A stretch of 34,475 nt of DNA from a virus: IMG/VR virus record IMGVR_UViG_3300034061_000589, positions 1 to 34,475 of that record. One strand, 5' to 3'. The position numbers and the translations under genes were made by a program. Under the pieces are notes generated by a model. That model ran no database searches. It was not told the DNA's origin and saw only the letters and a list, made by a program, of their open reading frames with translations. This document shows positions 1 through 34,475 of the stretch, piece after piece; positions within the stretch are counted from its first letter, which is position 1; each line of letters opens with the position of its first letter.

Positions 1-202
1 TCATTTTCTACACTCCTAGTTGCATAAGCGTTATTGCTTATGTGTGTAGTATATGGTTATGCAGGCCCTGTGTCAACACTTATTTTAAAAAAAGATTTGT
101 TTATAAATCAATAACTTAGCGGCGTTGAAGATTGCGTATTTTGGTGTGATGTTCAATTTCTAGTAGAGTGAATGCAGCCACAGTATCCTGTAGAAGTCGT
201 AC
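1..202. repeat. Terminal redundancy, left copy (matches 34274-34475)
   Basis: This segment repeats at the right end of the window with two mismatches: A at 128 versus C at 34401, and A at 165 versus T at 34438. It holds the start codon, 5' hairpin and promoter of the gene at 34005-34277, and the 3' part of the gene at 116-316. The first mismatch is synonymous in that small gene and the second changes Leu to Gln. The overlap implies a circular map of about 34,273 bp. Confidence 0.95.
23..76 (-). promoter_or_regulatory. Promoter and 5' hairpin of the gene at 34005-34277 (left copy)
   Basis: On the minus strand a TTGACA -35 (71-76) and a TATACT -10 (48-53) are separated by 17 nt. A CATAAGC/GCTTATG hairpin (23-42) sits where the transcript should start. 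In the circular genome this drives the gene whose ATG is at window positions 2-4. Confidence 0.75.
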
Positions 203-316
203 TCGTTGATATAATTCGCTGTTACTTAATATATGTTGGCTACGAGTTATATCATCGAGGTCTTCCCATAACTCGGTTAATAAACCAGTTATTTTAGGTG
301 TTAGTTCTTTATTCAT
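116..316 (-). CDS. Small hydrophilic protein, probably from a leaderless mRNA
   Basis: A 66-residue protein beginning MNKELTPK and ending in basic residues (NLQRR). It is predicted mostly helical and has no family I recognise. I chose the ATG at 316 because a perfect minus-strand promoter (TTGACA at 348-353, TATAAT at 325-330, 17-nt spacer) places the transcript start at about 316-318, leaving no room for a ribosome binding site. An in-frame GTG at 322 would give 68 residues but lies upstream of the expected transcript start. The gene is the last of the early cluster that wraps round from the right end of the window; a partial second copy lies at 34389-34475 and differs at one residue. Confidence 0.7.
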   Translation of the reverse strand: MNKELTPKITGLLTELWEDLDDITRSQHILSNSELYQRVRLLQDTVAAFTLLEIEHHTKIRNLQRR

Positions 317-324
317 ATTCACAT

Positions 325-353
325 ATTATACTCTCTAGATAGTGCGATGTCAA
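325..353 (-). promoter_or_regulatory. Consensus sigma70 promoter for the gene at 116-316
   Basis: On the minus strand TTGACA (348-353) and TATAAT (325-330) are separated by exactly 17 nt, matching the bacterial housekeeping consensus at all 12 positions. The expected start site falls on or next to the ATG at 316, so the message would be leaderless. Confidence 0.85.
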
Positions 354-950
354 GTAATAAGTGCTGGCGCACTTAACGCAACTGCGAACAAACGCTTCGT
401 TTCACTTCGCATTTGCTTCTTGTTGCTATTGACTTACGTCATCTAGAAACAAAAACAAACAATATTGATTGATTTGATGATAGCAAGTGGAAAGTCAGAA
501 GGAACCTGTTACAAGGTTCCTTTTAAAAAAGACTTGATGATTAGCCGTCTAAGTCCTTCGGAAGTAGGTATTTTGTTTATACACTCAATGCAAGGGACCT
601 CACGCTCATTCCCTACCTACCGTGGCATGCTTCTCAGCACTAGCAAGTTCGTTACCTTATATCTTGCCTGTTTATGCACTATCGGAGTGTTCGCGATCAA
701 CAGCAATTGATCTATAACAACCCGTTGAGTATCCTGTTTCTCACTCTCAAACCCCAGTGGGGGTGGATCATTATGTTGCGTGTGCTCTTTTCAGGGAGCC
801 TTTTTCACAGCGGTATTACAAACTGGCCCGCCAACCTTATGTGCTGTACTAATAGGAGATTTAGGTGTTTTGCCCGGTCTCCTACTACTACTTATACAAT
901 CTGTCTAAAAACCCGGCTAAAACAGGCTATTTTTACATAAATGACTAAAT
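340..950. ncRNA. Putative large structured non-coding RNA, class unassigned
   Basis: This stretch of about 600 nt has no reading frame with protein-like composition but is dense in perfect inverted repeats. Helices: 358-364/369-375; 383-388/406-411 enclosing 390-394/398-402; 423-429/480-486 enclosing 430-433/438-441; 497-507/514-524 (11 bp with one G-U); 564-570/614-620 enclosing 594-597/610-613; 643-647/663-667; 677-680/686-689; 695-700/707-712; 751-755/760-764; 784-787/796-799; and 853-859/878-884. The strand is uncertain. For the minus strand: a weak TATAAG -10 at 891-896, a GTAA tetraloop at 434-437, and an exit hairpin (358-375) followed by a U-rich run. For the plus strand only a weak TATACT near 327-332 is seen. 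Size and phage context recall GOLLD or ROOL RNAs, but I cannot confirm either. No tRNA is visible here. Confidence 0.6.
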
Positions 951-952
951 AC

Positions 953-980
953 TTGACATAAGCAATAACTATGCTATAAT
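953..980 (+). promoter_or_regulatory. Consensus extended -10 promoter for the plus-strand operon
   Basis: TTGACA (953-958) and TATAAT (975-980) are separated by 16 nt, and TGC precedes the -10 as an extended -10 element. The transcript should start near 987, just before the GGAG ribosome binding site at 990-993 and the ATG at 1000. Confidence 0.9.
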
Positions 981-999
981 GTAAAACATGGAGATTTAA

Positions 1000-1482
1000 A
1001 TGGCTAAAAAACCCTATCCGTATGTACCTAAAAAGGTAAGAACAAATACAAAGTTTTTTCAAAAATGGGGCATACTTGCACATGACTTAGCAAAAGAAGA
1101 AGGTGTAACACCCGATGCTATTCATATGCGTGTATTGAACTATGGCACACCTTTTCAGCGTAAAAAGTTACCTACAATGTGTGAAGTAATGACAGGCAAG
1201 ACATCAATTCAAATTGCACATGAGTTGAATGTTACACCAATTAGTGTATATGAACGACTACGAAAAGTTGGTGATGCATACTATGAAAGTCAGCATGGCG
1301 CAGGCGTAGCGTTGCGTGGAAGACAAACAGCAGAACATCATTGGACTAAAACTAGTCAAGGTGGTTTAAAACAAGGTTGTAAATTTGGTTGGCTAAGTCC
1401 ACGCCATCCAGATTACTTGACTTGGCGTTACAAACTAATTCAACAGCATTGTCCAACATCAGGCGATCCAGAGGAGAAATAA
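1000..1482 (+). CDS. Putative DNA-binding protein with two helix-turn-helix-like segments
   Basis: A 160-residue basic protein. Two stretches look like repeated helix-turn-helix units: residues 26-50 (AKEEGVTPDAIHMRVLNYG) and 68-92 (SIQIAHELNVTPISVYERL). Each has the pattern 'xIAxELxVTPxxVxxRLxKxGxxY', and a linker with PFQRKKLP lies between them. The C-terminal third is rich in His, Trp and Arg (GWLSPRHPDYLTWRYK) and unassigned. It is the first gene of the only sizeable plus-strand operon, behind a consensus promoter and a GGAG site 6 nt before the ATG. It runs opposite to the structural genes, so a regulatory role is a reasonable inference but unproven. I do not recognise a named family. 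Confidence 0.85.
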   Translation: MAKKPYPYVPKKVRTNTKFFQKWGILAHDLAKEEGVTPDAIHMRVLNYGTPFQRKKLPTMCEVMTGKTSIQIAHELNVTPISVYERLRKVGDAYYESQHGAGVALRGRQTAEHHWTKTSQGGLKQGCKFGWLSPRHPDYLTWRYKLIQQHCPTSGDPEEK

Positions 1483-1483
1483 A

Positions 1484-1945
1484 ATGAATATGGCTGAATT
1501 TTTTGAAGTAGAACAAGTTGCCTTGCCCACAGAAAGAACTATTGAATATAGTCTAGGACACAACACTGGCACTACACAGTATATTAGAATTAAATGGCGA
1601 CGAGATGAATTGCTAATCAGAGAAATATCTCGAGCATTCTTAGATCATGTACGCATCAACAAAGATAACAATGCAGATCAAAAATACATCTATGATGAAG
1701 TTTACAACAAACCAAACAAAGACTTGCCTAAGCCAGACTTCAAACGCACAGGTATCAAACACAATACCTATGCTAGTTTTGTAAATGGTATTGAAGATAA
1801 CTTTGCAGATACCACACGCCATTACACACTAAAGCAATGGCCACATGTAATTGATATTGCTAACATTGCTGTTGAATATTTCAACAATGTGCATCCTGGT
1901 TACTTTGGTAAACCATTGCTACCATTTAAAGCCGTACGCAAATAA
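1484..1945 (+). CDS. Conserved-looking hypothetical protein, second gene of plus operon
   Basis: A 153-residue soluble protein of unknown function. Its ATG lies 1 nt after the stop of the upstream gene, behind a strong GAGGAG site inside that gene's last codons, so the two are translationally coupled. It has a mixed charged and aromatic composition, a basic segment IRIKWRRDELLIREISRAFL near residues 34-53, and a C-terminal half rich in Tyr, Phe and His (HYTLKQWPHVIDIANIAVEYF). There is no signal peptide or membrane segment. Expression together with the helix-turn-helix-like protein suggests a shared early or regulatory role. An imperfect hairpin follows the stop at once. Confidence 0.8.
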   Translation: MNMAEFFEVEQVALPTERTIEYSLGHNTGTTQYIRIKWRRDELLIREISRAFLDHVRINKDNNADQKYIYDEVYNKPNKDLPKPDFKRTGIKHNTYASFVNGIEDNFADTTRHYTLKQWPHVIDIANIAVEYFNNVHPGYFGKPLLPFKAVRK

Positions 1946-1948
1946 GGA

Positions 1949-1977
1949 AACCCCCCTAGCGTGATGCTAGAGGGGTT
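1949..1977. terminator. Hairpin between convergent transcription units
   Basis: Arms 1949-1960 and 1966-1977 form an AACCCC...CTAGC / GCTAG...GGGGTT stem with one C-A mismatch and a GTGAT loop. It begins 3 nt after the stop at 1943-1945. The leftward side is followed by a U-rich stretch (TTTCCTTATT on the minus strand), so it may stop minus-strand transcripts better than plus-strand ones. It lies where the plus operon and the minus-strand late genes converge. Confidence 0.7.
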
Positions 1978-2015
1978 ACCGGACTTCAAATTATATGGCT
2001 GTATTTTTTGAAAGC

Positions 2016-2089
2016 GTAGAGTTAAGAATAATTTTAAAAGATTTTAGGAGGCCTTAGCAACAGTTCCTAACTCTACACATTTATTTATA
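2016..2089 (-). ncRNA. Candidate small structured RNA behind a TATAAATA box
   Basis: GTAGAGTTA (2016-2024) and TAACTCTAC (2068-2076) form a perfect 9-bp inverted repeat closing a 43-nt interior. An alternative inner pairing, TTAGGA with TCCTAA, also exists. TATAAATA on the minus strand (2082-2089) lies just upstream and would start a transcript at the first base-paired nucleotides. No gene lies in 1946-2112. It could be a small RNA, a processed 3' end of the late transcript, or a cruciform. Confidence 0.35.
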
Positions 2090-2112
2090 CATAATGTGGT
2101 AAAATGCATGAG

Positions 2113-2421
2113 TTAACGATTTAATTCACGCCTTACCCAAGCCAATGCAGCCGGACCACCCCAAAGGTAATACGCTTGTATTGCTTTGCTGGTTTCTAAG
2201 TCTAAACCTTTTGCACGAGCCTGTTTGTAATCTGATTCTGCTCTGCTTAGATAACTGTGCATACGCAATAGTGTGCCTGCACTGATGTTGTCACCATTTG
2301 CCAATTGATTTGCTCGTGCTAGCCCAACCAGTGTGCCGGCTTTACGACTTGGTGGCACATTATCTCTTGCAGCCAGTGCCCGGCGTGCGGCTTGCTGTAC
2401 TTCTTTAGGTGCTACTGGCAT
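2113..2421 (-). CDS. Phage protein with AR-x-LANG...LWGG type domain, function unknown
   Basis: A 102-residue protein starting MPVAPKEVQQAARRAL. I chose the ATG at 2421 because it overlaps the stop of the holin-like gene upstream (TAATG). It resembles a small domain seen alone or at the end of head proteins in many environmental phages: an N-terminal Ala/Arg-rich helix, then VGLARANQLANGDNIS, RMHSYLSRAE and a C-terminal YYLWGGPAALAWVRREL. The function of that domain is not known to me. It is the last minus-strand gene of the late region and follows a membrane protein, so a link to lysis is possible, but no catalytic motif of a known endolysin is visible. Confidence 0.75.
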   Translation of the reverse strand: MPVAPKEVQQAARRALAARDNVPPSRKAGTLVGLARANQLANGDNISAGTLLRMHSYLSRAESDYKQARAKGLDLETSKAIQAYYLWGGPAALAWVRRELNR

Positions 2422-2672
2422 TACATTATTCCGCTTACTACTATGCCCACTAGTGTGGTAACTACCAAACCAACCACCAACCAAAGACGCTCATCAAGTT
2501 TGTCAAAGCGTTCTTTGATTTCTACTTTAGTTTCTTTTAGAGCAATGTCTAGATTATCAATGTCCTGTGCAATATGCACAAGGTGATTGTTCTTAATTAC
2601 ATCAATCTCTTGATGTATTTTTTCAAGTTGATACTTGTGTTCATTATTGATATTTGGTTGTGGACGACGCAT
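2421..2672 (-). CDS. Holin-like membrane protein (coiled coil plus one TM segment)
   Basis: An 83-residue protein with a charged, heptad-like N-terminal region (roughly residues 11-62, ending KERFDKLDERL) and a single C-terminal hydrophobic segment (LWLVVGLVVTTLVGIVVSGI). This layout matches small XhlA-like and other holin-class proteins that oligomerise in the inner membrane. Its position beside the last late gene fits a lysis role, but small phage membrane proteins are easily mis-assigned. The ribosome binding site is weak (GAGA about 8 nt upstream). Its stop overlaps the next start, indicating coupling. Confidence 0.65.
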   Translation of the reverse strand: MRRPQPNINNEHKYQLEKIHQEIDVIKNNHLVHIAQDIDNLDIALKETKVEIKERFDKLDERLWLVVGLVVTTLVGIVVSGIM

Positions 2673-2683
2673 AGTTTTTCTCT

Positions 2684-3028
2684 TTATAGTTTACTTCTTA
2701 TTTCTGTAAGTTCACGTCTACTCTGTTGTATAAGGCAAGGCTTTGGTGTGCCATTTACACCATAATTAGGTGTACTCCACAACCATTCATATTCGCCCTC
2801 ATCTCTACTCTTGCATAACTTTTTTAATTTACGCTTGTTGAGGTCGAATATGTAAACACGGGCTTTGTATTTGCCCAAGGGTAATATTTCTTTTGTCTTA
2901 ACTATGTCAATGAGGTCTTTTTGCCAAGCGGCATAACTCCAAGGACAGTCTTGACGTATTCTATAGAAATATTCTGCCCAGTTAACGCTTTTTTGGCTTT
3001 GACATTGGTTTTGGTTTACCTCGTCCAC
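2684..3028 (-). CDS. Hypothetical protein, GTG start
   Basis: A 114-residue protein with Trp- and Tyr-rich segments (NWAEYFYRIRQDCPWSYAAW) and a Lys-rich middle (LNKRKLKKLCKS). No family is recognised and there is no membrane segment. No ATG is available near the N-terminus; the GTG at 3028 has an AGGAAAAGG site upstream and is the best start. The first 47 nt overlap the 28-residue basic peptide gene at 2982-3068 in another frame. It lies between the fibre region and the holin-like gene, so it is probably expressed late. Confidence 0.65.
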   Translation of the reverse strand: MDEVNQNQCQSQKSVNWAEYFYRIRQDCPWSYAAWQKDLIDIVKTKEILPLGKYKARVYIFDLNKRKLKKLCKSRDEGEYEWLWSTPNYGVNGTPKPCLIQQSRRELTEIRSKL

Positions 3029-3068
3029 GACCTTTTCCTTTACCCATTGGTTTTGTTTTAATTTTCAT
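2982..3068 (-). CDS. Very basic 28-residue peptide
   Basis: A short reading frame, MKIKTKPMGKGKGRGRG followed by KPKPMSKPKKR and stop, almost entirely Lys, Arg, Gly and Pro. It has one of the best ribosome binding sites in the window (AGGAG, 7 nt before the ATG at 3068) and starts 1 nt before the end of the gene at 3070-3294. It overlaps the start of the next gene. The composition suggests nucleic-acid or membrane binding, but nothing more can be said. It could alternatively be a leader that aids translation of the downstream gene. Confidence 0.55.
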   Translation of the reverse strand: MKIKTKPMGKGKGRGRGKPKPMSKPKKR

Positions 3069-3069
3069 G

Positions 3070-3294
3070 TTACTTCTCCTTGTTGTTGTAATATTCTGTT
3101 AGTTCAGTGTTGTGTTCTTCGGCTGTGATAGGAATCCATTGACTTCCATCCCAACGCCAAAACTGATTAAAGATATCTCTGTCATCTGGTGGTGTTAATA
3201 CAAGTGTATAACCCCAATCAGGGTTACTGGTGTCATCTGTTGCGCCACCATATACACCTGTGGTTTTAAGATACATTTGATAATATTGACTCAT
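3070..3294 (-). CDS. Small acidic protein downstream of the fibre genes
   Basis: A 74-residue acidic protein (MSQYYQMYLKTTGVYGG...) with a WRWDGSQWIPI motif near residues 47-57. It begins 1 nt after the TAA of the propeller-repeat gene, with AAGG upstream, so the two are coupled. Small Trp-rich proteins directly after fibre genes are often fibre accessory or assembly factors; that is an inference from position only. Confidence 0.65.
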   Translation of the reverse strand: MSQYYQMYLKTTGVYGGATDDTSNPDWGYTLVLTPPDDRDIFNQFWRWDGSQWIPITAEEHNTELTEYYNNKEK

Positions 3295-3295
3295 G

Positions 3296-4444
3296 TTAAC
3301 CTTCCATATTGCTAAATGAACTTAATTGGAAATTAGCAGCAAAGTCACCACTATCACCTGTGCCAGGCACAGTGGTTACGCTAATATGTGTATTTGCAGT
3401 TGCACTGGGTAATGTAAGTAATTTATTATTAACAAACATCACACCACCTCTACTCGCACCTGTAGGCATATAACTTACAGGTTGTGTAAATGTATTTGCA
3501 GTAACATCAATGAACATAGGATTGTTTTGTCCAGCAGCGTAAACATTGCCATCTGGACCCATGCAACCACCAATAGTTTTAGATCCGCCAGAACCCATAG
3601 TTGTCATAATATTTGCTGTGGGATTTAGCACACGCACACCGGTTGTGTTGTTGTGGATAGTAAAATAAACATTACCATTTTTACCATTTGCAGCACCTTG
3701 AGTGCTTTGACTCATATTAGTAGTTATACCATAATTGTTGCTGCTTAAAACATTATTAGTTACATCCATGCGTAACACATGCACATTCACATAAGGGCCA
3801 AAATACACATTTCCATCTTTGATACTTCTAACACCAGCAATATTTCTTGCTGCTGTGGATCCACTCAATATACCATAAGTGCTGGTAAATGCTGTATTTG
3901 CTGTGGTATTGATTACCAACATGTCCGATTGGCCAATAGCATAAATTTTACCATTTGCTGCTACTGCGGTAAAGTATTTTTTATTACTTAAACTTACGCC
4001 CCAATCCTGCAAACTGTAAGAACTATTTGCTGGATCAGCAACCAATACCTTGTTGTGATCATATGGTGGCCAATAGATTTTACCATCATCACCTAAACAC
4101 CCACCAACAAAATTATTAGTTGCTGCTGCGCTTAAATTTAGACCTGTATTGGCTTCTCTAAATGATAATGTTCTAGGATCTATTTCTAAAATAGTATTAG
4201 CACGCTTGGCACTGGGACACATGTAAACATTTCCATTTGTAGGAAATGCTACACCTGCTCTGTAAGCATCTTGTGCGCTCCATATGGTTCCACCTAGTGC
4301 AACACTATTTGTTAATGTTCTAGTTCCTGTTGAAACCCAATTGGCTACACCGGCATTGGCTTCTGCAGGCGTCATGTTATACCACTGTGGTGTAGGTGTA
4401 ACACTTATAGACGCATTAACAAAGCCTCCGCGTGCGCTAAACAT
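3296..4444 (-). CDS. Putative receptor-binding protein with propeller-like repeats
   Basis: A 382-residue protein made mostly of repeats of about 45-50 residues, each with a core like GGCLGDDGKIYWPPY, AVAANGKIYAIGQ or GGCMGPDGNVYAAGQ followed by V-x-D/N-P/T. This pattern (a glycine turn, then DGK/N-I/V-Y-x-x-P/G) is typical of beta-propeller blades. The same repeats form the C-terminal half of the 633-residue protein at 13095-14996, so the two are paralogous in part. Its ATG overlaps the stop of the giant fibre gene (TAATG). The context suggests a tip or adhesin at the distal end of the tail fibre. Confidence 0.75.
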   Translation of the reverse strand: MFSARGGFVNASISVTPTPQWYNMTPAEANAGVANWVSTGTRTLTNSVALGGTIWSAQDAYRAGVAFPTNGNVYMCPSAKRANTILEIDPRTLSFREANTGLNLSAAATNNFVGGCLGDDGKIYWPPYDHNKVLVADPANSSYSLQDWGVSLSNKKYFTAVAANGKIYAIGQSDMLVINTTANTAFTSTYGILSGSTAARNIAGVRSIKDGNVYFGPYVNVHVLRMDVTNNVLSSNNYGITTNMSQSTQGAANGKNGNVYFTIHNNTTGVRVLNPTANIMTTMGSGGSKTIGGCMGPDGNVYAAGQNNPMFIDVTANTFTQPVSYMPTGASRGGVMFVNNKLLTLPSATANTHISVTTVPGTGDSGDFAANFQLSSFSNMEG

Positions 4445-7400
4445 TATGCATAGCCCTTGCTGAGTGCTGCAAACACAGTTGTGCCATCTGTAAAGAAGTT
4501 TACAATGTCAATGGTATTTGCTGCGGTGCTTAGTGTCTTTGATGCACCAGCAAATTTCCATGCACTGGTTACAGTTAACAGTCTACTGCCAGTTCCATCT
4601 TGTGTAATGATCAGCGTGCCACTTGCACCAACGCCTGCATTGCTTAGTGCAATGTTGCTGATGTTGCCATTAGCAGTCATTGCAAAGATTGAACCATTTG
4701 CCATGTTAAGCGTAATGTTACCACTGGTTGTGCCTAGGTCAACACGGGTCTCTTGGAACTGTTTGAGCGTAATGTTTGATGATTGAACAGCACTTACAAC
4801 TCTTGCATTGCTGAAGTATAAGTTTGCGCCTTCAACTAAATCTGTAGTTGTCTTTGTTGTTAACCATGCATTGCTATTGGTGTTTGCACGGTCAGTGGTA
4901 AAGTATAAGTTTGTACCTTCAGCAAGATCAGTTGTGCTGGTAGCCATGTTATAGAATGTGCTATTACCATTATTAAACTTCCAAGTATCTGTTGCTTCAT
5001 CCCATAGTAGGAATGCAGTATCAGCACCTGTTGGTCTTAGAACACCAAAGCCAGCATTATTATTTGTTGCGCTACCAACATTAAAATACATACCGGTAGC
5101 ATTTGTACCAAGTGTACCATCATAAACTTGTAAACTTACATTAGTTGTACCATGTACTGTAACACTATTGGCTCTTAGCGTACCTGCTGTGTTAATATTG
5201 CCTTGGTATGCACCAATTGCAGAGTTTGCTCTTGTTGTTGTAAAGTATAGGTTAGCACCTTCTGGAACAATTGATGTGTTCAATAAGGTTGTTACTGCAA
5301 CATTGCTGCTGTTACCAATAAACACATTGCCATTGTTTAAGTTTGGTGTTGAGTTTTCTGCAACAACATTAACAATGCCGCCACCTTGTGATGCATTAAC
5401 ACGAGTTACAACACCTAGGCCTTGAATAATTCTATTCTCGCCAGTGGGTGCAACATTAGCATAACCACCGCCAACTGCAACATAAAGTTGATCGCCAGCA
5501 GCGAAAGCACTGGTGTCAACACCACTAATTCTACCGATTACAATTGCACGACCTTCTGCATCATTGGCTAGGCTTGTTGCAAGAATACCAACACAAGGCA
5601 TTGTAGCAGCATTGCCAGCATCACATGCAGCAACATGCAGCACGTCAGCAGTTACACCGCCTGTTGCAAACACTGGTGTGCCTTTGGCTAATGTGCCACC
5701 GCTTTTGTTGATAACCTTTTCTTCTACTGTGTCTGCTCTTACATCAGTTAGGTCACTGCCATCACCTGTAAACGCACCAGCAGTAATTGTGCCTGTGGTA
5801 TTGATATTGCCTTGGTATGCACCAATTGCAGTATTTGCGCGAGCAGAGGTATAATATAAATTAGTGCCTTCATCAATATCACTGGTAGTAATATTGTCTT
5901 GTATAAATGCATTTACGCGAGTGTTGCTGTAATAGAAGTTTGTGCTGCCTTCAGCAACATCATCGCTGTCTAGAACAACTACTCCTGTTTGACCATTTAC
6001 ACTGGTAACATTAGCAGTTAGACTTGCTAGATTGGCTGCAACTAGATAACCTGCATCGTTTGTAAATGCACTTACATTTGTTGGAACATTAGCAAGACTG
6101 TTATAGTTTACACCTAATGCATCTACATATGCTTTGTTTACGCGAGTATCGATTGCAGCATTTGCTCTTGTATCGGTATAATAAAGATTTGTGCCTTCTG
6201 CTACATCAGATGTTGATGTTGCTAGATTATAATAAGTTGTGCCATCATTGGTAAATGTCCAACTGTCACTTTGCTCATTCCATTTCAATTCTGTATTTGC
6301 AAAGCCGGGTCTGTTGCTGACAATCTGCACATTTGCAGGGCTTGCAGCATTTGCGTTTAGAACAATGGTTTGATCGCGTACATACAAGTCTTCAACATTT
6401 TGCACATTGATGTTACCTGTGGCGTTGATGTTACCGTTTACAGTTAAGTTACCACCTACTGTTAGTGGAACTGTGGCAATGTGTGCAACTACATTGCTGT
6501 TTGCTCTTGCTGCTGTAAAATATAAGTTACCATTTTCAGGTATGTTACTAGTATCTAGACTTACAACACCGGCTTGCCCGTTTACACTAGTAACATTAGC
6601 AGTTAGGCTTGCTAGGTTAGCAGCAACTAGATACCCTGCATCATTTGTAAATGCACTTACATTAGTTGGTGTATTTGCTAGGCTTGTGTAACTGATAGCC
6701 AGTGTCTCAACAAAACTCTTTGTAACACGGTTATCAATTGCGGTATTAGCACGGTTAGTTGTAAAGTATAGGTTAGCACCTTCAGCAATATCACTAGTTG
6801 TGATATTGTTTTGAATAAATGCATTTACTCTTGTATTAGAGTAATAAAGATTTGTGCCTTCAGTAACCTGTGTGGTTGTTAGACCAGTTATTTGACTACC
6901 ATCACCTTGGAAATTTCCTGCGCCAACAATACCTGTTGTGGAAATATTCCCACCACTAATGTTTGCAGTTGTGCTAATATTTGCACTTGATATAATTGCT
7001 GCGTTATATGAACTTAATCTTGTGCCAATTGCACTATTTGCTCTATCAGTTGTAAAGTATAGATTTGTGCCTTCAGTAACCTGTGTGCTTACTAGGCCAA
7101 ATACATTAGCGCCAGTAATTGCAGTTATTTGCACGCCGTTTCCGAGTAATTGACCAGCGTTAATATTGCCCACTGTAATGTTACCCGCATTTATATTACC
7201 AGGTGTGCTAATTGCGCCTTGGTATGCACCAATTGCAGTATTTGCACGATCAGAGGTATAATATAAGTTTGTGCCTTCTGCAATATTACTTGTATTCAGC
7301 GTTACAACACCTGTTTGACCATTTACACTTACAACATTAGCAGTTGCAGTTGTGATAAAGCCACTGTCATTTACAAGATTACTTGTATGTGTTGGAATAA

Positions 7401-10400
7401 CAGGTTTGTCAGTTAGACTTGTGTAACTAACACCTAATCCTTCAACAAATGCTTTGTTTACTCTTGTATCAATTGCAGTATTTGCACGATCGGTTGTGTA
7501 ATATAAGTTAGTGCCTTCAGCAAGGTCAGTGGTGCTAAATGCACTAATGTTAACTGCAATGTTATCAGCATTTACAGTAATACCTGTGCCTGCGCCAACA
7601 TTTAGTGTAACATTACCACTGCTTCCGCCACCAGTTAAGCCATCACCAGCAATAACATCTGTGATGTCACCTGGTGTTCCTATGTAACTGATTACACCGG
7701 TGTTTGCATCATAACTGATATCACCTGTGCCACTAATTGATTGACGGGCTCTTGCATTGCTAAAGTATAAGGAGTTACCACTTTCAGCAATATCACCTGT
7801 GTTAAGAACCACAGTACCAGTCTTTGTGTTAACGCTGATGACGTTTGCAGTTGCAGAGGTAATAAAACCACTGTCATTGGTTAGGTTGCTGGTATGTGTT
7901 GGAATTGAGGGCTTGTCTGTTAGGCTTGTGTAACTTACACCTAATCCTTCAACAAATGCTTTGTTTACACGAGTATCAATTGCAGAGTTTGCTCTTGTAT
8001 CTGTGTAGTAAAGATTTGACCCTTCTGCTAAATTTGTAGTGGTAAATGCACCCATGTTAACAGCAACATTATCTGCGTTAACAGTGATACCTGTGCCAGC
8101 ACCCACAGTAAGTGTGACATTGCCTGAGGTGCCGCCGCCGGTTAAACCATCACCAGCAATAACATCTGTGATGTCACCTGGTGTTCCTATGTAACTGATT
8201 ACACCTGTGTTTGCATCATAACTGATATCACCTGTGCCACTAATTGATGCTCTTGCGAGAGCATTTGTGTAGTAAAGGTTTGTGCCTTCAGTTACTTGTG
8301 TGGTTGTTAGACCAGTTAGTTGACTACCATTACCTAAGAAATAACCAGCAGTAATATTACCTGCTGTGGTAATGTTTGCACCTTCAAATGTTGTTCTAAT
8401 AACATCATCTTCAGTAAGCACTAAACTATTGCTGCTTTGTGGTAATACCCAACTCCAATCCTTAGCAGTTACACCATTAGTTCTAGCATAGGTAATGTTG
8501 CCTGGGCCTGCACTGATGTTGGTAACACCTAGGTTTACACCTGTGGTTAAACCACTGTCAGTATAAATTTCATAATCGCTAAATGAGCCAGTTATAAATG
8601 GACCCTTAACATAGAATACATTGCCGTTTAGTGCGCCTGCAACTGTGGTATTGGTAAATCCACTAATTGTTACTGGTGTTGCATTGGCTAAACCATCTGG
8701 TGCAAGTGTAAATCTTATGCGGTCTGGACTACTGCTACCTAAGTAGTTTACTTGGGTCCCTGTTTGTCTAGATCTAACTGTTGTATTTGCAGTTGTTGAA
8801 TTTCTATCAATGCTAAGAGCAATGTTGCCTTCACGGTTACTGTTAAAGTTGTTACCGTTGGTTACACTGACCTTTGCACCTGTTCTATTAGCGGTATCAT
8901 TGAAATTGATCTGTGCAAAATGTGCGCCACTGGTTTGGGTTGTATCAATAATAGTATCTGTGCCAGTTACAGTTTGATTGTATAGTAATACGCTGTTACC
9001 TTGACTTGAAGCAAAATATGATGGTGCAAAGATAATTGGTCTATGTGTGCCAGTGCTGTCTTGAGCACTTGCAACAAGTGTATTGCCCATGCTGCCGGCA
9101 AGATATAGACTTCTATTGAAATTGTTTGTATTTGGACTAATACCAAAATACATGCCAAGGCCGCTGTTTGTGGTTAAGTTATCCTGTCCAGCAACACCAC
9201 TGATCCATCCTGGCGGACCTGGTGTACCTGGACTTGCAAGTATTGATGTTGAACCCCACCAAGTAATACGACCCAATTCATCATCTTTGCGTGGATAAGT
9301 TTCTGTATAAGGTAAATTTTTATTGCCTCTAGAACTGGTAAAGAACAAGCGCGGACCAAAGGTTGTAGGAGTAGTCGCTTGGCTGCTATTATCACTATAT
9401 TGCTTTAATAGTAGTTGTGTGGCTGGTGTGTTACCAGCATAGTCAGTAGCAACATTTGCTAGACCATCCCACAGCACACTGATACCAAAACTTGGTAAAG
9501 AATCATTTTCAGCACGACTTGTTAAGTCAGCATTACCAACAACAAGTCCTCGAGGTGCTTGGAATATTGAAGTAGGTGATTCTACTTTGTTTCTACCAAT
9601 GAAATTGTTTGTTATGTTGCCTAGTGTATAATTACCTGCAACACCTGCTGTAATTAAATCAAAGTCACCAATACTAAATCCACTCTTAGGATATCCATAC
9701 TTGCTAGTAAACAGTGGTTGGCTGCTCTGTAGCGTAGTTTTACTGCCGCTACCGGTAGCATCAAATTGACTGTATACTGCAATTGCTTGACCTGTGGTTA
9801 TATCTAACAGCACTGGGCCTAAGAAGAATGCAATTGAATCAGTTAATGTTAAATTTACTGATGATTCTGCGTTAGCACTCATGTATATGGTACTGTTTGC
9901 AGCATCAACACTGGTTACAACAGTATTTTGTGGGAATGGATATGGTGAATTTTCATTAACTGTAAACAGACTGTTTACAGCAACATTTGATATGTTTGCT
10001 GCTGTTGCTGCGTCAGCATATTGGTATAATGAAACACCAATGATAGCATTACTGCCCACAGTGGTATTACCAGTATTAAACACAAAGTTTTCAATATTAG
10101 CAACACCACTATATGCACTTACAGCATTACCAGCATAATTGTTTGCAGCAAAGAATGCATAACCATCACTGCTGATGTTACCACTGAACACATCTGTATT
10201 GTTGTATTTCTGTTGCGTAACTAATGCATTAGCAGTATTCAATACAATGTTCTTAGTTGCTTCAGCAGTGATTGTGCTGACATTGGCAAGTGCATTTGCC
10301 ATACCAATTGTGCCAGTTGCAGTAATTGGACCACCAGTTAAGTTTTCACCAGTGTTAATTTGTGTTACTGTACCAGCAGCACTTGTATCAGCGGGTGTAA

Positions 10401-12468
10401 ATGTAAATACACCATTGCTGTTATCATAACTTAAATTACCATTTCCGCTAGGTGATCCTACTGTTACACTAATGTTGCTTCTTACACGCTGAGTAGTGTA
10501 ATAAAGATTTGTGCCTTCTGCTAGATCACTTGTTGATGTTGGAATTGGATAATATGTTGTACCGTTGTTGGTAAATTCCCAGCGTGTGCTTTGCTCATTC
10601 CATTTTAATTCTGTATTTGCAAAGCCTGGTCTATTAGAAACAATCTGCACATTTGCTGGACTTGCTGCATTAGCATTCATCACAATAGTTTGGTCACGCA
10701 CATACAAGTCTTCAACATTTTGTACATTAATGTTACCTGTTGCGTTGATGTTACCATTAACAGTTAAGTTGCCGCCAACAGTTAGAGGCTGTGTAGCAAT
10801 ATAACTTACTACCTGTGCATTGGTTAAACTGCTTATACCTGTAATGTTTGAACCATCACCGTGTAGATATGCACCAAGGATATTACCAGTCAATGTATAA
10901 ATGTTACCACTGCGGCCTGTTGGTGAACTACCCATATTAGTAGAATAGATATCACCACCTTGATTAGAATGAATATTACCTGTTCCGGTTGAAATAGAAG
11001 TGCCAAAGTCTGCAAAAAAGCCGCCGCCTATTACACCCTGTTCAAATGTAGCAGCATAAGGACTATAAATTGCTTTACCAAATGCAATTGGAAATGTAGG
11101 ATTACCTGGAATATCAATAGCATTATAACTATATCCATTTCTAGGGCCGATAATAACATTGCCGCCGCCAGGTATTCTAATTAAACCTTGATTTGTCCAA
11201 CCAGCAAAAACACCCGATGTTACTTCAGAACCGGGAATTAAAATGTTTGCTACAGTAATGTCATTACCACTAATAGTTGCGTCACCGGTAACAGTTAAGT
11301 TGCCGCCAACAGTAAGTGGTTGTGTAGCAATGTTTGCTATTACTTGTGCATTGGTTAAACTGGTAACACCTGTAAGCAAACTACCATTACCTAAAATAAA
11401 TCCGCCGCTGATATTACCAGTAGTTGTGATATTTGCTGTACCACTTAGACCAATTGCGCCGGTACCACTGTTATAGGTAATTGGGCTTGTGTTGCTTAGT
11501 AAATTGCGTACATCACTGTCACTGGGGCCTGTATATGTAAATATACCGGTTGCACTATTATATGTAAATGAACCTAGTCCACCAGCATCTGTTGCGCTAA
11601 CATTACCGCGTGCTCGGGCCGCAGTAAAGTATAGATTTGTATTTTCAGCAATATTTGCTGTGGTTAGTGTAGCACTTGAACCAAGAGGAATTGTTATGCC
11701 ATTAATAATAACATTACTGTTGGCAAGTTGACTGTTTGGAATTAAGTTATCGCTAGCATCAGTTAGCACACTTAGGTGATAATATTCACCATCGTAAACA
11801 ATGCCTAAGTAACTAACACCATTAGGTGCTGCATTTAGTGCAGTATCATCATTGACAAACTTCCAATTTGTCCAGTTGCTGGCAAAGGTAGTTGTATCTA
11901 GATAGGCTAAACCAATAGCATCTTGTTCTAGCACTACTAATAAACTTGTGCCCGCCGCCACATTAGCAACACTGATACCTGTGATGTTACCAGTGATGTT
12001 GGCTTTGTGCATAGCACCATTTGCAACATTGATTGTAACATTGCCGCTGATATTGCCATTATCAAAAACAGTATCACTATATTGTTTTAGTGTAATATTG
12101 CTGTTTAGTATTGATGTTGGTACTCTAGCATCAACTCGTGCATTGGTATAATAAAGATTTGTACTACCTTCAGCAAGATCGTCTGTGGTCTTGCCGCTGA
12201 ATGCAGCATTACTATCAAAACTAAAGATACCTGTACTTACATTGTATAGGATAGGTGCAGTATTGCCCAGCGCCGCACGAACATCGGCGTCACTAACAGC
12301 CGCAACTTCTGCAACATTAATTATATTTTGTGTTGTGCCTACATTAATATTACTTTCTAGTACAGTAATATTAGAAACAATAACACCATCATCACTGACA
12401 GTGATATTACTTTGACTAGTGCTTACAACAATGTTGCTAACATTTGTATCAACGGAAACATTGGCCAT
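4444..12468 (-). CDS. Giant repetitive tail fibre protein (2,674 residues)
   Basis: One uninterrupted frame covering almost a quarter of the genome. About 18 repeats of a motif like TSDLAEGTNLYYTTDRANTA are spread along it, with beta-rich spacers such as GNLTVTGD and VSVNGQTGVV. These are characteristic of fibres of marine T4-like phages. Residues about 1407-1746 contain a 507-bp tandem duplication. A domain beginning VINKSGGTLAKGTPVFATGG lies near residue 2246, and the C-terminus (GSRLLTVTSAWKFAGASKTL) matches a common fibre end domain. A PGTPGPPGW stretch lies near residue 1080. AAGGAGA precedes the ATG. It follows a small beta-rich protein and overlaps a propeller-repeat protein. Confidence 0.9.
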   Translation of the reverse strand: MANVSVDTNVSNIVVSTSQSNITVSDDGVIVSNITVLESNINVGTTQNIINVAEVAAVSDADVRAALGNTAPILYNVSTGIFSFDSNAAFSGKTTDDLAEGSTNLYYTNARVDARVPTSILNSNITLKQYSDTVFDNGNISGNVTINVANGAMHKANITGNITGISVANVAAGTSLLVVLEQDAIGLAYLDTTTFASNWTNWKFVNDDTALNAAPNGVSYLGIVYDGEYYHLSVLTDASDNLIPNSQLANSNVIINGITIPLGSSATLTTANIAENTNLYFTAARARGNVSATDAGGLGSFTYNSATGIFTYTGPSDSDVRNLLSNTSPITYNSGTGAIGLSGTANITTTGNISGGFILGNGSLLTGVTSLTNAQVIANIATQPLTVGGNLTVTGDATISGNDITVANILIPGSEVTSGVFAGWTNQGLIRIPGGGNVIIGPRNGYSYNAIDIPGNPTFPIAFGKAIYSPYAATFEQGVIGGGFFADFGTSISTGTGNIHSNQGGDIYSTNMGSSPTGRSGNIYTLTGNILGAYLHGDGSNITGISSLTNAQVVSYIATQPLTVGGNLTVNGNINATGNINVQNVEDLYVRDQTIVMNANAASPANVQIVSNRPGFANTELKWNEQSTRWEFTNNGTTYYPIPTSTSDLAEGTNLYYTTQRVRSNISVTVGSPSGNGNLSYDNSNGVFTFTPADTSAAGTVTQINTGENLTGGPITATGTIGMANALANVSTITAEATKNIVLNTANALVTQQKYNNTDVFSGNISSDGYAFFAANNYAGNAVSAYSGVANIENFVFNTGNTTVGSNAIIGVSLYQYADAATAANISNVAVNSLFTVNENSPYPFPQNTVVTSVDAANSTIYMSANAESSVNLTLTDSIAFFLGPVLLDITTGQAIAVYSQFDATGSGSKTTLQSSQPLFTSKYGYPKSGFSIGDFDLITAGVAGNYTLGNITNNFIGRNKVESPTSIFQAPRGLVVGNADLTSRAENDSLPSFGISVLWDGLANVATDYAGNTPATQLLLKQYSDNSSQATTPTTFGPRLFFTSSRGNKNLPYTETYPRKDDELGRITWWGSTSILASPGTPGPPGWISGVAGQDNLTTNSGLGMYFGISPNTNNFNRSLYLAGSMGNTLVASAQDSTGTHRPIIFAPSYFASSQGNSVLLYNQTVTGTDTIIDTTQTSGAHFAQINFNDTANRTGAKVSVTNGNNFNSNREGNIALSIDRNSTTANTTVRSRQTGTQVNYLGSSSPDRIRFTLAPDGLANATPVTISGFTNTTVAGALNGNVFYVKGPFITGSFSDYEIYTDSGLTTGVNLGVTNISAGPGNITYARTNGVTAKDWSWVLPQSSNSLVLTEDDVIRTTFEGANITTAGNITAGYFLGNGSQLTGLTTTQVTEGTNLYYTNALARASISGTGDISYDANTGVISYIGTPGDITDVIAGDGLTGGGTSGNVTLTVGAGTGITVNADNVAVNMGAFTTTNLAEGSNLYYTDTRANSAIDTRVNKAFVEGLGVSYTSLTDKPSIPTHTSNLTNDSGFITSATANVISVNTKTGTVVLNTGDIAESGNSLYFSNARARQSISGTGDISYDANTGVISYIGTPGDITDVIAGDGLTGGGSSGNVTLNVGAGTGITVNADNIAVNISAFSTTDLAEGTNLYYTTDRANTAIDTRVNKAFVEGLGVSYTSLTDKPVIPTHTSNLVNDSGFITTATANVVSVNGQTGVVTLNTSNIAEGTNLYYTSDRANTAIGAYQGAISTPGNINAGNITVGNINAGQLLGNGVQITAITGANVFGLVSTQVTEGTNLYFTTDRANSAIGTRLSSYNAAIISSANISTTANISGGNISTTGIVGAGNFQGDGSQITGLTTTQVTEGTNLYYSNTRVNAFIQNNITTSDIAEGANLYFTTNRANTAIDNRVTKSFVETLAISYTSLANTPTNVSAFTNDAGYLVAANLASLTANVTSVNGQAGVVSLDTSNIPENGNLYFTAARANSNVVAHIATVPLTVGGNLTVNGNINATGNINVQNVEDLYVRDQTIVLNANAASPANVQIVSNRPGFANTELKWNEQSDSWTFTNDGTTYYNLATSTSDVAEGTNLYYTDTRANAAIDTRVNKAYVDALGVNYNSLANVPTNVSAFTNDAGYLVAANLASLTANVTSVNGQTGVVVLDSDDVAEGSTNFYYSNTRVNAFIQDNITTSDIDEGTNLYYTSARANTAIGAYQGNINTTGTITAGAFTGDGSDLTDVRADTVEEKVINKSGGTLAKGTPVFATGGVTADVLHVAACDAGNAATMPCVGILATSLANDAEGRAIVIGRISGVDTSAFAAGDQLYVAVGGGYANVAPTGENRIIQGLGVVTRVNASQGGGIVNVVAENSTPNLNNGNVFIGNSSNVAVTTLLNTSIVPEGANLYFTTTRANSAIGAYQGNINTAGTLRANSVTVHGTTNVSLQVYDGTLGTNATGMYFNVGSATNNNAGFGVLRPTGADTAFLLWDEATDTWKFNNGNSTFYNMATSTTDLAEGTNLYFTTDRANTNSNAWLTTKTTTDLVEGANLYFSNARVVSAVQSSNITLKQFQETRVDLGTTSGNITLNMANGSIFAMTANGNISNIALSNAGVGASGTLIITQDGTGSRLLTVTSAWKFAGASKTLSTAANTIDIVNFFTDGTTVFAALSKGYA
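6240..6470 (-). repeat. Dispersed repeat in fibre gene, second copy near 10530-10790
   Basis: A block encoding NVQNVEDLYVRDQTIV, then NANAASPANVQIVSNRPG and ELKWNEQS occurs at about 6240-6470 and 10530-10790. The DNA is clearly similar but diverged at third positions, so this is an older duplication than the tandem unit at 7231-8246. Confidence 0.8.
7231..8246 (-). repeat. 507-bp tandem duplication inside the giant fibre gene
   Basis: Two adjacent units with a period of 507 bp (169 codons); for example ACTGATATCACCTGTG starts at 8221 and again at 7714. Both encode SISGTGDISYDANTG, then GDITDVIAGDGLTGGG, AFVEGLGVSYTSLTDKP and THTSNL. The frame is preserved. The unit boundaries are approximate. 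Confidence 0.85.
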
Positions 12469-12479
12469 GGTTTATCTCC

Positions 12480-13004
12480 TTATACCAGGCTTACAAAGCC
12501 GCCGTTTATACTGACGTTCGTCTCCGTTCTAGGGTTACCTATGCGACCTCCTACACGGGGATCAAATCGTTCGATGATCGCCCAGCGGTGCATATCTTTT
12601 CTTGCTGTGCTTGCGCTGCTTGAATCCCATTGGAAAGAAAGAACAGTAATTGCAACATTTGCTCTTGCATCTGGATAAATGTTACCAGTATAGCGGTTTT
12701 CAGGAATAGTTAATGTAACTGTGCCAACCGATGCGTTGCTTACACTGATGTAAGGGGCATCAACTATGCCTACATTAGCAAAGTAACCAACTACTGTTGA
12801 ATCTGTAAAGTTGGGATCGCCTGTATCACGATTGTAACTCATTTGGTCAACAACAATGGTTTGGTAGTCTGAACTGAATACATAACCAGTGATATTGGTG
12901 TTAAAGTTATAGGTAAAAGTCTTTTGACTTCTTGGGAACAACTCGATAACTTGAGTATCTGGACTGCCAATATAATTGGCAAAATCTAACAATCGATTCG
13001 ACAT
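12480..13004 (-). CDS. Beta-rich virion protein preceding the fibre
   Basis: A 174-residue protein beginning MSNRLLDFANYIGSPDTQVI and containing FPRSQKTFTYNFNTNITGY and HRWAIIERFDPRVGG. Alternating hydrophobic residues suggest beta structure, and there is no membrane segment. Its place 11 nt upstream of the giant fibre gene suggests a fibre base, adaptor or small fibre subunit. CAGGAG precedes the ATG. Similar small proteins precede fibre genes in aquatic T4-like phages, as far as I recall, but I cannot name the family. Confidence 0.75.
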   Translation of the reverse strand: MSNRLLDFANYIGSPDTQVIELFPRSQKTFTYNFNTNITGYVFSSDYQTIVVDQMSYNRDTGDPNFTDSTVVGYFANVGIVDAPYISVSNASVGTVTLTIPENRYTGNIYPDARANVAITVLSFQWDSSSASTARKDMHRWAIIERFDPRVGGRIGNPRTETNVSINGGFVSLV

Positions 13005-13024
13005 AGCGACTCCTGAGGGATCTT

Positions 13025-13069
13025 CCTTATAGACTGAGGCCTATAAGGCTTAATTTACTTTACTATTTA
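13025..13069 (-). promoter_or_regulatory. Leader hairpin and CATAAATA box upstream of the 12480-13004 gene
   Basis: The 90-nt gap holds a perfect 8-bp hairpin, CCTTATAG (13025-13032) with CTATAAGG (13041-13048), and a minus-strand CATAAATA (13062-13069) resembling the -10 box of T4 late promoters. The spacing would place the hairpin in the 5' leader of the fibre transcript. No uridine tract follows, so a terminator is less likely. Confidence 0.4.
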
Positions 13070-13094
13070 TGCGTTTTACAAAAATAGTGTTGTT

Positions 13095-14996
13095 TTAGTA
13101 CTTGTTATAGTAGGAACTTAGCATCCAGTGACCTGCGTCTACTGATCCAATGTTTAAGTTAATCTTTAACACAGGAGTATTTGATCCTGTAGGTATGCAA
13201 TAAATGCTTCCATCTTGTCCTAATGTACCACCCCACCATTTGATTTCACTACCAAATGTGCCTATTGTGCTTGTGGTATTGCTGCTTGGATTATATACTA
13301 AAACATTTGTTGCTTTATATGGTATAAAATAAATTTTACCATCTGGTGCAGCCACAGCACCACTATATTTTTCTGATCCAGCAGTAACACTTATTGAACT
13401 AGCACTACCGTCTGCTTTTAATCTATAGATAACATTAGATGTGTATGGTGCAAAGTAAATGCTGCCATCATTGCCTAAGCAACCACCACTCCATTTTTGT
13501 CCACCTAATCCACTAATTGCAACAAATTGTTTAGCAGCAGTAGTTGGATTAACCTCTACATAACTAGTAGAATTATGTGGGATGAATACAACATTACCAT
13601 TGTTTCTTAACACAGACCCTTGCCACATGACATTGCCCGAACCATAAGTTTCTACAAATGGTGGTGTTAAGAACATTCTTGTTCTTTGATTATTTTGCCA
13701 AGTTGTTATAGTTTCGCCACCTATTGAACCAAATGGTCTAGGCTCATAAGTATAATCACCATCTGGTGGAGACGCAGTATATGAACCATAATTTTCTACT
13801 AATAATCTATTTCTTTCACCAGGTGCAACAAAGATGTTACCTTGGTATGTTTGATAGATATTAGAAGTTGGTGTTAGTACTGAGCCACCAAATTTACATG
13901 TACCAACACCACCACCAAAGATTTCTAAAGTTCTTGTTGAAGATGATGTATCACCACTTCTTCTTACAATTGATATACTGTCGTTAATTGGGTTAATTGA
14001 TAGGAAAGCATTAGCACCGCTATTTCCACTACCACCAGGAGCACAAACAATTTCGTTAGTTGAGGTGTTTGGTATAGTTCTTAATGTACCACCAGTCCAA
14101 CCAGCATAGCCAGTGCCACTGGGTAAATTAATAATACTTGTTGTACCAGCAGTTGTGTTAATTTTAAGAACAGTATTACTGTTACTTGAATTACCTGCTG
14201 GCGCATAAATGTTACCACCTGGTGCAAGTACAGCGCCTCTATAGAAGTTTGATCTTGATACGCTGATATTGCTCAGTGTAGGTGAACTTGACACATTGGC
14301 TGGCGGTGTGTAACCGCCTCTGCTTGGATGTAGTGCAAAGTATTCTGGTGAACGCACACCAATAAAGTTACTGCTGGTTGCAATTACTCTGCCGCTACTG
14401 CTAAGGCTACGCAATTGTACTGCAAATGTTGCTTCTGTATAATATTGTGTGGCTGGATCAATCGTTAATGGCAAACTGATATTGCCACCAGCATCTACCA
14501 CAGCACTACCGGTGCTAGCAGTAAAAATACCTGTGTTAGTACCTGACAGGCTCCAATATACTGTTGTGCCAACTGGTAATATACTGTTAACAATAAAACT
14601 TGCATTGTTAAAGAAAGGTGAATTTACATTACTAAATGTATAATTGATATTTTGCACAGTTACATTAGAACTAGTTGCTAAAACTTTTGGACCAGATGTT
14701 AAACGCAATGCAAATGTTGCATCATCATAAACTTGTCTTGTAATTGTACCAATGCCTGCACCATTAGGTGTTACTGTGCCTGTGGTAACATTATCAATAA
14801 AGATATTTGCTGTTTCATACAGCGTGTCCCAATTTAAAGTAGGACTGGTTGTTAAATTTGTTGACACATTAAACACAGCATTGATATTGCCATTTACAAT
14901 ACTTGCGGCTGGACTAATAGAAAATGTCGCAAGAACAGGAGTAGTTTCTCCTACTTTCTTTTTTCTAAAGAATGTAAATTTTCCTGTAAATGGCAT
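13095..14996 (-). CDS. Tail fibre/adhesin: Ig-like N-terminus, propeller-like C-terminus
   Basis: A 633-residue protein. Residues about 20-220 contain two related beta-sandwich-like repeats (FSISPAASIVNGNINAVF; NYTFSNVNSPFFNNASF; each ending FAV/LQLR-S). The rest contains blades with cores such as GGCLGNDGSIYFAPYTSN, AVAAPDGKIYFIPYKATN and GGTLGQDGSIYCIPTGSN. The latter match the protein at 3296-4444. It is likely a second receptor-binding or side-fibre protein. GGAG lies 5-8 nt before the ATG, inside the end of the 51-residue gene upstream. Confidence 0.8.
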   Translation of the reverse strand: MPFTGKFTFFRKKKVGETTPVLATFSISPAASIVNGNINAVFNVSTNLTTSPTLNWDTLYETANIFIDNVTTGTVTPNGAGIGTITRQVYDDATFALRLTSGPKVLATSSNVTVQNINYTFSNVNSPFFNNASFIVNSILPVGTTVYWSLSGTNTGIFTASTGSAVVDAGGNISLPLTIDPATQYYTEATFAVQLRSLSSSGRVIATSSNFIGVRSPEYFALHPSRGGYTPPANVSSSPTLSNISVSRSNFYRGAVLAPGGNIYAPAGNSSNSNTVLKINTTAGTTSIINLPSGTGYAGWTGGTLRTIPNTSTNEIVCAPGGSGNSGANAFLSINPINDSISIVRRSGDTSSSTRTLEIFGGGVGTCKFGGSVLTPTSNIYQTYQGNIFVAPGERNRLLVENYGSYTASPPDGDYTYEPRPFGSIGGETITTWQNNQRTRMFLTPPFVETYGSGNVMWQGSVLRNNGNVVFIPHNSTSYVEVNPTTAAKQFVAISGLGGQKWSGGCLGNDGSIYFAPYTSNVIYRLKADGSASSISVTAGSEKYSGAVAAPDGKIYFIPYKATNVLVYNPSSNTTSTIGTFGSEIKWWGGTLGQDGSIYCIPTGSNTPVLKINLNIGSVDAGHWMLSSYYNKY

Positions 14997-15007
14997 TATG
15001 GCTCCAG

Positions 15008-15163
15008 TTAAATTGTGCCTTGGCTTACAATACGATATTCGTGTGCAGTACTGGTTTCCATAACAGCCTCAATTTGTGCAATACAATCTGCACGGTCTGT
15101 GCCTGTTACAGTTGCTTCAATACTTAAACTTGCATGAACATATTCTACAACAATCTTATACAT
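15008..15163 (-). CDS. Small protein of 51 residues between fibre genes
   Basis: A short frame starting MYKIVVEYVHASLSIEATVT and ending EYRIVSQGTI, with a GGAG site at the right distance before the ATG at 15163. It fills the 180-nt gap between the tail-assembly gene upstream and the 633-residue fibre gene, leaving 11 nt to the latter. The alternating beta pattern and the absence of stops or frame breaks support a real gene. Function unknown. Confidence 0.75.
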   Translation of the reverse strand: MYKIVVEYVHASLSIEATVTGTDRADCIAQIEAVMETSTAHEYRIVSQGTI

Positions 15164-15176
15164 TTATTTCTCCATA

Positions 15177-15566
15177 TCATTGTGGTGGCGTAGGCCACAC
15201 TACTTCATCAAAACTATTTACTGTTCCTTGTTCATCTGGTAGATCTCTTAAGGCTTGACGATATAGTACCCACTCTGCTCTTTTTGCATCACTGAGACCA
15301 TTGTCGGGCAACTGACTCCAATCACTGCCTTCAAGTAAAAATCTTCTACGCTCTCTGATTAGGTTAGCAATGCTGGGTTGAGGTACAGGTATAAGTTCAA
15401 TCTTTAATGTTTGTAAATTAACACGATTTTTGCCAATGCCATCAACTGCACGTCTTAGCACATCCCAATTTGGATTACTAGCCAACACTGACTGTAATTG
15501 TTCCTCGCTCATGCGACGACAAGTTAAAATTTCACCAGTTGTTTTATCATATATTGTTTTAAACAT
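15177..15566 (-). CDS. Tail (fibre) assembly chaperone-like protein
   Basis: A 129-residue protein. The C-terminal half carries a pattern common in phage tail-assembly proteins near tips and fibres: RRRFLLEGSDWSQLPD, then AEWVLYRQALRDLPDEQG and a final WPTPP. The N-terminus (MFKTIYDKTTGEI) is also typical of that group. These proteins are usually non-structural helpers for fibre assembly. The start overlaps the stop of the J-like gene. I am fairly sure of the family type and less sure of the exact client. Confidence 0.75.
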   Translation of the reverse strand: MFKTIYDKTTGEILTCRRMSEEQLQSVLASNPNWDVLRRAVDGIGKNRVNLQTLKIELIPVPQPSIANLIRERRRFLLEGSDWSQLPDNGLSDAKRAEWVLYRQALRDLPDEQGTVNSFDEVVWPTPPQ

Positions 15567-18112
15567 TATGGTTCTACCTGACTGTCATTGATCTTAAATA
15601 AGTTTACTTTTGGATCACCAAAACTTCTGCTGAACACAGCATTTGAAAGTGTACTGTAACCCTGCGCCCACACATTTGCAGTTACTGGTTCCATGTCTAA
15701 TGCAATACTTGGATTAAGGCTGTTTAGATACGGTACATCAATAAAGATACTGCGACTATCAACAAGTGTTGGCATAATTGTACTGGTTGTTAGTACAACG
15801 CCACCACCGCCATAAGTTACAGTTGCTTGGTGTGTGGTATTTGCAAATAACACATTTGCATTGCTCTTAAAACCTAATTGTGAACCACTGTAATAACTAC
15901 CGCTTGGAAATGCACTACCATCTAAAATATATTCACCCTGGTCAATACCAGTTAGGTCATAGGTAATTGGTGTTAGTAGATTTGTATATGTTGCAGCAGT
16001 ATTTGCTAAGTTAGGACTTGCATCTGCAAAATTTTCTAACTGTGTGCCAGCACCATATGAAGCAATTTGTTTGTTGTCAATAATGTTTTCTACATTGATA
16101 GCAATTGGTGGTGTAGTAATAACATTGCTTCTAGTACCAGTCATACTATCTTCTAAGTGTATTTGGAATCTAAAATCATCACCACCGTTTAGGTTTGTAA
16201 AATTGTTTAGGTCACGCACAAAGTTAAATGTGCTACCTGGTGCAAAATATGGGAATCCACCAGGTGGTCTAACAATTGTAGTTGTACTACCATTTGTGTT
16301 ATCAATATTACTTGTGCTATCATTAATAACTTCTACAATCGCAGTATCAAATGTTGTGTTGCCTGGCACAAAGATAGGAAAATTAACCCATGGATTAGTA
16401 TTACCAAAGTTAATGTTACCATTAAAGAGTGCATCATCAATATTAATATTTCCTATCACATTGCCTGTATTTGGATTGTAGATGTTTGCATTACTGCCAT
16501 AAATCACATTGCTGGCAATGGTAATATTGCCTAGTGAAATATTAGCATTAGCGTTCCATGCCCACCAGTTTGGAATACCACTATTGTCTGGTATCACACT
16601 ACTATTTTCAACAGTTTCTGTGTAGATAGTATCGTCATATTCTAACAATAGTATATCAACACTAAGCATACCATCTGCATCTTCGACTTCAGTGGTACGC
16701 ATTACGCGGAACAGTTTGTTAGTAAAGCCATAGATTTCATTGCTAACTTTAACAACATCACCTACGTCAACTTGTAGTGCTTGATAGTCTGCTCTAAATT
16801 GTAGAACAGTACTAAAACGACTTTGGCGTAAATCAATGTTGGCAAGATTAATTGCACGAGCACGATCATTAACCATGTCTAATCTAACATTTAATTTGTT
16901 GTCTGGTTCATTGATATTTCTACTGCCAGACGGTGTTTCTAAGAATACGGTGTCAGTTTGATCTCGTTGTACAACACTGGGAAATTCTACTTCCATTTGA
17001 TTGTATAAATTAAACAGGTCAGTATTGGTCAATGTTATTTTGCTAATAATGTTATCATCATTAAACACATAGGCATTGGCTTGTTCACCAACAGTGGCTG
17101 CACGATTAACCACAACACCAAACTTACCTGTTTTATTATTGTAGGTAAAGAATGCACCGCTGTTGCGACAAATCTTGTCAATGTTTTCTTTGCAGTTGTT
17201 ATAGGTGCTAACAATGCCATCAATTTCACTGCGTGGATGACTTTGTAACACATTTGCGCTGTCGTAATAATTTACACTGGTATTGCAATATGTAAACCAA
17301 GCATTGAAACTGTCAGTGTCAATAAAAGTATTAGCAAGATCACAACCATAGCGGTCGTTGCGTAGGTAATCAAGTAACACATTGGCTGGGTTGCTTACAT
17401 TATTTTCAATGTCAAATGTAATAGCATCCAATTGCACCAAGTTGTTCTCTGGATCATAATCAATTTCAAAAATAGCAAAAACTAAATTAGCCATGCCATT
17501 TGATGCACTCCAGTTACTAAACTGTCCTGTGCCAAATCCATATGCGTTTACTTTGTTTGTGGTTGGGAAGATTTGATTAGTGCTACTGCTGCCGCCAGCA
17601 TAAACTCTACAACGGATCTTACCATTATCCCATTTCTTTTGAATGCCTACACTATTGGTCGCTGTTGCGTTGCTGTCAATAATACTACTTACAATGTGAT
17701 TTTGAGCACCACTGTAACCAAACACCAATTCATTGTCACCGCGATAAATCTTATTCACAGTCCATGTTTCGCCTGGTGTAAATTCACTTAACACCAATGC
17801 GTAAGTCATTGTTTTGTTTTGATTTTTGATTTCAGCATCTATGATAATGCCGCCCATGTAATTGCGACCGTATAGTTTGCCTACTTTATTATCAGTGCCG
17901 GGTGGTAACTGAATCTTTGCACCTGGATCTTCTGGTTTAGGTACTTTGCCTACACCAAGTATCTTTGCAGTACCATATGCGAGGCCAGCAGCAACAGCAC
18001 TAGCAACAATTGTACCAGCAATGCTGAGACCGGCAAACAGCCCAGCACCAAAAGTACCGGTTAAGCCGATTGCACCTGCAATTGTTGCGCCAATTAATGA
18101 AAAGACTGCCAT
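15566..18112 (-). CDS. Tail tip / host-specificity protein (gpJ-like)
   Basis: An 848-residue protein at the position of lambda J. The N-terminus has a long Gly/Ala-rich hydrophobic stretch (roughly residues 5-52). The conserved tip core follows: PPGTDNKVGKLYGRNYMGG, LSEFTPGETWTVNKIYRG, and VLLDYLRNDRYGCDL, typical of phage tail protein 3 domains. Later regions contain QVDVGDVVKVSNEIYG and fibronectin-like beta segments. It likely closes the tail tube and holds receptor-binding domains. Its ATG adjoins the stop of the acetyltransferase gene directly. Confidence 0.88.
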   Translation of the reverse strand: MAVFSLIGATIAGAIGLTGTFGAGLFAGLSIAGTIVASAVAAGLAYGTAKILGVGKVPKPEDPGAKIQLPPGTDNKVGKLYGRNYMGGIIIDAEIKNQNKTMTYALVLSEFTPGETWTVNKIYRGDNELVFGYSGAQNHIVSSIIDSNATATNSVGIQKKWDNGKIRCRVYAGGSSSTNQIFPTTNKVNAYGFGTGQFSNWSASNGMANLVFAIFEIDYDPENNLVQLDAITFDIENNVSNPANVLLDYLRNDRYGCDLANTFIDTDSFNAWFTYCNTSVNYYDSANVLQSHPRSEIDGIVSTYNNCKENIDKICRNSGAFFTYNNKTGKFGVVVNRAATVGEQANAYVFNDDNIISKITLTNTDLFNLYNQMEVEFPSVVQRDQTDTVFLETPSGSRNINEPDNKLNVRLDMVNDRARAINLANIDLRQSRFSTVLQFRADYQALQVDVGDVVKVSNEIYGFTNKLFRVMRTTEVEDADGMLSVDILLLEYDDTIYTETVENSSVIPDNSGIPNWWAWNANANISLGNITIASNVIYGSNANIYNPNTGNVIGNINIDDALFNGNINFGNTNPWVNFPIFVPGNTTFDTAIVEVINDSTSNIDNTNGSTTTIVRPPGGFPYFAPGSTFNFVRDLNNFTNLNGGDDFRFQIHLEDSMTGTRSNVITTPPIAINVENIIDNKQIASYGAGTQLENFADASPNLANTAATYTNLLTPITYDLTGIDQGEYILDGSAFPSGSYYSGSQLGFKSNANVLFANTTHQATVTYGGGGVVLTTSTIMPTLVDSRSIFIDVPYLNSLNPSIALDMEPVTANVWAQGYSTLSNAVFSRSFGDPKVNLFKINDSQVEP

Positions 18113-18571
18113 TTACTTACCCTCATACACATAATTCTTTTCAATGGGTATCCAACCAAATTTTTCCATATCTCTGATTGGACTGTCCATCAATGTTGTA
18201 ATTGTAAAATTACTGATTGCACCTACTTCTTGACCTAACTTGCCTACTCTAATATATTCTTTTAAAATGCGATATCCTAAACTGGTATTTCTATACTCTG
18301 GTTCAACCCACCATGCCATTTCTTTTAATGTCTTTACATGAGGTAACCATGGATTGCTATCAACGCCCGCAATCAACATGCCTTGTATTACTCCATCTAC
18401 CTCACCAACAATAATTGTTCCGCTTTTTAAAATCATTGTTAATAAATTTTGCACACCTCGGTAATTGTACTTTGGATTATGCAATGCTTCAACTGGCGCA
18501 GCATTAGCAAAATTAATCATCAACGACATTATTCTATCAAAATCTTTTATACCTGCAAATCTTATTTTCAT
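18113..18571 (-). CDS. GNAT-family N-acetyltransferase within the tail operon
   Basis: A 152-residue protein beginning MKIRFAGIKDFDRIMSLM. GNAT features are visible: a beta strand with GTIIVGEVDGVIQGML, then MAWWVEPEYRNTSLGYRILK, where the acetyl-CoA loop sits (here RNTSLG in place of the usual Q/RxxGxG/A), and a C-terminal MEKFGWIPIEKNYV. The loop is slightly degenerate at its first Gly. I chose the ATG at 18571 behind AGGTG; a longer frame upstream overlaps the polyglycine gene and is not credible. The substrate is unknown; virion or host-surface modification is possible. Confidence 0.85.
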   Translation of the reverse strand: MKIRFAGIKDFDRIMSLMINFANAAPVEALHNPKYNYRGVQNLLTMILKSGTIIVGEVDGVIQGMLIAGVDSNPWLPHVKTLKEMAWWVEPEYRNTSLGYRILKEYIRVGKLGQEVGAISNFTITTLMDSPIRDMEKFGWIPIEKNYVYEGK

Positions 18572-18578
18572 TTTACAC

Positions 18579-19241
18579 CTAATTAAAATTAATATTGAAA
18601 TCAAATCCATCAAAGCGGCCGCCGCCGCCACCACCACCACCGCCTCCATAGCCGGTACCACCAGTGTACTTCTTACCAAAGTCAAAACTAATACCTTGTA
18701 GATCTTTTACACGATCAAAACTGATATCGCCTGGATAGAATCTTTTTCTATCACTGCCGTTGGTTCTTTGTCCCATTAATTTGTTTTCTAGTAGTTGGTT
18801 TAAACTTGCACAACTGATTACCACAGTATGTGTTCTATCACCACTGAACGGATCATTTTGTTCTTCAATGTTAAAATTTGTAATGATACCTGTGTAGCGT
18901 GTGTACACTTGTCCACTGATAATTTCATCAGTGTTGGTATCAAAGAAACCGCGTTTGATTACAACATTACCACCTTTGATAGGTGTACCTAGTACAATGC
19001 TTACTAGTGTATTGGGTACACCACTAAGACTAATCTGCATGTCATTGTTATTGCTTTTTAGATCGTCTTGTAAACTGCCTGCTTGTAAAAAATAACCTAG
19101 TTGGTTATAGGTGTTAGCGCCAATGGTAATAGGCTTGTATGCACTACTAATATAATATGTGGTGCCGCCAAGAGTAATATCCATAAACAGCGCATGGCTA
19201 ATATTATTTTGACCGTCTACTGCACTAATAGGTGTTGTCAT
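18579..19241 (-). CDS. Minor tail/tip protein with polyglycine C-terminus
   Basis: A 220-residue protein between the presumed distal tail protein and the J-like tip, the position of lambda gpL. Features include FLQAGSLQDDLKSNNNDMQI, SCASLNQLLENKLMGQRTN and DRKRFYPGDISFDRVKDL. The C-terminus is a run of ten glycines followed by an Asn/Phe/Asp tail. Proteins of this kind in environmental siphophages lie in the baseplate or tip; the exact lambda equivalent is uncertain. It begins 1 nt after the upstream stop. Confidence 0.75.
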   Translation of the reverse strand: MTTPISAVDGQNNISHALFMDITLGGTTYYISSAYKPITIGANTYNQLGYFLQAGSLQDDLKSNNNDMQISLSGVPNTLVSIVLGTPIKGGNVVIKRGFFDTNTDEIISGQVYTRYTGIITNFNIEEQNDPFSGDRTHTVVISCASLNQLLENKLMGQRTNGSDRKRFYPGDISFDRVKDLQGISFDFGKKYTGGTGYGGGGGGGGGGRFDGFDFNINFN

Positions 19242-19242
19242 C

Positions 19243-19890
19243 TTACACTTCCGTAATTACTTCTATTAATTGAAATCCACTGTCCCACTGAATTCTGTCA
19301 TAAGGTACAATTGTGTATGTTGGCTTCTTAAGCATCTTAACACGCCAAGTTACATTGCTGCCAACTACAATGCTTTTGCCTGCAAATGTATAACCAGTTT
19401 GACTAATAACTGGGCGGTGCACAGGAATAGTCACATTGCTGCTGGTGCTGTATGCTACATCTGCTGTTACTGTGTAGGGATATCTATAACTGCTGGCTGG
19501 TTGAATATAATCACCTTTGCGGAATATAAAACCACTACCACTAATACTGCTGCAATTCAAATAGATATTGCTGCCGCTTACGCTGTTAATGGTTGCACTG
19601 GTTAGTGTAGCACCACCTTGATATGCTGTGATATAAGCAAGTCCTGTATTACTGCTGCCAATGTTGATTGTTTCTTCAATGGTTCTATCTAATCGATCAA
19701 TTTCTTCTGTAACAGCACGATTGGTGCTATAGGCTAAACCATTGTGCATTTCAACTGTAAACAGCCAAGGCACATTACTAGCAAGTTCTGCTGTGCGTAA
19801 TAAGCCGCTGCGACTAATTGTTTGGCCGCTGGTCTTGTGGCGGTCAATTGTGATACTGCTTGCGTTGTTAACTATCGTTTGTATACTCAT
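19243..19890 (-). CDS. Distal tail protein candidate
   Basis: A 215-residue beta-rich protein (SITIDRHKTSGQTISRSG, AYITAYQGGATLTSATINSV) directly downstream of the tape measure, where siphophages encode distal tail or tip-initiator proteins such as gpM. There is no membrane segment or catalytic motif. Its start overlaps the tape-measure stop. The assignment rests mainly on position and composition. Confidence 0.65.
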   Translation of the reverse strand: MSIQTIVNNASSITIDRHKTSGQTISRSGLLRTAELASNVPWLFTVEMHNGLAYSTNRAVTEEIDRLDRTIEETINIGSSNTGLAYITAYQGGATLTSATINSVSGSNIYLNCSSISGSGFIFRKGDYIQPASSYRYPYTVTADVAYSTSSNVTIPVHRPVISQTGYTFAGKSIVVGSNVTWRVKMLKKPTYTIVPYDRIQWDSGFQLIEVITEV

Positions 19891-22382
19891 TATCTTACAC
19901 CTGCTCTTTTGCCGCCAACTTGTGTTACACTATAAATGAACTGGGGATCTTGACTTACTAGTGCTTTGAAACTTGGCGCATCTACTGCACTAATGTTATA
20001 CACAACCTGTGTCATTCCACCACCATATTCACCACCTTCCATAAGTCTTGAATTAGGAATCACTGTGCCAGCGCGACCAAAGCGTACCATCTCAGGCCCG
20101 CGCTCCCCAACTAGGTATGTTTTACCTGCTTGTACTGGACCGCCATTGGCTCTTGGGCCGCCAAACATACTAGTAAATATGCCACTGCCAGTACCAAATA
20201 CTGCACCAAAGATACCTTTAACAATATTTTGTGCTGCCATTCTTGCAACATCTGCTAGTATACTGTTAATCAAACTCTTAAAACTTAGTTTGCCTGTCAT
20301 TACAAAGTTTGTAAATGCCTCTTCTAACCCGCTGGTTAAATTACTAAACTGTGTAGCAGCATATGCTGCCATATCTTCAGTGCTTTGTAGGTATTGTTGA
20401 TATGCTTGTTCCCAACCGTAAGCAAAAGTACGCTGTGTTTCAGCAAAGCCTAATTTGTCTGGTGTTAGTTCATCAAATGATTTTAATGTTGCTACTCTAC
20501 GCACTTCAAGATTTGCAAGTTCTCCTTGTAATTCAGCATCATTTTGATCTTTGTATTGACGACGCAGAGCGGCTGCTCGCGCAAAGAAATCATTTTCAAT
20601 GGCAAATCTTTCGCCCATTCGTTCTTTCTTAGCCTCGTTGAATTCACCATCCAACTGCATCATCTGATCAAACTCTTTGCGAGCAAGATCTGCGTTAGTG
20701 CCAATTTCGCTCATTGCTTGACCTTGTGCAAATTCTTTTTGTGCAGCGTCAATTTTCTTTAATGATTCTTGTGCAGTAATGCCTAATTTCTTGTATAGAT
20801 CTTCTGCTTCAGTCAAGTTCTTTAGGCGATCAGCAGCAGACAAGTTTTCAATGCTGTTAATCTTTCTAACAACTTCATCATATTCTTCACTGTTCTTTAG
20901 GCGTGATTCTTCTAACTTCTTAGCAAGTTCGCCCATGCCAATGCTCTTTAGTTCGCTGTCAGTTCTATCATTAAGTGCTTTGATCTGATCGCGAATCGCC
21001 TGTACATATTCTTCTGCTTTCTTGCGAGCATTTTCTATACGCTCGGCTGCACGGTTCGCCGCAGGATCCGCTCTGGCTGGACCAAGTGGAATGTCGCCTT
21101 CAGGATCTGTCCTTGGTGTTGCTCTTGCTGTTTCGTCTTCCAATTTAAAACGAAAGCCAATTGCTGGTGCGTTTGCAAATGCCTGCCTTGCATTGCTCAT
21201 TGCATTGCTATATCCGGCTTCAAGCGTACTCATAAAAGTACGATCATCAAATGGATTCAATGCTGCTGCAATTGCACTAGCAACAGCAGGCAGTAGTGTG
21301 CTTAAGAATGCTTTGAAACCTTGCCAGCCAGCAATTAATACATTAACTGCTTCAATACCAGCGTTGGCAGCACTCTTCATTGCGTTGCGGAATTTTACAC
21401 TTTCATTCCAAAAGTCAACCAACGCTACAATAATTGCTGTAATTGCTAATGCAATTGCTGTAAAGGGATTACGCATCATCAATGCTTTCATCGTATTGAA
21501 GAACTTAACAATCATAGCCAGTGCAGCAGGACCAAATGCTACGGCCATACCAATTGCCAGCAATTCTAAGTTGCGTGTTAAGAATCCAATTAGACCACTA
21601 ATTGCACTAAAGATACCAGTGTTTTGTTCCAGTGAACCAAACAACGAAATCATTTTGTTTTGCAATTCTACAATTCGTTCACTGATGGTTGGTACTGTTT
21701 TACCAAACTTTTCATCAATGTCTTTGCCCATTTTCAGTGAGACCCAAGCCAATGTTTCAGCAGTAATTCTGCCTTCGCTGGCTAACTTCTTAAGGTCTAC
21801 TTTGGCATCACCTGTGGCTTTGGCAACTTCTTCTCGCAATCTACCCATAAACACAGGACTGTTTTCCATCAATGAACGGAATTCGTCACCATTAAGTTTA
21901 CCTGCAGCCATTGCTTGGCTAAACTGCAACATAGCACTGGCTGCTTCTTGTGTGGTAGCGCCACCTACTTTGGTTGCCTTAGCAAAAGTTTCTGTAATTT
22001 GTCCTACTTCTTGCTGACTTAGTCCTAGGTCTTTGGCAGCAATACTTAATCTTGTGTACAGTTGTCCTGTTTCAGTTAGGCCACTGCGTGTTGCTGCTGC
22101 TACACGCTGTATCTCTGCCATTCTTTCATTGGCCTGTGCTTGACTATCACTGAAAGCATTAACTTTGTTTTGTAGATTGGTATAACTATCTGCTGTGTTT
22201 GCAACATAACCCACAATCTGACTGCCAATAAAAGCATTGACAGCATTAGTTAATCCGCCTATTGCACCACCAGCGCCACTTGCTTTAGTTTTTAGACCAT
22301 CTACTGCGCGACTTGCACGACTAATACCAGTTTCAAATCCTCTGGTATCCAGCGTTAATAAGACTTTAATTTCTTTTGCCAT
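19890..22382 (-). CDS. Tape measure protein
   Basis: An 830-residue protein. Residues about 60-240 match the conserved tape-measure N-terminal domain (LYTRLSIAAKDLGLSQQEVG, AMAAGKLNGDEFRSLMENSP, ASEGRITAETLAW). Two hydrophobic segments follow (LLAIGMAVAFGPAALAMIV and FTAIALAITAIIVALVDFW), then a long Lys/Glu-rich coiled region, and a C-terminus with GGPVQAGKTYLVGERGPEMV that is typical of lambda gpH-like proteins. It sets tail length and helps DNA entry. At about 0.15 nm per residue the tail would be roughly 120 nm, an inference. It overlaps the gp10-like gene by one base. Confidence 0.93.
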   Translation of the reverse strand: MAKEIKVLLTLDTRGFETGISRASRAVDGLKTKASGAGGAIGGLTNAVNAFIGSQIVGYVANTADSYTNLQNKVNAFSDSQAQANERMAEIQRVAAATRSGLTETGQLYTRLSIAAKDLGLSQQEVGQITETFAKATKVGGATTQEAASAMLQFSQAMAAGKLNGDEFRSLMENSPVFMGRLREEVAKATGDAKVDLKKLASEGRITAETLAWVSLKMGKDIDEKFGKTVPTISERIVELQNKMISLFGSLEQNTGIFSAISGLIGFLTRNLELLAIGMAVAFGPAALAMIVKFFNTMKALMMRNPFTAIALAITAIIVALVDFWNESVKFRNAMKSAANAGIEAVNVLIAGWQGFKAFLSTLLPAVASAIAAALNPFDDRTFMSTLEAGYSNAMSNARQAFANAPAIGFRFKLEDETARATPRTDPEGDIPLGPARADPAANRAAERIENARKKAEEYVQAIRDQIKALNDRTDSELKSIGMGELAKKLEESRLKNSEEYDEVVRKINSIENLSAADRLKNLTEAEDLYKKLGITAQESLKKIDAAQKEFAQGQAMSEIGTNADLARKEFDQMMQLDGEFNEAKKERMGERFAIENDFFARAAALRRQYKDQNDAELQGELANLEVRRVATLKSFDELTPDKLGFAETQRTFAYGWEQAYQQYLQSTEDMAAYAATQFSNLTSGLEEAFTNFVMTGKLSFKSLINSILADVARMAAQNIVKGIFGAVFGTGSGIFTSMFGGPRANGGPVQAGKTYLVGERGPEMVRFGRAGTVIPNSRLMEGGEYGGGMTQVVYNISAVDAPSFKALVSQDPQFIYSVTQVGGKRAGVR

Positions 22383-22681
22383 TATAGTTTACCCAAATCT
22401 CGTTCGAGGATATCCTCGTAATAAGTGATAGTTGGGTCACTCATACCACTTGGCGCTTGACGACTGTGACCTTCATCAAGTTTACTAGCATAACCATAGT
22501 TGGCTCTAATAACTTTGCCGCGTGTATTTGTATTGCGTTTAGCATTACCAGTATCAATTGGTGTAATGTTACGAAAATGTGTGCCGGCCTTTTGCCAGTC
22601 AGCATTAGCAGTTTTTAAAATGTCTTTGAGTAGACCTTTAAATTCTTTGTCATCGACTTTAAAACTAATTGCCACGAACAT
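22382..22681 (-). CDS. HK97 gp10-like / tail completion protein
   Basis: A 99-residue protein with the signature of small tail-completion proteins: ITPIDTGNAKRNT, then ANYGYASKLDEGHSRQAPSG. In most siphophages this gene lies between the head-tail connectors and the major tail protein. Here it lies between the frameshifted chaperone and the tape measure, which is unusual. The protein probably acts at the head-tail joint or tube end. It overlaps the end of the chaperone extension. Confidence 0.75.
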   Translation of the reverse strand: MFVAISFKVDDKEFKGLLKDILKTANADWQKAGTHFRNITPIDTGNAKRNTNTRGKVIRANYGYASKLDEGHSRQAPSGMSDPTITYYEDILERDLGKL

Positions 22682-23203
22682 TCTCCATTAACTGTTTCAA
22701 TTGATCTTGGCTTGCCTTTGGTGCTTTTCCTTGTGCTTTGGCATCCTGTGCCTCGCGATAAGAAATTGCAACATCAAACACCCAAATATCTAAAGTGTTA
22801 GCATTTGCCAACACTTCTGAAGGGAGCATACCATACCGTTCGCCCAGCGCATCTAGCATCAAACAGGCGTGTAGTTCTGCGCTCCCTTCATTGAGCGAAC
22901 TACCAGTTACTTTCCCAATTGTTCTACGACTTTGTTCACGCACTTCATTAATAGGCCAGCAGGCAGCACATGACCATCTGTCATGACCTTGTTACCTTCG
23001 CTGTCTAAGATTAGTTCGCTGCAAAATTCAATGATCTTACCGTAGTCATCTTCACCGGCACCGGCAAATTTTACAAATTTTTCAATGGGCTGTTTGTCGT
23101 ACACCCAAAACTCTACGGCTTCACCATATTTCTCAATAGTGTCTTCATCATCAAGTGTGATGCTTAGTAGTTGAGGCTTGCTTGCTAAATTTTTGAGATT
23201 CAT
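22665..23203 (-). CDS. Tail assembly chaperone, -1 frameshift fusion (gpGT-like)
   Basis: Ribosomes that slip -1 on GGGAAAG (22910-22916) near the end of the 98-residue upstream frame would continue into the second frame and add 81 residues (VTGSSLNEGSAELHACLM...), giving a 179-residue fusion. The second frame has no convincing start of its own. This matches lambda G/GT in gene position, heptamer and direction of shift. The long form is expected to bridge the tape measure and tail tube subunits during assembly. The extension is rich in Ala, Lys and Gln at its end (DAKAQGKAPKASQDQLKQL). Confidence 0.88.
22871..22916 (-). promoter_or_regulatory. Programmed -1 frameshift signal: slippery site plus stem-loop
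   Basis: The slippery heptamer G GGA AAG (22910-22916, minus strand) lies in the correct phase, immediately before the UAA stop of the short frame. Six nt downstream, GTAGTTC (22897-22903) pairs with GAACTAC (22871-22877), and an inner GCTC/GAGC extends the stem. The heptamer is the same as that used in lambda G/GT. Confidence 0.9.
22907..23203 (-). CDS. Tail assembly chaperone, short form (gpG-like)
   Basis: The unshifted 98-residue product starts MNLKNLASKPQLLSITLDDE and ends VVEQLGK. It lies between major tail and tape-measure genes, as expected for gpG-type chaperones, and shows the usual acidic alpha/beta character (AVEFWVYDKQPIEKFVKF). The ATG overlaps the TGA of the 57-residue gene upstream (ATGA), so translation is probably coupled. 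The short and long forms together assist tape-measure folding and tube polymerisation. Confidence 0.85.
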   Translation of the reverse strand: MNLKNLASKPQLLSITLDDEDTIEKYGEAVEFWVYDKQPIEKFVKFAGAGEDDYGKIIEFCSELILDSEGNKVMTDGHVLPAGLLMKCVNKVVEQLGK

Positions 23204-23373
23204 ATCTTCATATCCTTTTTTAAGTAATGCACAGCAGTTAGCAAGAATGCTATTCTACTGCGGCTTTTGTTTATATCTGCTTCAGCGCATTTTAATTCAT
23301 TCTGCGCTTTGGCTAATTCCTGTTCCAGCGTCTTTATTATGTCCGGCTGGGTTAGATTCTCCCACATCTGCAT
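23200..23373 (-). CDS. Small helical protein overlapping two tail genes
   Basis: A 57-residue frame beginning MQMWENLTQPDIIKTLEQEL and continuing with AKAQNELKCAEADINKSRSR and a hydrophobic IAFLLTAVHYL before KKDMKI. The ATG at 23373 has GAGGA upstream. The frame overlaps the 3' 77 nt of the gene at 23297-23542, and its TGA overlaps the ATG of the chaperone gene. The heptad-like composition looks genuinely protein-coding. It may be a further tail assembly helper and may couple translation into the chaperone gene. No family name can be given. Confidence 0.75.
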   Translation of the reverse strand: MQMWENLTQPDIIKTLEQELAKAQNELKCAEADINKSRSRIAFLLTAVHYLKKDMKI

Positions 23374-23542
23374 ATGTTTCTTCCTCTATATCTATTTTAA
23401 TATTTATTTGTTTTGCAGGTTTTCCACCCGCTAACACATCCATTTCTGCTTGACTATAAGTAACATCACCTACAGCAAAACGATGGTCTGGTTGTGCTTT
23501 ACGCTTCCACTCATGGTAGCGTTCAATTGTACTCTTATCCAT
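23297..23542 (-). CDS. Hypothetical protein between major tail and chaperone genes
   Basis: An 81-residue protein starting MDKSTIERYHEWKRKAQPDH, with DVTYSQAEMDVLAGGKPA and an acidic, low-complexity C-terminus. I chose the ATG at 23542 because GGAG lies 6 nt upstream; an ATG four codons earlier has a poorer site. It lies just downstream of the strong hairpin that follows the major tail gene. Function unknown; its position suggests a tail-assembly accessory. Confidence 0.7.
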   Translation of the reverse strand: MDKSTIERYHEWKRKAQPDHRFAVGDVTYSQAEMDVLAGGKPAKQINIKIDIEEETYADVGESNPAGHNKDAGTGISQSAE

Positions 23543-23560
23543 GTTTATCTCCACATAAAC

Positions 23561-23584
23561 AATGAGGGGGTTTCCCCCCTCATT
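23561..23584 (-). terminator. GC-rich hairpin after the major tail protein gene
   Basis: AATGAGGGGG (23561-23570) and CCCCCTCATT (23575-23584) form a perfect 10-bp stem with a four-base loop. The minus-strand side continues GTTTATG, not a full uridine tract, so it is more likely an attenuator or a 3' stabiliser than a complete stop. It would allow major tail protein mRNA to exceed that of the genes downstream. Confidence 0.65.
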
Positions 23585-23600
23585 GCTAGTTTGCCTATCG

Positions 23601-24080
23601 TTATAGTGTTACATCGCTACCGAAATCGCCATCAACCTCGATGGTTACAGGAGTTACCCACAGGGGCGCATCAGGATTGACGGTCGGAGCAAGTCCGCTA
23701 ATAAATCCTGAACCACTTAGGTAATTTTGTCCTGCTGTTGCTCCGTTGAATGCAATCTCAAAAAAGACACGAGTCTTATTCTTGCTGCAACCATAGATAC
23801 CAGTATTAGCAACTGAGTCAGTCAAACTTGCATTACCAAAGAATGCCTTATCGTCAACTACGACGTTAAGTGTTACTTGGTTTGTTGCAGGTGTTGTTGC
23901 TGCACTTTCTGCTGTGGCATCTAGGGTTTTCCAACGGAAAACGCCAGTCGAGTTGTTGATAGAAATATCTTGCAAGTAAGGCACGATTAATGCCGGTGTT
24001 GCTAAGACGTTAGCATTTGCTGCTGTTGCACCAAGGGCTAATATTGCCTTATTACCTGCACTTGTGTTAATTACTGCCAT
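23601..24080 (-). CDS. Major tail (tube) protein
   Basis: A 159-residue beta-rich protein starting MAVINTSAGNKAILALGATA. Its place between the tail terminator candidate and the chaperone genes, the strong ribosome binding site (AGGAG) and the strong hairpin after the stop are typical of a major tail protein. Residues near the end (PLWVTPVTIEVDGDFGSDVT) match the usual C-terminal strand pattern. It should polymerise into the tube around the tape measure. Confidence 0.8.
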   Translation of the reverse strand: MAVINTSAGNKAILALGATAANANVLATPALIVPYLQDISINNSTGVFRWKTLDATAESAATTPATNQVTLNVVVDDKAFFGNASLTDSVANTGIYGCSKNKTRVFFEIAFNGATAGQNYLSGSGFISGLAPTVNPDAPLWVTPVTIEVDGDFGSDVTL

Positions 24081-24095
24081 TTTATTTCTCCTATG

Positions 24096-24488
24096 TTAAA
24101 CAGTTGTAAAGTTATACTCTAAAGTATATGTAATAATATCGGAATCAATTTGAGAAGTTACGTCAACGGTACTCACAACCGCACTAATATTGTTCTTTGC
24201 CAACATTGCTGCGTTGATGGTTGCTGTAATGTTTGCTGGCTCAGTCTTTGCATCATGAGCCAAGTAAACATTGATTACAGTTTCTGTCTTGTCTAGCACA
24301 GCATTATCTAAGGTTGAAAATAATTCGACAAAAGCGGGTTGCTGTTGATCGGCATAAAATGTCCTTAGATTTTTTGTGTACAAGGTAGTACCATCAGGAC
24401 TAGTAGGATATTCACTGCTCATTCTAAAATTAGAATAAGATGCAATTCTATTTCCTATTGCTGTAATTAGATCATTTCTAATTGACAT
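24096..24488 (-). CDS. Tail terminator / minor tail protein
   Basis: A 130-residue alpha/beta protein (MSIRNDLITAIGNRIASYSN...), with KTETVINVYLAHD in the middle and a C-terminal strand DIITYTLEYNFTTV. Size, order (connector, this gene, major tail) and the strand pattern fit the tail terminator that caps the tube and joins it to the head (lambda gpU-like). It overlaps the connector gene by one base. Confidence 0.7.
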   Translation of the reverse strand: MSIRNDLITAIGNRIASYSNFRMSSEYPTSPDGTTLYTKNLRTFYADQQQPAFVELFSTLDNAVLDKTETVINVYLAHDAKTEPANITATINAAMLAKNNISAVVSTVDVTSQIDSDIITYTLEYNFTTV

Positions 24489-25057
24489 TATCTAATCCTT
24501 ACCACATTGCGCTTTGCACGAGTTCTGCGATTCATAAAATAACTTACGGCCTTTTCATTGTTTTGAACAGTACCATCGTTATTAAAATCATACCAGTCAG
24601 CAATTGCGATTAACTCGTTGTAGAGATCTTCGAATTTGCGTCCATAGTAATCTATCTTGGTCATATCAGCACTTGTTTCACCAAACTGTGCTACTAGCGG
24701 AAGGATATACTCCTTGATCGCATAGTAGACACAGAGATCGGTAAACTGCTGTTGGCGGCCTAATGCATTTGTTGGATCTATAAGATTTGCATTTACATTA
24801 GGCAACACATTTAAGTCGCTGATAGGGCTACCCATAAAACTGTTATAGCCCTGCCACCAAGTGCTGGTTTTGATTTTTAATAGAATGCGCTGAGTACTCT
24901 TTTTCAGCATGTCTTCTATGAAGGTTGGAATATCCGCAAACCCACTTTCGGAAGGTAAGCGGATTTCGTTTTCTTCGAGAAGGCGTTGGTCTTTTTGCAG
25001 AATGTCTGTGTACTCTGCAAAACTTTGAACATTACCTGCTACAATTATGAATGCCAT
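24488..25057 (-). CDS. Head-tail connector/adaptor protein
   Basis: A 189-residue helical protein with DLCVYYAIKEYILPLVAQFG and a basic C-terminus (NRRTRAKRNVVRIR). It directly follows the major capsid gene, as head completion adaptors that bind the portal usually do. The assignment is by order, size and helical composition. AGAGGAG lies upstream of the ATG. Confidence 0.7.
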   Translation of the reverse strand: MAFIIVAGNVQSFAEYTDILQKDQRLLEENEIRLPSESGFADIPTFIEDMLKKSTQRILLKIKTSTWWQGYNSFMGSPISDLNVLPNVNANLIDPTNALGRQQQFTDLCVYYAIKEYILPLVAQFGETSADMTKIDYYGRKFEDLYNELIAIADWYDFNNDGTVQNNEKAVSYFMNRRTRAKRNVVRIR

Positions 25058-25084
25058 CGCCGTTCTCCTCTATTGAAACTTCTA

Positions 25085-25999
25085 TTAAGAGTTGCCTACT
25101 GGTAAGTTGTTTGAACGATACCAACTCATACCTGCTGCCTGGCCGATAAGACCTGTTAGCAATGAGCGGTTACCGATGTCACTTAGGTTACCAATAGCAG
25201 CCTGTGTTACGCTGTTCAACTGGCTAGCAATTGCAAATTCGGTGGCTGGGCCAACGAATGCAACATATAGACCATCCTGACCAACCGGAGCATTTACTGC
25301 ACGGAGGTTGCTCACTGACTTAGCAAAGTTGGAAAGTGTTAGAGCACTTGAACCAATTACGCTTGAGCCATTCAACTTACGAACGAAAGTTGGATAGATG
25401 TTGTTGAAACCGTTACGAACTGTTGCACGGAACTGGTGAGTATCTAGATCTGGATCAAACCACATCTTAACTGTTGGCGCACGCTTTTCAGCATAGCCTA
25501 GGGCCATCGGAGAAATTACATAGTTAACTTCTGAGTTTGTTGAAGTTACATTTGCGTTACCATCCTGTTGTACAGTTGTGTTACCTGAAGCACCGCGAAG
25601 TGTTACGAAACCTTCAATGTCTGTTGCCTGAGCAAGACCAGTTGAAAGTTGTGTTAGTAGTGCGTTACGAACTACTGACAAGCCACCATCTTCTAGTGAT
25701 TCCTCTGTCACGTCACCGGCAACGCCCTTCTTGGTCATTGTGATGTTAACATTGGTTGGCTGAACATTGGTGTTAGCAGAGGCTTCAATTGAAGCACCTT
25801 CTGTAATAGTTGCGCCCTGTGTAAAGGCGTTTAGTTTTGGTACACGAACCACATAGCCTGTTTCGCCAGCAATGCTGAAACGATTAAGGATAAACGGTGC
25901 GTTTGGTAGCAATACCTGGTCCGAGAAAAAGGGCATGAGATCGGTTACGATATCAGTGTACAGTTGCTGGACCGAAGATTGTGTTGTTGGTGTTGGCAT
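25085..25999 (-). CDS. Major capsid protein
   Basis: A 304-residue protein starting MPTPTTQSSVQQLYTDIVTD. The pattern VVRVPKLNAFTQGATITEGA, then TNVNITMTKKGVAGDVTEES and NALLTQLSTGLAQATDIEG, is typical of HK97-fold coat proteins: an E-loop region followed by the spine helix. The C-terminal half has a coat-like P and A domain composition. It directly follows the scaffold gene. AGGAG precedes the ATG. No prohead protease is visible, so maturation may not need cleavage. Confidence 0.88.
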   Translation of the reverse strand: MPTPTTQSSVQQLYTDIVTDLMPFFSDQVLLPNAPFILNRFSIAGETGYVVRVPKLNAFTQGATITEGASIEASANTNVQPTNVNITMTKKGVAGDVTEESLEDGGLSVVRNALLTQLSTGLAQATDIEGFVTLRGASGNTTVQQDGNANVTSTNSEVNYVISPMALGYAEKRAPTVKMWFDPDLDTHQFRATVRNGFNNIYPTFVRKLNGSSVIGSSALTLSNFAKSVSNLRAVNAPVGQDGLYVAFVGPATEFAIASQLNSVTQAAIGNLSDIGNRSLLTGLIGQAAGMSWYRSNNLPVGNS

Positions 26000-26023
26000 T
26001 TTATTCTCCTATTCGGTTAATTT

Positions 26024-26896
26024 TTATCTGGTGGGGCCATTCCCACGGGTTTTACGAGCCTTGTCGATTTGTTTCATTACCATATTATGTGTAATGTCGC
26101 TTCTACTTAGACTTGGCTGATATTGCCTAATCTGCATATAAGCATTTCTATATTCTGTATCACTGGCTAGTTTTGAATCATCTACTGCTTTCACAGTATT
26201 TGGGCTTTCGCCTAGATCCACTCCTGGTTCAGCGTTAACAACACTTATACCTTTCTTACCAAAGTTAAGACCTAGTGTGCGACCAATTGTTTCCACAGCG
26301 GTAGCATAATCGGGTCTTTCACCGTCAATGGTAAAGAAATCATCACCATTGCGTAATTGGAAACTTGAACCTTCTACAGCAAACATATTGCGGGCTTTCA
26401 TTAAGTCTACAACAGCGGTTTTCTGTTCTTGGCTCCAACTTCCAGGCATAGCACCATGTAAGTTAGTCATATGATCTTTTAACAGCAACTCTGTTTTTAG
26501 TTGACTTACTGTTTTTTGCAGTTCGTCTACTGTGGCTTCGCGTTTGGCAACCGCTTGCTTGAGTGCTTTGACATCTAATGTGTGACTACCATCTTCTGTG
26601 AATTGTGTAGTCTTTAGTGTCTTGATCACATCTTTAACATTGTCTAAACTATCAACTTCTAGTTCTCTAAGAAAACTGTTCATTGCTTCGTTTTTAGCAT
26701 TGCTAGCAATTTTATTTGTATCGTCGCGAGTATAAATTCTCTGACCATTCAAATAGAACTTGCCATCACGCTGTTCAACTTTAGGTGCGTCTGATGTTGT
26801 TGATTCAGATTTAGTACTTGCTTTTGCAGCCTCAGAATCTGTAACTGATGCAATTTTATCGGTTTGCACTTCCGTAACTGTGGAATCTACTTCCAT
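26024..26896 (-). CDS. Capsid scaffold-like protein
   Basis: A 290-residue acidic protein with a Ser/Thr/Glu-rich N-terminus, then a Lys/Glu/Leu coiled coil (VKALKQAVAKREATVDELQK near residues 110-140) and a C-terminal basic end (KARKTRGNGPTR). It sits between portal and major capsid genes, where scaffolds are found. The GKFYLNGQRIYTRDD segment is unassigned. It is preceded by a 27-bp element shared with the region upstream of the small terminase gene. Confidence 0.75.
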   Translation of the reverse strand: MEVDSTVTEVQTDKIASVTDSEAAKASTKSESTTSDAPKVEQRDGKFYLNGQRIYTRDDTNKIASNAKNEAMNSFLRELEVDSLDNVKDVIKTLKTTQFTEDGSHTLDVKALKQAVAKREATVDELQKTVSQLKTELLLKDHMTNLHGAMPGSWSQEQKTAVVDLMKARNMFAVEGSSFQLRNGDDFFTIDGERPDYATAVETIGRTLGLNFGKKGISVVNAEPGVDLGESPNTVKAVDDSKLASDTEYRNAYMQIRQYQPSLSRSDITHNMVMKQIDKARKTRGNGPTR

Positions 26897-26906
26897 TTTC
26901 TCTCTC

Positions 26907-26933
26907 CTTTTATTCGCTGAGTAGGCGTATTGT
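26907..26933 (-). repeat. 27-bp intergenic element, copy 1 (upstream of scaffold)
   Basis: On the plus strand, CTTTTATTCGCTG and then GGCGTATTGT; 24 of 27 bases match 31976-32002, upstream of small terminase. Both copies lie shortly before a late gene on the minus strand, so they may be regulatory or RNA-processing sites. Confidence 0.7.
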
Positions 26934-28921
26934 TATAAACTGTTTTCTGAGAAACTGGAATCAATCAATTGCTTCATACGAGTCTTGAGTTTTTCCTTCA
27001 TCTCTTCTAGAAATTCGTTATTGGAATCTTCTACATATGCGTTAGATTCCATTTCTATTGGTGCATTAGTATCTGTGATTGGACCACCACCAACCCATGC
27101 ATCGCAGGTTCTAGCACTGGCGCATTTGAAATCAAACGCTTCACAGTAACCTAGGTCACCTGCACTAATTGTATCCCATTCACCACCAGTTGCACCACCA
27201 GCGGCTAGGCCTTGTTGGATACATGCTTTGGTTTTAGCAGTGATGTTGAATGCAGCACAGTTGCCACAGCGTGACTGCTTGGCTTCTTCTACTGACACAC
27301 TCCACTTGTCTGCTAATCTCTGCCAAAACTCATCATTGGGCTCTGAGGGATTTAGTGGACCGTATGCTGCTGTATCAATTGCTGTTTGTCTATTTGCAAG
27401 ATTAAGCGCAACATCGCCTGTGGCTGGTGCACATGACACAGCATCTGTTTCCAACATCTGTGTTTCAGGCATTTCAATTTCTGTTTTAGCAAACTGTGAC
27501 TCATATTCTGATATCAGAGACATTATATCTCTTACTTCAGCAATTTCTGTGGTTAAGCCTTTGCTGCTGTACAATCTGTTGTAACTGATGGTTAGATCAC
27601 TGGGCATTGGCTTATTCAACCAATCAAACCATATGATCCACATCTTGTATTCCCAGTTTTCCAAACATGTGGCTTTCTTGCGAATGAATGCTTCTAGTTT
27701 GCTGTCATACTGTTCAATCTGTGCGCCACTGCGGCTTGCACGGATTAGATCCTCTGTGCGGATCATTGCGACCTGATTCATCTTGTCAATCTTTTGATCA
27801 ATCAACTCGCGTAATTCTTTGATACTGTCCAGTGGCGGTGCACGGAATTCAAACACATAGTTTGGTGTGCCACCAATGCTGGCAGGTACACGCACAATGG
27901 TACCAGGCTCAGCGCCTAATGCACCATCATTGATCTTTGCTGTGTCCTCGTCAACAATGTTAACTGGATGAGCGCCATATGAGATTGAACTGTAAATTTC
28001 TGCGCTGTCACCATAGATGCTGCGCTGAATCTGTGCAATGTCAAAGATTGGTGTGTGACCAATTCCGTTATAAATTTTATTGCTTTGGTAAACTGGTTCT
28101 ACTGGAATGTAACCTAGTTCATTAACGCTTTGTATTACATAGTAACCATGAGGATAATCTTCGTTGTCATCATCACCTGCAAAATATACTGCTTCGTCAG
28201 GGAGATCTACTTCTAGTTCTTCTACCTTGGGAACAAACACAATATCAATAGTGTCTTTGGTAATGTATTGGAAGATGTCCATTTGACTGTCACTGCTTAC
28301 ACGCAACACAATGTTTGATAGTTCTAGGTCACCGGCAGTGGTATAACTGTACTTCCAGTTTGGCACGTCAATTGGACTAAACATGCGCCAACGAGCATAG
28401 TTACTGCCCAGTGGCTTGATGCAACTGGTCCAAACTACACCATATACTGTGGTATAGATATCAACCATGCTTACAAACTCATTGATGCTGTTGCCTTCTC
28501 CATCTACGTCATTAATGAATGCGTCTATGTCTGGCAACTCTGGCAATTCACGCACTGGTGTATTGCGAAATAAGATACTGTTGTATTCACTTACATACAG
28601 TCTTGCATAGGGAAATAATGGTACATTCTGTAGTTTCTCTAAGTAGAAACTGCTCAAGTACTGTTCACCGCGTTCGTTGGCACTCTTACTATCACTGACT
28701 GCAATACTGCTGTACTTGCCTGTGAGACGACCATCATCATCCATGTCATAGGTGCGGATTACTTCGCTGGGTGTTGCATCATCAATGCTGTATCTCTTAA
28801 GATACTTCGCGTCTCTGTACTCTACACCGCCCCAGTATGAGCGTACTGCAAGACGCCAGTCGTCCACATATCTAGCATACAGATCATGTGTGCCGGTTAT
28901 AAAGTTTAAGTAATCACTCAA
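26933..28921 (-). CDS. Portal protein with cysteine-rich C-terminal extension
   Basis: A 662-residue protein at the portal position, between terminase and scaffold. It shows portal-like blocks: YLEKLQNVPLFPYARLYVSE, GIGHTPIFDIAQIQRSIYGD, then LRELIDQKIDKMNQVAMI, corresponding to the stem helix. It starts at TTG (28921), supported by GGAG 7 nt upstream. From residue 552 the sequence CGNCAAF, then a Cys before IQQG and GYCEAFDFKC and RTCDAWVGG form a six-Cys cluster resembling small iron-sulfur (HiPIP-like) or zinc domains found in other environmental phage virions. The ring forms the DNA entry vertex. Confidence 0.85.
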   Translation of the reverse strand: MSDYLNFITGTHDLYARYVDDWRLAVRSYWGGVEYRDAKYLKRYSIDDATPSEVIRTYDMDDDGRLTGKYSSIAVSDSKSANERGEQYLSSFYLEKLQNVPLFPYARLYVSEYNSILFRNTPVRELPELPDIDAFINDVDGEGNSINEFVSMVDIYTTVYGVVWTSCIKPLGSNYARWRMFSPIDVPNWKYSYTTAGDLELSNIVLRVSSDSQMDIFQYITKDTIDIVFVPKVEELEVDLPDEAVYFAGDDDNEDYPHGYYVIQSVNELGYIPVEPVYQSNKIYNGIGHTPIFDIAQIQRSIYGDSAEIYSSISYGAHPVNIVDEDTAKINDGALGAEPGTIVRVPASIGGTPNYVFEFRAPPLDSIKELRELIDQKIDKMNQVAMIRTEDLIRASRSGAQIEQYDSKLEAFIRKKATCLENWEYKMWIIWFDWLNKPMPSDLTISYNRLYSSKGLTTEIAEVRDIMSLISEYESQFAKTEIEMPETQMLETDAVSCAPATGDVALNLANRQTAIDTAAYGPLNPSEPNDEFWQRLADKWSVSVEEAKQSRCGNCAAFNITAKTKACIQQGLAAGGATGGEWDTISAGDLGYCEAFDFKCASARTCDAWVGGGPITDTNAPIEMESNAYVEDSNNEFLEEMKEKLKTRMKQLIDSSFSENSL

Positions 28922-28984
28922 GGTGAGTCTCCGCGGTTTTGAATTCGTCTGCCAAACGCATTTAGCGCCATAATGACGCTGTTT

Positions 28985-28992
28985 TATTTATC
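28985..28992 (-). promoter_or_regulatory. GATAAATA late-promoter-like box upstream of portal
   Basis: A minus-strand GATAAATA lies about 65 nt upstream of the portal start, in the gap after the small gene ending at 28998. It resembles the T4 late -10 box (TATAAATA). Such 7-mers occur by chance in AT-rich DNA, so support is weak. Confidence 0.3.
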
Positions 28993-28997
28993 AGTAC

Positions 28998-29141
28998 TTA
29001 TAAAATCACTGTGTCTTTTGACAGGTTTTGACCCAAAGACTTATATTTGTCAGGATTATAAGTCTTGTTCTTTCGACTTTGATTTCTCTTGGTCCTCTTT
29101 GCTTGTAGACGCTTTTGTCTTGCCTTGTCTGCTTTCTTCAT
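28998..29141 (-). CDS. Small Lys/Arg-rich protein
   Basis: A 47-residue very basic protein starting MKKADKARQKRLQAKRTKRN. The ATG at 29141 has an excellent AAGGAG site. A longer frame upstream of it overlaps another gene and lacks such a site. It overlaps the C-terminal part of the gene at 29056-29256 in another frame. The composition suggests RNA or DNA binding; nothing more specific is visible. Confidence 0.65.
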   Translation of the reverse strand: MKKADKARQKRLQAKRTKRNQSRKNKTYNPDKYKSLGQNLSKDTVIL

Positions 29142-29256
29142 ACCTGTTCTCCTTTGTACCAAATATGCGATCCCAGTTATCTTCAAACTGTTCTCTGTAT
29201 TTTATAGGGCGTAGGTTTGAACCTTTACCACCATGCCAACTCTTACTCATCTTCAT
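29056..29256 (-). CDS. Small protein with NWDRIFG motif (first of a pair)
   Basis: A 66-residue protein starting MKMSKSWHGGKGSNLRPIKY, followed by FEDNWDRIFGTKE and a charged low-complexity tail. Small proteins of this SWHGGKGS...NWDRIFG type are, from memory, common in aquatic T4-like and related phages, but their function is unknown. The start overlaps the end of the next gene upstream, which carries the same WDRIFG motif. AAGGA lies before the ATG. Confidence 0.7.
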   Translation of the reverse strand: MKMSKSWHGGKGSNLRPIKYREQFEDNWDRIFGTKENRYEESRQGKTKASTSKEDQEKSKSKEQDL

Positions 29257-29467
29257 CACTGTCCTTCTTATTGCCAAAGATGCGATCCCAACCATCCTTG
29301 TAGGATTGACTGCCCCCGGCTACCCGGCTACCCGATGTAGTGCCGGGACGGAATCCTTCACTGATGTCGCGTGCTTGACGCAACACAGGATCCTTAGCAA
29401 TAAGACTTTCATTCTTGCGCCACTGGCGACTATTCTTTTCTGGAACGTCGGATTTCTTGTCGCTCAT
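29243..29467 (-). CDS. Small protein with WDRIFG motif (second of a pair)
   Basis: A 74-residue hydrophilic protein (MSDKKSDVPEKNSRQWRKNE...) that ends in GWDRIFGNKKDSDEDE. It shares the short WDRIFG-x-K motif with its neighbour at 29056-29256; the rest differs. The ATG lies 1 nt after the stop of the membrane protein gene. A disordered, charged protein with one short binding motif is a plausible reading. Confidence 0.7.
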   Translation of the reverse strand: MSDKKSDVPEKNSRQWRKNESLIAKDPVLRQARDISEGFRPGTTSGSRVAGGSQSYKDGWDRIFGNKKDSDEDE

Positions 29468-29468
29468 A

Positions 29469-29678
29469 TTAAAGTCTCAATTGATTGTCTTTGCGTGGTG
29501 AAATCTCATTGCCATAACCACCTAACAACAGTGGCACAGCCAACAACCACCACCATGGGCTAGCATAACCCAGCACAATAGCCCAAAATAGGCTAAGTCC
29601 TGATAATGTTAGCGTGTTTAATGGTCCTGTCTTAACGCTGCTTTCTTTATTCATGTACGGTACTTCTGGTAGTCGCAT
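29469..29678 (-). CDS. Small membrane protein, possibly a second holin candidate
   Basis: A 69-residue protein with a hydrophobic centre, TLSGLSLFWAIVLGYAS then PWWWLLAVPLLLGG, which could form two short membrane helices. The C-terminus is charged. AGGAGG lies 8 nt before the ATG at 29678, a strong site. Its place among small genes between large terminase and portal is not a typical lysis location, so its function is open. Confidence 0.65.
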   Translation of the reverse strand: MRLPEVPYMNKESSVKTGPLNTLTLSGLSLFWAIVLGYASPWWWLLAVPLLLGGYGNEISPRKDNQLRL

Positions 29679-29868
29679 GGAAATCCTCCTCTGTTGTTAC
29701 GACACATTGCACACCTAGTGCGCCTGTTTGACTCATATGACGCTTTACAATTAGTTCGCCATCACTTTCATCTACACACAGCCAATAGCGTGTGATTTCT
29801 TCTGTATTGTTAGGCATTAACTCTTTGTTATATCTAAACTTGCCTATTATTACTAAATTAGATTTCAT
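29647..29868 (-). CDS. Hypothetical small protein
   Basis: A 73-residue mixed alpha/beta protein (MKSNLVIIGKFRYNKELMPN, then YWLCVDESDGELIVKRHMS). There is no membrane segment and no recognised family. Its 3' end overlaps the start of the membrane protein gene by 32 nt and its start overlaps the upstream gene by 11 nt, showing tight coupling in this cluster. Confidence 0.65.
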   Translation of the reverse strand: MKSNLVIIGKFRYNKELMPNNTEEITRYWLCVDESDGELIVKRHMSQTGALGVQCVVTTEEDFHATTRSTVHE

Positions 29869-30037
29869 CTGCCCACCCCTCTGCTACAACACTATAATGA
29901 GTGGTATCTAGACTTTCCAAGTAATCCACTAACTTGTCGTAGCAACTGTCACAATCTGGTCCTTGAATACGCACTTCCATGTTTACACCATTGCCATAGT
30001 GTATGATTACTTCTAGTTCATAGAGGTAGGAATTCAT
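29858..30037 (-). CDS. Hypothetical small acidic protein
   Basis: A 59-residue protein starting MNSYLYELEVIIHYGNGVNM, with a CDSCYDK motif and an acidic C-terminus. The ATG at 30037 has GGAGGAG upstream at good distance; the ATG two codons earlier is too close to that site, and a much longer frame has no support. It overlaps the preceding gene by 20 nt. Two Cys in CxxC spacing could bind metal. Confidence 0.65.
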   Translation of the reverse strand: MNSYLYELEVIIHYGNGVNMEVRIQGPDCDSCYDKLVDYLESLDTTHYSVVAEGWADEI

Positions 30038-30236
30038 CAGCATCTCCTCCAACATAGTGTGCAGTAAGTTCGATAACTCGCGTACCGGGTGGTGTGTTCT
30101 CATCCAACCAAGCCAAACTAATGGCTTTGGCTTGCTCCAGCGTGTCACCCCTAAAGCGTTTTACATAGCCTGCGGTCTTGCGCCGCTTGCCCTCAGGCAC
30201 GGGTTCAAATACTGTTAATACTAATTCTACCTGCAT
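30018..30236 (-). CDS. Hypothetical protein directly after large terminase
   Basis: A 72-residue protein starting MQVELVLTVFEPVPEGKRRK, probably a small alpha/beta fold. The ATG lies 1 nt after the TGA of the large terminase gene, so the genes are coupled. Nothing identifies its role; terminase-linked small genes often encode head or packaging accessories, but this is only an inference. Confidence 0.7.
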   Translation of the reverse strand: MQVELVLTVFEPVPEGKRRKTAGYVKRFRGDTLEQAKAISLAWLDENTPPGTRVIELTAHYVGGDADEFLPL

Positions 30237-30237
30237 A

Positions 30238-31479
30238 TCAAAATCTTCCTGTGTTGCGTCTAATTTGACTTATTGTGTCGCGATTGTAATCTACTCGCAG
30301 AGGATACAAATGATTGACCACATAACCTAATGCATCATTGAAATGATCATATCCTGTGTCTTTGCTGGGCTGACGTGTGCCTTCTTTATATGTATGCTTG
30401 CGTAGGCCCTCTATTAGGCGTTTACAGGCAGGATCCACTGACAAGCGTCTAACACCAGTGCCGCTACAAAACGCACTATTAACTGCGGCAATGCGATCTG
30501 CTACTGCGGGGTTTACTGATCCTACTTTGAGATCAAATCCTGCATTTTTGAGAATGATATGATCTGTGATACCATGAGCACTGGTTCGACGCTGCGATCC
30601 GCTGGCATCTGGATACACGCTGACACGCTGTTGAGGATAGCGGCGACGTATCTCATCCACCATCTCATGTGTGTTGGTACCATATATCTCAATCTCATCA
30701 AGTATGTGAAAGCCTTGAGGATGTTGGTAGCCCACAACAGCACAGCCCGGATCGACGTTGAAGTCCATGCCAATGTGCAGCAGAGTTCTATCATTGAGTG
30801 GTTCACTGTGTTTAACAATGTTCTCATCAGCAAACGCATAGTAGATAATATTTGTAATGTTGAGGAACTGAGCCATGTACTCTTGATTGTAAGTACGCTC
30901 ATCGAGATCGGCTCGTGCTTGCTCTAATTCTGCAGGTGTAACATTGCCGCCGTCGGCTGTGGTAAACTGCCAACTGTGCCAATTCTCGTTGCTTTGACCA
31001 TGTAGATAAAGATCATAAAAGAAGTCGCGTCCTTTGGGTGAACCAATGATAAGAGCACTTCCCAATCTATCACTTAGGATAGGACGAATAACACTTTGCC
31101 ATGTTGTTTCTAGATCGGGAATATCAGCAGCCTCGTCTATGACCACATGGTCTGCACCAATACCGCGTATGCTGTCTGGATTGTCCGCACTTCGCAACAT
31201 GATTTGACTGCCATTTACCAGTGTGATGGTAAGGTCACTTTCATTAACACGCTTGACCCAACGGATCTGCCCCAACAGTACTTTCAAGTCATCCCAAACA
31301 ATTTGTTTAGCCATGCGATATGAGGGTGCAATGTACAGCACACGCTTACCAGGAAGGGCTGCTACTTTGACCATACTGCTGATGCTGGCATAGGTCTTGC
31401 CAAAACGTCGGCCGGCTGCTACGACCTTAAAGCGAGCATCACTGGCGATTATAGTTTGTTGAGGTTCTGTTAGTTTCAA
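30238..31479 (-). CDS. terL: Terminase large subunit
   Basis: A 413-residue packaging motor with both ATPase and nuclease parts. Walker A is AAGRRFGKT (residues 21-29), Walker B is VVIDEA (112-117) and the coupling motif lies at SPKG (147-150). The nuclease acid residues lie in HIGMDFNVDPG (D239), YPDASG (D291) and DHFNDALGY (D378, D382). Length is typical. There is no ATG near the N-terminus: the TTG at 31479 follows an in-frame stop by four codons, so translation must begin at TTG, with a weak GGA site. Confidence 0.95.
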   Translation of the reverse strand: MKLTEPQQTIIASDARFKVVAAGRRFGKTYASISSMVKVAALPGKRVLYIAPSYRMAKQIVWDDLKVLLGQIRWVKRVNESDLTITLVNGSQIMLRSADNPDSIRGIGADHVVIDEAADIPDLETTWQSVIRPILSDRLGSALIIGSPKGRDFFYDLYLHGQSNENWHSWQFTTADGGNVTPAELEQARADLDERTYNQEYMAQFLNITNIIYYAFADENIVKHSEPLNDRTLLHIGMDFNVDPGCAVVGYQHPQGFHILDEIEIYGTNTHEMVDEIRRRYPQQRVSVYPDASGSQRRTSAHGITDHIILKNAGFDLKVGSVNPAVADRIAAVNSAFCSGTGVRRLSVDPACKRLIEGLRKHTYKEGTRQPSKDTGYDHFNDALGYVVNHLYPLRVDYNRDTISQIRRNTGRF

Positions 31480-31505
31480 TCTGCATATCCATTATCTATA
31501 TAACT

Positions 31506-31943
31506 TTAATCTTTCAACTCTAACCATGGCAGCACTTGACTGCTTTCCGTGTTGATAGGATTATCCGCAAAGCCCATAATGTTCTTTGAGAGCCAAATTT
31601 GCATGGTAGGATTCATTTTATCAATAGCGTTACTCAACATTGCTTCCATAAGTTTTTGTTTGGTAACATTGCGATAACGCTCTACTTCTTGACGAAAGTG
31701 ATCGCGGAAAGTGTTTTCTTTTACACCAAAGAACTCGGCCATGTCTCTGTAACTGAGATGTAGTGCTGCTAGTTTACGCACTTGTTCTAAGGGCACAACA
31801 CGCTGATTCTGATCCTTGCCCACAATGATGCCTTTTACTGTGGCTGAGCCAATTCGGCGCTGGGGCTGGACACGAGGTATTTCTACCGCACCTTCTTCTA
31901 GGTAATCCCATTCTTCAGGATTGATATCGTGCTCTTCTGTCAT
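31506..31943 (-). CDS. terS: Terminase small subunit-like DNA-binding protein
   Basis: A 145-residue protein directly upstream of large terminase. A helix-turn-helix region spans about residues 52-86 (VRKLAALHLSYRDMAEFFGV...NTFRDHFRQ), followed by a helical region (LMEAMLSNAIDKMNPTMQIW) typical of small terminases. I chose the ATG at 31943 because GAGAGGA lies upstream; a start at 31976 would add 11 residues without a good site. It recognises the packaging site. A gap of 26 nt separates it from large terminase. Confidence 0.8.
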   Translation of the reverse strand: MTEEHDINPEEWDYLEEGAVEIPRVQPQRRIGSATVKGIIVGKDQNQRVVPLEQVRKLAALHLSYRDMAEFFGVKENTFRDHFRQEVERYRNVTKQKLMEAMLSNAIDKMNPTMQIWLSKNIMGFADNPINTESSQVLPWLELKD

Positions 31944-31975
31944 ACTTTCCTCTCTGTGATGACCCACAGTAATCA

Positions 31976-32002
31976 CTTTTATTCGCTGTGCGGGCGTATT
32001 GT
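31976..32002 (-). repeat. 27-bp intergenic element, copy 2 (upstream of small terminase)
   Basis: CTTTTATTCGCTG and then GGCGTATTGT on the plus strand; matches 26907-26933 at 24 of 27 positions. It lies about 33-59 nt upstream of the small terminase ATG. Confidence 0.7.
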
Positions 32003-32010
32003 ATATTTAG

Positions 32011-32025
32011 TTTGAACAGTTCAAA
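32011..32025. promoter_or_regulatory. 15-bp perfect palindrome, operator-like
   Basis: TTTGAACAGTTCAAA is perfectly symmetric about its central base. It lies in the 204-nt gap upstream of small terminase, next to the element at 31976-32002 and the large inverted repeat at 32044-32133. It could be a repressor operator or a terminase binding site. Confidence 0.5.
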
Positions 32026-32043
32026 ATGGGGCTAAAAGGGCCG

Positions 32044-32133
32044 CCTAATGCGCTGAAGTTGATTATGGATCACTGCCTATTACTGCGGGATTGGACTCCC
32101 ACGCTAATTCCACAGTACCATCAGCGCATTAGG
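32044..32133. other. 90-nt structure closed by a 13-bp inverted repeat upstream of terminase
   Basis: CCTAATGCGCTGA (32044-32056) and TCAGCGCATTAGG (32121-32133) are a perfect 13-bp inverted repeat around 64 nt. Inside, GGGA...TCCC and neighbouring bases make further stems. A tRNA was considered and rejected. It may be a pac or cos region, an RNA leader of the terminase operon, or a small RNA. No coding frame fills the gap 31944-32147. Confidence 0.6.
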
Positions 32134-32147
32134 TCTTACGCAACAGT

Positions 32148-32471
32148 TTATTCATCTGATATCTTCTTCACTGGTTTGTTACTGGGCTTAACACCACGCT
32201 GATTCCAACGTCTTTGGTTGCTAAGATAGTAATCTTCTTTTGAGTGTGTGCTAGGATGGAAAATGTCTTCATCATAGTACACAGTATTATTTAACACTTT
32301 TGCGTTGCTGTGTACAAAATGTTCCAGCATTGCTACTTGTGCTAAACTCAGAGGATGAACGCTTTGAGCCAATTCAAGTATGCGTCTGTGTGTGACAGCA
32401 ACAGTTTTGATACTATTACCTTGTGTGGCTTTGAGTAATGCCATATGCTGTAGGGCCCAATGTGTGTTCAT
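32148..32471 (-). CDS. Hypothetical protein upstream of the terminase operon
   Basis: A 107-residue soluble protein (MNTHWALQHMALLKATQGNS...), His- and Asn-rich, with a basic C-terminus containing NQRRWNQRGVKPSNKP. A similar WEQRGIEPAP stretch occurs in the gene at 33338-33619. It lies after a strong terminator and has no clear Shine-Dalgarno site (only GAGAG immediately before the ATG), so how it is translated is unclear. Function unknown. Confidence 0.65.
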   Translation of the reverse strand: MNTHWALQHMALLKATQGNSIKTVAVTHRRILELAQSVHPLSLAQVAMLEHFVHSNAKVLNNTVYYDEDIFHPSTHSKEDYYLSNQRRWNQRGVKPSNKPVKKISDE

Positions 32472-32488
32472 CTCTCAGTATTTAACCT

Positions 32489-32521
32489 AAAAAAAAGCAC
32501 CATGCGGTTAAACATGGTGCT
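32489..32521 (-). terminator. Strong rho-independent terminator of the early cluster
   Basis: On the minus strand AGCACCATG (32513-32521) pairs with CATGGTGCT (32496-32504), a perfect 9-bp stem, followed directly by eight U residues. It ends the transcripts running leftward from the early genes at 32568-33619. Confidence 0.92.
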
Positions 32522-32522
32522 G

Positions 32523-32560
32523 GTCTATATAGACTGTGAGGGTTTTTACACAGAACCCTC
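32523..32560. promoter_or_regulatory. Two further inverted repeats beside the terminator
   Basis: GTCTATATAGAC (32523-32534) is a perfect 12-bp palindrome. GAGGGTT (32538-32544) pairs with AACCCTC (32554-32560) in a 7-bp hairpin. Both lie between the stop at 32568 and the terminator at 32489-32521. They may be an operator, or part of the 3' untranslated RNA. Confidence 0.5.
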
Positions 32561-32567
32561 TAAACTG

Positions 32568-32723
32568 TCACTTGGAGTGAACTGTGTCCCTAAGAATATT
32601 CTTAAGGAACTTATAGGGAATGGTGTAAAGCCGATTAAGTTCTTCTTGAGTAACCGGCGTACCTCGACGCTGACATTGTGCAATGTGCTGTTGAATTAGT
32701 TTTGATTTGTAACTGTTGTACAT
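32568..32723 (-). CDS. Small basic protein, early cluster
   Basis: A 51-residue protein starting MYNSYKSKLIQQHIAQCQRR, with a helical, basic N-terminus and a VTQEELNRLYTIPYKFLKNI segment. The ATG at 32723 has GAGG upstream, 1 nt beyond the stop of the preceding gene, so it is translated together with that gene. A frame extending upstream overlaps it and lacks a site. Function unknown. Confidence 0.65.
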   Translation of the reverse strand: MYNSYKSKLIQQHIAQCQRRGTPVTQEELNRLYTIPYKFLKNILRDTVHSK

Positions 32724-32724
32724 A

Positions 32725-32946
32725 TTACGCCTCAATCTTGTTCTTAGCAACAATGCTACGCAAATCGGTCACAGCGTCTACAATGCTGATGTTAGCATCT
32801 GTAAGCGCATCAGCAGCAGCAAGAACAGTCAGCAACTGTGTGCTAAGTTCTTCAATCTTGCGCTGTGGTGCTAGGTTAACAAAATTTTGTGTAAAGTAAG
32901 AACTTTCAAGTTCGATGGGGGTTATAGTCGGCTTCAATGTAAGCAT
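32725..32946 (-). CDS. Small helical protein, early cluster
   Basis: A 73-residue protein (MLTLKPTITPIELESSYFTQ...), predicted to be mostly helical with Ala- and Leu-rich heptads (STQLLTVLAAADALTDANIS). It lies behind a promoter with a 5'-terminal hairpin and a CTTGGAGA ribosome binding site, a module repeated in front of its neighbours. No family recognised. Confidence 0.75.
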   Translation of the reverse strand: MLTLKPTITPIELESSYFTQNFVNLAPQRKIEELSTQLLTVLAAADALTDANISIVDAVTDLRSIVAKNKIEA

Positions 32947-32952
32947 GTGTGT

Positions 32953-33005
32953 TCTCCAAGTGTCTGTAGCAAAACGCTACATATACATAATAGCACATGT
33001 AGCGT
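32953..33005 (-). repeat. 53-bp direct repeat, copy A (leader and -10 region)
   Basis: Identical over 53 bp to 33269-33321. It spans the ribosome binding site, the TGTAGC/GCTACA hairpin and the -10 region of the promoter for the gene at 32725-32946. Confidence 0.92.
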
Positions 33006-33014
33006 AGTTGTCAA
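32987..33014 (-). promoter_or_regulatory. Extended -10 promoter A with 5'-terminal hairpin
   Basis: On the minus strand TTGACA (33009-33014), 16 nt, then TATTAT (32987-32992) preceded by TGC. The message should begin at the TGTAGC...GCTACA hairpin (32964-32980), followed by CTTGGAGA. Drives 32725-32946 and 32568-32723. Confidence 0.85.
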
Positions 33015-33021
33015 CCTTTTT

Positions 33022-33261
33022 TTAAAGAATTTGTTCCCAAACAGCGTCATTTAACTGCTCGAATTGAGCACCTTTAAACGCTGGAAAACTGCTCTTGCGC
33101 TGTGCATCAAGTTGCTCAACTAGTGCATCAAACTGCACACTATACTCAGCGTCACTTAACTTATATGCACTATGCGCTTTTTCGAACTGATCCAGCGCAA
33201 CAAAAGCATCAATCACTGGTTGCGGAACTGCAACTCTGACATCATCTAATTCAATAAACAT
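33022..33261 (-). CDS. Small acidic protein, early cluster
   Basis: A 79-residue protein starting MFIELDDVRVAVPQPVIDAF, helical, with Gln/Asp-rich segments (DALVEQLDAQRKSSFPAFKG). I chose the ATG at 33261 because it follows the CTTGGAGA site; a longer frame reads through the promoter and hairpin. The first residues (MFI-x-x-x-D) resemble those of the next gene upstream, suggesting an old duplication together with the leader. No family recognised. Confidence 0.75.
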   Translation of the reverse strand: MFIELDDVRVAVPQPVIDAFVALDQFEKAHSAYKLSDAEYSVQFDALVEQLDAQRKSSFPAFKGAQFEQLNDAVWEQIL

Positions 33262-33268
33262 AGTAAAG

Positions 33269-33321
33269 TCTCCAAGTGTCTGTAGCAAAACGCTACATAT
33301 ACATAATAGCACATGTAGCGT
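33269..33321 (-). repeat. 53-bp direct repeat, copy B
   Basis: Identical to 32953-33005. It contains the leader hairpin and -10 of the promoter for the gene at 33022-33261. Confidence 0.92.
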
Positions 33322-33330
33322 TGCTGTCAA
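33303..33330 (-). promoter_or_regulatory. Extended -10 promoter B with 5'-terminal hairpin
   Basis: On the minus strand TTGACA (33325-33330), 16 nt, TATTAT (33303-33308) preceded by TGC, then the same hairpin and CTTGGAGA site as promoter A. Drives 33022-33261. Confidence 0.85.
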
Positions 33331-33337
33331 CCAATTT

Positions 33338-33619
33338 TTAATTAAAAGCGATATCGTAAACTACATCATTGCGAATTACACGAGCACCAAAAACTGGTGC
33401 AGGCTCAATTCCGCGCTGTTCCCAAATCTTAACCAAACTATCATAAACAGTTTGGTCGTCATTGGTGTAAAGTTTAGCAAAAGTGTCAAGTTCTTGCTTG
33501 CTAATTCTAAAGTAGTTTGCTTCGTCTGTATCAAGCACTACAACATCATCTGCTGTAACTTCTGCGTAGTCAACGAAAGTGTTGCTAAATTCAACTTTGT
33601 CATTTACATTAATAAACAT
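33338..33619 (-). CDS. Small acidic protein, early cluster
   Basis: A 93-residue protein starting MFINVNDKVEFSNTFVDYAE, with VKIWEQRGIEPAPVFGARV near the C-terminus. The ATG at 33619 follows CTTGGAGA; a frame ten codons longer would start in the leader. It shares the MFI-x-x-x-D start with its downstream neighbour and the W-x-QRG-x-x-P motif with the gene at 32148-32471. Function unknown; early regulators or host-takeover proteins are often like this. Confidence 0.75.
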   Translation of the reverse strand: MFINVNDKVEFSNTFVDYAEVTADDVVVLDTDEANYFRISKQELDTFAKLYTNDDQTVYDSLVKIWEQRGIEPAPVFGARVIRNDVVYDIAFN

Positions 33620-33638
33620 ATTACATTCTCCAAGTTTC

Positions 33639-33697
33639 GTAACAAGCACTATTGCTCGCTACATTTACTACTATACGCTCTTTTAGAAAAAGGTCAA
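33639..33697 (-). promoter_or_regulatory. Promoter C and 5'-terminal hairpin
   Basis: On the minus strand TTGACC (33692-33697), 16 nt, TATAGT (33670-33675). About 7 nt later a 10-bp hairpin begins: 33653-33662 pairs with 33639-33648 (three G-U pairs) around an ATAG loop, followed by CTTGGAGA. The arrangement is the same as promoters A, B and D although the hairpin sequence differs. Confidence 0.82.
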
Positions 33698-33736
33698 CCG
33701 AAATCTGCAGAAATATTGAAAAAAGATTTCTTTTAG

Positions 33737-33783
33737 AATCAACAGGTTACGCAACCTGAACTAGATACTGTAAGTTGTTGATT
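33737..33783. other. 47-nt three-way-junction-like structure
   Basis: AATCAAC (33737-33743) pairs with GTTGATT (33777-33783). Inside are two hairpins: GGTT-ACGC-AACC (33745-33756, extendable to CAGGTT/AACCTG) and AACT/AGTT (33759-33762/33773-33776). It lies between divergent genes (leftward at 33619, rightward at 33856). A small RNA, an origin-like element or a protein-binding site are possible. Confidence 0.4.
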
Positions 33784-33841
33784 TAGGGGGCTTTTTTGTA
33801 TATTTGTTCACGGGAGGTGGGTTTGTCAACCACTATTTTAC

Positions 33842-33849
33842 TATAAATA
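33842..33849 (+). promoter_or_regulatory. TATAAATA box, T4-late-promoter-like
   Basis: A perfect match to the T4 late -10 box ends 6 nt before the ATG at 33856. It has no correctly spaced -35; a TTGTCA lies 13 nt upstream. A start at the usual distance would give a leaderless message. Confidence 0.45.
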
Positions 33850-33855
33850 TTACCT

Positions 33856-34008
33856 ATGACCCCATTTGAAATTCGTTTAGAACTATTAAAACTTGCGCTG
33901 GCCATACTTCAGGCAGGTGTTGTCAAACCTGAAGATATGCCCACCAGCGATGATGTTGTGCGTGAAGCAGAGCAACTTAATCAATTTGTCAGCAACAAAG
34001 CACCTTAA
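33856..34008 (+). CDS. Small MTPFEIR-type phage protein
   Basis: A 50-residue protein, MTPFEIRLELLKLALAILQA then GVVKPEDMPTSDDVVREAEQ and a short end. Proteins starting MTPFEIR-x-x-LL are, from memory, widespread in marine T4-like phages, with no known function to me. There is no Shine-Dalgarno site; a TATAAATA box just upstream suggests a leaderless late transcript. It is on the plus strand and its stop overlaps the end of the convergent gene at 34005 by four bases. Confidence 0.75.
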   Translation: MTPFEIRLELLKLALAILQAGVVKPEDMPTSDDVVREAEQLNQFVSNKAP

Positions 34009-34277
34009 CGCACAGTTAACCTAAGACCTGTGTAACCCTTGGTGACCTTTTGATTCTTGCTGAACCAGCGATTGTCCACACCCAGTTCACGCAGTTTGGC
34101 TTCCATTGCCTTAGCGTCAGTGCTGCTCCGCTCGCTTACGCTGTACACAGTAGCAGCATAATTGCCCTCGGTGTAAGTGCCTTCACCTGCTGCCTTAATC
34201 TCTTCTGTAATGGCCTTTTCAAGGTTGCTGAGTTCTGCAATCTGTGCGCGGATGTTTGCAAGTTCTACGATGTTCAT
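34005..34277 (-). CDS. Small phage protein with SVSERSxxDAKAMxAKL pattern
   Basis: A 90-residue protein. A helical N-terminus (ANIRAQIAELSNLEKAITEE) is followed by GEGTYTEGNYAATVYSVSER and a C-terminal GYTGLRLTVR. This helix-then-strand layout, with a Gly-rich turn, a SERS-x-x-D motif and a T-x-LR-x-T-x-R end, resembles small proteins of many phages and prophages whose role is not settled. It has its own promoter with a 5'-terminal hairpin and an AGGAG site. Confidence 0.75.
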   Translation of the reverse strand: MNIVELANIRAQIAELSNLEKAITEEIKAAGEGTYTEGNYAATVYSVSERSSTDAKAMEAKLRELGVDNRWFSKNQKVTKGYTGLRLTVR

Positions 34278-34295
34278 TTTCTACACTCCTAGTTG

Positions 34296-34349
34296 CATAA
34301 GCGTTATTGCTTATGTGTGTAGTATATGGTTATGCAGGCCCTGTGTCAA
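34296..34349 (-). promoter_or_regulatory. Promoter D and 5'-terminal hairpin of the 34005-34277 gene
   Basis: On the minus strand TTGACA (34344-34349), 17 nt, TATACT (34321-34326). The CATAAGC/GCTTATG hairpin (34296-34302/34309-34315) starts about 6 nt later and is followed by AGGAG and the ATG at 34277. Confidence 0.85.
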
Positions 34350-34388
34350 CACTTATTTTAAAAAAAGATTTGTTTATAAATCAATAAC

Positions 34389-34475
34389 TTAGCGGCGTTG
34401 CAGATTGCGTATTTTGGTGTGATGTTCAATTTCTAGTTGAGTGAATGCAGCCACAGTATCCTGTAGAAGTCGTAC
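34389..34475 (-). CDS. Partial second copy of the 116-316 gene
   Basis: The C-terminal 28 codons and the stop of the same small protein, cut by the window edge. One residue differs from the left copy (Gln for Leu in the TLLEIEHH region). It exists here only because the window runs past one genome length. Confidence 0.85.
   Translation of the reverse strand, partial: VRLLQDTVAAFTQLEIEHHTKIRNLQRR

Follow-up and report, generated by a model that had tools for sequence, protein, structure and literature searches.

The question raised by the locus described here is whether a stretch of phage DNA with no convincing open reading frame (positions 340-950 of the window, by which is meant the whole 34,475-base virus record that was analysed) encodes a structured RNA, and, if it does, to what class that RNA belongs and what it might do for the phage. 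An earlier note on this DNA had proposed a large structured RNA across these positions, possibly of a new class if it was neither GOLLD nor ROOL. The phage is of marine type, and the setting is that of a tailed phage, since the window encodes a tape measure protein, a portal and a large terminase of tailed-phage type. Because its first bases (1-202) recur at 34274-34475 with 99% identity (the repeat is not exact), the record, though classed as linear, probably represents a complete circular or circularly permuted genome. A search of the whole window with Rfam 15 gave no match, and ARAGORN found no tRNA in its 34.5 kb.

L002 and L004, which are close relatives by their neighbouring genes, lack the region, and L007, which was fetched by its terminase, matched 66 bases of it. 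Scanning viral contigs for short conserved strings yielded L086-L089, L092, L096, L097, L099-L101 and L104-L109, and a covariance model built from 14 pattern-scan relatives (R1) recovered L005, a contig fetched by TerL alone, at E 1.8e-5, as well as L158 and L184. Together with two further pattern scans, R1 defines a family of about 60 viral contigs at E <= 0.05, with one strong match per contig. A second covariance model (R2), constructed from 14 distant members only and with the window left out, finds the window with a score of 57.2 bits (E 4.5e-12) and also recovers L105, L158, L216, L226 and L220, all of which lie outside its training set; the recovery of such untrained members is the cleanest proof of homology. 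The pattern matches L110-L126 were set aside as chance, none of them being accompanied by the surrounding RNA motifs. When the region of the window and the RNAs of L158, L096, L222, L221, L246 and L254 were compared by blastn with 50,697 phage records, no homologue was found; the matches of L158 to a Prevotella phage (E 0.03) and of L222 to Staphylococcus phages (E 0.06) were short and were taken as chance. Nothing significant was found by R1 in the pelagiphages HTVC111P/112P/202P/026P and phage DSL-LC06, or by R1 and R2 in parts of four jumbo phages, and a search of 398 Pseudomonadota genomes, made without a positive control, gave no RNA match.

That the region is a structured RNA is decided by covariation; folding energy alone would not suffice, since the single-sequence values (z of -1.14 on the plus strand and -2.55 on the minus strand) are only mildly unusual. 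In alignment A1, which comprises 26 pairs including the inner part of helix D, 94.2% of cells are paired, compared with 33-43% when the partners are slid by 1-3 columns; 14 pairs have changed on both sides, and the real alignment scores 0.438 for covariation where shuffles score 0.171 (0 of 500). Among 17 relatives, native partners beat permuted ones in all nine helices tested (p <= 5.5e-4). Since relatedness can inflate a permutation result, an empirical null was generated from 300 random window pairs in 13 representatives, measured in the same way as the ten helices; it has a mean z of 0.08, a 99th percentile of 2.14 and a maximum of 3.27. The z values of D (5.7), A (5.6) and H (3.3), like those listed in Table 1 for P1, E, C, B and J, all reach or exceed the null maximum, and those of K and G lie above the 99th percentile and below the maximum. 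In the larger member sets used for the pseudoknot helices, the native pairing score is 14.7 for D, against 12.0 (sd 0.31) for permuted partners, and 14.0 for H, against 11.2 (sd 0.32), with 0 of 20,000 permutations in each case. Because motifs in A, C, G or J served to find some of the members, the conservation of those motifs is inflated; stem pairing is unaffected. The earlier note had named the absence of covariation, or a conserved protein frame, as what would speak against its proposal; the helices covary strongly and none of the frames is conserved, and the large structured RNA is thereby borne out.

Table 1. Predicted features of the RNA and the promoter downstream of it, in window coordinates and in 5' to 3' order of the RNA
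Feature	Positions	Strand	Detail	Evidence
Whole conserved structured RNA (predicted)	470..848	-	ends approximate	alignment of 17-18 relatives
Pseudoknot helix H, 5' strand	842..847	-	ACAGCA; partner is the loop of hairpin E at 700-705	permutation, 41 members
Hairpin P1	809..832	-	stem GCGG/CCGC, GGCCAG in loop	z 4.7
Hairpin K	750..764	-	ACCCC/GGGGU, in variable middle domain	z 2.8
Hairpin E	695..712	-	stem GAUCAA/UUGAUC; loop pairs with H	z 4.5
Long-range helix D, 5' strands	675..690	-	ACACUC 690-685, UGCA 678-675	permutation, 44 members
Hairpin A	642..668	-	stem GGCAAG/CUUGCU, loop AUAUAAGGUAACGAA, invariant GG(U)AACG motif	27 stems
Hairpin B	627..640	-	GUGCU/AGCAU, GNRA tetraloop GAGA	covariation, z 4.2
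Helix C, 5' strand	614..620	-	GUAGGUA; partner 564-570	compensatory changes, z 4.3
Hairpin G	593..614	-	GGGA/UCCC, within loop of C	z 2.6, weakest helix
Helix D, 3' strands	581..592	-	UGCA 592-589, GAGUGU 586-581, within loop of C	covariation
Helix C, 3' strand	564..570	-	UACCUAC	covariation
Hairpin I	541..552	-	UUAG/CUAA (elsewhere UGUGA/UCACA)	by eye from alignment, without separate statistics
Direct repeat, copy 1	531..542	-	AAUCAUCAAGUC, 5' of J	alignment
3' hairpin J	497..524	-	AAGGAACC/GGUUCCUU; U-run 525-530 before it	z 4.2
Direct repeat, copy 2	471..482	-	UAUCAUCAAAUC, 3' of J	alignment
Promoter for ORF 116-322	325..353	-	TTGACA-17-TATAAT, perfect; downstream of RNA	consensus match only

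The fold was read on the minus strand of the window from alignments of relatives. From 5' to 3' it consists of the 5' strand of H, P1, a variable domain with K, then E, the 5' strands of D, A, B, C (whose loop holds G and the 3' strands of D), I, a U-run in some members, and J between the two direct repeats. Because D joins a strand upstream of A to a strand within the loop of C, it crosses C, and H links the 5' end to the loop of E; both are pseudoknots. The stems change extensively among relatives while their pairing is kept: helix H occurs as 20 different strand pairs among 41 members (by automated best match), P1 as GCGG/CCGC, GUGG/CCAC, GCAGG/CCUGC and GCAC/GUGC, and C has the compensatory variants GAGAGUA/UACUCUC and GCAGGU/ACCUGC. 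The loop of B, which in other relatives is GUAA, GAAA or GCAA, is often of the GNRA type. All the different stems of hairpin A are found under one GG(U)AACG loop motif, and the stem is paired in every member with a located anchor and a complete stem, and in 100% of cells in A1; the loop reads AUA(U/C)AAGGUAACG(A/C)A, and ACUAGGAACGAG in the distant group. Hairpin I is disrupted in L088. The repeats on either side of J lie about 50-63 nt apart and change together between phages (17 relatives), with the forms CAUCAA, CAUAAU, CAUGAU and GUAUCAAG, and identical substitutions separate the two copies of the window from those of L088; the repeats could be a putative protein or terminase site.

Similarity among the 17-18 aligned relatives is confined to the interval given in Table 1 and is lost outside it, so that the conserved RNA measures about 380-440 nt, the extent of 340-950 given in the earlier note proves too wide, and 340-470 and 850-950 are its flanks. 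Two of the four helices listed in that note, 497-507/514-524 (J) and 564-570/614-620 (C), stand, both with compensatory changes. The other two do not: the helix 853-859/878-884, at the 5' edge, is seen in this form in the window and L088 alone, L104 having another hairpin in its place, and the pair at 383-411 is situated downstream of the conserved span, where the sequence is common to close relatives only. The slight preference for the minus strand expressed in the same note has been strengthened. The RNA strand is the late-gene strand in the mapped contigs, GNRA tetraloops are present on the minus strand only, and the first pair of helix A is G-U in 8 of 14 sequences, where the other strand would give A-C; with base skew and folding energy also on its side, the minus strand is supported as the probable RNA strand. 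The overall count of G-U against A-C (16 vs 11) is a weak strand argument. A weak -10 element suggested near 891 was not picked up by a promoter scan of the window, which detects no consensus sigma-70 promoter for the RNA itself and places perfect sigma-70-type promoters, facing outward, on both sides of it (minus strand 353->325, plus strand 953->980). Three consensus or near-consensus sigma-70 promoters, two of them perfect (48-76, 325-353 and 953-980), are clustered about the RNA and the small genes next to it. In the subgroup of the window, the U-run at 525-530 could terminate the RNA before J.

The gene order in the group of phages to which the window belongs is tail and lysis-end genes, c1, c16/c19/c20, the RNA, small variable genes, TerS (c0, phrog_309 in the window), TerL and portal, and the position and strand of the RNA relative to TerS/TerL are constant in the mapped contigs of this group. 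The genes c1 and c16 (window 1000-1945 compared with L092 and L105) have an inverted orientation with respect to the RNA in the window and in L088 but not in other relatives. In a TerL tree the RNA-carrying contigs fall within a single clade of 24, in which TerL identity goes down to about 50%; L096 and L097 carry the RNA, and L003, L006, L008 and L010 fail to reach or fully cover the place where it would lie, so that the tree yields no count of gains and losses. L004 lies inside this clade, with a TerL 71% identical, and lacks the RNA in a contig that spans the place; L002, a 32.8 kb record which is 73% identical in c1 and whose TerL is outside the tree, has no RNA match. A second group (L220-L222, L227-L229, L233 and L265) carries the RNA with a RusA-like (Holliday-junction) resolvase upstream, a T4-type portal downstream and an oppositely oriented baseplate-hub gene, as read from the gene families of L221, L228 and L265. 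Judged by the portal, the isolates closest to this group are jumbo phages, and its virion genes are unrelated to those of the window's group. In a third set (L240, L248 and L254) the neighbour, read in L254, is phrog_16728, a family without known function. Since the RNA is found in unrelated phage groups, the module has either been transferred between them or is very old.

Gaps in gene annotation occur in some isolates. In the jumbo phages Phosso, XaC1, Callisto and Atu_ph07, 0.8-1.5 kb near the position of the RNA in the second group is without annotated genes (L268 6127-7140, L271 7019-7810, L270 6456-7968, L269 4892-5880; nothing significant by R1 or R2), and phage DSL-LC06 has a 755-nt gene-free gap (L210 573-1327) in which a GGTTCC...TGACT string resembles the end of J, with no model match.

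The comparison with known RNA classes bears on the first of the alternatives that must be weighed. No Rfam model, those of GOLLD, ROOL and OLE included, matches the window or any of 24 related contigs, and a lax search of two relatives was also without a match, which is the check and the outcome under which the earlier note had allowed for a new class. Several helices covary beyond phylogenetic and compositional expectation, homologues are recovered by a model without the query, and the RNA looks like a new class in sequence and fold, large structured phage RNAs being already known as a loose kind. A search of Rfam 15 and open-access papers, which is not complete, found no earlier description. 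We regard the existence of a new structured RNA class as almost certain. GOLLD and ROOL are the classes closest to it in kind, and by model match they are not the same family. ROOL measures about 600-660 nt and often lies near tRNA islands, GOLLD is often longer than 800 nt, lies near tRNA islands and may contain tRNAs, and both form RNA-only cages (PMC12286853). The RNA of the window resembles ROOL in being a large, structured, phage-borne RNA with several pseudoknots, no constant partner protein gene and an unsolved function, and it resembles GOLLD, also a large and structured phage RNA, in its lake and marine metagenomic origin and its conserved 3' part. Its phage origin, its several pseudoknots, its single copy per contig and the lack of a constant partner protein gene speak for an RNA of the GOLLD/ROOL kind that would assemble with its own copies into an RNA-only particle, a reading that we nevertheless consider unlikely: the models do not match, the RNA of the window is shorter (about 400 nt vs 600-800) and adjoins virion genes, and the window is without a tRNA gene, a frequent companion of GOLLD that is not a strict requirement. 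The pRNA of phi29, also a phage RNA encoded close to packaging genes, has fewer than 200 nt and belongs to podoviruses of the phi29 type, whereas the RNA of the window has about 400 nt and no Rfam match, and close relatives without it exist. The structured RNAs manA, wcaG and PhotoRC-II, likewise from marine phage sequences, are cis elements that precede genes of metabolism or photosynthesis (PMC2864571); the RNA of the window differs in having no Rfam match and in its gene neighbours.

If the RNA were instead a leader or attenuator acting in cis on the late operon, the nascent transcript would fold and control the transcription or translation of the terminase and the genes that follow. That the RNA precedes TerS/TerL, on their strand, in the mapped group 1 contigs agrees with this, as does the U-run after hairpin I in the window's group, which could be a terminator. 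The distance to TerS, however, ranges from 0.25 to more than 4 kb and is filled with differing, unrelated genes, in the window a separate consensus promoter follows immediately after the RNA, and several contigs of the second group have genes on the opposite strand just downstream; a free-standing RNA is preferred to a leader for these three reasons. The U-run is moreover missing from other subgroups, including L007/L089/L096. Regulation in cis is therefore improbable, and action in trans is judged reasonably likely. The location beside the terminase could also point to a DNA element (a pac or cos site, or an array of replication or transcription-factor sites) whose palindromes and repeats merely resemble RNA helices, and the two direct repeats that co-vary around a palindrome do behave like binding sites for one diverging protein. 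A DNA site has no need, however, of paired strands about 100 (D) and 140 (H) bases apart, with D crossing another helix, of GNRA tetraloops, or of a single-stranded loop kept invariant on stems whose sequence changes, and as an account of the whole region it is very unlikely; the part formed by J and the repeats could by itself be a DNA site. Least credible of all, and close to negligible, is the encoding of small antisense proteins by two plus-strand ORFs (465-710 and 674-940, of 81 and 88 amino acids). Both are linked to relatives by blastp, a similarity that arises because the DNA is homologous, but single-base indels between relatives break both frames and the longest open frame differs from one relative to the next.

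The explanation that we favour, with somewhat better than even confidence, is a new class of free-standing, trans-acting noncoding phage RNA, encoded on the minus strand with or just ahead of the late genes. Such an RNA would be transcribed from the minus strand together with the late (virion) genes or just ahead of them, would be expressed late, would fold into a compact particle, and would act in trans by binding a protein or RNA partner through its invariant loop and through J with its co-varying repeats. A loop that stays invariant while its stems change freely has the look of a binding site for a conserved partner, and the co-varying repeats suggest either another partner that changes faster or a site in the DNA. 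As to the step served, head assembly or DNA packaging is the best guess, these being the tasks of the neighbouring genes; drawn from the neighbours only, a role in packaging or assembly is rather doubtful. The tie to packaging is positional only, because the virion genes of the second group are unrelated and the neighbour there is a portal module, not a terminase. L004, with its closely related TerL, speaks against a strict pRNA-like packaging requirement, and because L004 lacks the RNA and L002 has no match, the RNA appears not to be essential for packaging. A multi-pseudoknot RNA class common to unrelated lineages and serving virion morphogenesis, be it packaging or head assembly and possibly in the form of an RNA-only or RNA-protein particle, is put forward only tentatively. 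The large structured RNA classes known from phages are few, and what GOLLD and ROOL do is unsolved; the RNA described here would be another class, unrelated by every model searched, with about 60 sequences, two pseudoknots and an exceptionally well-supported secondary structure, and, with its constant place among virion genes, it offers a well-defined target for expression, probing and deletion.

Several short motifs were observed around the RNA. The string TATAAATA, which occurs upstream of several of the RNAs, was rejected as a late promoter, its distance being variable and its count near expectation, and a small leader peptide after a ATTATGGCA motif was rejected on account of a frame that is not conserved. 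In many relatives, but not in the window, the RNA is closely preceded by tandem (ATT)ATGGCA motifs spaced 9-13 nt apart (L101 1494-1515, L089 about 1720-1742, L005 1669-1690, L087 2531-2555), which have no conserved reading frame and are a possible phage promoter or activator site. In a subset of contigs (L158, L096, L105, L007 and others) ACAGAACCCT(AC) is kept about 40 nt before the 5' end of the RNA, and about 100-150 nt after J a hairpin, CGGTAAATGCG(A/T)AGCATTT(A/G)CCAGA, is conserved in L005, L007, L096, L184, L226 and L247.
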